From the NCBI GenBank assembly GCA_021844425.1, contig JAKBTL010000138.1, positions 1-63,985 on the forward strand: 63,985 bases of DNA, in the 5' to 3' direction. The position numbers and the translations under genes were made by a program. The number at the start of each line of letters is the position of its first letter. Position 1 is the stretch's first letter. This DNA is from Actinomycetes bacterium (lineage in GTDB: Bacteria; Actinomycetota; Acidimicrobiia; Acidimicrobiales; RAAP-2). This document shows, one piece after another, positions 1-63,985 of the stretch. The notes under the pieces were generated by a model, which did no database searches, was not told the DNA's origin, and saw only the letters and a list, made by a program, of their open reading frames with translations.

Positions 1-1
1 G

Positions 2-1111
2 CTCCCTGCGGCGCTCGGAAGCGTCGGCCTAGAGCGCGCGGACCATGCGGACCGTGATGCCGCGGGGCTCCTGGATGCGCTCCCCGTCACAACGCACGCA
101 TCGAGTTTCGAGAGCGCGTTGACGAGCGCCCGCGCGCAAGTCGCAGACGGAGCGAACGCGATCGCTGCAGGCGGCGACGCAGACCCTGTGGCACTCCCAG
201 GACGCGACGCCATTGCCGAAGCCCAAGGGGTGGCGCCTTCAGCGCCCGACGAGCCCAACGACCAGGAACCCGCACCTGCTCTCTGGGCGCTACCAGGTCT
301 GCCCCTCGAGACAGCCGCCGGGGCTCCCGTCGACCCCCCGCCCGCGCTGCCCACCATTGACACCCCTACGCCATTCGTCGGGGCGGACGGCGCAGACGCG
401 CTCGCCGTGGAGTGGCACACGCACACGCCGGAGGGCACGGACGACCCGATCATCGCGCCAGGGTCCATGTGGGCAGATCTCGAACCTCAGCTCGCGCCCT
501 TGGGTGATCCCGTCCAGGCGAGCGACGGAGGGGATCCCTTCGGGGTCGTCGACGCGTCCCACGGTCTCGTGACACCTCCGCCCGTGCCACCACCCCCGCC
601 TCTCGGGTTCCACCTCGGTGCGCCGCCCCCCTCGGTGACCGGGCCACCGGCTGCAGCGGCCCCGCCGCCTACCGGCTTCGCACCGACGGCAGCGCCTCCG
701 CCTCCGCCTGCGCCGTTCCAGCCGCCTCCGCCAGCGCCTCCGCCTGCGCCGCTCCAGCCGCCGCCACCGCCCCCCGGCTTCGTGGCGTCAGCTCCTCCAG
801 GCGTCCCGACGTCGGTCCTCCCCTCTGCCATGCAGCCGACGCCCCACCCCGGGCTCGGCATCGCGCCGCCGCCGCCGCCGCCGGGGTTCGCGGTGGTCCG
901 CCCGACCGAACCGGCCCGCGCCTCGGTGTCACTCGGCCAGACCGACGTCGCCGTCCCCTACTCGGCCACTGACCCAAGACCCGGCGCGGAAGGCGCCGGG
1001 AGCGGGAGCGCAGAGGCCGGAAACCGGTCAGGAGGCCCCGGAGAGGAGCCGCCGCGCCCCCCCGCGATCACCCCGGACTTCTTCGCGAGAGCCGGCCGCC
1101 GGCGGCACTGA
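2..1111 (+). CDS. Proline-rich protein of unknown function, 5' end outside window
   Basis: The frame is open from base 2 with no stop before 1109, so this is the C-terminal part of a longer gene; a TTG at 119 is a possible internal start but nothing favours it. The visible protein is Ala/Pro/Asp-rich and low in complexity. From about position 580 to 900 it becomes a run of PPPP and APPPPP segments broken by Gly, Phe and Ala, ending in a basic Arg/His tail. Such regions usually act as flexible linkers or protein-binding tails. No catalytic domain is visible in this part, so the function is unknown. It ends 17 bp before the convergent moaC stop. Confidence 0.6.
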   Translation, partial: LPAALGSVGLERADHADRDAAGLLDALPVTTHASSFESALTSARAQVADGANAIAAGGDADPVALPGRDAIAEAQGVAPSAPDEPNDQEPAPALWALPGLPLETAAGAPVDPPPALPTIDTPTPFVGADGADALAVEWHTHTPEGTDDPIIAPGSMWADLEPQLAPLGDPVQASDGGDPFGVVDASHGLVTPPPVPPPPPLGFHLGAPPPSVTGPPAAAAPPPTGFAPTAAPPPPPAPFQPPPPAPPPAPLQPPPPPPGFVASAPPGVPTSVLPSAMQPTPHPGLGIAPPPPPPGFAVVRPTEPARASVSLGQTDVAVPYSATDPRPGAEGAGSGSAEAGNRSGGPGEEPPRPPAITPDFFARAGRRRH

Positions 1112-1127
1112 CCGCGCGCCCCACGTG

Positions 1128-1583
1128 TCAGCGGGTGTGCGAGTCCTCGGAGTGCTCGTCGCGCCGCCACGCCCCGGACCGCCCTCCCGACTTCTCCCAG
1201 AGCGCGACGTCCGCGATCGTCATCGAGCGGTCAGCCGATTTGCACATGTCGTAGACGGTGAGCGCCGCCACGGTGCACGCCGTGAGCGCCTCCATCTCCA
1301 CCCCGGTCCGGTCGACGGTCTCGACCTGCGACTCGACCTCGACGTAGTCGTCGCCGATCGAGAAGTTGACGGATACCGACCCCACCAGGACCGGGTGGCA
1401 CATCGGGATCATGTCGGCCGTCCGCTTCGCGGCCTGGATCCCCGCGATCCGCGCCGTCGCCAGCACGTCCCCCTTCGTGATGGCGTTGTTCGCCACCTTG
1501 GTCGTCGTCTCCGGCTGCATCCACACTCGGCAGCGTGCGAGTGCTCGGCGATGGGTCGGCTCCCGGGGGCTGACGTCGACCAT
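1128..1583 (-). CDS. moaC: Cyclic pyranopterin monophosphate synthase MoaC
   Basis: MoaC converts the 3',8-cyclo-GTP made by MoaA into cyclic pyranopterin monophosphate, an early step of molybdenum cofactor synthesis in the cytosol. The 151-aa product has the family start MVDVSPRE, the segment KGDVLATARIAGIQAAKRT, the active-site stretch MCHPVLVGSV and the C-terminal GVEMEALTACTVAALTVYDM. I chose ATG 1583 because MVDVS is the usual N-terminus; the frame runs further upstream without family-like sequence. The last 18 or so residues are polar and poorly conserved. No other moa gene is near, so it seems to be a stand-alone copy. A perfect CIRCE operator lies about 100 bp upstream, between it and the divergent zinc-ribbon gene. 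Confidence 0.93.
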   Translation of the reverse strand: MVDVSPREPTHRRALARCRVWMQPETTTKVANNAITKGDVLATARIAGIQAAKRTADMIPMCHPVLVGSVSVNFSIGDDYVEVESQVETVDRTGVEMEALTACTVAALTVYDMCKSADRSMTIADVALWEKSGGRSGAWRRDEHSEDSHTR

Positions 1584-1683
1584 GCGGGCGCCGCCGAGAG
1601 GCTCGAGGTGGGTCAGGCTGCGTTCGGCCACAGCATGAAGTCTAGAGGAGCTGCGACAGGCGCACCCCGTCCAACCACTACAA

Positions 1684-1710
1684 TTGGCACTCGAAGACGG
1701 AGAGTGCCAA
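1684..1710. promoter_or_regulatory. CIRCE operator (HrcA binding site), perfect inverted repeat
   Basis: TTGGCACTC (1684-1692), a 9-bp spacer and GAGTGCCAA (1702-1710) form a perfect 9-9-9 inverted repeat, matching the CIRCE consensus TTAGCACTC-N9-GAGTGCTAA except for A-to-G changes typical of high-GC genomes. A TACAAT -10-like hexamer at 1679-1684 touches the left arm, so bound HrcA should block the rightward promoter. The site lies between divergent moaC and the FmdB-type gene at 1801. hrcA itself is in this window and has a weaker copy of the site. Confidence 0.88.
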
Positions 1711-1800
1711 CATCTCGGCACTAGGCAGGTGCCAGGCAGGTGTCGGGCGCGTGCCGGCAGGTGCCGGGCGGTTGCGGCGGAGGACGCCGAGGGAGGATCG

Positions 1801-2160
1801 ATGCCAACCTACGAGTACGCATGCAGGAGTTGCGGGCACCATCTCGAGGTCTTCCAGTCGTTCTCCGAAGAGCCGCTCACGACCTGCCCCAACTGCGAGG
1901 GCGACCTCCGCAAGGTCTTCGGCTCGATCGGCATCGTGTTGAAGGGGAGCGGCTTCTACCGCACCGACAGCAGGGCCGCATCCAGCGCGAAGACGCCCAC
2001 GCACGAGAAGAAGGACGCCGTGTCAGGCTCAGACGGCGCGTCCGGCGCTCCGGCGACGACCGCCGGATCCTCGGCCCCCGGGTCAGCGTCGAGCACCGCG
2101 TCAGCGTCCGGGGCGACCTCGACGCCCGCGAGCGCGCCAGCTGCAGCCGCCGCAGGCTGA
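1801..2160 (+). CDS. FmdB-family zinc-ribbon protein
   Basis: A 119-aa protein with an N-terminal FmdB/CxxC zinc ribbon: MPTYEYACRSCGHHLEVFQ then TTCPNCEG, giving two CxxC pairs at about residues 8-11 and 30-33, followed by the usual GIVLKGSGFYRTD. The last 60 residues are a low-complexity Ser/Ala/Thr/Pro tail. FmdB-type proteins are small regulators or assembly factors of uncertain role. The start follows a good ribosome site (GGGAGG, about 6 nt upstream). The perfect CIRCE operator at 1684-1710 lies about 90 bp upstream with a -10-like TACAAT, which suggests HrcA-repressed, heat- or stress-inducible expression. That regulation is inference. Confidence 0.87.
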   Translation: MPTYEYACRSCGHHLEVFQSFSEEPLTTCPNCEGDLRKVFGSIGIVLKGSGFYRTDSRAASSAKTPTHEKKDAVSGSDGASGAPATTAGSSAPGSASSTASASGATSTPASAPAAAAAG

Positions 2161-2181
2161 CCTCGGCACCACAGCTGCAGC

Positions 2182-3543
2182 TCAGCTCCCGCTCAGCTGC
2201 ATGTCACCGATCGCGAGCGTCTGGCCGGCGGCAGCCCCTGGGAGCCACTCCACGTCGCATCCGACATGGAGCACCGACCGGAGCATGCGCTGGAGCGTCG
2301 AGGCCACCGTCACTTCGCGCACCGGCTCCGCCAAGGCGCCTGCGCGGATCATGAGCCCTTCCGCCCCGACGCTGAAGTCTCCGCTGACCGTGCTCACTCC
2401 GGAGTGCACCCCGGTCACCGACTGGACGTAGACGCCGTCGCCGACGGACGCGAGGATCGCGGGCTGGTCGAGCTCCCCCGGCGAGAGCGCGAGCGCCCTG
2501 CAACCCGCTCCCGGCGTGCCCGCGTAGCCGCTGCGCACCGCGGATCCCGTCGACACCGTGCCGGCGCGCCGCGCCGAGACGCTGTCGTAGACGAATCCCT
2601 CGAGGACACCGCCGTCGATGAGAACGTTGCGCCGGCATGCGAGCCCTTCGCCGTCGAATGCCGCAGCCCCGTAGGCGCGGGGATCCGTGGGATCGTCGAC
2701 GAGCGTGACCATCCCGGCCGCGACCTCCTCGCCCAGCCGCCCGGCGAAGAACGACCGGCCCTTCACGACCGCCTCGCCGGAGAGCGCCGAGGACACCACC
2801 GAGAGCAGCGTGGCGACGACCCTGGGGTCGAAGACGACGGTGAACCGGCCCGAGCGGACCTTGCCCGCCCCGAGCAGGCGGACCGCGCGCGTGACGGCGT
2901 CTCGGCCCGCTCGCTCGAGGTCCAGCGCGGGTGCCGACCTCCCCACGCTGAACCCGCTCCCGGTCTGGGACTCATCGCCGTCGCCGGCGATCGCAGAGAC
3001 CGACACGTACGCGGAGGTCCGCCGCGTGTTGGCGCGGATGCCCGTGGTCGACGCGAGCGCGACCTCGACGCTCGCGTCGCCGTAGTCCGCGGACTCGACC
3101 TGGCGCACACGCGGGTCCGCCCCGCGGACCATCTGCTCGAGCTCGAGGGCCATCCTCACCTTCTCGTCGGTCGACACCCCCGAGAAGCCGGGGTCCCACA
3201 GGTCGAGCTCCGTCGCCGCGACCCCGTCGGGCTGCGCGAGCGCGACGTGGGGGTCGGGAGTGGCGTACACCGCGTTGTCGCGCGCGTCGGCCAGCACGGC
3301 GTCGACGACTCCCGGCTCGAGCGAGCCGGCCCACGCGAACCCGACCCGGCTTCCCTCGCCGTCGGCAGCGCCGAGCACCACGCGCACGCCGATCCCCGCC
3401 GAGCTCGCCGACGCCAGATGCTCCACCTCCCCGGCGAAGGCGCGCACCTCGGTGTCGTGGCCCCGGGCGACGTAGGCCTCCACGCCCTCCCCGGGCCGGG
3501 CCCTCTCGACGACGGACCGGGCGAGGTCGAGAAGCTCGCTCAT
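2182..3543 (-). CDS. pmbA: TldE/PmbA-family metalloprotease subunit
   Basis: A 453-aa protein of the TldD/PmbA (U62 peptidase) family. In E. coli TldD and TldE/PmbA form a heteromeric protease that degrades unfolded peptides and matures microcin B17 or CcdA. Family features are the N-terminal EAYVARGHDTEVRAFAGEVE, a central GFSVGRS region and the C-terminal SVTGVHSGVSTVSGDFSVGA segment with GLMIRAG. It lacks the HExxxH of TldD, as expected for the non-catalytic partner. The start at 3543 overlaps the tldD stop by 4 bp (ATGA), so the two are translationally coupled in the order tldD-pmbA. Confidence 0.92.
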   Translation of the reverse strand: MSELLDLARSVVERARPGEGVEAYVARGHDTEVRAFAGEVEHLASASSAGIGVRVVLGAADGEGSRVGFAWAGSLEPGVVDAVLADARDNAVYATPDPHVALAQPDGVAATELDLWDPGFSGVSTDEKVRMALELEQMVRGADPRVRQVESADYGDASVEVALASTTGIRANTRRTSAYVSVSAIAGDGDESQTGSGFSVGRSAPALDLERAGRDAVTRAVRLLGAGKVRSGRFTVVFDPRVVATLLSVVSSALSGEAVVKGRSFFAGRLGEEVAAGMVTLVDDPTDPRAYGAAAFDGEGLACRRNVLIDGGVLEGFVYDSVSARRAGTVSTGSAVRSGYAGTPGAGCRALALSPGELDQPAILASVGDGVYVQSVTGVHSGVSTVSGDFSVGAEGLMIRAGALAEPVREVTVASTLQRMLRSVLHVGCDVEWLPGAAAGQTLAIGDMQLSGS

Positions 3544-4967
3544 GCGGCGGTCCCGCCGATCGTCACCCCGGTGATGCGCAGGGTCGCCTGGCCGCAGCCG
3601 ACGGGCACGCTCTGGCCGTCCTTACCGCACGTCCCCGGCGTCATCGAGAAGTCGCCGGCGACCGCGTCGATCCTGCGGAGCACCTCGGGGCCGTTCCCGA
3701 TCAGGTTCGCGTCCCGGAGCGGCTCGGTGATCCGACCGTGCTCGATGAGGTAGGCCTCGGTGGTGCCGAAGACGAAGTCTCCGGTCGCGGTGTTCACCTG
3801 GCCGCCGCCCAGCTTCGCCACGTAGACGCCGCTGGGCGTCTGGGCGACGATCTCGTCGGGATCTTCCGTACCCGCCATGAGGAACGTGTTCGTCATCCGC
3901 ACCATCGGCAGGTGCTGATAGCTCTGCCGCCTGCCGTTCCCCGAGGAGTGGCGTCCCTGCTTGCGGGCCCGCAGCCAGTCCCACATGTAGTCGGTGAGCA
4001 CGCCGTGGTCGATGAGCACGTTGCGCGCAGCCGGTCTCCCCTCGTCGTCGACCGCGTAGTGGCCCCACTCCCCGACGATGGTCCCGTCGTCCACCAGCGT
4101 CACGAGAGGGCTGGCAACCTGCTCGCCCACGCGGCCGACGTACACCGAGGAGTCCTTCACGATGTGGTCCGCTTCGAGCCCGTGCCCGCACGCCTCGTGG
4201 AACAGGATGCCGCCGGACCCCCCTGCGAGGACGACAGGCACCTCGCCGGACGGCGCGGGGCGGGCGGAGAGCTTCCCGAGCGCGCGCCGCGCGGCAGTGC
4301 GCGCGACCTCGTCGACGTCCACCTGGTCGAACAGCTCGAAACCCATCGTGTGGGCAACACTCTCGTAACCGGTCTGCAGGCCGGTGTCCCCCGAAGCGAC
4401 GCAGACGACGCTGAAGCGGGTGCGCACCTGGTCGTCCTCGGCGAGCACGCCGTCGGTGCTGGCGACGAGCACGCGCCGGCGCGAGTCTCCGTAGCCGACC
4501 TGGACCTGGGTGATCGCGCCCCCCGACGCTCGAGCGACGTCGTCGGCGCGCACGAGCAGCTCGAGCTTCCTCGCCTTGGCGACGGTCGACGGCAGCACCT
4601 CGGCGCGCGGCGGACGCCCGTGCCGACTGGGCAGAGCGACGATCCGAGCTTCCCCACCGCCGCTCCTCGCGACGGCGGCTGCGGCCTCTGCAGCGCCGAG
4701 GAGTCCCGCCTCGCTCATGTCCGCCGTGTGCGCGAAGCCGGTGGTCTCCCCGACGACGACCCGGATCCCCGCACCGCGCTCACGCCCGGAGGACAGCTCC
4801 TCGACCTTGCGGTCGTCGAGCGACGCCCCCGAGATCTGCCGGTCCTCTGCGAAGATCTCCGCCATGTCGCCCCCGCGGCGCACCGCGGCGGCGAGGACGC
4901 GCTCGACGACGCCGGGCTCGATGAGCGGCGCGCCGGCGGCTCCGGGTTTCGAAGGGGTGTCGGGCAC
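3540..4967 (-). CDS. tldD: Metalloprotease TldD
   Basis: Catalytic partner of the TldD/TldE protease. The HExxxH zinc motif is intact in LFHEACGHGLEADH, and the C-terminal NTFLMAGTEDPDEI and GGGQVNTATGDFVFG segments are typical. I chose GTG 4967 (475 aa): it gives the normal family length and places the start 20 bp from the divergent thioesterase gene; the frame continues upstream to 5195, but that stretch lies over the thioesterase and has no family similarity. The stop overlaps the pmbA start. Confidence 0.92.
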   Translation of the reverse strand: MPDTPSKPGAAGAPLIEPGVVERVLAAAVRRGGDMAEIFAEDRQISGASLDDRKVEELSSGRERGAGIRVVVGETTGFAHTADMSEAGLLGAAEAAAAVARSGGGEARIVALPSRHGRPPRAEVLPSTVAKARKLELLVRADDVARASGGAITQVQVGYGDSRRRVLVASTDGVLAEDDQVRTRFSVVCVASGDTGLQTGYESVAHTMGFELFDQVDVDEVARTAARRALGKLSARPAPSGEVPVVLAGGSGGILFHEACGHGLEADHIVKDSSVYVGRVGEQVASPLVTLVDDGTIVGEWGHYAVDDEGRPAARNVLIDHGVLTDYMWDWLRARKQGRHSSGNGRRQSYQHLPMVRMTNTFLMAGTEDPDEIVAQTPSGVYVAKLGGGQVNTATGDFVFGTTEAYLIEHGRITEPLRDANLIGNGPEVLRRIDAVAGDFSMTPGTCGKDGQSVPVGCGQATLRITGVTIGGTAA

Positions 4968-4986
4968 GGGCGGTATCGTAACGGTG

Positions 4987-5487
4987 ATGCCTCGAGCTGC
5001 ACCTCGTGCGCCGGCCTTCCCCGACGCGGTCCGCCCGGGGATGACCGCGTCGGTCTCCCTCACGGTGGCGGAGTCCGACACCGCGCTGAGCCTGCGCTCG
5101 GGTGACGTCCCGGTGCTCGCGACGCCGAGGCTCATGGCACTCTGCGAGGAGGCCAGCTGCCGGGTCCTCGAGGGTCGCTTGGACACCGGACGCACGAGCG
5201 TCGCCTCCCGAGTCCAGTTCGATCACCTGGTACCGGTGCCGGTCGGCGCGACGGTCACGGCGGAGGCGACCCTGGAGAGGGTGGAGGGACGCCGGCTCGT
5301 CTTCACCATCTCGGTTGCGCTCGACGCCGACGATCGTGCAGCGCTCGTGGCCGCAGGACGGCTCACCCGAGTGGTGGTCGACCGGCCGGCGTTCCTTGCC
5401 AAGGCGCGCTGCGGCGATCCGTCGTTGTGCCACGAGCGCGGCGCGCCGACGAAGCGTCCCGGCAACGCCTATCCCCCTCGATCCTGA
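4987..5487 (+). CDS. Hotdog-fold thioesterase, FlK-like
   Basis: A 166-aa single-domain hotdog protein resembling fluoroacetyl-CoA-specific thioesterase-like proteins. The sequence shows VRPGMTASVSLTVAESDTA, the SGDVPVLATPRLMALCEEAS segment that carries the active-site Thr/Glu region in this family, and FDHLVPVPVGATV with a conserved His. Members hydrolyse small acyl-CoA esters, but the substrate here cannot be told from sequence. ATG 4987 was chosen; GTG 4984 is equally possible and ATG 5041 would remove a non-family N-terminal stretch. It diverges from tldD across about 20 bp, so the promoters overlap or one transcript is leaderless. Confidence 0.78.
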   Translation: MPRAAPRAPAFPDAVRPGMTASVSLTVAESDTALSLRSGDVPVLATPRLMALCEEASCRVLEGRLDTGRTSVASRVQFDHLVPVPVGATVTAEATLERVEGRRLVFTISVALDADDRAALVAAGRLTRVVVDRPAFLAKARCGDPSLCHERGAPTKRPGNAYPPRS

Positions 5488-5589
5488 AGGGCCGGGATTC
5501 CCGGCGCGATTTGTTGAACGAGCCGAGGCTGCCAGAGCAGGTAGCGTGGATCGTGCGGCCGGTCCGACCGGCCCTGTGCTGCTAGCGAG

Positions 5590-7554
5590 ATGACGATCCT
5601 GCCCCGCATCGAGACCCCGGCCGACCTCCGCTCCCTCTCCCAAGAGGAGCTCGCTCGGCTCGCTGAGGAGATCCGGGCGTTCATCGTCGATTCGGTGACG
5701 ACGACCGGCGGCCACCTCGGGTCCAACCTGGGCGTGGTCGAGCTCACCCTCGCCCTCCACCGGGTGTTCGAGTCGCCGCGCGACGCCCTCCTGTGGGACA
5801 CCGGCCACCAGGCCTACATCCACAAGCTCGTGACCGGCCGACGGTACGGCTTCCGCTCGCTTCGACAGAAGGGCGGCCTTTCGGGGTACCCGAACCGTGC
5901 CGAGTCCGACCACGACTGGATCGAGAACAGCCACGCCTCGACCGTGCTGTCCTACGCGCACGGCCTTGCGAGCGCATGGGCGCTCGGAGGCCAGCTCCTC
6001 GGCGCCGGAGGCGACCGTCGGATCGTCGCGGTCGTCGGCGACGGGGCGCTGACCGGCGGCATGGCCTACGAAGCGTTGAACAACCTCGGGCACTCTGGCA
6101 GTCGGGTGCTCATCGTCCTCAACGACAACGGCCGCTCCTACGCGCCGACGGTCTCGCTGCTCTCGCGCGGGATCACCTCGCTGCGGCTGAACCCGACCTA
6201 CGTCCAGACGCGTGAGCGGCTGCGCAGCATCCTGCGCGACATCCCCGCGGTCGGCGACCTCGCGTACAGCGGCGTGCACGGTCTCACGAGCGCTCTGCGC
6301 GAGGTGGTGTCGCCGCACATCTTCTTCGAGACGCTCGGCGTCCGCTACGCCGGCCCGATCGACGGTCACGACGTCGCCCAGACCGAGCAGGCGCTCCTGC
6401 ACGCGGCCGAGTGGGAGGGCCCGATCGTGCTCCACGTGCTCACCCAGAAGGGCCGAGGGTACGCGCCTGCAGAAGAGGACGAGGTCCAGTGCCTGCACGA
6501 CGTCAAGGCCACGACGCGCCCACAGGCGGCGACCTCGCCGACGCGGGTCGCTGCCCGCCCGGCGAGCACGCGCACCGACCCGGCGAGCACGCGCACCGAC
6601 CCGGCGAGCACGTACACCGACGCCTTCACCCGCGCGCTCATCCGCATCGCAGAGCGCCGGCCCGAGGTGGTCGCGCTCACCGCGGCGATGCCCGGTCCGA
6701 CCGGGCTTCTCCCGTTCCAGTCGCGCTTCCCCGACCGGTTCTTCGACGTGGGGATCGCAGAGCAGCACGAGGTGACGGCCGCTGCGGGCATGGCGATGGG
6801 CGGGCTGCATCCGGTGGTCGCGGTGTACTCGACGTTCATGTCACGCGCCTTCGACCAGATGAACCTCGACGTCGCGCTGCACCGGCTTCCCGTCGTGTTC
6901 GCGCTCGACCGGGCCGGGATCACCGGCGACAACGGCCCGAGCCACCACGGCATCTTCGACCTGGTGCTGTCGCTCGCCGTACCTGGCATGACCGTGCTCG
7001 CGCCCTCGAGCGCCGAGGACCTCGAGGCCATGCTCGAGACCGCGATCGACCTCGGGGGACCCGTGACGATCCGCTACCCGTCCACCCCAGCCCGCCACGC
7101 GGAGCCGGGCCACGGTCTCGACGCCCGGCTCGTGCGCCAGGGCGACGGGTCGGTGTGCCTCCTCGGGGTCGGCAAGCTCCTCGCTGCGTGCGAAGCAGCA
7201 GCCGAGGAGCTCGAGGCGACAGGGATCGACGCGACGCTCTGGGACGTGCGATCGGTGTGCCCTCCCGACGAGGCCATGATCACCGACGCGATGCGCCACA
7301 GCATCGTCGTGACCGCCGAGGACGGGTTGAGGACGGGCGGCGCGGGCACCTTCCTCTCGGTCGAAGTCGCCCGTGCAGCCGACGAGGCCGACCGCTCTGC
7401 GCCGCCGGTCGTGTCCCTCGGGATCCCGCGCGCGTTCCTCCCACAGGACAAGCCGGACTCGATCCTCGCTGAGCTCGGGCTCGACGGTCCCGGCATCGCA
7501 GCGAGCGTGCGGCGGGCGGCGCGCCGAGGTGTGCGGACACTGTCCGCGCCCTGA
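5590..7554 (+). CDS. dxs: 1-deoxy-D-xylulose-5-phosphate synthase
   Basis: Dxs condenses pyruvate and glyceraldehyde 3-phosphate to DXP, the first step of the MEP isoprenoid pathway, using thiamine diphosphate. The 654-aa protein has the expected order: the N-terminal TPP domain with GGHLGSNLGVVELTLALH, WDTGHQAYIHKLVTGR and the GDGALTGGMAYEALNN motif; a central transketolase pyrimidine domain with DVGIAEQHEVTAAAGMA and FDQMNLDVALH; and the C-terminal transketolase domain. ENSHAST replaces the GHSSTS of many bacteria, as in other actinobacterial Dxs as I recall them. The linker before the second domain (about residues 320-345) holds three near-identical 7-residue repeats (PASTRTD type), which look like recent DNA duplication. 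Confidence 0.96.
   Translation: MTILPRIETPADLRSLSQEELARLAEEIRAFIVDSVTTTGGHLGSNLGVVELTLALHRVFESPRDALLWDTGHQAYIHKLVTGRRYGFRSLRQKGGLSGYPNRAESDHDWIENSHASTVLSYAHGLASAWALGGQLLGAGGDRRIVAVVGDGALTGGMAYEALNNLGHSGSRVLIVLNDNGRSYAPTVSLLSRGITSLRLNPTYVQTRERLRSILRDIPAVGDLAYSGVHGLTSALREVVSPHIFFETLGVRYAGPIDGHDVAQTEQALLHAAEWEGPIVLHVLTQKGRGYAPAEEDEVQCLHDVKATTRPQAATSPTRVAARPASTRTDPASTRTDPASTYTDAFTRALIRIAERRPEVVALTAAMPGPTGLLPFQSRFPDRFFDVGIAEQHEVTAAAGMAMGGLHPVVAVYSTFMSRAFDQMNLDVALHRLPVVFALDRAGITGDNGPSHHGIFDLVLSLAVPGMTVLAPSSAEDLEAMLETAIDLGGPVTIRYPSTPARHAEPGHGLDARLVRQGDGSVCLLGVGKLLAACEAAAEELEATGIDATLWDVRSVCPPDEAMITDAMRHSIVVTAEDGLRTGGAGTFLSVEVARAADEADRSAPPVVSLGIPRAFLPQDKPDSILAELGLDGPGIAASVRRAARRGVRTLSAP
6559..6621 (+). 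repeat. 21-bp tandem repeat, 3 copies, inside dxs
   Basis: Three consecutive 21-bp units at 6559, 6580 and 6601. The first two are identical and the third differs at two positions. They are in frame and encode PASTRTD, PASTRTD and PASTYTD in the linker between the first two Dxs domains, where length variation should be tolerated. Confidence 0.9.
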
Positions 7555-7569
7555 CTTGCCAGGTGCGGG

Positions 7570-8313
7570 TCAGGCCTTGTTCGCCCCGTAGGCGCGGACG
7601 AAGTCGTTCACCGAGTAGTACGCGTCGATCGACTCGCCTGCGTCGCCCCAGAACCCCTCCAAGATGTCGTAGCGCATCGACCCCTGGGCGACGTAGTGGT
7701 TGTTCACGTCGGTGATCTCGAGCTCGCCGCGGCCGGATGGCTCGAGCACCTTGATCACGTCGAACACCCCGGGGTCGTAGCAGTAGATGCCGGTGACGCC
7801 GAAATGCGACGGGGGATCCTCGGGCTTCTCCACGATGCGCACCACCCGGCCGCCGTCGTCGAGCTCGGGGACCCCGAGATGGCGGAGGTGCGCGGGGTCC
7901 TCCACCGGCGTGAGCAGGACGCGCGCCCCCTCGGGACGTGCCCGGAACGCGTCGACCATCGGGCGGATCGAGCGCTCGACCACGTTGTCGGCGAGCATGA
8001 CGAGCACGGGTTCTCCGTCGCAGAATCGCTCGGCGAGACCGAGCGCTTCTGCGATCCCACCCGGACGCTCCTGGTACGCGTAGCTCAGGCGATCGATGCC
8101 GAACTCGTGGCCGTTGCCGAGGAGCCTGAGGAATTCCCCTGCATGCGTGCCCCCGGTGACGAGCATGATGTCCTGGATCCCTGCGCTCACCACGGCCTCG
8201 ATGGCCCACTGCACCATCGGCCGGTCGTAGATCGGCAGCAGGTGCTTGTTCGTGATCCTGGTGAGCGGGTAGAGGCGCGAGCCGGTCCCGCCGGCGAGGA
8301 GGACGCCCTTCAC
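7570..8313 (-). CDS. Sugar-phosphate nucleotidyltransferase, RmlA-like short form
   Basis: A 247-aa nucleotidyltransferase starting MKGVLLAGGTGSRLYPLT, the nucleotide-binding signature of glucose-1-phosphate thymidylyltransferase. ITNKHLLPIYDRPMVQW, a VMLADNV segment in place of the usual metal-binding GDN, and the VEKPEDPPSHFGVTGIYCYD segment also match. The enzyme would couple a nucleoside triphosphate to a hexose 1-phosphate for cell-surface glycan synthesis. It is shorter than classical RmlA (about 290 aa) and lacks the C-terminal region that forms part of the regulatory site. No rmlBCD genes are nearby, so the exact sugar is uncertain. It is convergent with dxs, 15 bp apart. Confidence 0.85.
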   Translation of the reverse strand: MKGVLLAGGTGSRLYPLTRITNKHLLPIYDRPMVQWAIEAVVSAGIQDIMLVTGGTHAGEFLRLLGNGHEFGIDRLSYAYQERPGGIAEALGLAERFCDGEPVLVMLADNVVERSIRPMVDAFRARPEGARVLLTPVEDPAHLRHLGVPELDDGGRVVRIVEKPEDPPSHFGVTGIYCYDPGVFDVIKVLEPSGRGELEITDVNNHYVAQGSMRYDILEGFWGDAGESIDAYYSVNDFVRAYGANKA

Positions 8314-8377
8314 GGGACCCCACCCTACGTCGCGGCGTCACGAAGATCGTCACGGCGCCCCACTACGGTCGCGGGGC

Positions 8378-10492
8378 ATGGCCGCCGACGTCGCCCGGGT
8401 CCTCGAGAAGGTGACCGGGACGCTGCCGCGCGGAGGAGAGGACCGGCCGGGGCAGCTGAAGATGGCTCGTGCGGTCGCCGCCGCCATCGAGTCCGGCCGC
8501 CACCTCGTGGTGCGCGCGGGGACCGGCACGGGCAAGTCCCTCGCCTACCTCGTGCCTGCGGTCGTGTCCACCAGACGCGTCGTCGTCGCCACCGCGACCA
8601 AAGCCCTGCAAGACCAGCTCGCGGGAAAGGACCTGCCTGCGATCTCGCGGGCCCTCGGCCGGCCGGTGCGCTTCGCGGTGCTGAAGGGGCGGGCGAACTA
8701 CCTCTGCCTGGAACGTGCCGCGGAAGTCACCGGCCACGGCGTCCAGCAGGATCTCGGCACGCCAGCAGAGGCCGCCTCGCCCGACAACGAGGGTCGGCTC
8801 GTGGAGGACGTACGGCGCCTCGTCGCCTGGTCACGACAGACGAGCACGGGCGACCGGGCGGACCTCGCTTTCGAGCCCCATCCACGTGCCTGGGACATGA
8901 TGAGCGTGGGCCCGCGGGAGTGCCCGGGTGCGCACCGCTGCCCCGAGGGAGCCCGCTGCTTCGCCGAGCGGGCGCGCCAGAGAGCGGAGGAGGCCGACAT
9001 CGTGGTCGTGAACACCCACCTCTACGGCGCGCACCTGGCGAGCGGCGGCGCGGTGCTGCCGCCTCACGACGTGGTCATCTTCGACGAGGCGCACGAGATC
9101 GAAGACGTGATGACCCAGAGCCTGGGCGTCGACCTCACGCCGAGCCGGCTGCGCGCGCTGCACGCCTCGGCTCGCACGTTCCTCGACGACGGAGACGCCT
9201 CTGGGCTCGACGACGCGGCCGAGCGGCTCCGCGTGCTCCTGGGCGCCCACGTCGGACGGCGCGTGCTCGCGCCGAGAGGCGCTCCCGGCGCGGCGCGCCC
9301 GGACCGCTCCGGCGCACGCCCGAATGGGCGAGACCGCCGCCTCTCCGGGCTTCCCCCTGCCGACGGCGTCGAGCCCGAGGGCACTGGCGGCGCAGGACCG
9401 CAGCTCGGGACGTTCCCCGCCGGCGAGACGGCGGCCACAGAGCTCGCCGACGTCCTCGAGCTGACCCGCGGCCGGCTCGAACGACTGCGGAGCCGCCTCG
9501 CCACCGCGGCAGGCACCGGCGATCCGGCGGACCAGCGGCCCGGGAAGCGGCGTGCCAGGGCCGGGGGCGCCGACGACGCCGCAGCCCGGACCAGAGTGCT
9601 CACCGCAGCCGCCCGGCTCGAAGGAGACCTCTCGCGGCTGCTCTCGCCCGGCGAGGCGGACGTCGTCTGGGTCGACGGGAGCCTCCACGCGCCCGTCCTT
9701 CGCCTCTCCCCCGTCGACGTCGGCCCGGCGCTCGCCGCCACGCTGTGGGGCTCGGTCAGCGCGGTGCTCACCAGCGCGACCGTCCCCGTGGGACTCGCCT
9801 CTCGGCTGCGGCTCGACGACTTCGAGGCCGACCACCTCGACGTCGGCAGCCCGTTCGACTTCCGCTCGCACGCCCTGCTCTACGTGGCCCGCCACCTCCC
9901 GGACCCCCGGCAAGAGGGCGCGAGGGCGGCGATCCACGACGAGCTCGGCACGCTCATCTCGGCGGCCGGCGGGCGGACCCTCGCCCTGTTCACGAGCCGG
10001 CACGCAGCGGTCGAGGCCGCGGCGACGCTCGCGGCGCACCTGGAGCTCAACGTGCTCGTGCAGGGGGACCTGCCGAAGAGCAGGCTGCTCGAGGAGTTCG
10101 CGCGCGACGAGACCTCGTGCCTCTTCGCCACGCTCGGGTTCTGGCAGGGCGTCGACGTGCCGGGCCGCGCCCTGAGCCTCGTGACGCTCGACCGGCTCCC
10201 CTTCGGCCGGCCGGGGGATCCGCTGCTCGACGCCCGGCGCGAGCGTGCGGGGGACGCAGCGTTCGCCGTCGTCGACCTGCCACGCGCCGCCACGCTGCTC
10301 GCGCAGGGGGTCGGACGGCTCATCCGCAGCGCCACCGACCGTGGCGTGGTGGCGGTCTTGGACCCGCGGCTCGCCACCGCCGGCTACCGAAAGGTGCTGC
10401 TCGAGGCGCTGCCTCCCATGCGCCGGACCGTCGACCGTGACGAGGTGGCCAGGTTCTTGAGCGAGATCTTGGCCGATCAGGCAGAGGGCTGA
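8378..10492 (+). CDS. DinG/XPD-type ATP-dependent DNA helicase
   Basis: A 704-aa superfamily 2 helicase. Seen in order: Walker A AGTGTGKSLAYLVPA (about residues 46-60), Ia region VVATATKALQDQL, a cysteine cluster (YLCLE, CPGAHRCPEGARC) matching the iron-sulphur ligands of XPD/DinG helicases, the DEAH box VIFDEAHEIEDV, a variable arch region about residues 270-430, and C-terminal motifs including LFTSRHAAVEA and VQGVGRLIRS-like AQGVGRLIRSATDRG. DinG helicases unwind 5'-overhang DNA, R-loops and forks during repair. It has no N-terminal exonuclease domain. Confidence 0.9.
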   Translation: MAADVARVLEKVTGTLPRGGEDRPGQLKMARAVAAAIESGRHLVVRAGTGTGKSLAYLVPAVVSTRRVVVATATKALQDQLAGKDLPAISRALGRPVRFAVLKGRANYLCLERAAEVTGHGVQQDLGTPAEAASPDNEGRLVEDVRRLVAWSRQTSTGDRADLAFEPHPRAWDMMSVGPRECPGAHRCPEGARCFAERARQRAEEADIVVVNTHLYGAHLASGGAVLPPHDVVIFDEAHEIEDVMTQSLGVDLTPSRLRALHASARTFLDDGDASGLDDAAERLRVLLGAHVGRRVLAPRGAPGAARPDRSGARPNGRDRRLSGLPPADGVEPEGTGGAGPQLGTFPAGETAATELADVLELTRGRLERLRSRLATAAGTGDPADQRPGKRRARAGGADDAAARTRVLTAAARLEGDLSRLLSPGEADVVWVDGSLHAPVLRLSPVDVGPALAATLWGSVSAVLTSATVPVGLASRLRLDDFEADHLDVGSPFDFRSHALLYVARHLPDPRQEGARAAIHDELGTLISAAGGRTLALFTSRHAAVEAAATLAAHLELNVLVQGDLPKSRLLEEFARDETSCLFATLGFWQGVDVPGRALSLVTLDRLPFGRPGDPLLDARRERAGDAAFAVVDLPRAATLLAQGVGRLIRSATDRGVVAVLDPRLATAGYRKVLLEALPPMRRTVDRDEVARFLSEILADQAEG

Positions 10493-10832
10493 CCGTCGGT
10501 GCGCCGTCGCGGGCACACGGCCGAACGACACGGCCGCAGAGACCGGAGCTGCTCAGGCTGCGCGCCGACGCGACGCGGGCCGAAGCGCCCCGTCCCCTCT
10601 GAGGCGCCACCCGCCCTCCACGACGATGCGACCTGGAGCGGTCGCAGGCCGTCGGGGTCCTTCCTCAAGAAGGAGCGCGTCAGCGCGATGGCGGGGCGTC
10701 GCCAGGCGACGGAGGTCCGCAGACCTCTGTGCGGCGAGCTTGTTCGTCGTGGACCAGTGTTGCCGTGTCATGTCATGCAGCATACCAGGATGTGATAGGG
10801 ATACAGCTATACATGGATATAGTCAGCTAACT
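10493..10832. promoter_or_regulatory. Intergenic region with AT-rich promoter segment before the ArsR gene
   Basis: About 340 bp without a convincing gene. Its last 50 bp (10783-10832) are strikingly AT-rich for this genome and contain overlapping near-palindromic blocks such as TATACATGGATATA (10809-10822). This is the natural place for the promoter and probably an autoregulatory operator of the following ArsR-type regulator. A 76-codon minus-strand ORF (10553-10783) starts here but its sequence looks random. Confidence 0.4.
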
Positions 10833-11876
10833 ATGCCAATCGTCGAACGAGGCGAGGACCTCCAGCACGGCGTCGAGGTGCGCCCGTCCGTCGCCGTCGA
10901 GCTCGAGTGGCTGCTCCACTCGGCGCTGCGCGAGGACTTCCGCGCCCACCACCCTGCGCTGCACGCGCTCTACGAGGTGCAACGCCCCGACCTGCTCGAG
11001 GTGGTGCGGGCGACGTGGGCCGACGAGGGGCAGGTCGCCAAGTCGCCCATGTACGGCGCCTTCACCGAGCTGGTGCTCGTCGCCCACCACGGCGGGGTCC
11101 TCTTCGGCGACGACGCCTCAGCGCTGCTCGCCGAGCTCCCGGACCTGTGCGCGTCGGTGCCCTCCAGCGCGAAGGACTGGCCCCTCGCGGCCGAGACGAG
11201 CGAGGACCGGCGGATCGCGCTCCAGCGCCTCTCGCGCCTGCGCCGCTCTGCCGAGGTCCGACGCCGCTTCGTGGACACCGTCCGTCGAGTCTGGGATGCG
11301 GCGTCGGGCGCCTGGGAGGCCGAAGGCCGGGCGGCGGTGGCCGATACGGTCGCAGCCAAGCAGACGATGCTGGCGAAGGGCGCGGGGTGGCGAGACCTCG
11401 TACGCAGCTCCCCGCACTTCGGCGAGAACGCCGAGCGCGTGGTGGCCGCCCTTGCGCCGCAAGGGGAGATCGTCGTCGTCCCCGCCTACTTCGCCCACCT
11501 CGGGCTCCTCTACGACCTCCCCGGCTGCGTGGTGCTCGGGATCCGCGCCGACGAGCCGGGACATGCAGCGCGCGAGCGCAACGAGCAGCTCTCGCGCCGC
11601 CTGCGCGCGCTGTCCGATCCGACCCGCCTCGCCATCGTCGACAGCCTGCGCACGAGGCCGCGCACCATCACCGAGCTCGCCCAGCGTTTCGGCCTCGCGC
11701 AGCCGACCGTGAGCAACCACGTGAAGCTGCTCCGCGACGCTGGGATCGTCGCCGAGACGCGCGAAGCCACCCGGAGGAACCTCGTCGTGGACCCCGAGAT
11801 CTCGAAGGCGCTGCTCGAGGACCTCGCACGCCTCCTCGGGGCTGCGGCACCGCCGGCTTCTCCGTCCTCTCCCTGA
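10833..11876 (+). CDS. ArsR-family transcriptional regulator with large N-terminal domain
   Basis: A 347-aa protein. The C-terminal part (about residues 255-335) is a winged helix-turn-helix of ArsR type: RLRALSDPTRLAIVDSL, ITELAQRFGLAQPTVSNHVK and LLRDAGIVAETREATRRN. The first 230 residues are mostly helical, match no domain I recognise and presumably sense a ligand. The metal-binding ELCVCDL-type motif of ArsR/SmtB is absent, so it is unlikely to be a metal sensor. ATG 10833 follows the AT-rich promoter region; the frame extends further upstream through non-coding-like sequence. No transporter lies next to it, and its target is unknown. Confidence 0.8.
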   Translation: MPIVERGEDLQHGVEVRPSVAVELEWLLHSALREDFRAHHPALHALYEVQRPDLLEVVRATWADEGQVAKSPMYGAFTELVLVAHHGGVLFGDDASALLAELPDLCASVPSSAKDWPLAAETSEDRRIALQRLSRLRRSAEVRRRFVDTVRRVWDAASGAWEAEGRAAVADTVAAKQTMLAKGAGWRDLVRSSPHFGENAERVVAALAPQGEIVVVPAYFAHLGLLYDLPGCVVLGIRADEPGHAARERNEQLSRRLRALSDPTRLAIVDSLRTRPRTITELAQRFGLAQPTVSNHVKLLRDAGIVAETREATRRNLVVDPEISKALLEDLARLLGAAAPPASPSSP

Positions 11877-11972
11877 AGACCCGCATCGCGCCCCCGAGCC
11901 CTGTCGCTTCGGGGGTGCGCTCCGAGCCCTGTCGCTCCGGGGGGTGCCCCCGACCCCGTCGTGCCCTGGCCC

Positions 11973-12923
11973 TCAGGCTTCGGGGTCGAGCACGAGGAGC
12001 CGGTCACCGGGCTCGAGCGTCGGGTCCTCGACCACCCCCATCACCACCCGCCCGGCGTGGACCGCACCGAGCACCACACCACGAACGCGGGCGCGCGCCT
12101 CGCTCAGCGGGCGTCCCGCCCCCTCGTCACCCACGTCGACCTCCTTCAGCCGGAAGCCCTCGGAGCTGAGGATCCGCAGGAGGAGCTCGCCGGCATGGGG
12201 CGCCTCCAGCGACTTGGCGACCGTGTGCGCCAAGAGCTCCTCGCCCGACACCGCCTCGACGTTGATCTCTCGCAGCGCGCGGCAGACGTTGGGCGAGCTC
12301 GCGATGGCGATCACGGGCGTGCTCGGGGCGAGCTGGTGGACGAGGACGGCGCTCACGAGCACCGCGGCGTCGTCGGCGCCTGCGACGAGCACCTGCGAGG
12401 CGCGCTCGGGTCGCGCCCGGCGCACCGCCTCCTCGCTGGTCGGGTCCGCGGCGACCACCCGGACCTCGTCGGGGAAGGCCGATCGGTCGGATGTGGTGAC
12501 GACGACCACGTCGCGCCCGGCCGCCACGAGCTCAGCGACCGCGGGCGGGATGGCGGGATGGCACCCGATGACCACGACCTCGCTGCCCGTCGCCTCGTGC
12601 CGCTCCATCCCGAGGAGCCTACGCAGGTGGGCCGAGGCCACCGCGCCCGCGAAGAGCGCGAAGGCCGAGGCGAACAGCGGGATCGTCGTGAGCATCACGA
12701 GGGAGGCGACCACGCGTCCCACGGGGTTCTTCGGGGTGATGTCGCCGTAACCGACGGTGGTCGCCGTGGTGATCGCCCAGTAGAGCGAGGTCCCGAAGGC
12801 GAGATGCTGGGTCGCGGCGAACGCCCCTGCACCCGCGAAGAGGCACACCGCGCCGAGGAGCACCAGGCGGCCCGACTGCGACCGGACGAGCTTCGACGTG
12901 AGCAGGGTGATGGCGGTGAGCAT
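11973..12923 (-). CDS. Two-TM potassium channel with TrkA-N (RCK) domain
   Basis: A 316-aa membrane protein. A first transmembrane helix (about residues 18-37) is followed by the pore helix and selectivity filter ITTATTVGYGD (about 51-61) and a second membrane helix (about 70-95). The cytosolic part is an RCK module: a TrkA-N fold beginning SEVVVIGCHPAIPPAVAEL and a TrkA-C domain at the end (VDVGDEGAGRPLSEARARV to LEPGDRLLVLDP). Such channels carry K+ gated by nucleotide or ions. The Rossmann Gly motif is weak (GCHPAI), so ligand preference is unclear. It follows era by 14 bp on the same strand and joins Kdp and KimA elsewhere in this window. Confidence 0.88.
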   Translation of the reverse strand: MLTAITLLTSKLVRSQSGRLVLLGAVCLFAGAGAFAATQHLAFGTSLYWAITTATTVGYGDITPKNPVGRVVASLVMLTTIPLFASAFALFAGAVASAHLRRLLGMERHEATGSEVVVIGCHPAIPPAVAELVAAGRDVVVVTTSDRSAFPDEVRVVAADPTSEEAVRRARPERASQVLVAGADDAAVLVSAVLVHQLAPSTPVIAIASSPNVCRALREINVEAVSGEELLAHTVAKSLEAPHAGELLLRILSSEGFRLKEVDVGDEGAGRPLSEARARVRGVVLGAVHAGRVVMGVVEDPTLEPGDRLLVLDPEA

Positions 12924-12937
12924 CGGGCGCGTTCACC

Positions 12938-13867
12938 TCACAGGCCGAGGCGGTCCAGGGCGTCTGGGCGCTGCTGCCAGCGCTTCTCCACGCGCACGTG
13001 AAGCTCGAGGTACGCCCCCGGCGGAAGCTGCTTCCTCACCGCAGTGCCCACGTCCTTCAGCACCTCGCCCCCGCGTCCGATGACGATCCCCTTCTGCGAG
13101 TCCCGCTCCACCACGATCTCGCAGCGGATCCGGGGCCATTCCCACTCGGTCACCTGGCAGGCGATCGAGTGCGGGAGCTCCTCGCGCGCGCGGCGCAGCA
13201 GCTGCTCGCGTACGAGCTCGGCCACCTGGAGCGCCTGGGGCATGTCGGTCACCATCTCTGCGGGGTAGTACATGGGGCCCTCGGGGAGCCGCTCGACGAG
13301 CGCGTCGAGGAGCTCCTCCACGCCCTCGCCGGTGCGCGCCGAGAGAGGAAAATACTCGGCGGACTCGCCCCCGCCGAGCTCGTCGACGCATGCGGCCACC
13401 GACGCGAGCTGCTCGAGGAGCTGGGCCGGTCGGACGCGGTCGACCTTGTTCAGCGCCACGAGGAAGCTCCGGGCCTGGCGCCGGCGTCGCACGTCCTCGG
13501 GGGAACGACTGCCGGCCGCGTCCGTGCGCCCGCCTGCCGCTTCGATCACGCGGGCGAGCACGAGCCGATCCCCACGACCGATCGGAGCGGTGGCGTCCAG
13601 CGCCGCGACCACCACGTCCACGTCGCCGAGCGAGGCGCCGGCTGCCTCGAGGAGGCGTTCGCCGAGCGCGGTGCGGGGGCGGTGAAAGCCGGGGGTGTCC
13701 ACGAGCACGACTTGCGCCCCCGGACGGTGGACGACCCCGCGGACGGTGTGGCGCGTGGTGTTGGGCCTGGGCGAGACGATCGAGACCTTGGTGCCGACCA
13801 TCCGGTTGACGAGCGTCGACTTCCCGACGTTCGGACGGCCGACGACGGCGGCGAACCCGGCCTTCAC
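12938..13867 (-). CDS. era: GTPase Era
   Basis: Era binds the 3' end of 16S rRNA and helps 30S assembly. The 309-aa protein has G1 GRPNVGKSTLVNRM, G2 region SPRPNTTRH, G3 DTPGFHRP, G4 NKVD and, near the C-terminus, a KH domain with GIVIGRGGEVLKDVG. The GTPase part contains a small insertion around residues 105-130 (EAAGGRTDAAGSRSPEDV). The start is 7 bp downstream of the corC stop; the gene is the last ribosome-maturation member of the minus-strand operon. Confidence 0.96.
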   Translation of the reverse strand: MKAGFAAVVGRPNVGKSTLVNRMVGTKVSIVSPRPNTTRHTVRGVVHRPGAQVVLVDTPGFHRPRTALGERLLEAAGASLGDVDVVVAALDATAPIGRGDRLVLARVIEAAGGRTDAAGSRSPEDVRRRRQARSFLVALNKVDRVRPAQLLEQLASVAACVDELGGGESAEYFPLSARTGEGVEELLDALVERLPEGPMYYPAEMVTDMPQALQVAELVREQLLRRAREELPHSIACQVTEWEWPRIRCEIVVERDSQKGIVIGRGGEVLKDVGTAVRKQLPPGAYLELHVRVEKRWQQRPDALDRLGL

Positions 13868-13874
13868 CCTCCGC

Positions 13875-15194
13875 TCACCTCTCCGCGTCCTCGGACGCTC
13901 CCCTCGGCGCGGTGCGCTCGATCCGCACTCGGGAGATGCGCCGTCCCTGCACCCGCTCGGCGACCAGCCGGACGCCGTCGACGTCGACGGACTCCCCCTC
14001 GACCGGGACGTGCCCGCTCACCGCGAGCAGCAACCCGCCGACGGTGTCCCACCCCTCCTGGGGAAGCTCGGTGCCGAGGAGGTCGTCGACGTCGTCGATC
14101 GCCATGCGGCCGGTGACGACCACGCTGCCGTCGGGCAGCGTCTCGACCACCGGCTCCTCGACGTCGTACTCGTCGACGATCTCGCCGACGAGCTCCTCGA
14201 TGAGGTCCTCCAAGGTGACGAGCCCGACGACGCTGCCGTACTCGTCGACCACGATCGACATGTGGAACTTCGCGTCCTGCATCTCGCGCAAGAGCGCGGC
14301 GAGCCGCTTGGTCTCGGGGACGAAATGCGCCGGTCGCAGGTGCGAGCGCACGGGCTCGTCGCCGTGCCCCTCATGCTCCACGGCCATGAGGTCCTTGGCG
14401 TAGGCGATGCCGACGACGTCGTCGACATCGCCGTCGTGGACAGGGACGCGGCTGCGCCCTGCGGCGAGCACCTGCTCCAGCGCGTCGTGGACGGTGACAC
14501 TGCCGTCCAGCGTGAACATGTCGAGGCGCGGCACCATCACCTCGCGCACCACCGCGTCGCCGAAGTCGATGATCGAGTGGATGAAGGTCCGCTCCTCCAG
14601 CTCGATCACGTCCTCTGCCTGCGCGACGTCGGCCATGGCCAGGAGCTCGGACTCGGTCACCCGCGGCGCGGGGACGTTGGCCGCGCCTCGGCGACCGATC
14701 AGCAGGTTGGCGAAGCCGATCAGCACCGCGGAGATCGCCCGGACCGGGAGGAACCGTACGAGCGCCGCGACGATCGGCGCGCTGAACAGCGCTGCACGCT
14801 CGGGGTTGTGCACAGCCCAGTTCTTCGGCACCGCCTCGAAGAGGACGAAGATGACCACGATCTCGAACACGGTCCCCACCGCGACGCCCCACGCGCCGAG
14901 CCACGCCGAGGCGATCACGCCGACGAGGGTCGCCGAGACCAGCTGGCAGACCAGCACGAGGAGGAGCACCGGGTTCAAGAACTGCTCGGGATGCTCGACG
15001 AGGCGCACGAGCTGGCGCGCCCCACGACGGTGCTCGTCCAAGAGGGCTTTGGCCTTCACCCTGCTCGTGCGGACGAGGCTCGTCTCTGCCAGAGCGAAGA
15101 GGCCGGACGCGCCCAAGAGGACGACGATGACCGCGAGCAGCACCCAGTCGGTCGCGTGGAGCCCCGCGCTCGCGACGACGGGCGTCGAGGTCAC
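13875..15194 (-). CDS. CorC/HlyC-family CBS-domain membrane protein
   Basis: A 439-aa hemolysin C/CorC-family protein. It has an N-terminal DUF21 domain with about four membrane helices (TDWVLLAVIVVLLGASGLFA; PVLLLVLVCQLVSATLVGVI; VGTVFEIVVIFVLFEAVPKN), two CBS domains (from MVPRLDMFTLD and from RPAHFVPETKRLAALL) and a C-terminal CorC/HlyC domain. These proteins are linked to Mg2+/Co2+ export. GTG 15194 overlaps the ybeY stop (GTGA), so the pair is translationally coupled in the conserved phoH-ybeY-corC-era order. Confidence 0.92.
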   Translation of the reverse strand: MTSTPVVASAGLHATDWVLLAVIVVLLGASGLFALAETSLVRTSRVKAKALLDEHRRGARQLVRLVEHPEQFLNPVLLLVLVCQLVSATLVGVIASAWLGAWGVAVGTVFEIVVIFVLFEAVPKNWAVHNPERAALFSAPIVAALVRFLPVRAISAVLIGFANLLIGRRGAANVPAPRVTESELLAMADVAQAEDVIELEERTFIHSIIDFGDAVVREVMVPRLDMFTLDGSVTVHDALEQVLAAGRSRVPVHDGDVDDVVGIAYAKDLMAVEHEGHGDEPVRSHLRPAHFVPETKRLAALLREMQDAKFHMSIVVDEYGSVVGLVTLEDLIEELVGEIVDEYDVEEPVVETLPDGSVVVTGRMAIDDVDDLLGTELPQEGWDTVGGLLLAVSGHVPVEGESVDVDGVRLVAERVQGRRISRVRIERTAPRGASEDAER

Positions 15195-15700
15195 GGCGAT
15201 CCGCCACCCTCGTAGTGACGGGCCAACAGCTCGCGCTCCAGGCGCTCCATGGCCTCCGCGTCCCGGTCTGTCTCGTGGTCCATCCCGAGCAGGTGGAGCA
15301 GGCCGTGGACCACGAGCAGCGCGAGCTCGTCGTCCACGGTCACCCCGTGATCGGCGGCGTTGCGCGCGGCGACAGCGGGACAGATCACGACGTCGCCGAG
15401 CAGGGTGAGCGGCTCCACATCGGCGTCGGTGCCCGGGCCGCTCCCCCCCGAGTCCGGGGAACGCCCTCCGGGGAGAGGCTCGTCCTCGATCGGGAACGCG
15501 AGCACGTCGGTGGGGCCCTTGCGCCCGAGGAACTGCTCGTTCAGCGCGGCGATCGAGGGCTCGTCGACGAAGAGGATCGACACCTCGACCTCGCCTCGCA
15601 ACCGGCGGTCCTCGAGCACGGCACGCGCGAGGCCGGCCCATCGATCGAGGTCGACCGCGCGCTCTTCCTGCTCGTCGGCCGCGTAGACATCAACCACCAT
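15191..15700 (-). CDS. ybeY: Endoribonuclease YbeY
   Basis: YbeY is a zinc-dependent endoribonuclease for 16S rRNA 3' maturation and ribosome quality control. The 169-aa protein has the triple-His signature in VVHGLLHLLGMDHETD and the upstream GRKGPTDVLAFPIEDE segment. Between these is a Gly/Pro/Ser-rich insertion (about residues 82-100) longer than in most relatives. ATG 15700 (MVVDVYA) was chosen; upstream residues in frame are unrelated and lie inside phoH. Its start overlaps the phoH end by 11 bp and its stop overlaps corC by 4 bp. Confidence 0.94.
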   Translation of the reverse strand: MVVDVYAADEQEERAVDLDRWAGLARAVLEDRRLRGEVEVSILFVDEPSIAALNEQFLGRKGPTDVLAFPIEDEPLPGGRSPDSGGSGPGTDADVEPLTLLGDVVICPAVAARNAADHGVTVDDELALLVVHGLLHLLGMDHETDRDAEAMERLERELLARHYEGGGSP

Positions 15701-16745
15701 CGTCGGGGCGCTCTGCCTCCTCGTACGCGCGGATGATGTCCGCGACGATCTGGTGCCGGACGACGTCACGGCGGGTCAGGTGCACGAAGGCGATCCCGGG
15801 CACCTCGCCGAGGACCCGGTCCAGCCCGACCAGCCCCGAGCGACCCCCCGGTACGTCGATCTGGGTGACGTCGCCGGTCACGACGCACTTCGAGCCGAAC
15901 CCGATGCGGGTGAGGAACATCTTCATCTGCTCGGGGGTCGTGTTCTGGGCCTCGTCGAGGATGATGAACGAGTTGTTCAGCGTGCGCCCCCGCATGAACG
16001 CGAGCGGCGCCACCTCGATGGTCCCGCGGTCGAGCAGACGCTGCGCGCCGTCGGGCTCCAAGAGGTCGTAGAGCGCGTCGTAGAGGGGCCGCAGGTACGG
16101 GTCCACCTTCGCCATCAGGTCGCCGGGAAGGAAGCCGAGCCGCTCGCCCGCCTCGACGGCGGGGCGCGTGAGGATGATGCGGTTGACGACGCGGGTCTGC
16201 AGCGCCTGCACAGCGTGCGCGACCGCCAGGTAGGACTTCCCCGTGCCTGCGGGCCCGATGCCGAAGGTGACCGTGCTCGCGCAGATCGCGTCCGTGTAGT
16301 GCTTCTGCCCGGCGGTGTAGGGACGCACCGATCGACCTCGGGCTGCGCGCACCACCTCGACGTTGAGCACCTCGGATGGCCGGACGTCCTCGCGCACCAT
16401 GTCGATCGTCCGGCGCACCTTCGCCGCGTCGAGACCCTGGCCCGACTCGAGCACGAGGACCAGCTCTTCGAAGAGGTGGGACAGCTGCTCCGCCTCGGGG
16501 CCGTCGACCGCGATGTGGTTCCCCTGCACGGCGATCCGGTCATCGGGGAACGCTCGCTCGACGAGCCGAAGCAGCTCGTCGTGGGGGCCGAGCAGGCTGG
16601 CCATGAGGTGCGTGTCGGGAACCATGGTCTCCCGGCGGACGGCCGTCACCCCTCCTTCTTTGGCCTCGGCGCCGCGGCCGGCCGCCGCTTCCCGGACCCC
16701 CTGCGACGCCGCCGCGCGGTCGGCCTGCGTCACCCGGGCGGCCAC
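15690..16745 (-). CDS. phoH: PhoH-family ATPase
   Basis: A 351-aa PhoH/YbeZ-type protein. Walker A is FGIGPAGTGKSYLA (about residues 153-166), followed by LTRPAVEAGERLGFLPGD, the Walker B region FIILDEAQNTTPEQMKMFLTR and VVTGDVTQIDVP. An N-terminal KH-like region precedes the ATPase part. PhoH works with YbeY in RNA metabolism, and the genes are adjacent and overlapping here. The annotated ATG overlaps the HIT gene by 16 bp; ATG at MVPDTHLM (residue 41) is an alternative start because the first 40 residues are low complexity. Confidence 0.93.
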   Translation of the reverse strand: MAARVTQADRAAASQGVREAAAGRGAEAKEGGVTAVRRETMVPDTHLMASLLGPHDELLRLVERAFPDDRIAVQGNHIAVDGPEAEQLSHLFEELVLVLESGQGLDAAKVRRTIDMVREDVRPSEVLNVEVVRAARGRSVRPYTAGQKHYTDAICASTVTFGIGPAGTGKSYLAVAHAVQALQTRVVNRIILTRPAVEAGERLGFLPGDLMAKVDPYLRPLYDALYDLLEPDGAQRLLDRGTIEVAPLAFMRGRTLNNSFIILDEAQNTTPEQMKMFLTRIGFGSKCVVTGDVTQIDVPGGRSGLVGLDRVLGEVPGIAFVHLTRRDVVRHQIVADIIRAYEEAERPDDGG

Positions 16746-17155
16746 GTCATCTGCCGGCCGCCGATCACGTGGAGGTGGAGGTGCGGCACGGAGTTCAGCG
16801 CGTCCTTCCCGACGTTCAGCACCAGGCGGTAGCCGCGCTCGGGTCCGGCGATACCCTCCGCCTCGGCGACCGCACGCGCCGCGGCGAACATCGCCGCGAG
16901 GTCCTCGGCGTGCTCCTCGGTCAGGGCGCCTGCGTGATCGACGTGGCGGCGGGGCACGACGAGCACGTGCACAGGCGCCTGGGGCTCGATGTCACGGAAG
17001 GCGACCGTGCGATCGGTGGCGTGCACGACGTCGGCGGGCACCTCGCCCTCCACGATCCTGCAAAAGAGGCAGTCGGTCCGCGTCAGGGCTCTGTCCCGTT
17101 GCTCGAGCGTCGGGGCGGGAGGAGATGCTCGAGGTCGCCGGGCGCGATCCGGCAC
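16730..17155 (-). CDS. HIT-family nucleotide hydrolase
   Basis: A histidine-triad protein with the N-terminal CLFCRIVEGEVPADVVH, IEPQAPVHVLVVPRRHV and the catalytic triad HLHLHVIGG near the end. Relatives hydrolyse nucleoside phosphoramidates or adenosine polyphosphates. The start is uncertain. ATG 17155 would overlap the HTH gene by 73 bp and adds about 23 unlike residues; CTG 17086, overlapping the HTH stop as CTGA, would give a normal N-terminus just before TDCLFC. Between rsmE and phoH this is the usual actinobacterial position. Confidence 0.88.
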   Translation of the reverse strand: MPDRARRPRASPPAPTLEQRDRALTRTDCLFCRIVEGEVPADVVHATDRTVAFRDIEPQAPVHVLVVPRRHVDHAGALTEEHAEDLAAMFAAARAVAEAEGIAGPERGYRLVLNVGKDALNSVPHLHLHVIGGRQMTWPPG

Positions 17156-17331
17156 GACTCGATGAACCGGTCGACGTCCTCCTCCTTCAGGCGGATCACC
17201 CGCCCGAACTTATAGGCCGCGAGCTCCCCTCCGTCGATGAACCGGTAGAGGCTCCGCAGCGTCACCCCGAGGCGCGCCGAAGCGTCCTTGGTACTGAGCC
17301 AGCGCACCTGCTGGTTCGCCATCGTCGTCAT
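17083..17331 (-). CDS. Excisionase/MerR-like helix-turn-helix protein
   Basis: An 82-aa DNA-binding protein of the excisionase-family HTH type. WLSTKDASARLGVTLRSLYRFIDGG is the helix-turn-helix and GELAAYKFGRVIRLKEEDVDRFI is the wing. It resembles stand-alone HTH proteins of actinobacteria rather than phage Xis. It lies between rsmE and the HIT gene in the heat-shock operon, 28 bp after rsmE. ATG 17322 (MANQQ) is an equally good start. Function unknown; its place suggests a housekeeping regulator. Confidence 0.82.
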   Translation of the reverse strand: MTTMANQQVRWLSTKDASARLGVTLRSLYRFIDGGELAAYKFGRVIRLKEEDVDRFIESCRIAPGDLEHLLPPRRSSNGTEP

Positions 17332-17359
17332 ACTCCCACCGCGATGTCCCTTCGGGCAC

Positions 17360-18079
17360 TCATAGCTTGTGCCGTGACACGGTACCGGCGCGCAGAGCCC
17401 CGAGGAGCACCCCCGCTGCGATCGCTGCGGTCTCGGCGCGAAGCACGTGCGCCGAGAGGCTCACCGTCGGCAGCCCCGAGGAGAGCTCTTCGGGGCTCCA
17501 CCCCCCCTCGGGCCCGACCGCGATGGTGGTGAGCTCGGGTAGGGGCGGCGGACCCCCAGGCTCGGCAAGTGCGATACCCGAGCGCTCGGAGCCCGCACGC
17601 TCGGGGACGCCGGCGACCGTCTCGAGGCCTTCGAGGCCATCGAGGTCTCCGAGGCCGACGACGCCGGCGACCTCCGGGAGCCACACCCGGCGCGCCTGGG
17701 CCGCCGCCGCGGTGGCCACCCGACGCAGGCGGTCGAGCACGGCGCTCGCGCGCCCCGGGTCCCAGCGGACGACCGAGCGAGTCGTCGAGAGGACGACGAT
17801 GCGGTCGACGCCGAGCTCGGTCAGCTTCTGGACGACCCATTCGGGCCGCTCGGCCTTCACCGGGGCGAAAGCCACGGTGAGCGCCGGAAGCGGCGCCGCG
17901 TCGAGCTCGACCGGCCCGTCGACGTCGAGGGTGCCCCCTCCCCTGTAGCGACATCGGGTCCATCTCCCCCGCCCGTCGGTCGCCACGACCACCTCGCCGG
18001 GGGCAAGCCGGAGCACGCGTTCGAGATGGCGGGCGTCAGCGGGCTCGAGGACAGGGGCCGCCGGGTCGCCGACGAGCAC
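17360..18079 (-). CDS. rsmE: 16S rRNA (uracil-1498-N3)-methyltransferase RsmE
   Basis: RsmE methylates U1498 of 16S rRNA with SAM and has a SPOUT fold. Seen are the N-terminal PUA-like part (ADARHLERVLRLAPGEVV), AFAPVKAERPEWVVQKLTEL, the SAM-binding knot TIAVGPEGGWSPEE and the closing SAHVLRAETAAIAAGVLLG. I used GTG 18079 because no ATG/GTG/TTG occurs between it and the dnaJ end. The family residues reach a few codons further upstream, so the true start may overlap dnaJ. Length 239 aa, normal for the family. Confidence 0.9.
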   Translation of the reverse strand: MLVGDPAAPVLEPADARHLERVLRLAPGEVVVATDGRGRWTRCRYRGGGTLDVDGPVELDAAPLPALTVAFAPVKAERPEWVVQKLTELGVDRIVVLSTTRSVVRWDPGRASAVLDRLRRVATAAAAQARRVWLPEVAGVVGLGDLDGLEGLETVAGVPERAGSERSGIALAEPGGPPPLPELTTIAVGPEGGWSPEELSSGLPTVSLSAHVLRAETAAIAAGVLLGALRAGTVSRHKL

Positions 18080-18134
18080 CTGGGCCGAGGCGCGCCGACG
18101 TGCCGCGACGCCTGCGTCGGCGCCCGGGGGGCCG

Positions 18135-19262
18135 TCAGCCGAGCGCGGAGCGGATGCGCGAGAAGACGCCGTCGTGCCCGTGGACCTCCTCGCCGCGCTC
18201 TGCGGCGAGCTCGGAGAGCAGCTCCCGCTGACGAGGGGTGAGGTCGGTCGGCGTGTCGACCGCCAGGTGGACGTAGAGGTCTCCCCTTCCACGGCCGCGC
18301 AGGTGCGGGACGCCGAGCCCGCGCAGCCGGACAACCGACCCCGCCTGCGTGCCTGCGGCGACGGCGACCTGCCGCGGGCCGTCGAGAGTCTCGACGTCGA
18401 GCGAGGTGCCGAGCGCGGCCTGGGCCATCCCGACGTGCAGGGTCGTGTGGAGATCGTCACCGGCGCGCTCGAACCGCTCGTCGGGCTCGACGACGAGGTG
18501 GACGAACAGCGAGCCGTTGGGGCCGCCGCGCGGCCCGGCCGGCCCGCGGCCGGCGAGACGCAGCGTGGACCCGTCGTCCACGCCGGCGGGAACCTCGACG
18601 GTGAACTCGCGGTCTTCCATTCGCCGGCCCTCTCCCCGGCACGACTGGCACGGGTCGGCGATCACCTCGCCGGTCCCCTGGCACTTGGAGCACCCGACCA
18701 TCGTCACGACCTGGCCCAGCAAGGAGTTGCGCAGCCGTCGGATCTCGCCGGTCCCCTGGCAGTCGCTGCACACGATCGGCTGGGTGCCAGGCGCCGCCCC
18801 GCTGCCTCCGCACTCGTCGCAGCTGACCGGAAGGCGCACCGAGAGCTGCTTGTGCGCGCCGAACACGGCTTCGACGAGGTCGAGGTGCAAGGTGACCTCT
18901 GCGTCGCTGCCCGGCTGGGGGCCGCGGCGCCTGACGCCACGAGGCGCGCCTCCCACGGTCCCGAAGAACATCTCGAAGAGATCCGACAAGCCGCTGTCGA
19001 AGCCGAAACCCCCGCCGCCGCCGGGGCCGGATGCAGGGCCGCCGCTGAAGCTCGCCGCCCCGAAGCGGTCGTAGCGGGCACGCCGCTCGGGGTCGCGCAA
19101 GACCTCGTAGGCGAACGAGATCTCCTTGAACTTCGCCTCGAGCTCGGGGTCCCCGCCGTTCGCGTCCGGATGGAACTCGCGCGCGCGCCGCCGGTAGGCC
19201 CGCTTGATCTCCTCGTCGGTCGCGTCGGGCCTCACGCCGAGAAGCTCGTAGAGGTCACCCAT
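18135..19262 (-). CDS. dnaJ: Chaperone protein DnaJ
   Basis: Hsp40 co-chaperone that stimulates DnaK. The 375-aa product has a J domain with the HPD triad (REFHPDANGG), a Gly/Phe-rich region, and four CxxCxGxG zinc repeats (CDECGGSG, CSDCQGTG, CSKCQGTG, CQSCRGEG), then the C-terminal substrate domain. ATG 19262 (MGDLYELLG) was preferred to an upstream ATG because it gives the canonical N-terminus. It sits 4 bp after hrcA, so it should be repressed by HrcA at the CIRCE site. No dnaK or grpE is in the window; this is the hrcA-linked DnaJ2 type common in actinobacteria. Confidence 0.95.
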   Translation of the reverse strand: MGDLYELLGVRPDATDEEIKRAYRRRAREFHPDANGGDPELEAKFKEISFAYEVLRDPERRARYDRFGAASFSGGPASGPGGGGGFGFDSGLSDLFEMFFGTVGGAPRGVRRRGPQPGSDAEVTLHLDLVEAVFGAHKQLSVRLPVSCDECGGSGAAPGTQPIVCSDCQGTGEIRRLRNSLLGQVVTMVGCSKCQGTGEVIADPCQSCRGEGRRMEDREFTVEVPAGVDDGSTLRLAGRGPAGPRGGPNGSLFVHLVVEPDERFERAGDDLHTTLHVGMAQAALGTSLDVETLDGPRQVAVAAGTQAGSVVRLRGLGVPHLRGRGRGDLYVHLAVDTPTDLTPRQRELLSELAAERGEEVHGHDGVFSRIRSALG

Positions 19263-19266
19263 CGTC

Positions 19267-20352
19267 TCAGCGCCTGCCACGTGCACGCCTCCTCGGGCGA
19301 GTCTCGCGCGCGGAGCGCGCCGATGGCCCGGCGTCGAACGTCGTGCGGAGCCGGTCGCCGAGCTGCTCCCCCACGACCCGCGCGGCGGCGAGCGCCTGCG
19401 GATAGTTCATGCGCGTGGGACCGAGCAGGCCGACGGCGCCGCCCGACCGACCGTCGACGGACACCGGAGCGACGACGACGGCGCACGCCGACAGGGGCTC
19501 GTAGCCGTGCTCGGCGCCGATCGCGACGGACAGTCCGCGTTCGAGCACGTCACGCAGCAGCGAGACCACGACGAGCTGCTGCTCCAAGGTCGCGAGGACG
19601 GCGCGGACCGTCTCGACCGCATCGAACGCGCCGGCAAGGCGAGAGGGTCCTCCCACGAAGATCCGGTCGTGCGCCTCGCACGCGAGGTCCCCGAGCGCCG
19701 ACTGCGCGAGTGCCACCACTCGGTCGACCTGGGTGTCGCCGCTCGGCTCGGTGATCTGGACGGAGCCGAGGGGATGCGCCTGCGCCGCGGCCTGAAGGCG
19801 GGCCGACGCGGCAGCGAGCACGTCGTCGGGCAGCTCCTCGGGCAGCTCGATCGCCTGCTTCTCCACTGCGCCGTCCGCCAACACGGCCACGAGCAGCACC
19901 ACACGCGGCCCGAGGCCCACGAGCTGCACCGAGCGCACAGCGGCGGCTTCGTGGCTCGGCGGCAGCACGACGGAGGCGTAGGACGTGAGCTCGGAGAGCA
20001 GGCCCGAGGTCCGCTCGAGCAACTCCTCCATCTCCCCGTGGACCTGCTCGAAGAACCGGCTCACCTTGTGGCGCTGCGCGGGACCCAGCACCCCGGGCTC
20101 CGCCAGCTGGTCCACGAAGAACCGGTAGCCCTTGTCCGTCGGGACCCGCCCGGCGCTCGTGTGCGGCTGGACGAGGTACCCCTCGCGCTCGAGGGCCACC
20201 ATCTCCGAGCGGATCGTCGCGGAGGAGACGTTGATCCCCGCGGCCCGAGCGACGTGGTGAGACCCGACCGGCTGGGCGGTCCCGATGTACTCGCTCACGA
20301 CCGCCTCCAAGATCGCTGCCTTTCGAGGGTCCAGGTCCTGGGTGTCGGGCAT
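19267..20352 (-). CDS. hrcA: Heat-inducible transcription repressor HrcA
   Basis: HrcA represses class I heat-shock genes by binding CIRCE. The 361-aa protein has an N-terminal winged helix (DPRKAAILEAVVSEYIGTAQ, PVGSHHVARAAGINVSSATIR, SEMVALEREGYLVQPHTSAGR), the PTDKGYRFFVDQL segment and the HrcA-family ligand-like domain. ATG 20352 (MPDTQDLDP) is the natural start; the frame continues upstream across the operator. A CIRCE element lies 28 bp upstream of the start, showing autoregulation. dnaJ follows 4 bp downstream. Confidence 0.95.
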   Translation of the reverse strand: MPDTQDLDPRKAAILEAVVSEYIGTAQPVGSHHVARAAGINVSSATIRSEMVALEREGYLVQPHTSAGRVPTDKGYRFFVDQLAEPGVLGPAQRHKVSRFFEQVHGEMEELLERTSGLLSELTSYASVVLPPSHEAAAVRSVQLVGLGPRVVLLVAVLADGAVEKQAIELPEELPDDVLAAASARLQAAAQAHPLGSVQITEPSGDTQVDRVVALAQSALGDLACEAHDRIFVGGPSRLAGAFDAVETVRAVLATLEQQLVVVSLLRDVLERGLSVAIGAEHGYEPLSACAVVVAPVSVDGRSGGAVGLLGPTRMNYPQALAAARVVGEQLGDRLRTTFDAGPSARSARETRPRRRARGRR

Positions 20353-20379
20353 GGCGTATCTCCGTTGACGGCGGTATCT

Positions 20380-20406
20380 CTGGCACTCGATTGTACCGAC
20401 TGCCAA
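20380..20406. promoter_or_regulatory. CIRCE operator upstream of hrcA-dnaJ
   Basis: CTGGCACTC (20380-20388), 9-bp spacer, GACTGCCAA (20398-20406). Seven of nine positions pair between the arms, and both arms resemble the CIRCE consensus. It lies 28 bp upstream of the hrcA ATG, the classical place for HrcA autoregulation. It is a weaker copy of the perfect site at 1684-1710. Confidence 0.85.
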
Positions 20407-20486
20407 GGCGCGCCGGCCGCCCCTCCATTCGTCGGGCGGCGTGGACGGCCCGAACGCTCCGCCAGGGCGCGCTCGGGCGAGCCCGC

Positions 20487-22304
<1,818 letters not shown>

Positions 22305-22378
22305 GGTGCGTCGATCGTAGTGGGGGCGGGGAAGACCGCGGGCGATGGGCTCACGACGCTTCCCGCGAGCTCGCCGCA

Positions 22379-22497
22379 GGGAGCGATGCGCAGGGAGCGA
22401 TGCGCAGGGAGCGATGCGCAGGGAGCGATGCGCAGGGAGCGATGCGCAGGGAGCGATGCGCAGGGAGCGATGCGCAGGGAGCGATGCGCAGGGAGCA
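22379..22497. repeat. 14-bp tandem repeat, 8 perfect copies plus partial ninth
   Basis: The unit GGGAGCGATGCGCA occurs eight times without a mismatch from 22379 to 22490, followed by GGGAGCA. It lies between divergent lepA and rpsT, where both promoters should be. Because 14 is not a multiple of 3 and no gene spans it, it is non-coding; the spacing is about one and a third helix turns. Perfect identity implies recent expansion. Confidence 0.96.
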
Positions 22498-22608
22498 GCA
22501 TGCACGCGCTGCTACCATCGAGGTCCGCCGTATCCCGGGACGAACCCCGGGGCCGCGCGCCGCCGGCCGGGTCGGCGGCACCCGACCGAAGATCCGAGGA
22601 ACCGCACC

Positions 22609-22872
22609 GTGGCGAACATCAAGTCCCAGATCAAGCGCAACCGGCAGAACGAGCGTCGGCGCGTCCGTAACAAGTCCGTCCGCTCCGAGATGCGCACCCG
22701 GACCAAGACGGCTCTCGCCGCAGCGGAGGCCGACGCCGGCACCGTGGCCGAGGCGCTCCGAGCGGCGGTGAAGCGCATCGACAAGGCTGCCGCGCAAGGG
22801 GTGATCCACAAGAACCAGGCTGCCAACCGCAAGTCCCGGCTCATGCGTCGCATCGCCAAGCTCGGTTCCTGA
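22609..22872 (+). CDS. rpsT: 30S ribosomal protein S20
   Basis: Small basic ribosomal protein S20, 87 aa, binding 16S rRNA. Sequence MANIKSQIKRNRQNERRRVR, a Lys/Arg-rich helix pair, and the closing KNQAANRKSRLMRRIAKL are diagnostic. Start GTG 22609 is preceded by a GAGGA ribosome site. The gene is monocistronic, facing holA tail to tail, and in many bacteria S20 lies next to holA and lepA as here. Confidence 0.96.
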   Translation: MANIKSQIKRNRQNERRRVRNKSVRSEMRTRTKTALAAAEADAGTVAEALRAAVKRIDKAAAQGVIHKNQAANRKSRLMRRIAKLGS

Positions 22873-22908
22873 CCGGCGGCGCCACCTCGGCGCTGCGGCT
22901 GGCGTGGA

Positions 22909-23964
22909 TCAACGGCGGGCGCGGCTCGCCCGGCGCTCGGCTCTGCCGTGTGCCGGCTGTGGCCCCCCGCCGCGACTGCCGGCCAGGCGAGCCAGCCGAG
23001 CCACGAGGATCTCGAGCACCAGCTCGGGCGCCAGAGCGGTCCGCCCCTTCACGTCGAGGTCGGCGTCCGCGACGAGGGTGACGGCCTGGCCGACGCGCTC
23101 GCCCCCGAGCCGGCGCGCGCCGTCGAGCGCCTTCTTCGCGAGGAAGGCGCTGCGGACACCGAGCAGTGCCGCGGCGACGTCGCCGGAGGACGCGTCGGCC
23201 CCGTCGAGCCGCAGCATGGCCGAGAAGTGCCCGTGCAGGATCGCCACGACCATCGGCGCCGCGCGGCCCGCGGCGAGCAGCCGTCGGAGCGCTCTCAGGG
23301 CGCCGGAGACGTCGCCCGCGTCGATCGCGTCGGTCAGCTCCCAGGGCGGCACCGCTCCCGCCTCCCCGAGGAACGGCTCGAGCGCAGCCGCGCTCACCTT
23401 CGCGCCCTCGCCGTAGGCGGCGGCGAGGGACTGGAGGAGACCTTCGAGCCGGCCGACGTCCTCGCCGAGGTGCTCCTCGAGCCGGCGAGCCGCTCCGGGG
23501 TCCAGCTTCACCGGCGCATGGTGCAGCTGCTCGGCCATCCAGCGCCCGCGCTCGCGGCCCCTGCCGGCGCCCGTCTCCACCACCCCGCCGACCGCGGTCG
23601 CCGCCTTGACCAGCGGCGCCGGGATCGTGCCGCCACCCGAGACGAGCACGAGGTGCACCGACGGGACCGGGTGCTCGAGGGCGGCAACCAGTCTCGAGGC
23701 GTCTGCCGTGCCGAGACGTCCGGCGTCGCGAACGACGACGACCCGGCGGTCGACGAGGAACGGCGGCGTGGTGCAGGCGTCGACGACCGCGGCGGCGTCG
23801 AGCTCGTCGCCGGCGCCGTGCTCCTCGACGACGAGCGAGTGCTCGAGGCCGCCCGCCAGCTGCTCGACGAGCGAGCGGGCCGCCTGCGCGACGAGGACCG
23901 GGTCTTCCCCGCGCACGAGGTGCAGCGGCGCATCGGGGCGCCCGCCGGCACGCGCCGGGGTCAC
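22909..23964 (-). CDS. holA: DNA polymerase III subunit delta
   Basis: The delta subunit opens the sliding clamp in the clamp-loader complex. The 351-aa protein has the family N-terminus APLHLVRGEDPVLVAQAARSL, the stretch VVVVRDAGRLGTADAS, VHLVLVSGGGTIPAPLVKA and the C-terminal helical collar (AILHGHFSAMLRLDGADA; LGGERVGQAVTLVADADLD). It is not an ATPase itself, and no Walker motif is seen. GTG 23964 overlaps the stop of the folP2-like gene (GTGA), so the two are coupled. Convergent with rpsT. Confidence 0.92.
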   Translation of the reverse strand: MTPARAGGRPDAPLHLVRGEDPVLVAQAARSLVEQLAGGLEHSLVVEEHGAGDELDAAAVVDACTTPPFLVDRRVVVVRDAGRLGTADASRLVAALEHPVPSVHLVLVSGGGTIPAPLVKAATAVGGVVETGAGRGRERGRWMAEQLHHAPVKLDPGAARRLEEHLGEDVGRLEGLLQSLAAAYGEGAKVSAAALEPFLGEAGAVPPWELTDAIDAGDVSGALRALRRLLAAGRAAPMVVAILHGHFSAMLRLDGADASSGDVAAALLGVRSAFLAKKALDGARRLGGERVGQAVTLVADADLDVKGRTALAPELVLEILVARLARLAGSRGGGPQPAHGRAERRASRARR

Positions 23965-24911
23965 CGCTCGCGCTTCGCTCGCACCGGCTCGCCACCGCGC
24001 GCCGAGAGGACCTCGGCCAGCGCGTCGCGCACCCGGACGGTGCCGACGACGTCGTGCACCCGCAGGATCCGACAGCCCAACGTGACGCCGAGCGCTGCCG
24101 CGCCGAGCGACGCCTCGCGACGCTCGGCGATCTCCAGCCCGAGCACGGTGCCGAGGAACGTCTTGTTCGACGCCGACAGAAGGAGTGGATGCCCGAGGCC
24201 CGCGAGGACGTCCGACGCCCGTAGCAGCGCGAGCGAATGCTCGGCGGACTTCCCGAGGTCGAGGCCGGCGTCGAGCACGACACGTTCGGCAGGCACGCCG
24301 GCCGCCATGGCGCGATCGGCGAGCCCTGCGAGGGACCCCGCGACCGTCGCGACGACATCGGCGTAGACGGGATCGGGGTCTGGGACCCGAGGCGCGAGCC
24401 GGATGTGGGTCGCCACGACCGACGCCCCAGCGCGGACCGCGACCTCGAGGTACTCGGGGTCGGCGAAGCCGCTGATGTCGTTGCCGACCACGGCGCCGGC
24501 CTCGAACGACGCTTCCGCCACGCTCGCACGCCACGTGTCGACCGACACGGGCACGTCGAAGCGGGCGGTGATCGCCTCGATCGCCGGCACGACGCGCTCG
24601 AGCTCCTCCGCCTCGCCGACCTCGGGCCCGGGACCGGCCTTGACCCCGCCCACGTCGAGGAGGTCCGCGCCATCCGTCACGAGCTGCTCGGCACGGCGCA
24701 GGAGCGCGTCGAGCGCGAAGGTGGCGCCCCGGTCGTAGAAGGAGTCGGGCGTGCGGTTCAAGATGCCCATGACGAGCGCTCGGTGCTCGACGTCGTAGCT
24801 GCGGCCGCCGAGCGCGAGATGGCGGACAGACCGGCCGATCCGAGCCACCGCACGCGTCCGGGGGACACCATCGGCCCCCGTGCTCCTGGCCTCCCTGCCG
24901 GCGGTCTCCAC
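23961..24911 (-). CDS. Dihydropteroate synthase-like protein, FolP2 type
   Basis: A 316-aa pterin-binding TIM-barrel protein with MGILNRTPDSFYDRGATF, DLLDVGGVKAGPGPEV, VPVSVDTWRASVAEA and GNDISGFADPEYL. The motif VGGVKAGPG and the truncated GAT segment resemble the FolP2 paralogue of mycobacteria rather than the canonical folate enzyme. FolP2 of M. tuberculosis is reported not to act as a dihydropteroate synthase, so a folate role should not be assumed. There are no fol neighbours; the partner is holA. Confidence 0.85.
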   Translation of the reverse strand: METAGREARSTGADGVPRTRAVARIGRSVRHLALGGRSYDVEHRALVMGILNRTPDSFYDRGATFALDALLRRAEQLVTDGADLLDVGGVKAGPGPEVGEAEELERVVPAIEAITARFDVPVSVDTWRASVAEASFEAGAVVGNDISGFADPEYLEVAVRAGASVVATHIRLAPRVPDPDPVYADVVATVAGSLAGLADRAMAAGVPAERVVLDAGLDLGKSAEHSLALLRASDVLAGLGHPLLLSASNKTFLGTVLGLEIAERREASLGAAALGVTLGCRILRVHDVVGTVRVRDALAEVLSARGGEPVRAKRER

Positions 24912-24961
24912 GAAGTGGGACCCTACCGAAACGGGCCAGAGCCCTCGCGGAGAATTTCCAC

Positions 24962-24990
24962 TTGCAACGCCGCTTCAAAGAGCGTATGTT
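24962..24990 (+). promoter_or_regulatory. Sigma70-type promoter driving the c-di-GMP riboswitch
   Basis: TTGCAA (24962-24967), a 17-bp spacer and TATGTT (24985-24990) match the -35 and -10 consensus closely. Transcription would begin near 24997-25000, just before the riboswitch aptamer. It points away from the folP2-like gene, whose start is about 50 bp to the left. Confidence 0.65.
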
Positions 24991-25013
24991 GGCACTCTCG
25001 GTGCGCTCGTAGA

Positions 25014-25096
25014 GGCGCCGACGAAAGGGCAAACCCACTGCGAGGTGGGGACGCAAAGTCACGGGGCTCCATGAGCTAGCCGGACCGCCGAATCGG
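25014..25096 (+). promoter_or_regulatory. Cyclic di-GMP-I (GEMM-I) riboswitch
   Basis: The sequence carries the GEMM-I signature: AAAGGGCAAACC, a short hairpin closed by a GCGA tetraloop (CCACT-GCGA-GGTGG), the invariant GGGACGCAAAGTC, and a second arm ACGGGGCT...AGCTAGCCGGACCGCCGAA whose GCCGG and CCGAA segments match the tetraloop-receptor side. This aptamer binds cyclic di-GMP. Outer-stem ends are approximate. On the plus strand it is followed by a 43-codon ORF with a strong ribosome site and a terminator-like hairpin. Several GGDEF-family genes lie just to its right. Confidence 0.93.
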
Positions 25097-25180
25097 CCGC
25101 CGCGGGCGTGCCGCCTCTCCGGCGTTCCCCGGGTGGCTCGTGGAGCCGACACAGAGCCAACACAGAGGGGAACGGAACGC

Positions 25181-25312
25181 ATGGGAGAGCGCACCGGCCG
25201 CAGGTATTGCGGCGAGGACCACCGCTCGGCCCTTCCAGGGGTGCCCCGTGCTCGTCTGTGCGCAGATCGTATGCGCTCGGCGGGTTCCCCACGAGGTCGC
25301 CTCAGGGGATAG
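25181..25312 (+). CDS. Small 43-aa ORF downstream of the c-di-GMP riboswitch
   Basis: ATG 25181 follows a good ribosome site (GAGGGGA, about 8 nt upstream) and the frame stops at TAG 25310-25312. The peptide is basic (10 Arg) with two cysteines and no membrane segment, and matches no family I know. It is the first ORF with a good ribosome site after the aptamer. Longer frames starting at 25108 or 25140 run antisense into the GGDEF gene and look random. The riboswitch may control this peptide, or the region may be a regulatory RNA with only an incidental ORF. Confidence 0.4.
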   Translation: MGERTGRRYCGEDHRSALPGVPRARLCADRMRSAGSPRGRLRG

Positions 25313-25320
25313 GGAGCCGA

Positions 25321-25360
25321 GCGGCGGAGCCCCCCGCCCCCCGCCAGGGGGCTCCGCCGC
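25321..25360. terminator. Strong hairpin, likely bidirectional terminator
   Basis: A perfect 14-bp inverted repeat, GCGGCGGAGCCCCC at 25321-25334 and its complement at 25347-25360, with a 12-nt loop. It lies 8 bp after the small riboswitch ORF and 8 bp beyond the stop of the minus-strand gene at 25368. No clear T tract follows on either side, which is common in high-GC actinobacteria. It could also be the riboswitch expression platform. Confidence 0.75.
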
Positions 25361-25367
25361 CGCCGGC

Positions 25368-26600
25368 CTATCGGTCTTGCAGTCGAGCAACGGCGTCGCG
25401 CAGCAGTTCGTCGACGTCGCGACCGTCTCCGGGTGCCGCTGCGACGTGCGCCGTCCGCACGCCGGGCGGGCGGTCGAGCGCGGAGCCCACCGCGACCGCA
25501 ATCCGTCGCTCGACCATGTCGCTCCCCTCGTCGGCAAGCAAGAGCGCTGCCGCGAACAGGCGCTCTTCGACTCGGCCGACCGGATCGGTGCTCCGGAGCG
25601 CGGCGGCGAGCACCCGTGCTGCGGCCTGCGCTGTCCGGACGTCGGGCACTTCTACGACCACGAGCACGAAGGTTCCCGCTGAGCGAGCGCCAGGGGCGAG
25701 CAACCGACCAGCCCGGCTGAAGAAGCTCGCGAGCCCCGGAAGGCCGGTCAGCTGATCGCGTCCCGCCCACCACTCGGCCTCCGGCGTCGCCCCTGCGAGA
25801 GACTTCGCCGCGCCAGTCCTCTCTGGCACCGGCGCATCGTCGCTCCCCTCATTCGGCGCGCCGACGCTGGACGTGCGTGCGCCCCCGAGTGCACTCGGAG
25901 CGAGAGAAAAGCTCGGCGATGCGGGGACCGGGAAGTCCGCAGACATGCCGGTCCCGACGGAGAGCGGGAACTCAGGCGCCTCGGGCACCCACTCAGGCGC
26001 CTCGGGCACCCACTGAGGCGCCTCGGGCACCCACTGAGGCGCCTCGGGCACCCATGGGCCGGCGCTGCGGAGCCTGTCGGGGCGCTCGTGTCCCCCATTG
26101 GCTCCGGGATCCGCCCTGTCGGCTCCGTGACCAGGATCCGCCCTGTCGGCTCCGTGACCAGGATCTGCCCTGTCGGCTCCGGGGTCCCCCGCGCGGGCGA
26201 GCTGCTGGACCACTCTCAGGTGCCGGACGAGGCGCTCGGCCAGCTGCCCGAGGACGTCGAGATGCGCTGCCTCGAACCGGTGATCAGGTTCGGCGACGAG
26301 CCCGATCATGCTGTGGCCGCCCCCGTCGCGCAGCGGGGCGACCGCCAGGGTCACCTGGCGCCCCACGCGCCCGCTGCGGACGAAGACGCGCGCGTGGACG
26401 AACTCCGGATCTGCCGACGCCTGCCGGACGAGCTCCGCGAGCTCGTCGGGTGAGAGCCCCTCGGCGGACCCGGGCTCCGGGACGGAGATGATCTCTGGAG
26501 CTCGGCCGGCGGTGTCGAGTGCGGCGAAGGCCGTTCCGGCCGCGGTGTCGCGACGAGCAACCCGCAGGAGGTTCTCGACGGTGGTCGTCCCGATGTGCAC
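25368..26600 (-). CDS. Degenerate GGDEF-domain protein with repeat linker
   Basis: A 410-aa protein. Residues 1-130 look GAF-like (TTTVENLLRVARRDTAAGTA; MIGLVAEPDHRFEAAHLDVLGQL). A low-complexity linker (about 145-280) contains three GADRADPGH repeats and four WVPEAPx repeats. The C-terminal domain starts RDQLTGLPGLASFFSRAGRLL, the classical entry of a GGDEF domain, but the catalytic GGDEF loop is replaced by GRVEERLF, so cyclase activity is not expected; it may be a c-di-GMP or GTP sensor, or a partner of the upstream cyclase. It starts 13 bp after that cyclase gene in the same operon. Confidence 0.8.
   Translation of the reverse strand: MHIGTTTVENLLRVARRDTAAGTAFAALDTAGRAPEIISVPEPGSAEGLSPDELAELVRQASADPEFVHARVFVRSGRVGRQVTLAVAPLRDGGGHSMIGLVAEPDHRFEAAHLDVLGQLAERLVRHLRVVQQLARAGDPGADRADPGHGADRADPGHGADRADPGANGGHERPDRLRSAGPWVPEAPQWVPEAPQWVPEAPEWVPEAPEFPLSVGTGMSADFPVPASPSFSLAPSALGGARTSSVGAPNEGSDDAPVPERTGAAKSLAGATPEAEWWAGRDQLTGLPGLASFFSRAGRLLAPGARSAGTFVLVVVEVPDVRTAQAAARVLAAALRSTDPVGRVEERLFAAALLLADEGSDMVERRIAVAVGSALDRPPGVRTAHVAAAPGDGRDVDELLRDAVARLQDR
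25971..26054 (-). repeat. 21-bp tandem repeat, 4 copies, coding for WVPEAPx
   Basis: Four consecutive 21-bp units (25971, 25992, 26013, 26034) differ at one position only (CTC versus CTG). They are in frame with the gene and give four heptapeptides WVPEAPE/Q in the linker. Confidence 0.93.
26107..26187 (-). repeat. 27-bp tandem repeat, 3 copies, coding for GADRADPGH
   Basis: Units at 26107, 26134 and 26161; the first two are identical and the third has a few changes. In frame they encode nonapeptides of type GADRADPGH in the linker of the degenerate GGDEF protein, 50 bp from the other repeat array. Confidence 0.9.
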
Positions 26601-26613
26601 GAGGGTACGAGCC

Positions 26614-28056
26614 TCAGGACGTCGATCGCCGGGCGTCTGCGCGGCCGCGCTTGTGCAGGTACATGGCTCGGTCCGCTCGGGCGAGGAGCGCGTCAGGGCC
26701 GACGTCTGCCTTGTCGGTGCTCACCCAGCCGATCGAGGCTCCGACGTCGAACGCGATGCCGCGCACGCTGAAGGGCGCGCTCAGCACCTTGCGAAGCCGG
26801 GAGACGACGAGGTCGCCGTCAGGCGGCCGCTCGGTCGTCGCGTGTGCGATGACGAACTCGTCGCCGCCGAGCCTGGCGACGACGTCGTCGCTGCGCACTG
26901 CGCCGCGGAGCCGGCGGGCGAACGCCCCGAGCACCTGGTCGCCCATGTCGTGCCCGTGCTCATCGTTGATCCGCTTGAAGTCGTCCAGGTCCATGTAGAT
27001 GAGCGCCACGGACCCTCCCCGTCTCCCCAGGCCCTGGAGCATGCGGCGCAGCTCCTCGAGCAGCAGATAGCGGTTCGCCAGGCCGGTCAGTGGATCGTAG
27101 AGCGCGTAGTGCGTGAGGCGCTCCTGCTCCAACGACTCTTCGGTCGTGTCGCGCAGCACCACCACCGCGCCGCGGCGACCCTCGATCTCCAGGGGTCTCG
27201 CGGACAGCGTGATGCGACGCTGGCTTCCCCCTGCCTCGCCGACCGTGAGGTGGGACTCCCTGACCATCCCGTCGTGGAGCACGAGCATCGCAGGGTGGAG
27301 ATCCTGCGTGAGCACCTGGCCGTCCTCGGTCTTCATCGTGCCCGTCACCGGCAGGGGCGAGCCGAGGAGGGTCCGGCCCGGCGGGAGCCCGTAGATGGCG
27401 TCGGCGGCTGCGTTCGTGAGCACGACGATCCCGGCCGCGTCCACGCACACGATCCCATCGTCGAAGCAGGCGGCCAACTCCGCGGCGTCGACACGGACGA
27501 GTCCTCGCCCGCCGGCACCCGCCTCCGCCAGCACGGCTCGCCCGCCGGAACCCGCCTCCGGCGGCACGGGCTCGGCTACGGGCGCAGTGCCACCTCGTCG
27601 CGGCGCGCCCGATGACGGCGAGAGGAACTTGGCGAGATCCGACGCCAATCGCGCCAGGCCTGCGCGCTGGTAGCCGTCGGGCTCGGGCAGCCAGGTGTCC
27701 ACCACGCCGAGGAGCCCGAGCTCGATGTCGCCCGACCACACCGGCATGACGACGCACGCGAGGGAACGATCGGCCGAGCCCGCTTCTGTGGACACCTCCG
27801 CGTTCCAGAACAGGTCGCGGCCGTGGGCGGCCGGATGCGACAGGCAGTTGCGCGCGAGCACGTCGACGCGCCGCCAGCCGTCCTCCGGCGGCATCGAGTC
27901 GGAGAGGACCCGCTGCACGGTGCCTGTCATGGCCACGACGAACGCTCCGAGGCCGAGACACAGATCGAGCGCGGTCTCGAGCGCGTCGTCGACCGATCCG
28001 CTCCTAGCCACGTCGGCCACGCCCAGCGCGTCCACCACGCAGCAACGGTACTGCAC
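26614..28056 (-). CDS. GAF-PAS-GGDEF diguanylate cyclase
   Basis: A 480-aa predicted cytosolic diguanylate cyclase making c-di-GMP from two GTP. Residues 1-150 are GAF-like, followed by a low-complexity linker. A PAS domain at about 195-300 has DGIVCVDAAGIVVLTNAAADAIYG and ends VVVLRDTTEE. The GGDEF domain (about 315-475) begins YALYDPLTGLANRYLLL and has an intact active site RLGGDEFVIAH. The inhibitory I-site RxxD is present as RSDD five residues before GGDEF, so product inhibition is expected. It is first in a two-gene operon with the degenerate GGDEF gene and diverges from the gene at 28240. Confidence 0.93.
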   Translation of the reverse strand: MQYRCCVVDALGVADVARSGSVDDALETALDLCLGLGAFVVAMTGTVQRVLSDSMPPEDGWRRVDVLARNCLSHPAAHGRDLFWNAEVSTEAGSADRSLACVVMPVWSGDIELGLLGVVDTWLPEPDGYQRAGLARLASDLAKFLSPSSGAPRRGGTAPVAEPVPPEAGSGGRAVLAEAGAGGRGLVRVDAAELAACFDDGIVCVDAAGIVVLTNAAADAIYGLPPGRTLLGSPLPVTGTMKTEDGQVLTQDLHPAMLVLHDGMVRESHLTVGEAGGSQRRITLSARPLEIEGRRGAVVVLRDTTEESLEQERLTHYALYDPLTGLANRYLLLEELRRMLQGLGRRGGSVALIYMDLDDFKRINDEHGHDMGDQVLGAFARRLRGAVRSDDVVARLGGDEFVIAHATTERPPDGDLVVSRLRKVLSAPFSVRGIAFDVGASIGWVSTDKADVGPDALLARADRAMYLHKRGRADARRSTS

Positions 28057-28239
28057 GAATCATCACGATCCACGCGGTCCGTCCACGCCGACGGGATGGC
28101 CCGCACAACTTCCAGCACCGCCAGCGCGCAGCGGGCTGGGATCCCCGAGACGCGCCGGCGTGCGTCCTACAATCGCCGCTGCGGTGCCACGCGAGAAGGC
28201 CGGTCGCGACAACGTGCGGAGGGGCAGAGGAAGAGAAAA

Positions 28240-29757
28240 TTGGTCGACTCGCCGTTCGTCCTCGAAGAAGATCTCCTCGGGGCTGCGGAGCTCCTCACCC
28301 GCGACGGAGGGATCTCCTGGGTCTACAAGCTGCTGGCAGACGTGGCAGCACGCCATCAGCTCTCGGACGCGTGGCTCGTGCTCGGGCCCGTCGGCGGGTC
28401 GGGCCAAGGAGCCGCGGCAGCGTCGCAGGTATTCGGGCTGGGCGGCGCAGCGGTGATGCCCGCGACGGCCGAAGCGCTGCTCCGCCGGCCCCCCGGCGTC
28501 TACGGCGAGCCGCACTGCCTCGGATCCCTGACGTCCCGCGCGCTCGGAGCCATGTGCGCCATGGCGCTGCGGGCGTCGGTCGCATCGCTCGCGACGGCGG
28601 TCGACCTGCCCTCGGGGCTCTCGAGCACCGCCACGATCGAAGGCGCGGTCGCCCGTGTCGCTGCGTGCGGCGCTCGCTACGGATGGTCGTCGACGCTCCT
28701 GCTGCTCACCACGAGCGGCGACGCGTCGGCAGAGGAGCGGTGGCTCGCGCTCGCAGCGGCGCTGCGCCAGGCGCTCCGGACCGGCGACGAGGCAGGCGTG
28801 GCCGCACCGGGCGTCGCGCTCGCGGTCCTTGCGAACGCCGGCCCCGACGCGGTCAGGCCGTTCATCGCCCGGGTGCGGGAGGCGCTCAGCGCGGGGGGCT
28901 GGACCGACGTCGACCTCCACGCGGCGACGGCGAGGACCCCGGAAGAGAGTGTCGACCCGTCGGAGCTCATGCGCCTAGCCGAAGAGCGGCTGGCAGACGC
29001 TCGTGCAGCGTCGACGGGTGAGGCGGCTCCGGAGCCGGCGGCGCCCGTGCACGACGTCGCCTCGACGCTCGAACTGGAGCTGCGCATGCTCCCCGGCGTC
29101 GTGAGCGTGGGGATGGGGACACCGGTCGTCGTCGTCTCGAGCGCAGCTTCCGAGGTGCTCTACGAACAGGCGCTCCGTCTGGTCCTCCGCCATCTCCCCG
29201 AGGCGTCGATCCGGCTGCTCGGCCTCTCCGACGAGACCGCGGCGCCGAGCACGGCGCCGCCGACCGACGTGGCGCTCCGCCGAGGCCGCGAGGACCTCGC
29301 CGGCACACCGGTGCCTCGGCCCAGCGCGTCACGCGCCATCTCGGCGACCGCGCCTGGCAAGGCGGCGGCCACTGGCGCCGCTCGGGTGGTGCTCCTCGAC
29401 GCGAGCTTCGACGTCGCGCACGGCACGAGCGAGGTGTCCCTCGCCTTCGGCGCGGCGCGCGGCGCCGGCCGCGCTCCCGCGGGGCCCCTCGCCGGCGGCG
29501 CGCAGGCAACGCTCAACGCGCTCAGCGCACTCGGCGTCGACGTGCCCTTCTACCTCGTCTCCGCCGAACGCGCGCACGGCGTGCCTGGCCAGCCGGTGGT
29601 CGTGGCGCTGGCCCCGAAGCGCACCGGCGCCGAGCCGGGCGCAAGGGCAGTCGAGCACCTCGGCGTTGCGAGCGATCCCGAGGACGTCGCAGCCGCGAGC
29701 CGCGCGACGCTCGGAGCGCTCAACCGCCACCTGGCAAGGCTGTCGGCGGCTTCGTGA
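28240..29757 (+). CDS. Unrecognised protein with probable degenerate GGDEF fold
   Basis: A 505-aa protein with no family I can name. Residues about 125-270 follow the pattern of a GGDEF domain (GARYGWSSTLLLLTTSGDAS, ALRQALRTGDEAG, GVALAVLANAGPDAVRPFIARVREAL, SELMRLAEERLADA) but lack the GG[D/E]EF signature. The C-terminal half (about 290-505) has ELRMLPGVVSVGMGTPVVV and GGAQATLNALSALGVDVPFYLVSAE, segments reminiscent of an uncharacterised actinobacterial domain. TTG 28240 is chosen: it follows an AGAGGAAGAG ribosome site and the long upstream frame is antisense to the cyclase gene. The stop overlaps the next GTG (GTGA). Adjacency to GGDEF/EAL genes suggests c-di-GMP signalling. Confidence 0.7.
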   Translation: MVDSPFVLEEDLLGAAELLTRDGGISWVYKLLADVAARHQLSDAWLVLGPVGGSGQGAAAASQVFGLGGAAVMPATAEALLRRPPGVYGEPHCLGSLTSRALGAMCAMALRASVASLATAVDLPSGLSSTATIEGAVARVAACGARYGWSSTLLLLTTSGDASAEERWLALAAALRQALRTGDEAGVAAPGVALAVLANAGPDAVRPFIARVREALSAGGWTDVDLHAATARTPEESVDPSELMRLAEERLADARAASTGEAAPEPAAPVHDVASTLELELRMLPGVVSVGMGTPVVVVSSAASEVLYEQALRLVLRHLPEASIRLLGLSDETAAPSTAPPTDVALRRGREDLAGTPVPRPSASRAISATAPGKAAATGAARVVLLDASFDVAHGTSEVSLAFGAARGAGRAPAGPLAGGAQATLNALSALGVDVPFYLVSAERAHGVPGQPVVVALAPKRTGAEPGARAVEHLGVASDPEDVAAASRATLGALNRHLARLSAAS

Positions 29758-32558
29758 CCACCTTTCGCTACGGCGCGTCGTTCTACGACCGCGCGAGCGG
29801 CCTGCGCTTCGAGGCGCACCATCCACTGAGCCGGCCCGACCGCTGGCGGGCGTACCTCGAGGGTGCCCACCAGGAGTACGCGCGCTACGGGATCGACATG
29901 CTCGTCAACCCGCGCGCGCTCGAGCGAGGCGACGGGGTGCCCCTCTTCTTCGTCGGGGTGAACGCGGACGACGACGTGGTCGCCGGGCTCCGCTGTCACG
30001 GGCCGCTCGACGACGCCGTATCAGCCCACGCGCTCGCCGAGATGGCCGCCTCGCCCGAGTGGGAGGAGCACCGCGCGGCCGTGGAGGCGGCCTCCCCCTA
30101 CGGCGTGATCGAGATCAAAGGGGCGTGGCGCAAGATGAGCGGCGACGGCAACCCGGCCATCATCGCCGCGATGGTCCGCTGCTGCGCGCACGCGATCGAG
30201 TGGCTCGGCGCGGAGGTCCTCCTCGCCGCCGTGTCCGATCGAATGGAGCCGGTCATGGCGTCGATCGGCTCGATGATGCGCGGGACGGAGGCTGCGCCGT
30301 ACCCGACGGAGCAATACCGGACGATCCTCACCAGCATGCAACGCCCGCGGTACCGCGGGCTCCTCGACGAGGCGCAGGCACGACTCCTGCGCGAGGACGC
30401 CGAGCAGCTGAGCCGGCCTCCCGAGCGCCTCCTCACAACGGGGTGGCGCCCGATCGTGCTCGACGTGCGGCGCCGTGCGGACCGCCAGATCCTCGCGAAC
30501 CTCCGCGCCGACCCGGGGATCGACCTCCTCGACGTGGCCGAGCGCCAGAGCACGGAGCTGCGGCGTCTCGTCCCGCCGCCGAGCGCCGACCTGCTGGAGG
30601 AGGCGACGAGGCACGTCTACCTGCCGTGGCGCCGTTCGGTGGTGCACATGCTCGGGCCGCGCGCGTACGCGACCCTCCGGCTGGACAGGAACCGACACCG
30701 CATCACCCGGGAGGAGCAGGAGCGCCTCGCGCGCCAGCGGGTGGGCGTCGTCGGACTGAGCGCGGGCCACGCAGCAGCGGTCACGATCGCCCTCGAGGGC
30801 CTCTGCGGCGAGCTGCGCGTGGCGGACCACGACGCGGTCGAGGCCTCGAACCTGAACCGGCTGCCCGCGTCCATCCTGGACGTCGGGGACAACAAGGCGG
30901 TCGTCGCAGCGCGTCGCGTGGCGGAGCTCGACCCGTACCTCCCCGTCCATGCGCTCACCGGCGGGGTCGACCCGGACAACGTCGACGAGTTCATCGCGGG
31001 GCTCGACGTCGTCGTCGAGGAGTGCGACGACCTCGCGATGAAGCTCCTCGTGCGCGAGGCGGCGCGCCGGCAGCGAGTGGCGGTCGTGATGGAGACGAGC
31101 GACCGGGGAATGCTCGACGTGGAGCGGTTCGACCTCGAGCCGGAGCGCCCTGCGTTCCACGGCCTGCTCGGGGACGTCAGCGCCGACGCGCTCTTCTCGC
31201 TCACGGTCGCCGAGAAGGTCCCCTACGTGCTCGCGATCGTCGACGCCCCCCAGGGGTCGGCACGGGGCACCGCGTCGCTGGCGGAGATAGGGCGCACGGT
31301 GTCCACCTGGCCGCAGCTGGGCTCCGAGGTGACCCTCGGCGGGGCGACCGTCGCCGCGACGGTGCGCCGCCTCGGTCTCGGCGACGACGTCCCCTCTGGC
31401 AGGACGCGCATCGACCTCGACGCGATCGTCTCCTCGCTCGAGCCGCCTGTGGTGCCTCGCGCCGCCGCGCCGTCGCCGGTAGCGTGGTCGCCGGCGCCAG
31501 CGGACTGGGGACGGGCGATCGTCCATGCAGCCACGCTCGCGACGTCGTGCAGCAACGGCCAACCGTGGAAGTTCGAGCTCACGAGCCGCGAGCTCGCGCT
31601 CGAGCTGGACTCGTCGCGGAGCTGCGGGACGATGGACGTCCGGTCCCGGGCGAGCTACGTCGGCCTGGGCGCTGCGCTCTTCAACGCGCGCGTCGCCGCA
31701 GCGTGGTCCGGGCACCTCGGCCCATTCGAGCTGTTCCCTGAGGGACCGAGCTCCGAGGTGGTCGCATCGCTCGAGCTCGGGACCGCGTCGGAACCCTCGC
31801 TCGCCGAGCTGCGCGAGGCGATGCTCGACCGATGCTCGAACCGGCGGCTGGGCACTCCGACCGCGCTCGACCTCGCCGTCGTGAACCGCCTGTCGAGCGC
31901 GGCAGCAGCGGAGCACGCGCAGCTGCACCTGCTCACGGACCTCGAACGGCTCGGGGAATGCGCAGAGATCTTCACTGCCGCCGAGCGCATCCGCTTCCTC
32001 AGCCCGCGACTGAGAGAGGAGACCATGCGCGAGCTGCGGTGGCCCGGAGAGGACGTGAGCACCGGGATCGACGTCGCAACCCTCGAGCTCTCGGGATCCG
32101 ACGCCAGTGCCCTCCAGCTGCTGCGCCGCGGCGACGTCATGGAGCTCTTGGGCCGCTGGGACGCCGGTGGTGCCCTCGGCGACTACCTGAGACAGGCGAT
32201 GGGCTCGAGCTCAGCCGTCGCGGTGGTGACGGTCGAGACCGCGAGCCCCGCCTCCTACCTCACGGGCGGGATGGCACTCGAGCGGGTCTGGATCGAGGCG
32301 CAGCGGGCGGGACTCGCTGTGCAGGCGATCGCTCCGGCGTTCTTGTACGCGGTCCAAGAGAGGGACTTCGACGCCCTCGGTGGCGACCGCTGGGCAGGCG
32401 ACCTGCGAGCGCTCTCGGAGCGGTTCCGACGCCTCCTCGACCTCGGGACCCACACAGTCGGGATCCTCACCCTCAGGCTCAGCCACGCTGCCCCGCCCCG
32501 GGTCCGAAGCGCCCGCCTGCCGCTCGAGCGCGTGCTCCGGCGCCGAGCCACGCCGTAA
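29754..32558 (+). CDS. Rv1355c/MoeY-like protein: N-acyl-transferase-like, ThiF/E1-like and nitroreductase-like domains
   Basis: A 934-aa three-part protein. Residues about 10-195 resemble an acetyltransferase/autoinducer-synthase-like fold (EAHHPLSRPDRWRAYLEGAH; VIEIKGAWRKMSGDGNPAII). The middle (about 320-560) is a ThiF/MoeB-type E1-like domain: VGVVGLSAGHAAAVTIALEG, the DHDAVEASNLNRLPAS signature with the adenylate-binding Arg, then GDNKAVVAARRVAELDPYL. The last third (about 590-910) is nitroreductase-like, with ATSCSNGQPWKFEL. This order matches the mycobacterial Rv1355c (MoeY) family as I recall it, which is somewhat shorter. The activity is unknown. It starts within the previous stop (GTGA) and is followed by the GGDEF-EAL gene. 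Confidence 0.85.
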   Translation: MTTFRYGASFYDRASGLRFEAHHPLSRPDRWRAYLEGAHQEYARYGIDMLVNPRALERGDGVPLFFVGVNADDDVVAGLRCHGPLDDAVSAHALAEMAASPEWEEHRAAVEAASPYGVIEIKGAWRKMSGDGNPAIIAAMVRCCAHAIEWLGAEVLLAAVSDRMEPVMASIGSMMRGTEAAPYPTEQYRTILTSMQRPRYRGLLDEAQARLLREDAEQLSRPPERLLTTGWRPIVLDVRRRADRQILANLRADPGIDLLDVAERQSTELRRLVPPPSADLLEEATRHVYLPWRRSVVHMLGPRAYATLRLDRNRHRITREEQERLARQRVGVVGLSAGHAAAVTIALEGLCGELRVADHDAVEASNLNRLPASILDVGDNKAVVAARRVAELDPYLPVHALTGGVDPDNVDEFIAGLDVVVEECDDLAMKLLVREAARRQRVAVVMETSDRGMLDVERFDLEPERPAFHGLLGDVSADALFSLTVAEKVPYVLAIVDAPQGSARGTASLAEIGRTVSTWPQLGSEVTLGGATVAATVRRLGLGDDVPSGRTRIDLDAIVSSLEPPVVPRAAAPSPVAWSPAPADWGRAIVHAATLATSCSNGQPWKFELTSRELALELDSSRSCGTMDVRSRASYVGLGAALFNARVAAAWSGHLGPFELFPEGPSSEVVASLELGTASEPSLAELREAMLDRCSNRRLGTPTALDLAVVNRLSSAAAAEHAQLHLLTDLERLGECAEIFTAAERIRFLSPRLREETMRELRWPGEDVSTGIDVATLELSGSDASALQLLRRGDVMELLGRWDAGGALGDYLRQAMGSSSAVAVVTVETASPASYLTGGMALERVWIEAQRAGLAVQAIAPAFLYAVQERDFDALGGDRWAGDLRALSERFRRLLDLGTHTVGILTLRLSHAAPPRVRSARLPLERVLRRRATP

Positions 32559-32689
32559 CCGATCGGCGCGGCGGCAACCGCCCTCGGAGGCCCGGCGAGG
32601 CGCCCTCGGAGGCCTGGCGAGGCGCCCTGGCCAAAATGCTGCAGCAACGAGCCCGGAGCAGCTAAGATTGCATCGACAAAGGATCGGGG

Positions 32690-35068
32690 ATGGTGACGAA
32701 CGAAGGCCCCCTCTTTGCGGACAGTGTCGGCGGGGACAACCTCGGTGAGATCCTCGCGGGCACGCTCCGGCTTCTGAGGAGCGCCGTCGCTGTCGAGTAC
32801 GTACCGGCGTCCACGTCCCACGCCCCAGTGGTCTGGGCCGACCTGAACTTCGTCGCGGTCACCGCAGCGCTTCACAGCGTGGTCGCCGAGCGGCTCGCCA
32901 CCGACGGCCCCTGGGGCGAGGCGGTCGTCGGGTCGGGCCCTGCGTGGATCGAGCGCGTCGAGCCGCTGCGCCCCGCTCCCCGGGCCGACACTCCCGGGGC
33001 CGACGCTCCCGGGGCCGAAGAGGCGGGCGGGCCGGTCGACGGGAAAGGCCAGGGCGCGTCGGGCGCGTCGGGCGCGTCGGGCGCGTTCGCGGTCGCGTTC
33101 GCGGAGCGCCCGCCGCTCGCACCAGACGAGATCGAGACGGTGCGCCTGTTCGCAAGGCTCGCGGCCGCGTTCAGCGCTCCGCATGGGCCAACAGCGCCAG
33201 CGTCGAGGCAGGACCGGCTGGACGACCTCGTCTCGAGGATCAGTGAACGGCTGATGTCCACGACCGGCCCCACCCTGAGAGATGCGCTCGACTGGGCGGT
33301 GGAGGAGCTGTGCCGGTACCTCGGAGCCGACGTCGCGTTCCTCCGGCGCAACGACCACGCCCACGGGGTGAGCGTGCTCATGGCGTTCTACCCTCCGCGC
33401 GGCATCCCCCTCGAAGAAGACCCGCTCGGCATCGTGCCGTTCGACGCGGACCCGATCTTCGCCGCGACCAAGGACTTGAAGGTCCCGTTCATCGTACGAA
33501 ACTCCGCGGAGACCGACGAGCGCTACCTCCAGCGGGTCCGGGATGCGGGCCAACCGGACGAGTTCACCGGTGCAGCCGTCCCCCTCGTGCACGGCGACGT
33601 GACCGAGGGCATCCTCGCCTTCATCTACCTGACCCCCTACACGTGGTCGGAGCACGAGATCAACGCATTGCGCGCGATGGCGTCGCTGCTCGTGCAGCTG
33701 CTGCACCGCATCGACGCCGAGGAGCAGCTTCGTCACAGCGCGCTGACCGACGACCTGACCGGTCTCCCGAACCGTCGGGCGCTCCTGGAGGAGGTCGGCA
33801 GGCGCCAGGCTGCGGGAAAGACATCCACGGCGCTGATCTTCATCGACCTCGATCGGTTCAAGGTCATGAACGACCAGCTCGGACACGTCGCCGGCGACAC
33901 GGTGCTCCGCGTCATCGCTGACCGGATCCGCACGTCCCTGCGACCGGCCGACTTCGCCGCTCGGCTCGGCGGCGACGAGTTCGTCGTGGTGCTCGACGAC
34001 GCGGACGGAGAGCTGGGCGCGGTGGCCGCCGCGAACCGGCTCCTCGAGCTCATCGAGCAGCCGATCGACATTCGCGGCCAACGGGTGGCCCACAGCGGCA
34101 GCGTCGGCATCGCGATCTCGGAGAGCGCGAGCGTCACCGCCGAAGAGCTGCTCGGTCAGGCGGACATCGCGCTCTACGCTGCGAAGGCGCAGGGGCGCAA
34201 CCGCGCTGTGGTGTTCGACCACGAGCTCGAGGCGAGCGTCGCCCAGCGCTCGACCATCGAGCTCCTGCTGCGCCAGGCGCTCGACGAGGACGCCCTTCGG
34301 GTCGTGTACCAGCCGGAGTTCGACCTCGAGACGGGCAGGCTGCTCGCGGCCGAGGCGCTCGTGCGATGGTTCCGCGCGGGCGAGGGCCTCGTGGAGGCAG
34401 GGAAGTTCGTTCCGATCGCCGAGGAGACGCACCTCATCGCGGACATCGACCGTTGGGTGCTCGAGAAGGCGTGCAAACAGCTCGCTTCGTGGCGGCGCGA
34501 CTACGGCAGGCTCGACATGGTCGTGCGCGTCAACATGTCCCCTGCGCAACTCGGGATCGCTGGGCTCGTACAGTCGGTCGCCGATTGCCTGCACAAGTCG
34601 GGCCTGCCCCCTGAGGCGCTGTGCCTCGAGATCACCGAGCAGGCGGTCATCGCGGACGTCGACCAGGCCGTACGGGTACTGCAGGACCTCCGCTCGATGG
34701 GGGTGGAGCTCGCGATCGACGACTTCGGGACCGGGTTCAGCTCGATGAGCCAGCTGCGATCCCTCCCGGTCGACGTCTTGAAGATCGACCGCGAGTTCGT
34801 CGACGGCATCGCGAACGATCCGACGGACCAGGCCATCGTGGACACGATCGTGCGGCTCGCCCGGGCGTTCGAGCTCGACGTGGTCGGCGAAGGGATCGAG
34901 CGGCTCGACGACCTCTCGACCTTGGTCCGGTTGGGCTGCCGGCGCGGACAGGGGTTCCTTCTCGCACGTCCGCTGCCCCCAGACGAGCTGACGCCCATCC
35001 TCGAGAAGGGGGGCATCGACCTCGACGACCTCGCGCCCTCGATCGACGTGGTGACCGCAGGACGCTGA
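32690..35068 (+). CDS. GAF-GGDEF-EAL bifunctional c-di-GMP protein
   Basis: A 792-aa protein. N-terminal sensory region with at least one GAF domain (about 185-345), preceded by a low-complexity stretch of repeated GAS. The GGDEF domain (about 350-510) has DDLTGLPNRRALLEEV and an intact RLGGDEFVVVL; an RxxD I-site (RPAD) lies five residues upstream. The EAL domain (about 525-775) has AAEALVRWF, NMSPAQL, LEITEQAVI, DDFGTGFSSMSQL, LKIDREFVDGI and GEGIER, so the main phosphodiesterase residues look present. The same layout occurs in mycobacterial Rv1354c/DcpA, next to the same MoeY-like neighbour. ATG 32690 follows a GGATCGGGG segment. Confidence 0.94.
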   Translation: MVTNEGPLFADSVGGDNLGEILAGTLRLLRSAVAVEYVPASTSHAPVVWADLNFVAVTAALHSVVAERLATDGPWGEAVVGSGPAWIERVEPLRPAPRADTPGADAPGAEEAGGPVDGKGQGASGASGASGAFAVAFAERPPLAPDEIETVRLFARLAAAFSAPHGPTAPASRQDRLDDLVSRISERLMSTTGPTLRDALDWAVEELCRYLGADVAFLRRNDHAHGVSVLMAFYPPRGIPLEEDPLGIVPFDADPIFAATKDLKVPFIVRNSAETDERYLQRVRDAGQPDEFTGAAVPLVHGDVTEGILAFIYLTPYTWSEHEINALRAMASLLVQLLHRIDAEEQLRHSALTDDLTGLPNRRALLEEVGRRQAAGKTSTALIFIDLDRFKVMNDQLGHVAGDTVLRVIADRIRTSLRPADFAARLGGDEFVVVLDDADGELGAVAAANRLLELIEQPIDIRGQRVAHSGSVGIAISESASVTAEELLGQADIALYAAKAQGRNRAVVFDHELEASVAQRSTIELLLRQALDEDALRVVYQPEFDLETGRLLAAEALVRWFRAGEGLVEAGKFVPIAEETHLIADIDRWVLEKACKQLASWRRDYGRLDMVVRVNMSPAQLGIAGLVQSVADCLHKSGLPPEALCLEITEQAVIADVDQAVRVLQDLRSMGVELAIDDFGTGFSSMSQLRSLPVDVLKIDREFVDGIANDPTDQAIVDTIVRLARAFELDVVGEGIERLDDLSTLVRLGCRRGQGFLLARPLPPDELTPILEKGGIDLDDLAPSIDVVTAGR

Positions 35069-35091
35069 CGCGTCCATACGAGGCCGAACGC

Positions 35092-35805
35092 TCAGAACAG
35101 GCAGCTCGCAAGCGCTCTTCGATACTCGCTGGTGCGCGGGTCGTCGGGACCGAGGGTCTCGAGCAGGTCGAGGAACTCCTGGCGGGCGTCCTCGTCGTCT
35201 CGCACACGGCCGAGCAGCCCGTCGAGGACGCGGGTGACGTCGGCGTCCCGGTCGGCGGCAACGCCTCGGGCGGAGAGGCGCGCCTGCGCCGCCACCGCTC
35301 GGGCATCCGCCGTCTCGGGGACGCGCGCGAGCAGCTCGAGCGCCTCTTCGGCGTCGCCCCGGTCGACGAGGAGCCTGGCCAGCGCCACAACCGCGCCGGG
35401 GTGGTCGCGCTCGATGTCGAGGGCCTTGCGCAGCGACGCCTCGTCCCCGGCAGCGACGAGCAGGTCGACCTCGCTGGGCGCTGCCGGAGCGAGCCGGCCG
35501 ACGAACTCCTCGACCTGCGCCTGCGGGACGGCCCCGATGAACCCGTCGACCACCTCCCCGTCGCGAAGGGCAAAGACGGCGGGGATCGACTGCACGCGGA
35601 AGGTCGCGGCCACCTGGGGGTTCTCGTCGACGTTCACCTTGGCGAGCTCGACGGCCCCGCCGGTCGCCGCGACCGCCTGCTCGAGCATCGGACCCAGCGT
35701 CCGGCACGGCCCGCACCACGGCGCCCAGAGATCGACGACGACCGGCACCGTCTTCGAGCGCTCGAGGACCTCGGTCTGGAACGTGGCGTCGGTGACGTCT
35801 GCCAT
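35092..35805 (-). CDS. Thioredoxin-domain protein with TPR-like tail (CnoX/YbbN type)
   Basis: A 237-aa protein. An N-terminal thioredoxin domain (about 1-105) has VVVDLWAPWCGPCRTLGPML with a complete CGPC active site and the cis-Pro loop QSIPAVFALRDGEVV. The remainder is helical and TPR-like (LARLLVDRGDAEEALELLARVPE). The architecture matches YbbN/CnoX, a chaperone-redox protein that protects substrates from oxidation and hands them to GroEL or DnaK. ATG 35805 (MADVTDATF) gives the domain start. Convergent with the GGDEF-EAL gene; divergent from the PAC2 gene. Confidence 0.9.
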   Translation of the reverse strand: MADVTDATFQTEVLERSKTVPVVVDLWAPWCGPCRTLGPMLEQAVAATGGAVELAKVNVDENPQVAATFRVQSIPAVFALRDGEVVDGFIGAVPQAQVEEFVGRLAPAAPSEVDLLVAAGDEASLRKALDIERDHPGAVVALARLLVDRGDAEEALELLARVPETADARAVAAQARLSARGVAADRDADVTRVLDGLLGRVRDDEDARQEFLDLLETLGPDDPRTSEYRRALASCLF

Positions 35806-35929
35806 CGTCACCGACCATACCTGCCCGGGCGGCACGGAGCAGCTCTGCGCCTCTTTCGGCCGACTGGCCCAGCTCGCTGCAGCGGCCTCGGTCCGATGGT
35901 CCAGCTCGCTGCCACTACCCTCGGAATCC

Positions 35930-36802
35930 GTGAGCGAGCTCTTCGAGGTGCACACGTCGCCGGTGCTGAACGCGCCCGTCCTGGTCGTGGCCATGGAGGG
36001 CTGGGTCGACGCCGGCCTCGGGGCGGCCAACGCAGTCGCATCGCTCACGGACCACCCGCCGACGACCGGCGTGGTGACCTTCGACAGCGACCACTTCCTC
36101 GATCTTCGCGCCCGACGCCCGATCGTCCGCATCGTCGACGGCATCACGACCGAGCTGCAGTGGCAACGAATGCAGCTGCGTCACGGGCACGACCAGGCCG
36201 GTGCGGACGTGCTCTACCTCGTCGGCCCGGAGCCCGACTACCACTGGCGCGAGTTCGTCGACGCAGTGGTACAGCTCGCGCTGCGTCACGGTGTGCGCCT
36301 CGTCGTCGGCATGGGCGCGTTCCCCGCGGCTGCGCCCCATACCCGTCCCGTCCGCCTCGCGGCGACCGCGCCGGCGGGCTCGGCAGATCTCGCCGCGCAG
36401 ATCGGCGTCGTCCAAGGCGAGCTCGAGGTCCCCGCAGGGGTGCTCTCCGCCCTCGAGGTCGCGCTCGGCGAGGCGCACATCCCGACCGTGAGCCTCTGGG
36501 CGCGCGTCCCCCACTACGTCTCGGCGATGCCGTTCCCAATGGCGAGCGCCGCGCTCGTAGACGGGCTCGCAGCCGTGTCCGGGCTCCAGCTCGACTCCAC
36601 GGTCCTGCGCGCCGCCGGCGACCGCGCGCGCGGCCAGGTCGACGAGCTCATCGCGGGAAACCCTGAGCACGTGGCCATGGTCGCCAAGCTCGAAGAGGTG
36701 ATCGACAGCTCCGAGGGGAACGCGCTCGGCCTGGAAGAGGTCCCTTCCGCCGACGAGCTGGCCGCAGAGCTCGAGCGCTTCCTTCGCGGCGAGGACCACT
36801 GA
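35930..36802 (+). CDS. PAC2-family protein
   Basis: A 290-aa PAC2 (proteasome assembly chaperone-like) protein, common in proteasome-bearing actinobacteria but of unproven function there. Key segments are LVVAMEGWVDAGLGAANAVA, DLRARRPIVRIVDG, LVGPEPDYHWREFVDAV, VGMGAFPAAAPHTRPV and SLWARVPHYVSAMPFPMA. GTG 35930 gives the typical N-terminus. It sits 26 bp before the LLM oxidoreductase gene and may share a transcript. Confidence 0.9.
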   Translation: MSELFEVHTSPVLNAPVLVVAMEGWVDAGLGAANAVASLTDHPPTTGVVTFDSDHFLDLRARRPIVRIVDGITTELQWQRMQLRHGHDQAGADVLYLVGPEPDYHWREFVDAVVQLALRHGVRLVVGMGAFPAAAPHTRPVRLAATAPAGSADLAAQIGVVQGELEVPAGVLSALEVALGEAHIPTVSLWARVPHYVSAMPFPMASAALVDGLAAVSGLQLDSTVLRAAGDRARGQVDELIAGNPEHVAMVAKLEEVIDSSEGNALGLEEVPSADELAAELERFLRGEDH

Positions 36803-36828
36803 CGCGGTGGGGGACGGAGGGAGGAAGC

Positions 36829-37836
36829 ATGAAGATCGACGGTGCGATCGGCTTCGACCCCACGGGGATCGCCGCCTCGGCGCGGCGGCTCGAAGAAGCC
36901 GGCTACGACGGCGCATGGTGCGCCGAGACCGGGCGGGACCCGTTCATCCCCCTCGCGGTGGCGGCGGACGCGACCGACCGGATCGAGCTCGCGACGGGCA
37001 TCGCCGTCGCCTTCGCCCGCAATCCGATGACGCTCGCCATGGCGGCGAACGACCTCCAGCAGCTTTCCAATGGCCGCTTCATCCTCGGTCTCGGCTCCCA
37101 GATCAAGCCCCACATCACCAAGCGGTACTCGATGCCGTGGTCGCACCCCGCCCCGCGCATGCGCGAGCTCATCCTTGCGATCCGCGCGATCTGGAAGACC
37201 TGGGAGACCGGCACCCCACTCGACTTCCGGGGCGACTTCTACACGCACACGCTCATGACCCCGTTCTTCGATCCAGGGCCGAACCCGTACGGCAACCCGA
37301 AGATCATGCTCGGCGCGGTCGGCACGCACATGGCGGAGGTCGCCGGTGAAGCAGGCGACGGGCTTCTCGTCCACCCGTTCACCACTGCGCGCTACCTGCG
37401 CGAGGTGAGCATCCCGGCACTCGAGCGCGGCGCGGCGAAGACGGGCAAGGTGCGCCACGACCTCGTGGTCGCACTCCCTGGCTTCGTCGTGACCGGGTCG
37501 ACCGAGGAGGAGATGGCCGCCGCCGCGAAGGCTGCCAAGTCGCAGCTCGCCTTCTACGGCTCGACGCCCGCCTACCGTCCGGTCCTCGAGCTGCACGGCT
37601 GGGGGGAGCTCCAAGCAGAGCTGCACGCCCGCTCCAAGCGCGGAGAGTGGGACGCGATGGGCGAGCTCATCGACGACGAGGTCCTCCACGCGTTCGCGGT
37701 TGTCGCGCCTGTCGACCGCGTCGCCGCGGCGGTGCTCGAACGCTGGGGCGGTCTCGTGGACCGCTTCAGCTTCTACGCTGCGCTGCCGGAGCCTGCCATG
37801 GCGTCGGTGATCGCCACGTTCAAGCAGTCGTCGTGA
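36829..37836 (+). CDS. LLM-class (F420-dependent type) oxidoreductase
   Basis: A 335-aa luciferase-like monooxygenase-fold protein. Features: EEAGYDGAWCAETGRDPFIPL, IELATGIAVAFARNPMTLA, DLQQLSNGRFILGLGSQIKPHI and IMLGAVGTHMAEVAGEAGDGLLVHPF. It resembles the actinobacterial F420-dependent LLM proteins of the 3617-type family. The cofactor and substrate are inferred. The start follows GGGAGGAAGC. Its 3' end overlaps the convergent leuS end by 17 bp. Confidence 0.88.
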   Translation: MKIDGAIGFDPTGIAASARRLEEAGYDGAWCAETGRDPFIPLAVAADATDRIELATGIAVAFARNPMTLAMAANDLQQLSNGRFILGLGSQIKPHITKRYSMPWSHPAPRMRELILAIRAIWKTWETGTPLDFRGDFYTHTLMTPFFDPGPNPYGNPKIMLGAVGTHMAEVAGEAGDGLLVHPFTTARYLREVSIPALERGAAKTGKVRHDLVVALPGFVVTGSTEEEMAAAAKAAKSQLAFYGSTPAYRPVLELHGWGELQAELHARSKRGEWDAMGELIDDEVLHAFAVVAPVDRVAAAVLERWGGLVDRFSFYAALPEPAMASVIATFKQSS

Positions 37837-40300
37837 CGACGTTCACAAGGCGGGGCGCCCGCACGATGACGCGTGCCGGCAGCGCAGCGCCGAGCGCCTC
37901 GACGACCCGAGCGGAGGCCAGCGCCCGGGATCGGGCCTCGTCCTCGCTGATGGTGGCGGGGACCTCGAGGCGGTCGCGGACCTTGCCGTCCACCTGGACG
38001 ACCATCGTGACGGTTGCTTCGGCCACGAGCGCCGGATCGAACCCGGGCCACGGACGCGCGTGGAGCCTGTCGCCGTGGCGGCGCTCCCACAGCTCGGCCG
38101 TCACGTGCGGCGCCATGGGCGCGAGCAGGTGCAAGAGCGCGTCCAGCGCTTCTCCGAGCACTCCGGCATGGGGGTCCTCTCGGGCGTAGTCCCGGAGCAG
38201 GTTGACCTGCTCCATGCAGTGCGCGACCGCAGTGTTGTACGACCACCGCTCGATGTCCGAGGTCACCTGCTGGATCGTCCGGTGGGTCGCACGACGCAAC
38301 TCGATGTCGGCCTCTCGCAGCTCGCCGTCGCGTCCCCCTTCGCGGGCGCTCTCCGCGAGGCGCCACAGCCGGTCGAGGAACCGGCCGCAGCCGTCGATGA
38401 CCTCGTCGGTCTGGTGCGTCCAGTCGAAGTCGTCTGCAGGCGGACCGACGAAGAGGTGGAAGAGCCGGAGCGCGTCCGCCCCGACGTTCTCGTAGTAACG
38501 CGCGGGAGCGATCAGGTTGCCCTTCGACTTGGACATCTTCGAGCCGTCCATCCGGATCATGCCTTGGGTGAACAGGCGGCTGAACGGTTCGCGCGAAAGC
38601 TCGGGGGGCGCGAGCCCCACGTCGACGAGGGCTCTCGTGAAGAACCGGGCGTACATGAGGTGGAGGATCGCGTGCTCGATGCCGCCGATGTACTGGTCGA
38701 CGGGCATCCAGCGGACGACGGCCGCCGCGCTGAACGGCACCTCGGCGTCGAACGGGTCGCAGAAGCGCAGGAAGTACCAGCTCGAGTCGACGAACGTGTC
38801 CATCGTGTCGGTCTCGCGCTCGGCGGGCTCCCCCCCGATGGGGCAGACGGTGCGCTTGAAAACCTCGTGTTGCGCGAGCGGCGACTGTCCGGTCGGCAGG
38901 AACTCCACGTCGTCGGGGGCGAGCACGGGGAGCTGGTCCTCGGGCACCGGGACGGCGCCGTGGACCGGGCAGTGGACGATCGGGATCGGACAACCCCAGA
39001 AGCGCTGGCGGGACACGAGCCAGTCGCGGAGGCGGTAGTTGACCTTGCGCCGGCCGCGCCCCTCGCGCTCGAGCGCGAGGATCGCGGCCTCCTTCGCCTC
39101 GGCGACGCGAAGGCCGTCGAGGAAACCGCTGTTCACCTTCACCCCGTCGCCCGCGTAGGCCTCGCCGCCCTGCTCTTCCCAGCCCTCGGGCGGCTCCACG
39201 GTGCGAACGATGGGGAGGCCATGGAGCTTGGCGAACGCCCAGTCGCGCTGGTCCTCTGCGGGAACGGCCATGATCGCCCCGGTTCCGTAACCCATGAGGA
39301 CGTAGTCCGCGACGTAGACGGGGAGCTCCTCGCCGCTGAAGGGGTTGACCACGAAGCTGCCCGTGCATGCGCCGCGCTTCTCGAGCGCGGGACCGCCCTC
39401 GGCGATCGCCGTGCGCTCGATCTCGGTCTCGCACGCGACGCGGGCGCGGAGCTCCTCGACCGCCGCTCGGCACTCCGGGGTCGTGAGCTCGTCCACGAGC
39501 GGGTGCTCGGGCGCCATGACCGCGTAGGTCATCCCGAAGGTGGTGTCAGGCCTCGTCGTGAAGACGGTGAGCGTGAGGTCAGGGCGTCCCGCGACGGCGA
39601 GGTCGATCTCCGCCCCCTCGGAACGGCCGATCCAGTTGCGCTGCATCACCTTCACGCGCTCGGGCCACTCGAGCGTGTCGAGGCCGGCGAGCAGCTCGTC
39701 GGCGTACGAGGTGATCTTGAAGAACCACTGCTCGAGGTCGCGGGTCACCACGACGTCTCCAGACCGCTCGCAGGTGCCGTCGGCCAGGACCTGCTCGTTG
39801 GCAAGGACGGTCTGGCAGCCTGGGCACCAGTTGACCGGCGCAGTCGCGCGGTAGGCGAGGCCCGCCTTCAAGAAGCGCAGGAAGATGAGCTGCGTCCAGT
39901 GGATGTAGCTCGGATCGTGGCTGCGGACTTCGCGCCGCCAGTCGTAGACGGCGCCGAGGCGCACGAGGGACTCCTTCAGCTCCGCGATGCGCGCGTCGGT
40001 GAAGACACGGGGATGGGTCCCGGTCCGGATCGCCGCGTTCTCCGCCGGCAGCCCGAACGAGTCGAAGCCGAGCGGGGAGAGGACCGCCTTCCCCCGCATG
40101 GTCTGGTAGCGCACCACGAGGTCGCCGAAGGTGTAGTTCCGCACGTGACCCTGGTGGGCGGGCCCCGACGGGTACGGGTACATGCACAGGGCGTAGAAGG
40201 GGGGCCGCGGGTCGTCGTTGTCGACCTCGTAGGTGCCCTCGTCCTGCCACCGCGCCTGCCACTTCTTCTCGACCGTCTGCACGTCGTAGGCCCTCGCCAT
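37820..40300 (-). CDS. leuS: Leucyl-tRNA synthetase
   Basis: Class I aminoacyl-tRNA synthetase, 826 aa. HIGH-type motif PYPSGPAHQGHVRNY near the N-terminus, a CP1 editing domain with TTRPDTTFG, CPVHG/VPVPEDQLPVLAPDDVEF, the KMSKSKGNLI motif, and the C-terminal anticodon-binding domain. The MARAYDVQTVEKKWQARW start at 40300 is canonical. The frame continues upstream through a repetitive GC-rich stretch and is not part of the protein. Confidence 0.97.
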   Translation of the reverse strand: MARAYDVQTVEKKWQARWQDEGTYEVDNDDPRPPFYALCMYPYPSGPAHQGHVRNYTFGDLVVRYQTMRGKAVLSPLGFDSFGLPAENAAIRTGTHPRVFTDARIAELKESLVRLGAVYDWRREVRSHDPSYIHWTQLIFLRFLKAGLAYRATAPVNWCPGCQTVLANEQVLADGTCERSGDVVVTRDLEQWFFKITSYADELLAGLDTLEWPERVKVMQRNWIGRSEGAEIDLAVAGRPDLTLTVFTTRPDTTFGMTYAVMAPEHPLVDELTTPECRAAVEELRARVACETEIERTAIAEGGPALEKRGACTGSFVVNPFSGEELPVYVADYVLMGYGTGAIMAVPAEDQRDWAFAKLHGLPIVRTVEPPEGWEEQGGEAYAGDGVKVNSGFLDGLRVAEAKEAAILALEREGRGRRKVNYRLRDWLVSRQRFWGCPIPIVHCPVHGAVPVPEDQLPVLAPDDVEFLPTGQSPLAQHEVFKRTVCPIGGEPAERETDTMDTFVDSSWYFLRFCDPFDAEVPFSAAAVVRWMPVDQYIGGIEHAILHLMYARFFTRALVDVGLAPPELSREPFSRLFTQGMIRMDGSKMSKSKGNLIAPARYYENVGADALRLFHLFVGPPADDFDWTHQTDEVIDGCGRFLDRLWRLAESAREGGRDGELREADIELRRATHRTIQQVTSDIERWSYNTAVAHCMEQVNLLRDYAREDPHAGVLGEALDALLHLLAPMAPHVTAELWERRHGDRLHARPWPGFDPALVAEATVTMVVQVDGKVRDRLEVPATISEDEARSRALASARVVEALGAALPARVIVRAPRLVNVVTTTA

Positions 40301-40365
40301 GGGCGGCGATGCTACCGCCGGGTGACAGGAGCACCCCCGTGCGCCTCCGTGCGCCTTCGTGCACC

Positions 40366-40464
40366 AGTGCCGTCCCCGCCCCCGGCACCTGCCCGTCCCG
40401 CCACCTGCCCGGGATCTGTCCGTCCCCGGCACCTGCGCGGGACCTGTCCGTCCCCGGCACCCCG
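40366..40464. repeat. Degenerate GC-rich repeats upstream of leuS
   Basis: The core CCGTCCCCGGCACCTG recurs with variation several times; the clearest pair is a 28-bp unit at about 40413-40440 and 40441-40464 sharing CTGTCCGTCCCCGGCACC. It lies between leuS and tRNA-Ala. No protein-coding reading is plausible. It may affect the leuS leader, but no T-box features are seen. Confidence 0.55.
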
Positions 40465-40562
40465 CGCCATCCAGGTGCACCGGCCAGATGCGGCGGACCA
40501 ACATGCTTGTCGCAGCGCTTCCGCCGCCCATCGCTCGGCTGGTAACCTGCCGGTTTGCACCC

Positions 40563-40636
40563 GGGGGCGTAGCTCAGCTGGTAGAGCGCTTGACTGGCAG
40601 TCAAGAGGTCCGGGGGTTCGAGTCCCCTCGCCTCCA
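40563..40636 (+). tRNA. tRNA-Ala (anticodon GGC)
   Basis: A full cloverleaf folds: acceptor GGGGGCG with CGCCTCC, D arm GCTC/GAGC, anticodon arm CTTGA-CTGGCAG-TCAAG with anticodon GGC reading GCC, variable loop AGGTC, and T arm GGGGG-TTCGAGT-CCCCT. Discriminator A at 40636; CCA is not encoded in full (CC then TG). An accessory region with toxin-antitoxin genes starts about 150 bp downstream, so this tRNA may have served as an integration site, though I found no copy of its 3' end further right. Confidence 0.96.
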
Positions 40637-40792
40637 CCTGATTTTTGCTCAACGTCAGCGCTGCTCGGGACCACTGCGCCCCGGTCAGAGTCGACGGGAA
40701 TCGAACCGGGTGGCCATGCCGAGTCCAGATCGCGATCGAGCTGACTCTCCTGCTGCGAAGAGGGGTCACATCCCAGGCATAGCATCGCCGCT

Positions 40793-41140
40793 ATGGCTTG
40801 GGGTACGATCGAGCTCGAACAGGAGGTCGAGGCATGGCTCCTCACGCTCCCCGATGAGCTGTTCGGCCAAGCGGAGCGGTACATCGACCTGCTCGCCGAC
40901 GAAGGTGTGCATCTCGACGAGCCCTTCACTCGACAGCTCCGCGGGAAGCTCCGGGAGCTGCGCTTCCACCTCGGGCGCCAGCAGACGAGGATCACGTACT
41001 ACATCGCCACTGGGCGCAGGATCGTGCTGCTCACCGTGTTCGTGAAGGCGCACCAGCGAGAGCGTAGGGAAGTCCAACGGGCATGGAGCGCAATGCAGAC
41101 TTGCATCGCCGAGGGGCATACCCTAGAGGACGACGAATGA
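40793..41140 (+). CDS. RelE/HigB-family toxin
   Basis: A 115-aa protein of the phage-derived Gp49-like/HigB toxin family: EAWLLTLPDELFGQAERYIDLL, PFTRQLRGKLRELRF, QTRITYYIATGRRIVLLTVFVKAHQRE, ending in a Lys/His/Gln-Arg motif typical of ribosome-dependent mRNA interferases. It overlaps the following HTH gene by 4 bp (ATGA), the usual toxin-first HigBA order. The GTG/ATG near 40793 follows no strong ribosome site. Confidence 0.88.
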   Translation: MAWGTIELEQEVEAWLLTLPDELFGQAERYIDLLADEGVHLDEPFTRQLRGKLRELRFHLGRQQTRITYYIATGRRIVLLTVFVKAHQRERREVQRAWSAMQTCIAEGHTLEDDE

Positions 41141-41439
41141 CGCGCAAGACCTGGGACGAGGTGAAAAGGGAGCGGGCCGACTCGCCGGCTCGCCGCCGGG
41201 GCTACGAGCGCGCTGGGCGGACGATCAGGCTCGCGATGGAAATCCACGAGCTCCGGGAGAAGCGGGGGCTCAGCCAGCGCGAGCTCGCCGAGCGTCTCGG
41301 CACGACCCAGTCCGCTGTCGCGCGCCTCGAGGCTGGCAACGTGTCCCCCAGCCTACCGACCCTCGACAAGGTCGCCGAAGCGCTCGGGGTCGAGCTCGTC
41401 GTGAGCTTCGTGGACCTCGACGACCGGATAGCCGGCTGA
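41137..41439 (+). CDS. XRE-family antitoxin (HigA type)
   Basis: A 100-aa antitoxin with a helix-turn-helix of XRE type: IHELREKRGLSQRELAERLGTTQSAVARLEAGNVSPSLPTLDKVAEALG. The N-terminal 40 residues are basic (DEVKRERADSPARRRGYERAGR). It should neutralise the toxin and repress the operon. The start overlaps the toxin stop. Confidence 0.9.
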   Translation: MTRKTWDEVKRERADSPARRRGYERAGRTIRLAMEIHELREKRGLSQRELAERLGTTQSAVARLEAGNVSPSLPTLDKVAEALGVELVVSFVDLDDRIAG

Positions 41440-41632
41440 TCGGCTACGGGTGCCGAGCCAGTCAGCATTCGTAGTGCGTCGATGAGATGACGGAGCTGGC
41501 CGTGCAGTAGGCCGGAGTTCGAATAGCGACAACGCAACACCACAATTCCAACCTGCACGAACCGATATCGGGTGCGTTCGCGGGGAGTGGCTCGCTCAGC
41601 GCGCTGGGCGTGGCCGCGGTGGCGCCTTGGGG

Positions 41633-41965
41633 TCAGTTGCTGCTGGCGATGCCGAGGAACGTCACAATGGCACGGTTCAAGCGGACCAAATCGGTGTCGT
41701 CGAGCGCCCCGATCCGTCGGCCGAGTTTCGAGCGGTGCACGGTCGTGATCTTGTCGACCATGATGCGGCAGGGTTCGTGCACGCCGGCGGTCTCGGTCGG
41801 TGCGATGGCGAGCCGGAACAACGGGGCGTCGGTCGGGTCGGTGGTGCAGGGGCAGACCGTGACGGAGTCCGTGTCGAACCGGTCGTCCTGCACGATGATC
41901 GCCGGACGGGGCTTGCCCGCGTACCCGGTGCCGCCGCCCACGGTCCAGATATCGCCGCGGTTCAC
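41633..41965 (-). CDS. MazF-family mRNA interferase toxin
   Basis: A 110-aa PemK/MazF endoribonuclease: MNRGDIWTV, GYAGKPRPAIIVQDDRFDT, SVTVCPCTTD, HEPCRIMVDKITTVHRSKLGRRIGAL. The conserved PR-PxxVVQ stretch and the Thr/Ser of the second strand are present. It overlaps the antitoxin stop by 4 bp. About 190 bp of apparently empty sequence separates it from the convergent HigA-type gene. Confidence 0.93.
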   Translation of the reverse strand: MNRGDIWTVGGGTGYAGKPRPAIIVQDDRFDTDSVTVCPCTTDPTDAPLFRLAIAPTETAGVHEPCRIMVDKITTVHRSKLGRRIGALDDTDLVRLNRAIVTFLGIASSN

Positions 41966-42177
41966 TCGTCGGGCCAGTCCGACACTGAGTCCACGAACGC
42001 CTGGCCGTCGTCGGCGTGGGTGCTGGCGGACACCGCGCGTGACTGGCGATGGGCTTCCTCGGCGAAGCCGGGAGCACCGACGTCTGGCACCCAGATCTGC
42101 ACGGGCCGGAGCCCCTGGGCGCGCAGGCGGGCACGGTGCTCCCGAACTCGTTGCCTCGATCCGGTGTCGGCCACCAT
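41962..42177 (-). CDS. MazE-type antitoxin, DUF3018 family
   Basis: A 71-aa antitoxin: SRQRVREHRARLRAQGLRPVQIWVPDV is the DNA-binding part seen in DUF3018/MazE-like antitoxins, followed by an acidic C-terminus (FVDSVSDWPDE) that would occupy the toxin. ATG 42177 or GTG 42174 are both possible; the ribosome site GAGGAGG favours GTG by spacing. A perfect palindrome lies just upstream (42187-42200). Confidence 0.9.
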   Translation of the reverse strand: MVADTGSRQRVREHRARLRAQGLRPVQIWVPDVGAPGFAEEAHRQSRAVSASTHADDGQAFVDSVSDWPDE

Positions 42178-42186
42178 CGCCTCCTC

Positions 42187-42200
42187 GTTACATGTAACGA
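42187..42200. promoter_or_regulatory. Palindromic operator upstream of mazEF-type pair
   Basis: CGTTACATGTAACG is a perfect 14-bp palindrome 10 bp upstream of the antitoxin start, immediately before the ribosome site; a second small palindrome CGATATCG (42199-42206) abuts it. The position fits an autoregulatory site for the antitoxin or toxin-antitoxin complex. Confidence 0.7.
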
Positions 42201-42206
42201 TATCGG

Positions 42207-42752
42207 ATCGCGGGTTCGATGTGAAGTGCGGCCAATGCACGCCACGGAAGATGAGCGAGCTGGGACGGGCACGCCCACGCCGGCCGTGACCCCAGGGCCT
42301 TCACACAGTCACGGCAGGGCCACCGACGAACACGACGCGGTTCGCATGCTGTCCTCCAAGGTCCACAAGTTCAACCTGGGGAGAGAGGGGACCGGGGCGG
42401 CCGCCAACCGGCGACGGGGCGAGAACCGCCCGGAACCAGGGAGGACGCCGCGGCGGGACCGGGGACACGAGCGGGCGCCGGCCAGCCAGCCAGCGGCCGG
42501 TGACCGGCGGAGCCGGGCGACGGGCGCCGCCGACGAGAGCCGAGGCGGGAAGGGACCGGGCGCGGGGACGCACCAACGGACCGACAAACTTGGGTGAGGC
42601 CCTAGCGGTGGGGACGCAGGGGACGCCCAGGCGAGGCACGAGACGCCGGGGCGAGAGCAGGGCAGCCACGAGACCAGCGGGCCGGCAGGGACGCCCAAGG
42701 CGGACGGGGGGGCGCCAGGGGGCGGGAGACGCCGGCCTGGGTGCCCGGGCGC
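42207..42752. other. GC-rich stretch without recognisable gene
   Basis: About 550 bp of extremely GC-rich, purine-skewed sequence on the plus strand (many GGGAC, GACGGG and GAGC runs). Open frames on the minus strand read as Arg/Pro/Ser-rich random sequence. No RNA fold or repeat unit was recognised. It separates the MazEF-type pair from the ATPase remnant and looks like decayed mobile-element DNA. Confidence 0.4.
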
Positions 42753-43458
42753 CTACCCGAAGCCGCGGACGAGCGCGAGCGCCGGGCGCGCGGGAGTGGG
42801 CTCGAGGGCGAGAGCGGCGGCGACGATCGCACGGACCTCGATGTCGGGCCAGCGGGCGTCGTCGAAGAGGACGACGCCGCACACGTCCGCTCCGGTCGCC
42901 CGCCAGCGCTGGCCATGGGGGCCGGGGACGATGAGGGCGAGTCCTTCTGCGGGCACGAGCGCCCGGGCGCCGGGGACCATCCGCTCGCTCAGCTCGGCGC
43001 CGAGCAGCTCGGCCACGTCATCTGCGACGGTCTGCGTGGACGGGGTGAGGCGGCCCGCATCGAGGACGGGGAGAGCACCTGGACGTAGGAGCGCCCGGGC
43101 TGCGGACTGGCACGCGGCAAGGCTGGCGAGCCCGCTCGTGTTCAGCATGACCATGCTCCGGATCCGATCGGGCAGGAGGACCGCTCGGTGGTCCTTCCCG
43201 GCGTTGAACGCGCAGAGGACCGTCGCCGGCATGGTGAAGGTCTCACCCTCCCAGGAGATCACCGAGTCGCCCTGGAGGAGCCGGAGCCCGATGGCGAGGC
43301 GATCGCCGGCCGCCTTGTCCAGCTCGTCGAGCGTGAGCACGGGGAGCCCGATGGCGGCGGCCGGCCAGCTCGGCGTCGACACCAGCGAGGCTCACGCTGG
43401 CAGGTGCAGGGTCGCCGTAGGGCTCGTCGGGCACGACGCCGGCACGGTAAGGTGTCAT
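42753..43458 (-). pseudogene. AAA+ ATPase remnant, N-terminal part deleted and frameshifted
   Basis: From 43382 down to 42753 the minus strand reads an AAA+ (MoxR/sigma54-like) fragment: a Walker B LPVLTLDELDKAAGDRLAIG, the pore-loop-like LLQGDSVISWEG, sensor-1 region MPATVLCAFNAG and PDRIRSMVMLNT. There is no Walker A. Just upstream in another frame a plausible start, MTPYRAGVVPDEPYGD at 43458, runs about 30 residues and ends in a frame break at about 43370; the ATPase frame has a TGA stop before that point. A deletion has apparently joined the start to the middle of the gene, out of frame. Confidence 0.6.
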
Positions 43459-43798
43459 GTCCCCGGTGCCGGCCCACCTGGTGCCACAGCGCCACGATGA
43501 GCGCTACAGCGATACCAACCACCACGGCCGCGAACCTGGCGGCAATGAGCACTTCGCCGAGGACTGCGAGCGCGCTGGCGAGCACCACCGCGACCAGCGT
43601 GCGAAGGATCGACCGGCCCAGCCCGCTATGGGCGATGGCCGCTGCACCGAGCACCAGTGCGACCAGACCCCTCGACGGGATCAGTCTCTCCGAGGATGGC
43701 TGCCTGGTGGCGTGCCGGCGGCGCAGCGCGAGCCCGGCGCAGGCGACAGCGACGATGGCGAGCCCGGCCCACGCTTGGGCGACGGCGGCCACCACCAC
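43259..43798 (-). CDS. Small membrane protein of an accessory element, 3' end uncertain
   Basis: GTG 43798 opens a frame whose first 115 residues form about four membrane helices (QAWAGLAIVAVACAGLALRR; GLVALVLGAAAIAHSG; LVAVVLASALAVLGEVLI; FAAVVVGIAVALIVALW). After GRHRGHDTL the frame becomes Arg/Pro-rich, overlaps the ATPase remnant in another frame and is probably not native. Size and position resemble spread/transfer membrane proteins of actinobacterial plasmids, but that is a guess. Real end probably near 43450. Confidence 0.4.
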   Translation of the reverse strand: MVVAAVAQAWAGLAIVAVACAGLALRRRHATRQPSSERLIPSRGLVALVLGAAAIAHSGLGRSILRTLVAVVLASALAVLGEVLIAARFAAVVVGIAVALIVALWHQVGRHRGHDTLPCRRRARRALRRPCTCQREPRWCRRRAGRPPPSGSPCSRSTSWTRRPAIASPSGSGSSRATR

Positions 43799-43817
43799 GT
43801 AGGCACCAGTGGCCGGC

Positions 43818-43901
43818 CTAACCGGGGGTGACGTGAGCGAGCCGGCGGCGCAGGCGGGCCGCTCGGAACGGGTCGGTGGACCGGGCGACGGTGGTGGTCA
43901 C
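43818..43901 (-). CDS. 27-aa ORF coupled to the upstream small ORF
   Basis: GTG 43901 overlaps the TGA of the upstream 75-codon ORF (GTGA) and reads MTTTVARSTDPFRAARLRRR and seven more residues to TAG 43818-43820. The coupling is the main reason to list it. The next membrane ORF starts 20 bp downstream. Function unknown; it may be part of a decayed operon. Confidence 0.25.
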   Translation of the reverse strand: MTTTVARSTDPFRAARLRRRLAHVTPG

Positions 43902-44125
43902 GGCGTGGGGTCCTCGGTGGTGGCGACGCTACCGGCCGGCTGTAACGCCGGGCTCGGTGCGCCGCGGGGTAGGTGCTGCTGCGCTGGGAGCTGGTCGAGC
44001 TGGTCGAGTAGGCGCCGCGTGGTGCGAACCCGGAGCAGACCACGCCACCGGCCACGTGGGCCGGACAATGGGACGCTCGCGTCGAGCACCGAGACGACAG
44101 GAGGCCGGGCCTGGTCCCAGCTCAC
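43898..44125 (-). CDS. Hypothetical 75-aa ORF in the accessory region
   Basis: Reads VVSVLDASVPLSGPRGRWRG then RVRTTRRLLDQLDQLPAQQH and a Pro/Ser-rich tail. No family recognised. It precedes the 27-aa ORF (GTGA overlap) and the membrane ORF, making a possible three- or four-gene operon with the ATPase remnant, as in plasmid-type transfer regions. Confidence 0.3.
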   Translation of the reverse strand: MSWDQARPPVVSVLDASVPLSGPRGRWRGLLRVRTTRRLLDQLDQLPAQQHLPRGAPSPALQPAGSVATTEDPTP

Positions 44126-44279
44126 CAGGCCACAGCGGCGTCAACCTGGGCCACCAGGGCTGCTCGGGTACTGCCTGCTCGCGTCGTCCATGGTTTGAGG
44201 GATGTCCGCCACGGGTACACGGGTCGTTGGGCTGGTCCGACGGTGTGCGTCTAGCCAGCAACCCAGAAACGGACTCCAA

Positions 44280-44588
44280 ATGAGCATGGCAAGCGGTATG
44301 GGTGGATCGCCGTGGCAGTACCCCGGTGACCGTTATTACTACGGGTGGTATGACCAGCAGCAATCCCAGCCAAGCGACGGCGAAATCAAGTCGAACGTTG
44401 TCGATCGCCTACGGGAGAATCTCCACACCAAGGAACACGATTTGGTAGTCGACGTCAAGAAGGGCGTGGTTATCCTGACCGGCGAGGTGTCCTCCTCTGT
44501 GGCGAAGCGAGCGGCCGGAGACGACTGCTGGGACACCCCCGGGGTCGTCGATGTCAGCAACCAGCTGAGCGTCTCAGCCCGCTCCTGA
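44280..44588 (+). CDS. BON-domain protein
   Basis: A 102-aa protein with a Gly/Tyr/Gln-rich N-terminus (MGGSPWQYPGDRYYYGWYDQ) and one BON domain: SDGEIKSNVVDRLRENLH, VVDVKKGVVILTGEVSSSVAK and TPGVVDVSNQLSV. BON domains are found in osmotic-shock and phospholipid- or K+-binding proteins (OsmY, Kbp). There is no signal peptide. ATG 44280 or 44286 is the start; the frame extends to 44202 without similarity. It is the best-preserved single gene in the accessory stretch. Confidence 0.8.
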   Translation: MSMASGMGGSPWQYPGDRYYYGWYDQQQSQPSDGEIKSNVVDRLRENLHTKEHDLVVDVKKGVVILTGEVSSSVAKRAAGDDCWDTPGVVDVSNQLSVSARS

Positions 44589-44930
44589 ACCAGGCTGGGA
44601 TTGGCGGAGCTACTTCGTGGAGTTTCGCGGTCCTGCCCGGCGACCTCCATGGCGCTGGGTCGAAGGTGCCCTGACCTATGCGGGGGTAAGCGAGAACGTC
44701 GAGCAGACCGTCGAGGATTTCCAGTGTGATCGGCTGCGAGGATGACACTGGCGTCATTCGTTCGGCCCCAGAGCATCCGGCGGAACGAGGCGAGCGCCGC
44801 GCCGAGGAAGCTCGGGGTCACCGTTTTCGGTCATGCCGACATCTGGATTATGCCGACCTCGTTGGGAATCCCCTTGTCGCAGGCGGAGATCTGCCCGATC
44901 GTGTCGATCATTGGAGCCTCCCGGCATGAA
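44589..44930. other. Intergenic region without recognisable gene
   Basis: About 340 bp of lower-GC sequence after the BON gene. Short frames exist on both strands but none shows codon bias or family motifs. No repeats or terminator were seen. Confidence 0.35.
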
Positions 44931-45139
44931 TGTGGGTCGATTTAGGGATCTACGGCCCTGCGATGCTCGTGTGGCAGGACATGTCTCGATCGGCCCGAGC
45001 GTCAGCATGATGAGGCCGAGTGCCGCGTTGGCGGAGTCGAAGCCGTAGGCGCGGTTGACGATGAGGCGAACCCGCCGGTGGCGAGCGCAATCGCCGAGAG
45101 AGCGGAAGCCTGTATGAGCAGTCGAGTTCGTCCGATCAT
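44931..45139 (-). pseudogene. Frameshifted small membrane protein remnant
   Basis: ATG 45139, directly after GGAGG, reads MIGRTRLLIQASALSAIALA then TGGF as a membrane-helix-like start. At about 45070 the frame must shift to continue as LIVNRAYGFDSANAALGLIM and LTLGPI, another hydrophobic helix. Either frame alone gives random sequence beyond that point. It looks like a decayed two-helix membrane protein. Confidence 0.35.
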
Positions 45140-45247
45140 CCTCCGGCTCCCTCTGCGGCATCCCTCACCAGTGGATCATTTTGCTCCCAGCAAGGAACCT
45201 TGGCAGCCAACAGTGAGAATGAGCTGCGCTCGGCTGGGCGCGCCTCG

Positions 45248-45685
45248 TCAGTGGGCACGACGACGCCGAGCGAAGAGGCGCCACACGCCGAACACGAAGA
45301 GCAACGCGGCCGCTGCAACGATGCCGACATCAAGACCGCCGACGAACGCTCCGAAGATGAGGACGACGAGAGCGGCGAGCACTGCAAGGGGCCATCGCGC
45401 CCGGACCGCGACAAGCCAGCCGAGTGCGAGGATGACGGCTGCGACGACTGCGGCCGAGCCTTCGATGCTTGCGTTGCGTAGCGGTGCACTGCATGCGGCG
45501 AGGAATGCCGAGCTAGCGGACTTGTCGGCCCCGCCCGTCTACGACAGCGCGTTCCCACATGAGACCCAGGAAGCGAGAACGGTCGCGCTCACGTCGAGGA
45601 CGAGCCGTGCCACGCCGACAACTCCAATCACGGCGGCACCAGCAAGCAACCACCAGGAACGAGAAGATCGGGTGCCCTCCGTCAC
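45248..45685 (-). pseudogene. Membrane protein gene interrupted by an in-frame TAG
   Basis: GTG 45685 (after GGGAGC) reads MTEGTRSSRSWWLLAGAAVI and onward through VSCGNALS to TAG at 45539-45541. The same frame then continues without another stop for 96 codons: AFLAACSAPLRNASIEGSAA, VVAAVILALGWLVAVRA, WPLAVLAALVVLIFGAFVGG and AAALLFVFGVWRLFARRRAH, then TGA at 45248-45250. Together they make a 144-residue protein with about four membrane helices. The first helix region ends in an extracytoplasmic Cys that could pair with the Cys after the stop. Most simply this is a nonsense mutation. Confidence 0.6.
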
Positions 45686-45811
45686 CGTGCTCCCATCACG
45701 GGACGCGGGACTCGTTGGAGCCCAGTCATGGCCGCCCCTCCCCTTGGCCCACTCATCGGTGCGTGCTGTAGCACGTAGCGCGATTGCGGGCAAGGGACGA
45801 CCATTGCCGTC

Positions 45812-46471
45812 GTGCCCGGGGCCACTTCGCTGCGCAACGTCGACGCGGCGTTCGGGCGGGTGCTTCGGGCGATACGGACGGAGCAAGGTCTCTCACAAGA
45901 GGCGCTCGGGCTCGCCACTGGGCACGGACGGACCTTCGTCAGCCAACTCGAGCGCGGCGAACGCGGAGCATCTCTGAAGACGTTCTTCTCGCTCGCGTCG
46001 TACCTGGAGGTGGCACCGTCCGCGTTCGTCGCCCAGATGGAGAGGGAGCTGCGCTCGGTATCAAGTGGTCGCCGGTGGGGTCAGCTCGCCTCCTGTCTCG
46101 TCTCTCGCAGCTCGCAGTCGTGCTCCAAGAGGTCGATCAGCTTCGACGCCTCTCGCCTCGTGAGCGCCTTCGACGAGTCGACCACCCGGCCCACCGCCGC
46201 CGACGTGTACTCCAGGCGCTTGTCACGGTCCGTCACGCCGAGGACCCCGAAGAGGCGCCCGATGTGGCCCAGCTGTGCGTCGGTCACCATCTCGGCGCTC
46301 TCTGTGCCAGCGCTCCCCTGCGATCTGCCCGCAGGTCGCCGGCGCGCGCCGCTGCGCTTCGGCGAGGCCCGCGTCGTCGTCCTCGTCGGCTGCGATGCTG
46401 AGGACACCGCAGAACCCGTACCTGCGGGCGTAGGTGAGCGCGGAGCCCTCGCCCTGCGGGGTCTCTTGTGA
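45812..46471 (+). CDS. XRE-family regulator, C-terminus reads into an antisense remnant
   Basis: The first about 80 residues form a clear XRE helix-turn-helix: FGRVLRAIRTEQGLSQEALG, GRTFVSQLERGERGASLKTF and ASYLEVAPSAFVAQME. After about 46070 the frame runs antisense through the ERF remnant and reads Arg/Ser-rich sequence, so the native stop has probably been lost at a junction. GTG 45812 is the likely start. It could be a prophage repressor or a solitary antitoxin. Confidence 0.6.
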   Translation: MPGATSLRNVDAAFGRVLRAIRTEQGLSQEALGLATGHGRTFVSQLERGERGASLKTFFSLASYLEVAPSAFVAQMERELRSVSSGRRWGQLASCLVSRSSQSCSKRSISFDASRLVSAFDESTTRPTAADVYSRRLSRSVTPRTPKRRPMWPSCASVTISALSVPALPCDLPAGRRRAPLRFGEARVVVLVGCDAEDTAEPVPAGVGERGALALRGLL

Positions 46472-46605
46472 GAGGAACAGCTCGACCGTCGCTTCGATCC
46501 ACTGGCCCGAGGTGTGCACGAGGCGGGTGGTGAGCGCGGGCTTGCCGCCCTCGGTCGTGTCGGGGATGCCGACGACCGCGAGCCCGTTCGCGGCCGCGAA
46601 GATTG
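46081..46605 (-). pseudogene. Phage ERF-family single-strand annealing protein, truncated and frameshifted
   Basis: The minus strand from about 46605 reads EPIFAAANGLAVVGIPDTTE, then QWIEATVELFLSQETPQGEG and SALTYARRYGFCGVLSIAAD-EDDD, the core signature of ERF recombinases. After AGLAEAQR (about 46340) the frame shifts; the C-terminal domain TDAQLGHIGRLFGVLGVTDR, LEYTSAAVGRVV and LTRREASKLIDLLE continues in another frame to the TGA at 46081. The N-terminal part is missing: similarity begins right at the kdpE stop (46608). This is a prophage relic and marks the right edge of the accessory segment. Confidence 0.75.
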
Positions 46606-46607
46606 GC

Positions 46608-47339
46608 TCACGCGTTGTGGTGCGTGTCTTGCGTGTCGTCCGGGGCGCGGGTGCTGTCGGGCACCAGGAAGCGGTAGCCCATTCCCGGCTCGGTGAGGAA
46701 GTAGCGGGGCCTGGAGGCGTCCGGCTCCAACTTGCGTCGGATCCGGCCCATGTAGACCCTCAGGTAGTAGCTCTCGTTCTCGTACTGCGGTCCCCACACT
46801 TCTTGGAGCAGCTGGCGCTGAGAGACGAGCTTGCCGACGTGACGAGAGAGGATCTCGACCACGTGCCACTCGGTCGGGGTCAAGCGCACCTGCCGGCGCT
46901 CGTTGTCGATCACCCGTTTCCCGACGAGGTCGACCGTGAAGTGATCCGTGGCGATCGTCGCCTGGTCCTCGCCTGACGTCCCGCGACGAAGCGCCGTGCG
47001 TACCCTGGCCAGGAGCTCGTCAATGCCGAACGGTTTGGTGACGTAGTCGTCGGCCCCGCTGTCGAGCGCTTCGACTTTGGCCTGCTCCTGGCTTCGAGCG
47101 GAAAGGATGATCACCGGCGTCGCGGTCCAGGTCCTGAGCGCCTGGAGCACTTCGACGCCGTCGAGATCGGGCAATCCGAGATCGAGAAGGATCAGGTCGG
47201 GGTGGTCCCGGGCGGCGACCTCGAGACCGGCGCGGCCGGTGGCGGCCCAGTCGACGTCGTAGCCCCGGGCCCGGAGGCCGATGCTGAGGGCGCGCGCGAA
47301 GGGCGCCTCGTCGTCGATGACGAGGACGCGGTGGCTCAC
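46608..47339 (-). CDS. kdpE: Response regulator KdpE
   Basis: OmpR-family regulator of kdp transcription, 243 aa. The receiver domain has the acidic pair IDDE, phospho-acceptor Asp in LLDLGLPDLDG, and Lys in TKPFG; the C-terminal winged helix has LTPTEWHVVEILSRHVGKLV, SYYLRVYMGRIRRKLE and GMGYRF. It overlaps kdpD by 4 bp (ATGA). The 3' end extends to 46608 with a somewhat polar tail, immediately adjoining the ERF remnant, so its last few codons may have been altered by insertion. Confidence 0.95.
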   Translation of the reverse strand: MSHRVLVIDDEAPFARALSIGLRARGYDVDWAATGRAGLEVAARDHPDLILLDLGLPDLDGVEVLQALRTWTATPVIILSARSQEQAKVEALDSGADDYVTKPFGIDELLARVRTALRRGTSGEDQATIATDHFTVDLVGKRVIDNERRQVRLTPTEWHVVEILSRHVGKLVSQRQLLQEVWGPQYENESYYLRVYMGRIRRKLEPDASRPRYFLTEPGMGYRFLVPDSTRAPDDTQDTHHNA

Positions 47340-50044
47340 TGGTGGTGCCCCATCGGCGCGATCGGCTCGGGACCATGAGGCTGGTCGGCGAGCTCAGCGA
47401 TGGCTCGCTCGGTGCTCGTGCCCGAGCCGTCTGCTTCCACCGGGGGCCCGTTCATCGCCTGTTCAGGGCCAGTGCTGCCGCCCACGGGATCGGCGATCCG
47501 CAGACGCACGATCATGGTCGCGCCACCGCCTGGGGTGTCCTCCAGGGCGAGCTCACCCCCCATGGCTTCGACGAACCCTTTCGCCACCGCCAGGCCGAGC
47601 CCCACGCCGGTGCCGCTGCTCTGGTCGCCCAAACGCTGGAAGGGCAGGAAGATGCGGCCGCGATCGACGGGGGCGATACCGGGTCCCCGGTCGACGATCC
47701 GCAGCTCCATCCAGCCGCCGGGCTGGATGCCGGCCATGACGCGTATCGGTGTCTCGGGGTTGGACACACCGAGCGCGTTGGCGAGCAGGTTCGCGAGCGC
47801 CCGCTCGAGCAGCGGCGGGTCGGCTTCGACGTCGGGCAGCGTCTCAGGTACGAAGACCTCGAGCACGTGGTCGCCGATGGGGGCCGAGATCAACGCCGCG
47901 GACACCACCTCGTCGAGCCCGACGTGCTCGAGATGGACGACGAGTGCTCCGGTGTGCAGCCGGCTCATGTCGAGGAGGTTGGCGACCAGGGCAGTGAGCC
48001 GATCGGCTTCGGTATCGATCGTCTCGAGTTGAGCACGGACCGCCGTCGGTTCCCACGCCACGTCGTCAGGCAGGAAGCTCGTCGCGGCAGCCTTGATGGA
48101 GGCGAGCGGCGTTCGCAGGTCGTGACTGACGGCGGCCAGCAGGGCGGTGCGGACCTCGTTGGCCTTGGCGAGCGCAGCGGCCTCGGCGGCTCGTGCTTGG
48201 AGCTGGCGGTTGGCCACTGCCACCGCGATCTGGGTGACGAAGATGCCGAGCGCCTCTCGATCCTCGGCTCGCAGCTGCCCCGATGCGAGCGCCAGAATCC
48301 GATCCGGGCCAACGGGCAGGGTGAGAGTCGCCTCCTCGGGCGAAGAGGGCGGGTGTGAACCGGAGGCGACCTCAGGGACCCAGCCCTTGTCGGCGGCATG
48401 CAACACCGTCACGCCGTCGACCACGAAGGTGCGGCGGATCTCTTCCACGAGCGCCGGCAGAGGATCGGGTAGCTCCAGCAGAGCGCTGGTGGCGCGGGCC
48501 AGTGCGGCAGCCTGGGACCTGGTGCGGCGGGCTTCGTTCGAACGGCGGGCGGCCAGATCGACCTGGGTGCTCACGACAGCGGCGATCACGACAAAGACGA
48601 TCAGGGCGACGATGTCCCGGGGATCTGCGATCGTGAACGTGTGGATCGGGGGGCTGAAGTACCAGTTGAGCAGGAGGAAGCCGCCGGTCCCGGCGAGGAT
48701 CCCTGGTGCAGCTCCTCCGATCGCGGCTGCGGTGACCACGGGCAGGAGGTAGATGAGCGACACCGTGCCGAGGGGCAGGTCACCTCGGGTCGACGCGAGT
48801 GCGAGCGTGATGAGGGGCAAGCTGACGAGCGCTACCAACAGACCGATGATCCGACGACGCCGGCTCATCGCGTACGGGCGCCTCCGTGCGGCGACGCGGC
48901 GTAAGTCCCACCGTCGCCCACTCCCAGCTCGAAGCGCGCTCGGTTCGTCGGGCTGGGAACGGGCTGGGGGGGAAATGACGTGCACGTCCAGGGCCTCGCC
49001 GGACTTGTCGATGACCGAGTTGACCACCGACCCGGTGCCGAGCCGTGCCCAGCGGGAGCGGTGGCTCACCCCGAGGACGATCTGGGTGGCGTTCTCCGCT
49101 CGTGCAACTTGGACCAGCGCAGCTGCCACGTCGGTACCGAGGACCTCCCGGTAGGTGCCACCCAGTCGGGCGAGGAGGGCGCGCTGCTCGTCGAGGTGGG
49201 ACGGCGGCAGCTCGCGCAGCCCGTCGTCGGAGCGGACGTGGACAGCGATCAGGTCACCTTTGGCGCGCCGGGCCATGCGGGCAGCGCGGCGGATGAGGTG
49301 CTCGCCATTGCGCGCTCCGGTGAGCGCGACGAGGACCCGCTCCCTCGTCTCCCATGGTCCGTCGATGCCGTGACGACGCCGGTACTCTTGCAGCTGCTCT
49401 TCGACGTTGTCGGCCACCCACAGCAGCGCCAGCTCCCGTAGAGCGACGAGGTTCCCTGCCCGGAAGTAGTTGGCCAGGGCGACGTCGACCCGCTCCGGCG
49501 GGTAGATGTGCCCATGGGCCATCCGTCGGCGTAGGGCTTCGGGCGTCATGTCGACGAGCTCCACCTGCTCGGCCGCTCGCACGACGGCATCGGGCACCGT
49601 CTCGCGTTGGGGGACGCCGGTGATGGCGGCCACGACGTCGTTCAGCGACTCGATGTGCTGGATGTTCAGCGTGGAGATCACGGTGATACCGCCCTCGAGC
49701 AGGCTCTCGATGTCCTGCCAGCGCTTCTCGTGGGCGCTGCCCGGGACGTTGGTGTGGGCGAGCTCGTCGACGAGGGCCACTGCCGGGCGGCGACGGAGAA
49801 CGGCCTCGACGTCCATCTCTCGAAGCGTCTGACCTCGGTGGGCGAGCACCCTGGGGGGTACCAGTTCCAGGTCCCGCAGCTGGGCCGTGGTCGCTGCGCG
49901 CCCGTGGGTCTCCACCCAACCTACGACGACGTCGGTTCCCCGGTCACGACGCCGCAAGCCTTCGTTCAGCATCGCATAGGTCTTCCCGACACCAGGTGCG
50001 GCACCCAGGTACACCCGTAGCGACCCGCGCTCCATCACTGCCAT
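47336..50044 (-). CDS. kdpD: Sensor histidine kinase KdpD
   Basis: A 902-aa membrane kinase sensing K+ limitation. N-terminal KdpD domain with Walker A GAAPGVGKTYAML and ALVDELAHTNVPGSAHEKRWQ (trimmed: VDELAHTNVPG), then a UspA-like domain (about 240-370), four membrane helices (about 400-500), a GAF-like region, and a C-terminal kinase with H-box AAVSHDLRTPLASIK, N-box LANLLANAL, DRGPGIAP and GTGVGLGLAVAKG. ATG 50044 was chosen (50035 is possible); upstream frame is unrelated. It diverges from the OB-fold/kdpABC genes. Confidence 0.95.
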   Translation of the reverse strand: MAVMERGSLRVYLGAAPGVGKTYAMLNEGLRRRDRGTDVVVGWVETHGRAATTAQLRDLELVPPRVLAHRGQTLREMDVEAVLRRRPAVALVDELAHTNVPGSAHEKRWQDIESLLEGGITVISTLNIQHIESLNDVVAAITGVPQRETVPDAVVRAAEQVELVDMTPEALRRRMAHGHIYPPERVDVALANYFRAGNLVALRELALLWVADNVEEQLQEYRRRHGIDGPWETRERVLVALTGARNGEHLIRRAARMARRAKGDLIAVHVRSDDGLRELPPSHLDEQRALLARLGGTYREVLGTDVAAALVQVARAENATQIVLGVSHRSRWARLGTGSVVNSVIDKSGEALDVHVISPPARSQPDEPSALRAGSGRRWDLRRVAARRRPYAMSRRRRIIGLLVALVSLPLITLALASTRGDLPLGTVSLIYLLPVVTAAAIGGAAPGILAGTGGFLLLNWYFSPPIHTFTIADPRDIVALIVFVVIAAVVSTQVDLAARRSNEARRTRSQAAALARATSALLELPDPLPALVEEIRRTFVVDGVTVLHAADKGWVPEVASGSHPPSSPEEATLTLPVGPDRILALASGQLRAEDREALGIFVTQIAVAVANRQLQARAAEAAALAKANEVRTALLAAVSHDLRTPLASIKAAATSFLPDDVAWEPTAVRAQLETIDTEADRLTALVANLLDMSRLHTGALVVHLEHVGLDEVVSAALISAPIGDHVLEVFVPETLPDVEADPPLLERALANLLANALGVSNPETPIRVMAGIQPGGWMELRIVDRGPGIAPVDRGRIFLPFQRLGDQSSGTGVGLGLAVAKGFVEAMGGELALEDTPGGGATMIVRLRIADPVGGSTGPEQAMNGPPVEADGSGTSTERAIAELADQPHGPEPIAPMGHHQ

Positions 50045-50341
50045 CGTACCGACCCCCCTCCCTGTCCCCCCGGTAACACCGCGTGAACATTCCGGCGATC
50101 GGCGTGAACAACGCGTAAAAGACGGCGCGATCGGCTCACCGCGAGGTGTACAAGGTTCCGTGGACGGCCGCCAGGAGCGCGGCCCCGTCAGCAATCCAGT
50201 CGTGTGCGCCTTCAGGAGGAGCCGGTGCCAAGCAAGCGAGACAGCAGCGGTCGCGGCTCACCAACCGCCGTGCGCTGTCCACAGCATGCGCCACGCTCGG
50301 ACTGGCCTGCGATGGTCGTCGCTCGCCGCTCCCGACGTTGA
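50045..50341. promoter_or_regulatory. Divergent kdp control region with direct repeats
   Basis: About 300 bp between kdpD and the OB-fold gene. GCGTGAACA occurs at 50081-50089 and again at 50102-50110, a 21-bp (two-turn) spacing, followed by ACGCGTAAAA. Two in-phase direct repeats are what an OmpR-family dimer such as KdpE could bind. No canonical -35/-10 pair was recognised. The remainder shows no gene. Confidence 0.45.
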
Positions 50342-50743
50342 ATGGCTGACTTCGGTGGCCACCTCCAGCGACCGCAGTACCGGTCAGGCGCGAAAGAGCA
50401 CGGCAGTGGTGACCGCTTCGGGTCGGCCGTGCCGGTGAGCAACCTCGTCGCCCGCCGGCCTGCTACCGTGCGCGGCTACCTCGGAGACGTCCGAACCGTC
50501 GAAGGTCTCCATGGTCCACGTTGCGAGGCCGTGCTCGACGACGCGACCGGCTCGGTGGTGCTCGTCTTTCTCGGACGCAGGTCGATCCCTGGGCTGGTCC
50601 CCGGGACGGCGCTCGAAGCCCAGGGGACCCCCCGAGCCCACCGCGGCCGCACCGAGATCCTAAACCCCCGCTACGAGCTGATCTCTTCCTCGAGCGACTT
50701 GCAGCGCTGCGAGGAACCAGATGACACAAGGAGCGACACGTGA
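50342..50743 (+). CDS. OB-fold nucleic-acid-binding-like protein
   Basis: A 133-aa protein. After a basic N-terminal stretch the core VRGYLGDVRTVEGLHGPRCE, ATGSVVLVFLGRRSIPGLVP and GRTEILNPRYELI form a small OB-fold barrel seen in actinobacterial proteins often near potassium-transport genes. Ligand unknown. Start uncertain: ATG 50342 or an internal codon before VSNLVARRPATVRG. Its TGA overlaps the kdpA GTG (50740), so it leads the kdp operon and is translationally coupled. Confidence 0.72.
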   Translation: MADFGGHLQRPQYRSGAKEHGSGDRFGSAVPVSNLVARRPATVRGYLGDVRTVEGLHGPRCEAVLDDATGSVVLVFLGRRSIPGLVPGTALEAQGTPRAHRGRTEILNPRYELISSSSDLQRCEEPDDTRSDT

Positions 50744-52458
50744 CCTGGCAAGGCATCCTGCAGATCTTCGTCCTCCTCGCTGTCGTGACGGTCGTCGGCT
50801 TCTTCTTGAGCAAGTACATGTACAACGCCCTCGAGGGTGGTCGGACCTTCATGGACCGCGTCCTCGTCCCTTGCGAGCGTGGCGTCTACCGCATCTGCGG
50901 GATCGACCCCACCGTCGAGATGCGCTGGACGCGCTACGTCTTCGCCCTTCTCATGGTGAACGTCGTGGGCTTCGTGATCCTCATGATCCTGCTCGCCCTC
51001 CAGCCGGTGCTCACCATCTTCAACCCGGCGCACATGCCGCAGGTGCCGTTCTGGGTGAACCTCAACACCTCGATCAGCTTCATGACCAACACCAACTGGC
51101 AGAACTACGGCGGCGAGACGACGCTCAGCTACCTCTCCCAGATGTGGCTTACCGTCCAGCAGTTCCTCTCCCCGGTGACCGGCATCTGCCTGCTGCTCGC
51201 GGTCGTGCGCGGTTTCTCCCGGCACAACGCCAACACCATCGGCAACTTCTGGCGAGACTTCATCCGCACGCTGCTGTGGGTGGCCATCCCTCTCGCCATC
51301 GTCGGTGCTGTCGTCCTCATCGCCTTGGGCAGCCCGCAGAACCTCCACGCCTACACCGTGGTGCACACCCTCCAGGGCCACAAGCAGGTGATCGCCCAGG
51401 GCCCGGTGGCCTCGATGACCTCGATCATGCAGCTCGGCGACAACGGCGGGGGCTTCTTCAACATGAACGCCGCCCAGCCCTTCGCCGGGCCCAACGCCGC
51501 CTCGATCGTCTTCCAGCTGATCCTGGGCTTCAGCGTGCCCGTCGCCTGCATCTTCCTCTTCGGCAAGATGGTGAAGAACACCCGTCAGGCCCGACCGATC
51601 TACTGGTCGATGGTGATCTTGTTCGTGATCGGGGCCCTCGTCCTCTACCACTTCGAGGCGGTCGGGAACCCCGCGCTTGCCGCCCACCACATCCACCTGG
51701 CCGCATCGCACAACCTGGAGGGCAAGGAGACCCGCTTCGGCACCGGGACCACCTCGCTGTTCGAGAACTCGACCACCACGATCTCGTGGGGCAGCGTCAT
51801 CGCCTCCAACGACAGCCTCACCCCCATCGGCGGCCTGGTACCGCTGTTCAACATGATGACCGGCGAGGTGATCTTCGGCTCCTGGGGGGCGGGGATGATC
51901 GGGATGATCGCCTACGCCGTGCTCGCCCTCTTCCTCGCCGGCCTCATGGTGGGCCGCACGCCCGAGTACCTCGGCAAGAAGATCGAGTCCTTCGAGGTGA
52001 AGATGGCCGTCTTGTCCATGGTCGTCCCGAGCCTCGTCATCCTGGTGCTCTCTGCGCTGTCGGTAGCGCTCCCCGCCGGCAAGTCCGGCATCTTCAATCC
52101 CGGGCCGCACGGGCTCTCCGAGGTGCTCTACGCCTTCTCCTCGGGGGTGGGCAACAACGGCTCGGCCTTCGGCGGCCTCAGCTCGGCGACGCCGTGGTAC
52201 TCGGCGACGGTGGGACTTGCCATGCTGCTTGGGCGCTTTCCCATGTACATCCCGCTCGTCGCGATGGGGGCGTCGTTGGCGAAGAAGCAGCGGATCCCCG
52301 AGTCGGCAGGCACCTTCCCCACCCACGGGCCGCTCTTCACCGTGCTGCTCACCGGCACGGTCGTCGTGGTGGGCGCGCTGATCTTTTTCCCTGCGCTCGC
52401 CCTCGGCCCCTTCGCCGAGCAGTTCGCCGCTCACGCCGGGAAGCTCTTCGGTGGGTGA
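50740..52458 (+). CDS. kdpA: Potassium-transporting ATPase subunit KdpA
   Basis: K+-binding, channel-like subunit of the KdpFABC pump, 572 aa with about ten membrane helices. Selectivity-loop segments are intact: NTSISFMTNTNWQNYGGETT, LGDNGGGFFNMNAAQPF and SGVGNNGSAFGGL. GTG 50740 overlaps the OB-fold gene stop. kdpB follows after about 45 bp. Confidence 0.96.
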   Translation: MTWQGILQIFVLLAVVTVVGFFLSKYMYNALEGGRTFMDRVLVPCERGVYRICGIDPTVEMRWTRYVFALLMVNVVGFVILMILLALQPVLTIFNPAHMPQVPFWVNLNTSISFMTNTNWQNYGGETTLSYLSQMWLTVQQFLSPVTGICLLLAVVRGFSRHNANTIGNFWRDFIRTLLWVAIPLAIVGAVVLIALGSPQNLHAYTVVHTLQGHKQVIAQGPVASMTSIMQLGDNGGGFFNMNAAQPFAGPNAASIVFQLILGFSVPVACIFLFGKMVKNTRQARPIYWSMVILFVIGALVLYHFEAVGNPALAAHHIHLAASHNLEGKETRFGTGTTSLFENSTTTISWGSVIASNDSLTPIGGLVPLFNMMTGEVIFGSWGAGMIGMIAYAVLALFLAGLMVGRTPEYLGKKIESFEVKMAVLSMVVPSLVILVLSALSVALPAGKSGIFNPGPHGLSEVLYAFSSGVGNNGSAFGGLSSATPWYSATVGLAMLLGRFPMYIPLVAMGASLAKKQRIPESAGTFPTHGPLFTVLLTGTVVVVGALIFFPALALGPFAEQFAAHAGKLFGG

Positions 52459-52503
52459 GGCCGTGACGAGCATTCCAGCCTGGCATCCACGGAGGTGGCA
52501 GCG

Positions 52504-54636
52504 ATGAACCAGCCGGAGCCGACGACCCCGGTCGAGACGACCGTGACGGCTCTTCCCCCAGACGGCGACCAGCACGGCGCCCCCGGCCATGGGGCGGGGC
52601 GGCGCCGGACGATGAGCATGTGGGACAAGGACCTGGTCCGCCACAGCCTGGGCCAGTCGCTGCGCAAGCTCGATCCGCGCGCCCTCACCCACAACCCGGT
52701 GATGTTCGTCGTCGAGGTCGGCTCGCTCTTCGCCACCGCCGACGCCTTCCGCTACCTCGCCTCGGACAAGATGGGCCTCTTCTCCTTCACCGGGCAGATC
52801 GCCATCTGGCTGTGGTTGACCGTCCTGTTCGCCAACTTCGCCGAGGCGATGGCCGAGGGCCGCGGCCAGGCCCACGCCGACGAGCTGCGTCGCACGCGCA
52901 CCGAGACCGAGGCCAGGAAGCTCACCCCACAGGGCATCCAGGTCGTTCCCGCCACCGCCCTCCAGGTCGGCGACGTCGTGGTCGTAGCAGCCGGCGAGGT
53001 GATCCCCGGCGACGGCGAGGTCATCGAGGGCATCGCCTCGGTGGACGAGTCGGCGATCACCGGTGAGTCGGCGCCGGTCATCCGGGAGTCCGGGGGCGAT
53101 CGAAGCGCGGTGACCGGCGGCACCACCGTGCTCTCCGACGAGATCCAGGTCAAGATCACCGCGGGGCGAGGCGAGTCGTTCCTCGACCGCATGATCACCC
53201 TGATCGAAGCCGGCGTCCGCCAGAAGACCCCGAACGAGATCGCTCTCGCGCTGTTGCTCGCCGGCCTGACGCTGATCTTCCTCGTAGTGGTGGTCACCGT
53301 CGCCCCGTTCTCCACCTACTCGCACGCCGTGGTGTCGGTCACCGTCCTCATCGCCCTCCTCGTCGCACTCATCCCCACCACCATCGGCGGGTTGCTCTCG
53401 GCGATCGGCATCTCGGGGATGAACCGGCTCCTCGAACGCAACGTCCTCGCGCTGTCGGGCCGGGCGGTCGAGGCGGCCGGGGACGTGAACGTCATCATGC
53501 TCGACAAGACGGGCACGCTCACCATGGGTAGCCGCCAGGCGAGCGCGTTCGTGCCCGCTCCGGGGGTCGACGAGCGCCAGCTGGCCGAGGCGGCCCAGCT
53601 CTCCTCGCTGGCCGACGAGACCCCCGAGGGACGCTCGATCGTCGTGCTGGCCAAAGAGCGCTACGGCATCCGGGCTCCGGACCTCGATGGCGGGGCCGTC
53701 GAGTTCGTTCCCTTCAGCGCCCAGACGCGTATGAGCGGCGTCGACCTCGACGGGCGTCAGATCCGAAAGGGCGCCGCCGACTCGATCGCCCGTTGGGCCG
53801 AAGTCGAGATCGATCCACAGACCAAGTCGACTGTGGAAGAGATCTCCCGGGCCGGGAGCACGCCGCTGCTCGTGGCCGAGAACCGCCGGATCCTCGGCGC
53901 GGTCGAGCTGAAGGACGTGGTCAAGCCCGGGATCAAAGAGCGACTCGCCTCCCTCCGGGCGGCGGGCATCAAGACCGTGATGATCACCGGCGACAACCCC
54001 ATCACCGCCAACGCCATCGCCCAGGAAGTGGGCGTCGACGACTTCCTGGCCGAGGCGACCCCCGAGCGCAAGATGGACTACGTGAAGTCCATCCGGGCAG
54101 AGGGCTACATGGTGGGCATGGTCGGCGACGGCACCAACGACGCCCCCGCGCTCGCCAACGCGGACGTGGCGGTCGCGATGAACACCGGGACGATGGCCGC
54201 CCGGGAGGCCGGCAACATGATCGACCTCGACTCCAATCCCACCAAGCTCATCGAGATCGTCGAGGTCGGAAAGCAGATCCTCATCACCCGCGGTGCGCTG
54301 ACCACCTTCTCGGTGGTGAACGATGTCGCCAAGTACTTCGCCATCATCCCCGCCATGTTCGTCGTCGCCTACCCTGGCCTCGAGGCACTCAACATCATGC
54401 ACCTCACCTCGCCCGAGACCGCGATCCTCTCGGCGATCATCTTCAACGCTCTCATCATCCCCGCCCTCATCCCGCTCGCGCTCCGGGGCGTGCGCTACCG
54501 AGCCACCACCGCCGTCGCCATCCTGCGCAAGAACCTGCTCATCTACGGCCTCGGTGGCCTCGTCGTGCCCTTCGCCGGCATCAAGCTGATCGACATGGCC
54601 GTGACCGCCCTCCACCTCGTCTCGACCGCCCACTGA
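52504..54636 (+). CDS. kdpB: Potassium-transporting ATPase ATP-binding subunit KdpB
   Basis: P-type ATPase subunit that powers K+ uptake, 710 aa. It has [14 protein letters not shown], the phosphorylation site [29 protein letters not shown] and [21 protein letters not shown], with the family membrane helices. The regulatory TGES loop is intact. ATG 52504 is used; GTG 52495 in the same frame is possible. The ribosome site is GGAGG about 15 nt upstream. Confidence 0.96.
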
Positions 54637-54685
54637 CCATGCCCGCTGCTACCCCCCACCTCGTCCAGCTCGGAAAGGAGGAGCC

Positions 54686-55267
54686 ATGCGCCTCAAGGTG
54701 ATCTGGAGCGCCGTTCGCATGGTGCTGCTCTTCGTGGTCGTCCTCGGCCTCGGCTACAACCTCCTCATGGTTGGCATCGGCGAGGGCCTCATGCCCGGCC
54801 GCGCCAATGGCAGCCTGATCACGTACCACGGCCACGTGATCGGGTCCAAGCTGATCGGCCAACAGTTCAGCGCAGCGCGCTTTTTCGAGGGAAGGCCGAG
54901 CGCCACCACACCCCCCTACAACGCCGCCTCGTCGGCGGCGAGCAACTACGGGCCGACCAACCCGGCGCTCCTGAAGGAGATCCGCACCAACCTGGCCCAG
55001 GTGCTGAAGGAGAACCCTGGCGTGAAGGCCACACAGGTCCCGCCGGACCTCGTCGAGAGCTCGGCCAGCGGCTTGGACCCCGACATCTCCCCGGCTGCCG
55101 CCTACCTGCAGGTCCCGAGGGTCGCCCGGGCGAACCACCTCCCGGTCGGCGAGGTGCGGGCGCTCGTCGCCCGGCACGTGAGTGGACGCTTCATCGGGCT
55201 CTACGGAGCTCCGCACGTCAACGTCCTGGAGCTGAACCTGGCGTTGCTCGAGCTCGCCAAGCACTGA
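54686..55267 (+). CDS. kdpC: Potassium-transporting ATPase subunit KdpC
   Basis: Single-span KdpC, 193 aa. It has one N-terminal membrane helix (MVLLFVVVLGLGYNLLMVGI), then GSKLIGQQFSAARFFEGRPS, SNYGPTNPALLKEI, SGLDPDISPAAAYLQVPRVA and the closing VNVLELNLAL. AAAGGAGGAGCC just upstream of ATG 54686 is a strong ribosome site. Confidence 0.95.
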   Translation: MRLKVIWSAVRMVLLFVVVLGLGYNLLMVGIGEGLMPGRANGSLITYHGHVIGSKLIGQQFSAARFFEGRPSATTPPYNAASSAASNYGPTNPALLKEIRTNLAQVLKENPGVKATQVPPDLVESSASGLDPDISPAAAYLQVPRVARANHLPVGEVRALVARHVSGRFIGLYGAPHVNVLELNLALLELAKH

Positions 55268-55291
55268 GCCTCGATCGAAGAAGGAGACGAG

Positions 55292-55387
55292 ATGGCGTAC
55301 GCATGGGAGACGATCGGAGGGATCGCCGCGGTGGTGGTGATGTTCGGCCTGTTCTGGCTCTACGTCAGGGCGTGTGATCGCCTCTAA
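55292..55387 (+). CDS. 31-aa single-span membrane peptide in the kdp operon
   Basis: ATG 55292, preceded by GAAGGAGACGAG, encodes 31 residues, beginning MAYAWETIGGIAAVVVMFGL and ending with TAA 55385-55387. The middle (about residues 8-25) is a membrane helix and the end is a charged YVRACDRL. It sits between kdpC and kdpF with good ribosome binding. No named family; small peptides of this form are sometimes seen beside kdpF in actinobacteria (recollection), so a structural or regulatory role in the pump is possible. Confidence 0.65.
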   Translation: MAYAWETIGGIAAVVVMFGLFWLYVRACDRL

Positions 55388-55423
55388 CCCAGGACACAGC
55401 ACTAGATCGGCAAGGAGCCCAAC

Positions 55424-55513
55424 ATGAGCATCATCGAGATCGCAGCCTTCATCGTCAGCATCGCCCTCCTGGTCTTCTTGTTCTACGCCATGCTCTACCC
55501 GGAGAAGCTCTGA
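55424..55513 (+). CDS. kdpF: KdpF-like pump-stabilising peptide
   Basis: ATG 55424 after AAGGAGCCC encodes 29 residues: MSIIEIAAFIVSIALLVFLF then YAMLYPEKL, a single membrane helix with the (A/M)LxPE(K/R) end typical of KdpF. KdpF stabilises the KdpABC complex. In most bacteria it comes before kdpA; here it is after kdpC and the 31-aa peptide, one base before the UspA gene. Confidence 0.85.
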   Translation: MSIIEIAAFIVSIALLVFLFYAMLYPEKL

Positions 55514-55514
55514 C

Positions 55515-56168
55515 GTGGCGAGGCGCAAGCACCCTGCGGCCAACGAGGCTGACGGTGACGCGCCCTACCTCGACGGCGGCGCTGCGCTGGTCGAAGAGGC
55601 CGCCGCGTTCCTGCAGCTTCAGCGCGTCACACCTCTCGACGGTCCGCCCCACGACACCGGTCGACCGCGTCACAAGCGGCTTCTGCTGGCCTACGGAGGT
55701 TCGAAGCCCGAGCAGCAAGCGATCGCGACGATCGCGTGGCTGTTGTCAGGGGCCGACGTCGAGGTGCGTGTGCTTCACGTGAGGGTCGGCGACCTGTGCC
55801 GGGGCGGCAGCTTCTACTTCGAGACTCCAGCGGAGGCCCGGGCAATGACGTTCGATGCGGTGGCTCGGCTCCAGGGCAGTGGGGTGGCAGCGAGCGGGGT
55901 CGTGCGCAGTGCCTACAGGTCCGATCTCGTACGAGCGATCCTGGGCGAAGCGAACGGGATCGCTGCCAGTGCCATCCTCCTCGGGGGGCGACCGAGACGA
56001 GCGCTCGTCACGGCGCTGCTCGGAAGCGTCTCGCGGAGAATCGCGCGGAACGCTCGCTGCCCCGTCATCCTCGTGAATGCGCCACCGTTCGCCAGCCACG
56101 GCACCGTCACTTCCCGGATCGGGAGATGCGGGGTTCCCGGCAACGGGGAAGACCGTCGCGCCGCCTGA
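55515..56168 (+). CDS. UspA-like protein at the end of the kdp operon
   Basis: A 217-aa protein with a central universal-stress-protein-type domain: RLLLAYGGSKPEQQAIATIA, VRVLHVRVGDL, TFDAVARLQGSGVAASGVVR and IAASAILLGGRPRRAL-VTALLGSVSRRIARNARCPVILV. The last motif fits the ATP/phosphate loop. N- and C-terminal 40 residues are unstructured. GTG 55515 starts one base after the kdpF stop, so they are probably coupled. Similar Usp domains occur in KdpD and at the end of KimA. Confidence 0.82.
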   Translation: MARRKHPAANEADGDAPYLDGGAALVEEAAAFLQLQRVTPLDGPPHDTGRPRHKRLLLAYGGSKPEQQAIATIAWLLSGADVEVRVLHVRVGDLCRGGSFYFETPAEARAMTFDAVARLQGSGVAASGVVRSAYRSDLVRAILGEANGIAASAILLGGRPRRALVTALLGSVSRRIARNARCPVILVNAPPFASHGTVTSRIGRCGVPGNGEDRRAA

Positions 56169-56494
56169 GCGATCGCCTGAGCGATCGCCTGCCGAGATCC
56201 CGAACCTGTCCCTGCCGGTGCCCTCTACGCCGCGGGATAGCTGCGTTGCTTCGTCGACCACTGCGTGCCCGGCACCGTGGGGCGGTGCACGGCGTCACGA
56301 CGGCCGGTCGTGCTCGACCGAAGCGAGGTGGACGAGACCTCGTGGAGCCGCCGGCTCTGCGAGCCCTGACCAGGTCGCGGTTGCCGGTGATCCCGACGCT
56401 GCTGAGCGAAGCCCGATCCGCCAGCGCCTGCAGAAGCAAAGAGCGGCTTCCGATCGGCAATGATCGGTGCCCATCGACGCTTTGACCGACGAGG
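56169..56494. other. Intergenic region between usp and kimA
   Basis: About 325 bp without a recognisable gene. It begins with a short direct duplication, GAGCGATCGCCT (twice at about 56167-56191). I looked for a ydaO/c-di-AMP-type aptamer in front of kimA but did not see its conserved sequence blocks. Confidence 0.4.
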
Positions 56495-58390
56495 ATGCCG
56501 ATGGCCGACAGCGATCCGACCAGCTCTCCCACCGCGAAGGCCGCTGAGCCGCGCGGCACGCCTGTCGCCGCCGGCGCCGACACCGACGCCGGCGGCGACA
56601 CCGACGCCGAGGTAGACGCCAAGGGGCGAAGTGAGGAGATCACGAGCCTCGAGGGCATCCCAGCGCTCTCCCTCGACGCCATCAGCTCGGTCGCCTACGG
56701 ACCGCAGGCGATGCTCGTGGTGCTGGCGACCGCCGGCGCCGGCGCGTTGGGAAAGATCGAGCCGATCACCGTCGCCATCGTCGTCCTGCTCGTGATCCTC
56801 GTCTTCTCCTACCGCCAGGTGATCGCCGCCTATCCCGACGGCGGCGGGTGCTACGCCGTCTCCAAGGCGAACCTCGGCCGCCGGCCGAGCCTGCTCGCCG
56901 GAGCGTCGCTGATCGTCGACTACGTCCTCACGGTCGCCGTGTCCATCTCGGCGGGAGTCGCCGCGCTCGTGTCGGCCTTTCCCACCCTCGAGCCCGACAG
57001 CCTCGCCCTCGCGCTGGGGATCCTGGCGGTGCTCACCGCCCTCAATCTCCGGGGCCTCGCGACGAGCGCTCGGGCTCTCCTCGTGCCGACGGCCGTCTTC
57101 ATCGCGGGGATGTATCTCGTGATCGTGACGGGCCTGCTCCGCCAGCAGCCCGCCTCCGGCTCGGGCATCCACGAGGCAGCTGTGCCCGCAGCAACTGCGG
57201 CGGTCGGCGTCTTGCTGATCCTGAAGGCCTTCGCGGCGGGCTGCAGCGCGCTCACCGGCGTGGAGGCCATCGCCAACGACGTCCCGGTCTTCCGCCAGCC
57301 GAGGGCGCGCCGTGCGATGCGTACCGAGGTGCTCCTCGGGGCCCTGCTCGGCACCATGCTGCTCGGGCTGTCGATCCTCACCGTGCGGTTCCACGTCGCG
57401 CCTCAGACCTCCCAGACGGTCCTCAGCCAGCTCACGGGGGCGTCGGTCGGAAGGGGCGCCCTCTACTACGTGATCGACCTGTCGACGACGGCGATCCTGG
57501 CGATCGCCGCCAACACGTCGTTCGGCGGGCTCCCCGTGCTCGCCAGCCTCCTGGCTCGAGACAACCTCCTGCCGCACGTCTTCGGGCTACGAGGTGACCG
57601 CCCCGTCTACCGCTACGGCGTGGGAGTGCTCGCGCTGCTCGCGGCAGCTCTCCTCGTGGCCGTCGACGCCGACACGAACGCGCTCATCCCTCTGTTTGCC
57701 ATCGGGGTGTTCACCGGGTTCACCCTGTCGCAGACCGGGCTGGTGCGCCACTGGGTCCACGAACGGCCGAGGGGCTGGCGGGCGCGGGCGGCGTTGAACG
57801 GGCTCGGGGCAGCCATGACGGCAGTGGCGACCGTCATCTTCGTGGTCACGAAGTTCAGCTCCGGCGCCTGGATCGTCATCATCGCCATCCCGGCGATCAT
57901 CGCCCTCTTCTCCCGCGTCGACCGTTACTACCGCGACGTCGCCGTCGAGCTCGGCATCGGTGAGACGCCCCCAGCCCCTCGACCCGAGCCGAGCCTCGTC
58001 GTGGTGCCCGTCGCTGCCGTCTCCCGGATGACGTCGGCAGCGCTTTCCAAAGCGATGTCGCTCGGCGACGAGGTCGCAGCGGTCAGCGTGCAGTTCGACG
58101 ACAAGGCAGCCGCTTCGCTCCAAGACGAGTGGGACCGCTGGGGCCCCGGAGTCCCGCTCACCATCTTGCACTCGGCGTCGCGTTCGGTCACCAAGCCGAT
58201 GCTCGAGTACCTCCGCTCGCCAAAGCTCCGAGCCCGATCCTCGGTCCTCGTCCTCATCCCCGAGGTGGAGCCGCGCAAGTGGCGTCATCAACTCCTCCAG
58301 AACCAGCGGGGCACCATCCTCGCCAACGTGCTCCGACGGCGCTCCGACGTCACCGTCGCCCGGATGGCGTTCCATCTGGAAAAGGAGTAG
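56495..58390 (+). CDS. kimA: KimA-type high-affinity potassium transporter (APC superfamily)
   Basis: A 631-aa transporter with about twelve membrane helices and a soluble C-terminal Usp-like domain. Segments line up with B. subtilis KimA (YdaO): ALSLDAISSVAYGPQAMLVV, SYRQVIAAYPDGGGCYAVSK, DYVLTVAVSISAGVAALVSA, LLILKAFAAGCSALTGVEAI, ANTSFGGLPVLASLLARDN and FTGFTLSQTGLVRHW; the tail has SLVVVPVAAVSRM and QNQRGTILANVLRRRSDV. KimA is a K+/H+ symporter controlled by c-di-AMP in Firmicutes. The first 45 residues are acidic and disordered. ATG 56495 or 56501. Location after kdp supports a K+ role. Confidence 0.88.
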   Translation: MPMADSDPTSSPTAKAAEPRGTPVAAGADTDAGGDTDAEVDAKGRSEEITSLEGIPALSLDAISSVAYGPQAMLVVLATAGAGALGKIEPITVAIVVLLVILVFSYRQVIAAYPDGGGCYAVSKANLGRRPSLLAGASLIVDYVLTVAVSISAGVAALVSAFPTLEPDSLALALGILAVLTALNLRGLATSARALLVPTAVFIAGMYLVIVTGLLRQQPASGSGIHEAAVPAATAAVGVLLILKAFAAGCSALTGVEAIANDVPVFRQPRARRAMRTEVLLGALLGTMLLGLSILTVRFHVAPQTSQTVLSQLTGASVGRGALYYVIDLSTTAILAIAANTSFGGLPVLASLLARDNLLPHVFGLRGDRPVYRYGVGVLALLAAALLVAVDADTNALIPLFAIGVFTGFTLSQTGLVRHWVHERPRGWRARAALNGLGAAMTAVATVIFVVTKFSSGAWIVIIAIPAIIALFSRVDRYYRDVAVELGIGETPPAPRPEPSLVVVPVAAVSRMTSAALSKAMSLGDEVAAVSVQFDDKAAASLQDEWDRWGPGVPLTILHSASRSVTKPMLEYLRSPKLRARSSVLVLIPEVEPRKWRHQLLQNQRGTILANVLRRRSDVTVARMAFHLEKE

Positions 58391-58429
58391 CCGCGGTCGG
58401 AGCGCGCGGCCGCGTCCATACGGGGATCT

Positions 58430-59350
58430 TCAGCGCGCGAACGCAAGCCTGGCTCGGTAGACGAAGCGCCAGGCCCTGCGTTGGCCACCGAGGCGCTCGA
58501 GCGCCACGCGTCGGAAGCGGTCGACACCGAGCTCGGCGTCCGTGAGCCCGTGACGTCGGACGGTCTGGTAGTCGCCCTGGCTCTCGAGCAGCCGGACGAA
58601 GCGGGCCGCGTCGCCCTCGTCGGTCGACGCCAGCGCCACCTCCCGGCCCCACGCGAACTCGCCGGACGCGAGCATCCGGTCCAAGTGAGCGGACTTCGAC
58701 CAGCTCCGCACGCCCTCGGGGAGCGGGCGATCGCCGTGCCCGTCGGCGCCCGAGCGGCTCGTAGCCGGCTGATCCGACGAGGTGATCGGAGCGCGTAGGA
58801 CACTGCCGCTCAGCCCCTGTGCCAGTCGGGTCTCGAACACCCGGATCCGGCGCCGGCAGTCGTCCCAGGCCTGCTCGGCGATGCAGTCCCCGACGACCGG
58901 CGGCCAGTCGCAGTCGATGGCTGCGAAGACCCCCCCTCGGCGCAGGATGCGTCCGACTTCCCGGAAGGTGGGCTCTGGCTCCATCCAGTGCAACGCCTGC
59001 ACGGCCAGGACCACGTCAGCTGCACCCGAGCGGAGCCCGGTCTCGTGCGACCAGCCCGCGACGTACGAGACCCTCGCTTCGGCGCGTCGCTCGGCGGTCT
59101 CGCGCATGTCGCGGCTCGGTTCGACCCCGACGACCTCTGTGGCCCATCTGGCAGCCCACCGGGTCGACAGCCCCGTGCCACTCCCGAGGTCGACCACGAG
59201 CCTCGGCCGCGCCCCGCAGTAGCCGGCGATCAGCTCGCCGAGCTCGACCGGCGGAACCGGGCGCACCTCGTCGTAGAGAGCTCCGAAACCTCGAAACCGT
59301 CCAGCGCCCGCCTCCAGTCGACCATCGCTCACAGCGACATTCTGGGACAT
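58430..59350 (-). CDS. Class I SAM-dependent methyltransferase
   Basis: A 306-aa methyltransferase: YDEVRPVPPVELGELIAGYC, motif I LVVDLGSGTGLSTRWAA, acidic residue VVGVEPS, then motif ADVVLAVQALHWMEPEPTFR and GGVFAAIDCDWPP. It belongs to the UbiE/trans-aconitate type group; the substrate is unknown. ATG 59350 (MSQNVAVSDGR) is preferred to upstream ATG 59419, which adds an Arg/Ala-rich stretch. Convergent with kimA. Confidence 0.85.
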   Translation of the reverse strand: MSQNVAVSDGRLEAGAGRFRGFGALYDEVRPVPPVELGELIAGYCGARPRLVVDLGSGTGLSTRWAARWATEVVGVEPSRDMRETAERRAEARVSYVAGWSHETGLRSGAADVVLAVQALHWMEPEPTFREVGRILRRGGVFAAIDCDWPPVVGDCIAEQAWDDCRRRIRVFETRLAQGLSGSVLRAPITSSDQPATSRSGADGHGDRPLPEGVRSWSKSAHLDRMLASGEFAWGREVALASTDEGDAARFVRLLESQGDYQTVRRHGLTDAELGVDRFRRVALERLGGQRRAWRFVYRARLAFAR

Positions 59351-59485
59351 TTCCGGCTTCGCCTGCGCCGCTGCTCGCCGCTCGCCGCTCGCCGCGGGGC
59401 GCCGGGCGCCTCGGCGCACTCGAAGAGCACGGCGTGCTGTGCGTCATGGCGAACCGACTGCTTCCTCGCGTCGCGTCGTGCAGGA

Positions 59486-59812
59486 TCAGCCCAACTTGTC
59501 GCCCGGCTGCGCCCCGGCGTCGGGTGCGACGAGCAGCACGACGTCCCCACGGTACGTGCCCAGCGTCAGTACCTCGGAGAGGTAGGGGCCGACCTGACGA
59601 GGAGGAAAGTTCACGACCGCGAGCACGAGCCGCCCCTCGAGCTCTTCCTTCGTGTAGTTCGTGATCTGCGCGGACGAGCGCTTCACGCCGATCTCGGGCC
59701 CGAAGTCGATACGGAGCCTCCATGCGGGCTTGCGGGCCTCGGGGAAGCTCGACACCTCGACGATGCGACCCACACGCACATCGACCTTGGCAAAGTCGTC
59801 CCAGTCGATCAC
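59486..59812 (-). CDS. csaA: CsaA-type tRNA-binding domain protein
   Basis: A 108-aa protein with one EMAP-II/tRNA-binding OB fold: DDFAKVDVRVGRIVEVSSFP, EARKPAWRLRIDFGPEIGVK, RSSAQITNYTKEELEGRLVL and AVVNFPPRQVGPYLSEVLTLG. CsaA acts as an export chaperone or tRNA-binding factor. GTG 59812 gives the usual N-terminus; ATG 59881 would add 23 residues. It lies 135 bp upstream of the methyltransferase on the same strand. Confidence 0.92.
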   Translation of the reverse strand: MIDWDDFAKVDVRVGRIVEVSSFPEARKPAWRLRIDFGPEIGVKRSSAQITNYTKEELEGRLVLAVVNFPPRQVGPYLSEVLTLGTYRGDVVLLVAPDAGAQPGDKLG

Positions 59813-60203
59813 GGCCGTTCTCTCGTGCGAAGGCAGTGCATCGCCCAACCATGCCACGTGCCGAGCGCGTACATACGACATGCCGAGCGAGTCCCTGGCA
59901 CGCGACGAGGCGGGGAAGATGGAGCGCTCGGGGCAAGAGCTGACTTCGAGAATCGAGGGGTGCCTAGCAGGAGGCAATAGGGCGAACGCCGGTGAGCGGA
60001 TTGCCGGAAGTCCCACGTGCGGCGGAGGCAGCGACCACCGATGACGAGGGAGAATCGCCAGACGGCTACGGCGGGGTCTCGCTTCCCGTACGTGGTCGTC
60101 CGCACGCGTCAGAGGCACGGCACCACAAGGCGAGCCGCCAATCGCCGCGCAATTCCTTGGCACTGATGCATCCAAACGACGCATTGCCGTGTAGGCTTAT
60201 TGC
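59813..60203. other. Intergenic region without recognisable gene
   Basis: About 390 bp between divergent csaA and the small conserved gene at 60204. The stretch 60150-60200 is relatively AT-rich and may hold the promoter of the latter. No repeats or RNA motif seen. If csaA starts at 59881 the gap is shorter. Confidence 0.4.
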
Positions 60204-60641
60204 ATGGCGACGTTGACTCCTGGAACGAGGCGGGCTCGCAGGCCCGGTCCGATATCGGATTCGCACAAGGCTGCGTTGGCGAAAGGCCGTGAAGAGGGTC
60301 GTATCGTGCGGGCGTACCTCGAGGCGCTGGAAACGTCCAAGCCGCGTCGTGGACGCAAGCGGACGGTGGAGACGATTCGCAAGAAGCTCGCCGAGATCGA
60401 GAACGGGCTCGCCTCGGCGAGCCCGTTGAACCGGCTGCACCTGGTCCAAGAGCGGAGGAACCTCGAAGCCGAGCTCGCGCACTCCGGTCAGTCCGTAGAC
60501 CTCGCGGCGCTCGAGAAGGACTTCGTCCGGGTCGCCAAGGACTACAGCGCACGCAAGGGGCTCTCGTACTCGGCGTGGCGGGCGGTCGGGGTGAGCGCGC
60601 GGGTGCTCGAGAAAGCGGGCATCCCACGCTCCCGCAGCTAG
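60204..60641 (+). CDS. Conserved basic, coiled-coil protein of actinobacteria, function unknown
   Basis: A 145-aa basic protein: ISDSHKAALAKGREEGRIVR, YLEALETSKPRRGRKRT, VETIRKKLAEIENGLASASP, LNRLHLVQERRNLEAELAHS and KDYSARKGLSYSAWRAVGVS. The middle is a likely coiled coil (about residues 60-105). I recall near-identical hypothetical proteins in many actinobacteria; no function is known. The basic AT-hook-like PRRGRKR suggests nucleic-acid contact. ATG 60204 lacks a clear ribosome site, so the transcript may be leaderless. Confidence 0.82.
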   Translation: MATLTPGTRRARRPGPISDSHKAALAKGREEGRIVRAYLEALETSKPRRGRKRTVETIRKKLAEIENGLASASPLNRLHLVQERRNLEAELAHSGQSVDLAALEKDFVRVAKDYSARKGLSYSAWRAVGVSARVLEKAGIPRSRS

Positions 60642-60710
60642 GCCCGTAGGCCCAGCTCGGCCTCGGAACGCTCGTACCACGGCCGCCGAACAGCGGCCTG
60701 CGGCAGGCGG

Positions 60711-63700
60711 CTACCGGAAGTCGCGGGACCCGGGCACGGGGCCGAGCGCGAGCGGCTCGAACCGCTCTGCGACGACGTTGACCACGTCTTGGGCTCGTTC
60801 CAGGCGCCCCTTCACGATCAGCGCAGGCGAGCCCCTCGCCACCGCACGCCAGCGTGCCCACGCTCCCCTCGAGCAGACGACGTTCAGCATCCCGGTCTCG
60901 TCCTCGAGGTTCAAGAAGACCGCGCCACGAGCGGTGTCGGGTTGCTGGCGGTGGGTCACCACCCCTGCCACGACCACCCTGCGCGCAGGGCCGTGCACGA
61001 CCTGCGCGATCGTCGACACGCCACGGCGCACGAGCCCCGGACGGGCGAGCTCGATGGCGGTGCGGTCGGGGGTCACCCCGATAGACCACAGGTCGTCTCC
61101 CACCTCCTCGGCGCCCGAACGCGGCGGGAGCGGCGGCGCGTCGGCGCCGGTGACGATCCCCGGGAGCCGTCCTGGGGTTGCCTGTGCGGCTGCGCCCGCC
61201 GCCCACACCAGCGCACGCCGATCAGGGGCACCGGGACCCCGAGGGTGCCCGGGGAGCCCGTCGAGCGCGCCCGACAGGGCCAGCGCCTCGAGCTGCGCCC
61301 TGTTGAGCCCGCCCCTGCGCACGAGATCCTCCTGGCTCCCCCACGGCTGGCCGGCCGCCAGGCGCTCAGCCGTCTCCTCGCCGACGTAGCGCACCGAGGA
61401 GAGCCCCAGGCGGAGGGCCGCCGCGCCGACTGGTGCCGCGCCAGCCCGGCTCATGTTCACGTCGGGGCGCAGCACCGAGATCCCGTGACGCTTGGCGTCG
61501 GCGATCAGGCTCTGTGGAGACCAGAAGCCCATGGGCTGTGCGTTGAGGAGGCCCGCGGTGAACGCCGCCGGATAGTGCAGCTTCAGCCACGCAGAGGCGT
61601 ACACGAGCGAGGCGAAGGACAGGGAGTGGCTCTCGGGGAAGCCGAAGCTGGCGAACGCCGAGAGGCTCTCGAACACCTTCTGCGCCACGTCGTCGGGCAC
61701 TCCGCGCGCGGCCATCCCTGCGAAGAGCCGGCCGCGCAGCGCGCCCATCTTCTCGTCAGAGCGTCTGTGGCTCATCGCCTGGCGCAGCTCGTCCGCGTCC
61801 GAGGGCGTGAAGCCGGCGACGTCGACCGCGATCTGCATGAGCTGCTCCTGGAAGAGCGGGACGCCGAGAGTGCGACGCAGTGCCGGCTCGAGCAGCGGGT
61901 GCAGGTAGGTGACCGGTTCCTCGCCGCGGCGGCGCCGGATGTAGGGGTGCACCGCGTGCCCCTGGATGGGCCCCGGCCGGACCAGCGCGACTTGGATCGC
62001 GAGGTCGTAGAAGCACCGCGGGCGCACCCGAGGCAGCGTCCCCATCTGCGCACGGCTCTCCACCTGGAAGACCCCGACCGTGTCCGCCTGGCACAACAGG
62101 TCGTAGACGGCGTCTTCTTGGGGGAGGGCTGCCAGGTCGACCTCGACGCCGTAGTGCTCGGCGACGAGGTCGACCATGTGATGGAGGGCCTCGAGCATCC
62201 CGAGGCCGAGCAGGTCGAACTTCACGAGCCCTGCAGCCGCGCAGTCGTCCTTGTCCCACTGCAGGACCGTGCGTGTGGGCATGCGCGCCGGCTCGACGGG
62301 GCAGACGTCGACCACCTGCCGGTCGCAGATCACCATGCCGCCCGAGTGGATGCCGAGATGGCGCGGGAAGTCCAGCACCTCGGTCGCAAGGCCGCGCAGC
62401 GCCGGCGGCAGCTCTCCTCGCGCAGGGAGCGGCTCCGTGCGGTCGGTCTGCTTGGCCCAGCGGTCCACCTCGCAGGCTGAGATCCCGAGCGCCTTACCCA
62501 TGTCGCGCAGCGCGGAGCGCGGCCGGTACGTGACGACGTTCGCGACCTGCGCGGCGTGACGGCGGCCGTAGCGCTCGTAGACGTACTGGATGATCTCCTC
62601 TCGACGCGTGGACTCGATGTCGAGGTCGATGTCGGGCGGGCCGTCGCGCGCGGGCGACAGGAACCGCTCGAAGAGCAGGCCGAGCGACACCGCGTCGACG
62701 ATCGTGATGCCGAGCACGTAGCAGACCGCGGACGTCGCGGCCGAGCCGCGGCCCTGGCAGTAGACGCCGGCCCGCCGGCACTGCTCCACGATGTCCCACA
62801 CGATGAGGAAGTAGCCCGCGTAGCCGAGCGTCTCGATGACCGAGAGCTCGTGCTCCAGCCGCTCCCACGCGGGGCGGTTCGCCTCGCCGCGGGGACCGTA
62901 CCGGCGGATCGCACCTTCTTCTACGAGATGGCGCAGCCAGGTGCTCTCGTCATACCCGGGAGGGACCGGGAAGTCCGGCAGCTTCGGGGCGACCAGACCC
63001 AGGTCGAAGGCACACGCTGCGCCGATCTCCGCTGCCTGCTCCACCGCGCCCGGCCAGCGCGCGAAACGCCGCTCCTGCTCCGCGCCGCTGCGCAGGCAGG
63101 CCGCTGCTGACGCCGGGAGCCATCCGGACAGCTCCTCGAGCGGCCGGCGCGCCCGCACGGCTGCGAGCGCCGTCGCGAGGGGGAACCTGGCCGGCGAGGC
63201 GAAGTGGACGTTGTTGGTGGCGACGAGCGCGCAGCCGGCATGGACCGCGAGCTCGGCGAGCACGTCGTTACGCGTGGAGTCGAGCGGGTCCCCGTGGTCC
63301 CAGAGCTCGACCGCGACGTTGTCCCTCCCGAACACGGCCACGAGCTCGTCGAGGCGCCGGCGCGCCGCGCGCGGTCCCTCTTCGGTCAGCGCGGCGGCCA
63401 GCGTTCCCTTCCTGCACCCGGTGAGGATCTGCCAGCCTCCTCCGTGCGCGCGGGCATCCGCGTGCGCCTCGGCGAGCATGGCCAGCGAGAACGCAGGCCG
63501 CCCTTTCTCGCCGCCCGCGAGCTGCGCCTCGGCGATGGTGCGGCTGAGACGCGCGTAGCCCTGCGGGTCACGGGCGAGCACCACCAGGTGACGACCCCCG
63601 GGGTCGGGCTCGCCGTTGCGCGCAGGCCCGGGGGCGTGCGCAGGCCCGGGGGCGGCCGCAGGCTGGCCGACGGGACCGAAGGTGAGCTCCGCTCCGAAGA

Positions 63701-63896
63701 CCGTGGGGAGCCCGGCACGCCGCGCCGCCTCGGAGAATCGCACGACGCCGTAGAGCCCATTGTGGTCGGTTAGCGCGAGCGCGGACAGCCCGAGCCGGGC
63801 GGCTTCGGCTGCGAGCTCCTCGGGATGGGAAGCGCCGTCGAGGAACGAGAAGTTGGAATGGCAGTGCAACTCTGCGTAGGGCGTCGTGGACCGCAT
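60711..63896 (-). CDS. dnaE2: Error-prone DNA polymerase DnaE2 (ImuC)
   Basis: A 1061-aa C-family polymerase for translesion synthesis and induced mutagenesis with ImuA' and ImuB. The PHP domain starts AELHCHSNFSFLDGASHPEE; the palm has the catalytic PDIDLDIES; NVVTYRPRSALRDMGKALG, HLGIHSGGMVICDR, SFGFPESHSLSFASLVYASA and the C-terminal OB domain (RVVVAGVVTHRQQPDTARGA) follow. Length and N-terminus fit DnaE2 rather than the replicative DnaE1. It starts 3 bp after the TGA of the truncated upstream gene, suggesting an imuB-dnaE2 operon. I did not identify a LexA box in the visible part. Confidence 0.95.
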   Translation of the reverse strand: MRSTTPYAELHCHSNFSFLDGASHPEELAAEAARLGLSALALTDHNGLYGVVRFSEAARRAGLPTVFGAELTFGPVGQPAAAPGPAHAPGPARNGEPDPGGRHLVVLARDPQGYARLSRTIAEAQLAGGEKGRPAFSLAMLAEAHADARAHGGGWQILTGCRKGTLAAALTEEGPRAARRRLDELVAVFGRDNVAVELWDHGDPLDSTRNDVLAELAVHAGCALVATNNVHFASPARFPLATALAAVRARRPLEELSGWLPASAAACLRSGAEQERRFARWPGAVEQAAEIGAACAFDLGLVAPKLPDFPVPPGYDESTWLRHLVEEGAIRRYGPRGEANRPAWERLEHELSVIETLGYAGYFLIVWDIVEQCRRAGVYCQGRGSAATSAVCYVLGITIVDAVSLGLLFERFLSPARDGPPDIDLDIESTRREEIIQYVYERYGRRHAAQVANVVTYRPRSALRDMGKALGISACEVDRWAKQTDRTEPLPARGELPPALRGLATEVLDFPRHLGIHSGGMVICDRQVVDVCPVEPARMPTRTVLQWDKDDCAAAGLVKFDLLGLGMLEALHHMVDLVAEHYGVEVDLAALPQEDAVYDLLCQADTVGVFQVESRAQMGTLPRVRPRCFYDLAIQVALVRPGPIQGHAVHPYIRRRRGEEPVTYLHPLLEPALRRTLGVPLFQEQLMQIAVDVAGFTPSDADELRQAMSHRRSDEKMGALRGRLFAGMAARGVPDDVAQKVFESLSAFASFGFPESHSLSFASLVYASAWLKLHYPAAFTAGLLNAQPMGFWSPQSLIADAKRHGISVLRPDVNMSRAGAAPVGAAALRLGLSSVRYVGEETAERLAAGQPWGSQEDLVRRGGLNRAQLEALALSGALDGLPGHPRGPGAPDRRALVWAAGAAAQATPGRLPGIVTGADAPPLPPRSGAEEVGDDLWSIGVTPDRTAIELARPGLVRRGVSTIAQVVHGPARRVVVAGVVTHRQQPDTARGAVFLNLEDETGMLNVVCSRGAWARWRAVARGSPALIVKGRLERAQDVVNVVAERFEPLALGPVPGSRDFR

Positions 63897-63899
63897 CTC

Positions 63900-63985
63900 T
63901 CACTGACCTTCAGTCGTAGGTGGCTCAGTCGTAGGTGGCTCAGTCGTAGGTGGCTCAGTCGTAGGTGGCTCAGTCGTAGGTGGCT
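63900..63985 (-). CDS. C-terminal end of an upstream gene with PPTTE repeats, incomplete
   Basis: On the minus strand one frame of the 15-bp repeat reads PPTTE five times and then GQ and TGA (63902-63900), three bases before the dnaE2 ATG. The other two frames read a stop in every unit (ATYD*) or SHLRL. The tight spacing to dnaE2 suggests a co-transcribed gene, most likely imuB, whose tail carries the repeat. The start is outside the window. Confidence 0.5.
   Translation of the reverse strand, partial: PPTTEPPTTEPPTTEPPTTEPPTTEGQ
63911..63985. repeat. 15-bp tandem repeat, at least 5 perfect copies
   Basis: The unit CAGTCGTAGGTGGCT occurs five times in a row from 63911 to the window end with no mismatch and presumably continues. 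It encodes PPTTE in the likely reading frame of the gene upstream of dnaE2. Confidence 0.95.

Follow-up and report, generated by a model that had tools for sequence, protein, structure and literature searches.

A c-di-GMP-I riboswitch in the analysed window (the whole stretch of DNA, 63,985 nucleotides long) appears to control a stand-alone regulatory RNA of ~360 nt, of which the 3' core would be the output and for which antisense feedback would be the likeliest action; we put the probability of this reading at roughly 0.55. The riboswitch unit itself is confirmed as real and, as judged from the orthologous loci, is conserved in its genus. Riboswitches are normally taken as on/off valves of the protein gene behind them. 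Here, the strongest selection is found on the RNA tail behind a leader ORF, for whose peptide no selection is visible in the clade of the window, so that the switch would govern a regulatory RNA. Comparison of ten species shows that the aptamer, the promoter-like sequence, the Shine-Dalgarno (SD) sequence, the start codon, the in-frame stop and the 3' core were kept and that the peptide was not, and the RNA is likely to be the product. The initial annotation had left two targets side by side, a peptide and the RNA itself; of these the peptide is disfavoured and the RNA favoured, the chief reason being that conservation is higher in the 3' hairpin than in the aptamer.

The aptamer had been proposed as GEMM-I at 25014-25096, and the Infernal search suggested as a check bears this out: model RF01051 (c-di-GMP-I) matches 25018-25092 with 60.5 bits against a gathering score of 35, and model RF03167 (c-di-GMP-I-GGC) matches 25019-25093 on the plus strand with 60.0 bits (gathering score 59, E 1.2e-11). 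Given these distances to the two cut-offs, c-di-GMP-I can be assigned safely, and the c-di-GMP-I-GGC label is marginal. A cmscan of the whole window gave two matches over the gathering scores, a tRNA and c-di-GMP-I-GGC, and in the complete 3.0-Mb genome seven RF03167 matches were recovered at E ≤ 10, of which one, the window copy, was over the cut-off (the next scored 17.9 bits). The window and its nine orthologues read GACGCAAAG, whereas the GGC consensus reads GACGCGAAG; the base that follows GACGC is thus A (GACGC-A-AAG) and not the G of the model consensus. We take the differing base to be the ligand-stacking A47, which presumably helps to name the variant, and the bases that we assume to contact c-di-GMP (G, A and C) look canonical. 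The G of the GGC variant (GACGCGAAG) does occur in the genus, in the aptamer of locus L172 of genome G303; the other copy of that genome (L182) has A, and the two aptamer types therefore coexist in G303.

The aptamer is embedded in a compact unit. It is preceded by a promoter-like sequence (24962-24990, plus strand) consisting of TTGCAA (24962-24967), a 17-nt spacer and TATGTT (24985-24990), which is present as the initial annotation had it: the hexamers match the sigma-70 consensus at 8 of 12 positions, and CTTGC and TAnnnT are kept in the ten aligned loci. A generic promoter and terminator scan of 23000-27500 called 0 promoters and 0 terminators. Behind the aptamer lies a putative expression platform (25119-25147, plus strand), put forward on the basis of the duplex and pairing-cell tests described below, with an anti-SD GUUCCCC (25124-25130) and a segment complementary to aptamer P3 (25136-25147). 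It is followed by the SD GAGGGGAAC (25165-25173), with an SD-like purine run before the ATG discernible by eye in all ten aligned loci, and by a leader ORF of 43 codons (25181-25312, with the ATG at 25181 and the stop at 25310-25312). The 3' core (25284-25360) overlaps the end of the ORF and contains an anti-SD-like GUUCCCC (25284-25290), a possible small hairpin (25284-25310), the linker GGGAGCCGA and a 14-bp perfect hairpin with a C-rich loop (25321-25360). SD, ORF and perfect hairpin, all part of the original proposal, were found in place by direct reading. The occurrence of ATGGGAGA, the stop and the hairpin at the same place in 10/10 aligned orthologous loci disfavours a chance origin of the unit.

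A broad aptamer sequence pattern was found in at least 120 stretches from many phyla. Among 298 genomes sampled from the order, 41 had an RF03167 match at E ≤ 0.001 (19 over the cut-off), and among 39 relatives 26 had one at E ≤ 0.1 (20 over the cut-off); within the genus, which belongs to the Acidimicrobiales, RF01051 scored over the cut-off in 12 of 13 genomes, the exception being G304. Two of the genus loci lie on contigs that proved 100% identical to named ones, L187 to L102 (Actinomycetes bacterium FK2.bin44) and L180 to L041 (Acidimicrobiales bacterium JOPF271). Five IMG/VR contigs (L161-L165) carried an exact c-di-GMP-I core pattern, and their riboswitches are possibly phage-borne. The flanks were compared for 32 matches, being 25 family matches with E < 1e-8 other than the window's own and 7 from elsewhere in the order (six weak family matches, E 0.01-0.1, were left out). 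By synteny, nine of the 32 are orthologous to the window locus: a divergent folP-like gene lies upstream, and genes for homologues of the products of 25368-26600 and 26614-28056 follow downstream. The unit, the window included, is thus found in 10 of the 13 genus genomes. The other three genomes do not count as cases of absence, since their contigs end before the unit is reached: G306 has one contig that starts 208 bases ahead of the folP homologue and another that stops within ~1.1 kb of the cyclase, the contig of G304 breaks off 235 bases past the cyclase, and that of G308 breaks off inside it (no close folP homologue was found in G304 and G308).

The genes on either side are oriented away from and towards the unit, respectively. 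The divergent folP-like (pterin-binding) gene (23961-24911, minus strand; Pfam Pterin_bind, 207.9 bits) precedes the unit in the nine orthologous loci too. The convergent gene (25368-26600, minus strand) encodes a degenerate GAF/GGDEF-like protein, with GGDEF and GAF matches below the Pfam cut-off and none at E ≤ 0.01; a comparison of the product with PDB retrieved 2 sequences at E ≤ 1, the better of which matched over a repetitive stretch (query 168-201). Next to it lies the gene of a PAS-GGDEF protein (26614-28056, minus strand; Pfam GGDEF, 132.7 bits, with the letters GGDEF in the translation), a probable diguanylate cyclase. The product of 27823-29757 gave no Pfam match at E ≤ 1. What had been described as several GGDEF-family genes thus comes down to one clear diguanylate cyclase, a neighbour that scores below the Pfam cut-offs and a third gene without a match, and the description of a stand-alone unit that adjoins GGDEF-family genes, has no ordinary target gene and is kept in the genus holds. 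The plus-strand RNA would run tail-to-tail with an operon that probably makes c-di-GMP. Tandem repeats were observed inside the convergent gene (25970-26054, period 21, 4.0 copies; 26107-26181, period 27, 2.8 copies), and a perfect one (22375-22496, period 14, 8.7 copies) lies in an overlong N-terminus of, or just upstream of, the lepA-like ORF 20487-22505.

The ORF is present in all ten orthologous loci, and in none of them had it been lost from behind a retained aptamer in favour of a longer sense gene. It measures 39-44 codons and stops 8-15 nt before the hairpin. An open frame of 39-44 codons is in itself unremarkable, because it arose in 48-81% of shuffled sequences. In 19 of 20 cases the other two forward frames ran on through the whole region without a stop, and in 10/10 the frame of the ATG itself met a stop shortly ahead of the hairpin, at a site that differs between two frame classes; translation itself therefore looks to be under selection, and we read the ORF as a leader ORF. 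The two classes are formed by six loci that end in ..RGRLRG* (..QGRPRG* in L170) and four that end in ..TRSP* (..MRSP* in L182), which coincide with clade A (the window's clade) and clade B, respectively. The two share nucleotide motifs but read them in different frames, which argues that these motifs are not kept as peptide. A rough ORF picker chose the leader ORF in 9 of the 10 loci; in the exception, L182, it took a frame of 147 codons that starts at the leader stop.

The remaining peptide statistics point in the same direction for clade A and are less clear for clade B. Over five clade-A sequences (L170 was left out because of its length) dN/dS ranged from 0.68 to 2.20 and exceeded 1 in 9 of 10 pairs; the three clade-B sequences compared, L185 not being among them, gave 0.30-0.64. 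The GC contents at the three codon positions of the pooled ORFs (.72/.71/.69) show no codon periodicity, compared with.75/.51/.89 for the cyclase gene and.71-.81/.45-.57/.80-.91 for five neighbouring genes. The difference GC3-GC2 was -0.07 for the window ORF and -0.16 to -0.02 for the other clade-A ORFs, and in clade B it lay at +0.10 to +0.17; in 76 windows of 43 codons taken from four genes its lowest value was -0.03, with 0.15 at the 5% point and 0.42 as the median. Short stretches of real genes can look flat too, an example being the L171 gene, whose first 43 codons have.84/.65/.79 (GC3-GC2 0.14). A tblastn search with the 43-aa product, proposed at the outset as a measure of conservation, matched at E ≤ 1e-3 in only 3 of the 9 orthologues, and the other six ORFs were found by position only; the ORF is kept in ten loci, its peptide sequence is not.

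These data bear on the possibility that the riboswitch has a genuine protein as its target, small, basic and fast-evolving. The ATG, the open frame and the in-frame stop in 10/10 loci would fit such a protein, as would the net indels within the ORF, which keep the frame per clade (43 and 44 codons, 39 and 40 codons), and the dN/dS below 1 in clade B, where some constraint on the peptide is possible. They are outweighed by the flat pooled codon positions together with a GC3-GC2 in the window (-0.07) that lies below the minimum of all 76 gene windows (-0.03), by dN/dS values above 1 in nine of ten clade-A pairs, by the nucleotide motifs common to both frame classes and by the lack of a Pfam match for the peptide. 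We consider a small protein unlikely, and the undescribed small basic peptide that had been put forward as a target is thereby disfavoured; we infer that its richness in arginine is what is to be expected at 71% GC. Neither is there a protein gene directly downstream, as in a cis-acting riboswitch: a convergent gene follows, and the case is weaker in clade B. In this clade (L182, L185, L169 and L187) an ATG directly after the leader stop opens a frame into the hairpin, which is absent in clade A; in L182 this frame comprises 147 codons and runs antisense to the neighbouring gene.

Behind the ORF the conservation reaches its maximum. In a scan of the ~5.3 kb alignment of the ten loci (5,235 windows of 40 nt, a gap in a single sequence being left uncounted), the windows that start at 25320 and 25321 had 0 variable columns of 40, the lowest value of all; the minimum was 5 within the aptamer and 8 outside the unit, where the median was 27. 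The single deviation is one loop base that is missing in G305. At fourfold sites of two neighbouring genes the other species differ from the window by 0.23-0.67. The window genome has a single copy of the 36-nt hairpin, which is found exactly in 9 of 13 genus genomes, with one copy each; with up to 3 mismatches the 36-mer was found in 0 of 107 other genomes of the family, and a 46-mer version in 1 of 397 genomes of the order sample, the window's own. The hairpin is thus single-copy and genus-restricted in the genomes searched, and a dispersed repeat was rejected on this ground. Rejected as sole cause was also a role as coding sequence of the convergent gene: in 4 of 10 species the minus-strand ORF ends ahead of the hairpin, in 5 it continues across the hairpin in one frame and in 1 it does so in a different frame, and because the hairpin is unchanged across these three configurations, the constraint is on the nucleotides.

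A more mundane explanation would be that the hairpin is a mere bidirectional terminator of convergent transcripts and that the riboswitch controls a minor leader RNA with nothing beyond. Its location between convergent genes, in the window 7 nt past the stop of 25368-26600, is what such a terminator would have, and the hairpin could serve the minus-strand mRNA. Against this, no T-run was found beside the hairpin on either side in the ten loci, as an intrinsic terminator would require, and in 6 of the 10 species the convergent ORF extends across the hairpin. Terminators are expected to keep pairing rather than sequence, and here stem and loop both vary less than the aptamer and than any coding window in the 5.3 kb compared. 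Perfect hairpins of this kind (stem of at least 12 bp, loop of 3-15) are also scarce, with just one other in the window. We therefore regard the terminator explanation as doubtful. The small hairpin of the 3' core (25284-25310) fared less well, as its two sides gave an own-versus-cross p of 0.82 and hence no support.

The platform offers the pairings that a translational switch on the leader ORF would need, and such a switch is supported but not proven by the sequence comparison. The segment 25136-25147 can form 12 bp with 25065-25076 of aptamer P3 in the window, and in the alignment of the ten sequences 61 of the 75 cells of the P3 helix are paired, with five of the twelve pairs lettered in the window alone. 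The GUUCCCC of the platform is complementary to the GGGGAAC of the SD (55 of 64 cells paired for anti-SD and SD), and a second copy of this 7-mer starts at 25284, within the 3' core. Own-versus-cross duplex comparisons (n = 10; 11 tests were made, and the p values ignore relatedness and are uncorrected for this number) showed duplexes to be stronger within a species than between species, with p = 0.019 for P3 with the platform, p = 0.025 for anti-SD with SD, p = 0.0018 for SD with the 3' core (25279-25292) and p = 0.014 for the AUG with 25236-25260; the p values of four comparison pairings were 0.90, 1.00, 0.82 and 0.43. In 17 riboswitches of the genus (L172 and L189 left out) the pairing of P3 with the downstream sequence gave p = 0.001, again with relatedness ignored and uncorrected; the own pairing was better than both cross means in 11 of them, than one in 4 and than neither in 2. 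Two alternative structures, S1 and S2, have 95.1% and 93.0% of their cells paired (slid controls 37-52%) and contain 5 and 7 pairs with changes on both sides, numbers that were reached in 68 and 23 of 500 shuffles; their covariation scores (0.118 and 0.100) were reached in 0 and 1 of 500. The covariation support is therefore modest. Folding of the full-length RNAs with the aptamer enforced lowered the accessibility of the SD in 5 of 10 sequences, raised it in 3 and left it the same in 2; since no consistent direction emerged, the sign of the switch (OFF with ligand) is a guess based on geometry.

Along these lines, the following course of events can be proposed. Without ligand the downstream segment would pair with aptamer P3, and with ligand bound it would be freed to pair with the SD, so that c-di-GMP would lower ribosome entry on the leader ORF. 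The ribosome traffic over this ORF would then decide whether the 77-nt 3' core, which is probably the functional output, folds, survives or is read through. The likeliest place of action would be the tail-to-tail mRNA of the GGDEF-like/diguanylate cyclase pair, and we hypothesise an antisense feedback on the synthesis of c-di-GMP; if true, this would constitute a direct, protein-free feedback loop on the second messenger. Synteny lends weak backing to such action in cis, because the neighbourhood is conserved on both sides. In its complete form, a c-di-GMP-sensing antisense RNA that feeds back on the c-di-GMP operon by way of ribosome traffic over a leader ORF with a meaningless peptide and of an ultraconserved 3' core, the proposal is a tentative one.

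The main alternative concerns the last step. The RNA could act in trans, with its C-rich loop (CGCCCCCCGCCA) pairing to G-rich ribosome sites of other mRNAs and with c-di-GMP setting its level or exposure. The invariance of stem and loop, but for the one G305 loop base, would suit such a trans-acting sRNA, and so would its single copy, its own promoter-like sequence and the precedents of riboswitch-derived sRNAs (PMC8383071); an Rfam search of 24900-25420 at E up to 10 returned just the aptamer, which speaks against it. We hold action in trans to be possible, at rather low odds, which overlap with those of the preferred reading as the RNA product is common to both.

With the rough ORF picker, downstream genes were surveyed in 54 riboswitch loci of the genus, family and order. 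A pilin-like protein (GFTLIELMVV) was found behind at least 6 of the 54, and by eye several CAP-like and secreted proteins were recognised. In another riboswitch of the genus (L171, L174, L179 and L180) a secreted-looking protein starting with MGIGPF or MGIAPF follows; here the P3-competing segment pairs with its own P3 better than both cross means in 2 of the 4. In L189 (G300) and L190 (G318), from two genera, proteins of 70 and 68 aa start 14 nt after the c-di-GMP-I aptamer; by eye they look related, with a similar W/C/H/R-rich C-terminus, and they are a possible small-protein target of the riboswitch. Genome G298 carries a second c-di-GMP-I riboswitch copy, L188, with a leader ORF of 36 codons that starts 77 nt after the aptamer and has codon periodicity (.64/.56/.83). 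Its stop abuts an SD-like GGGAGG and a 192-aa ORF, the product of which had no Pfam match at E ≤ 1, starts 6 nt after it, which looks like translational coupling behind a riboswitch and suggests a route by which the leader ORF of the window may have arisen. The unit might accordingly be what remains of a leader-ORF riboswitch after loss or relocation of the coupled gene, the more so as L188 and the window share 73% identity along a 184-nt stretch that reaches from the aptamer into the first codons of the ORF. A 40-nt 3' hairpin free of substitutions in ten species is not expected of a remnant, and we find this fairly unlikely as an account of the unit as it stands; it may explain its origin, not its present use.

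In the open-licence literature we found no description of this unit among the matches listed, and no paper that joins Acidimicrobi-, riboswitch and c-di-GMP. The known systems that come nearest each share part of its features. The 6C RNA of Actinobacteria consists of two C-rich hairpins and has the C-rich hairpin loop in common with the unit; the Rfam search of 24900-25420 (E up to 10) did not retrieve it. With the c-di-GMP-I (GEMM-I) riboswitches (RF01051, variant RF03167) the relation is direct: the aptamer exceeds both gathering scores and, as in translational switches, the platform would be able to compete with P3 and to sequester the SD. The unit differs from the usual members in that it has no ordinary protein gene behind it and its product appears to be RNA, and from c-di-GMP-I-GGC in the A at the position where that model has G (GACGC-[A/G]-AAG). 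PMC7266159 gives an account of the class together with its c-AMP-GMP variants, and c-di-GMP-I-GGC is named in PMC9943018, PMC12452182 and PMC11124144. The riboswitch-derived sRNAs SreA, Rli55 and EutX, as reviewed in PMC8383071, resemble it as ligand-binding aptamers in short RNAs that act beyond their own transcript; they respond to ligands other than c-di-GMP, and a trans target of the present unit is hypothetical. Closest to the preferred reading are the antisense-acting riboswitches treated in PMC9943018, where the c-di-GMP family is given as the one most prone to antisense orientation (152 of 2,706, P 4.55E-62): in both, a riboswitch transcript converges with a signalling gene, and the present unit is set apart by its own leader ORF and by a frozen hairpin at the junction, through which it would putatively be read into the antisense gene.
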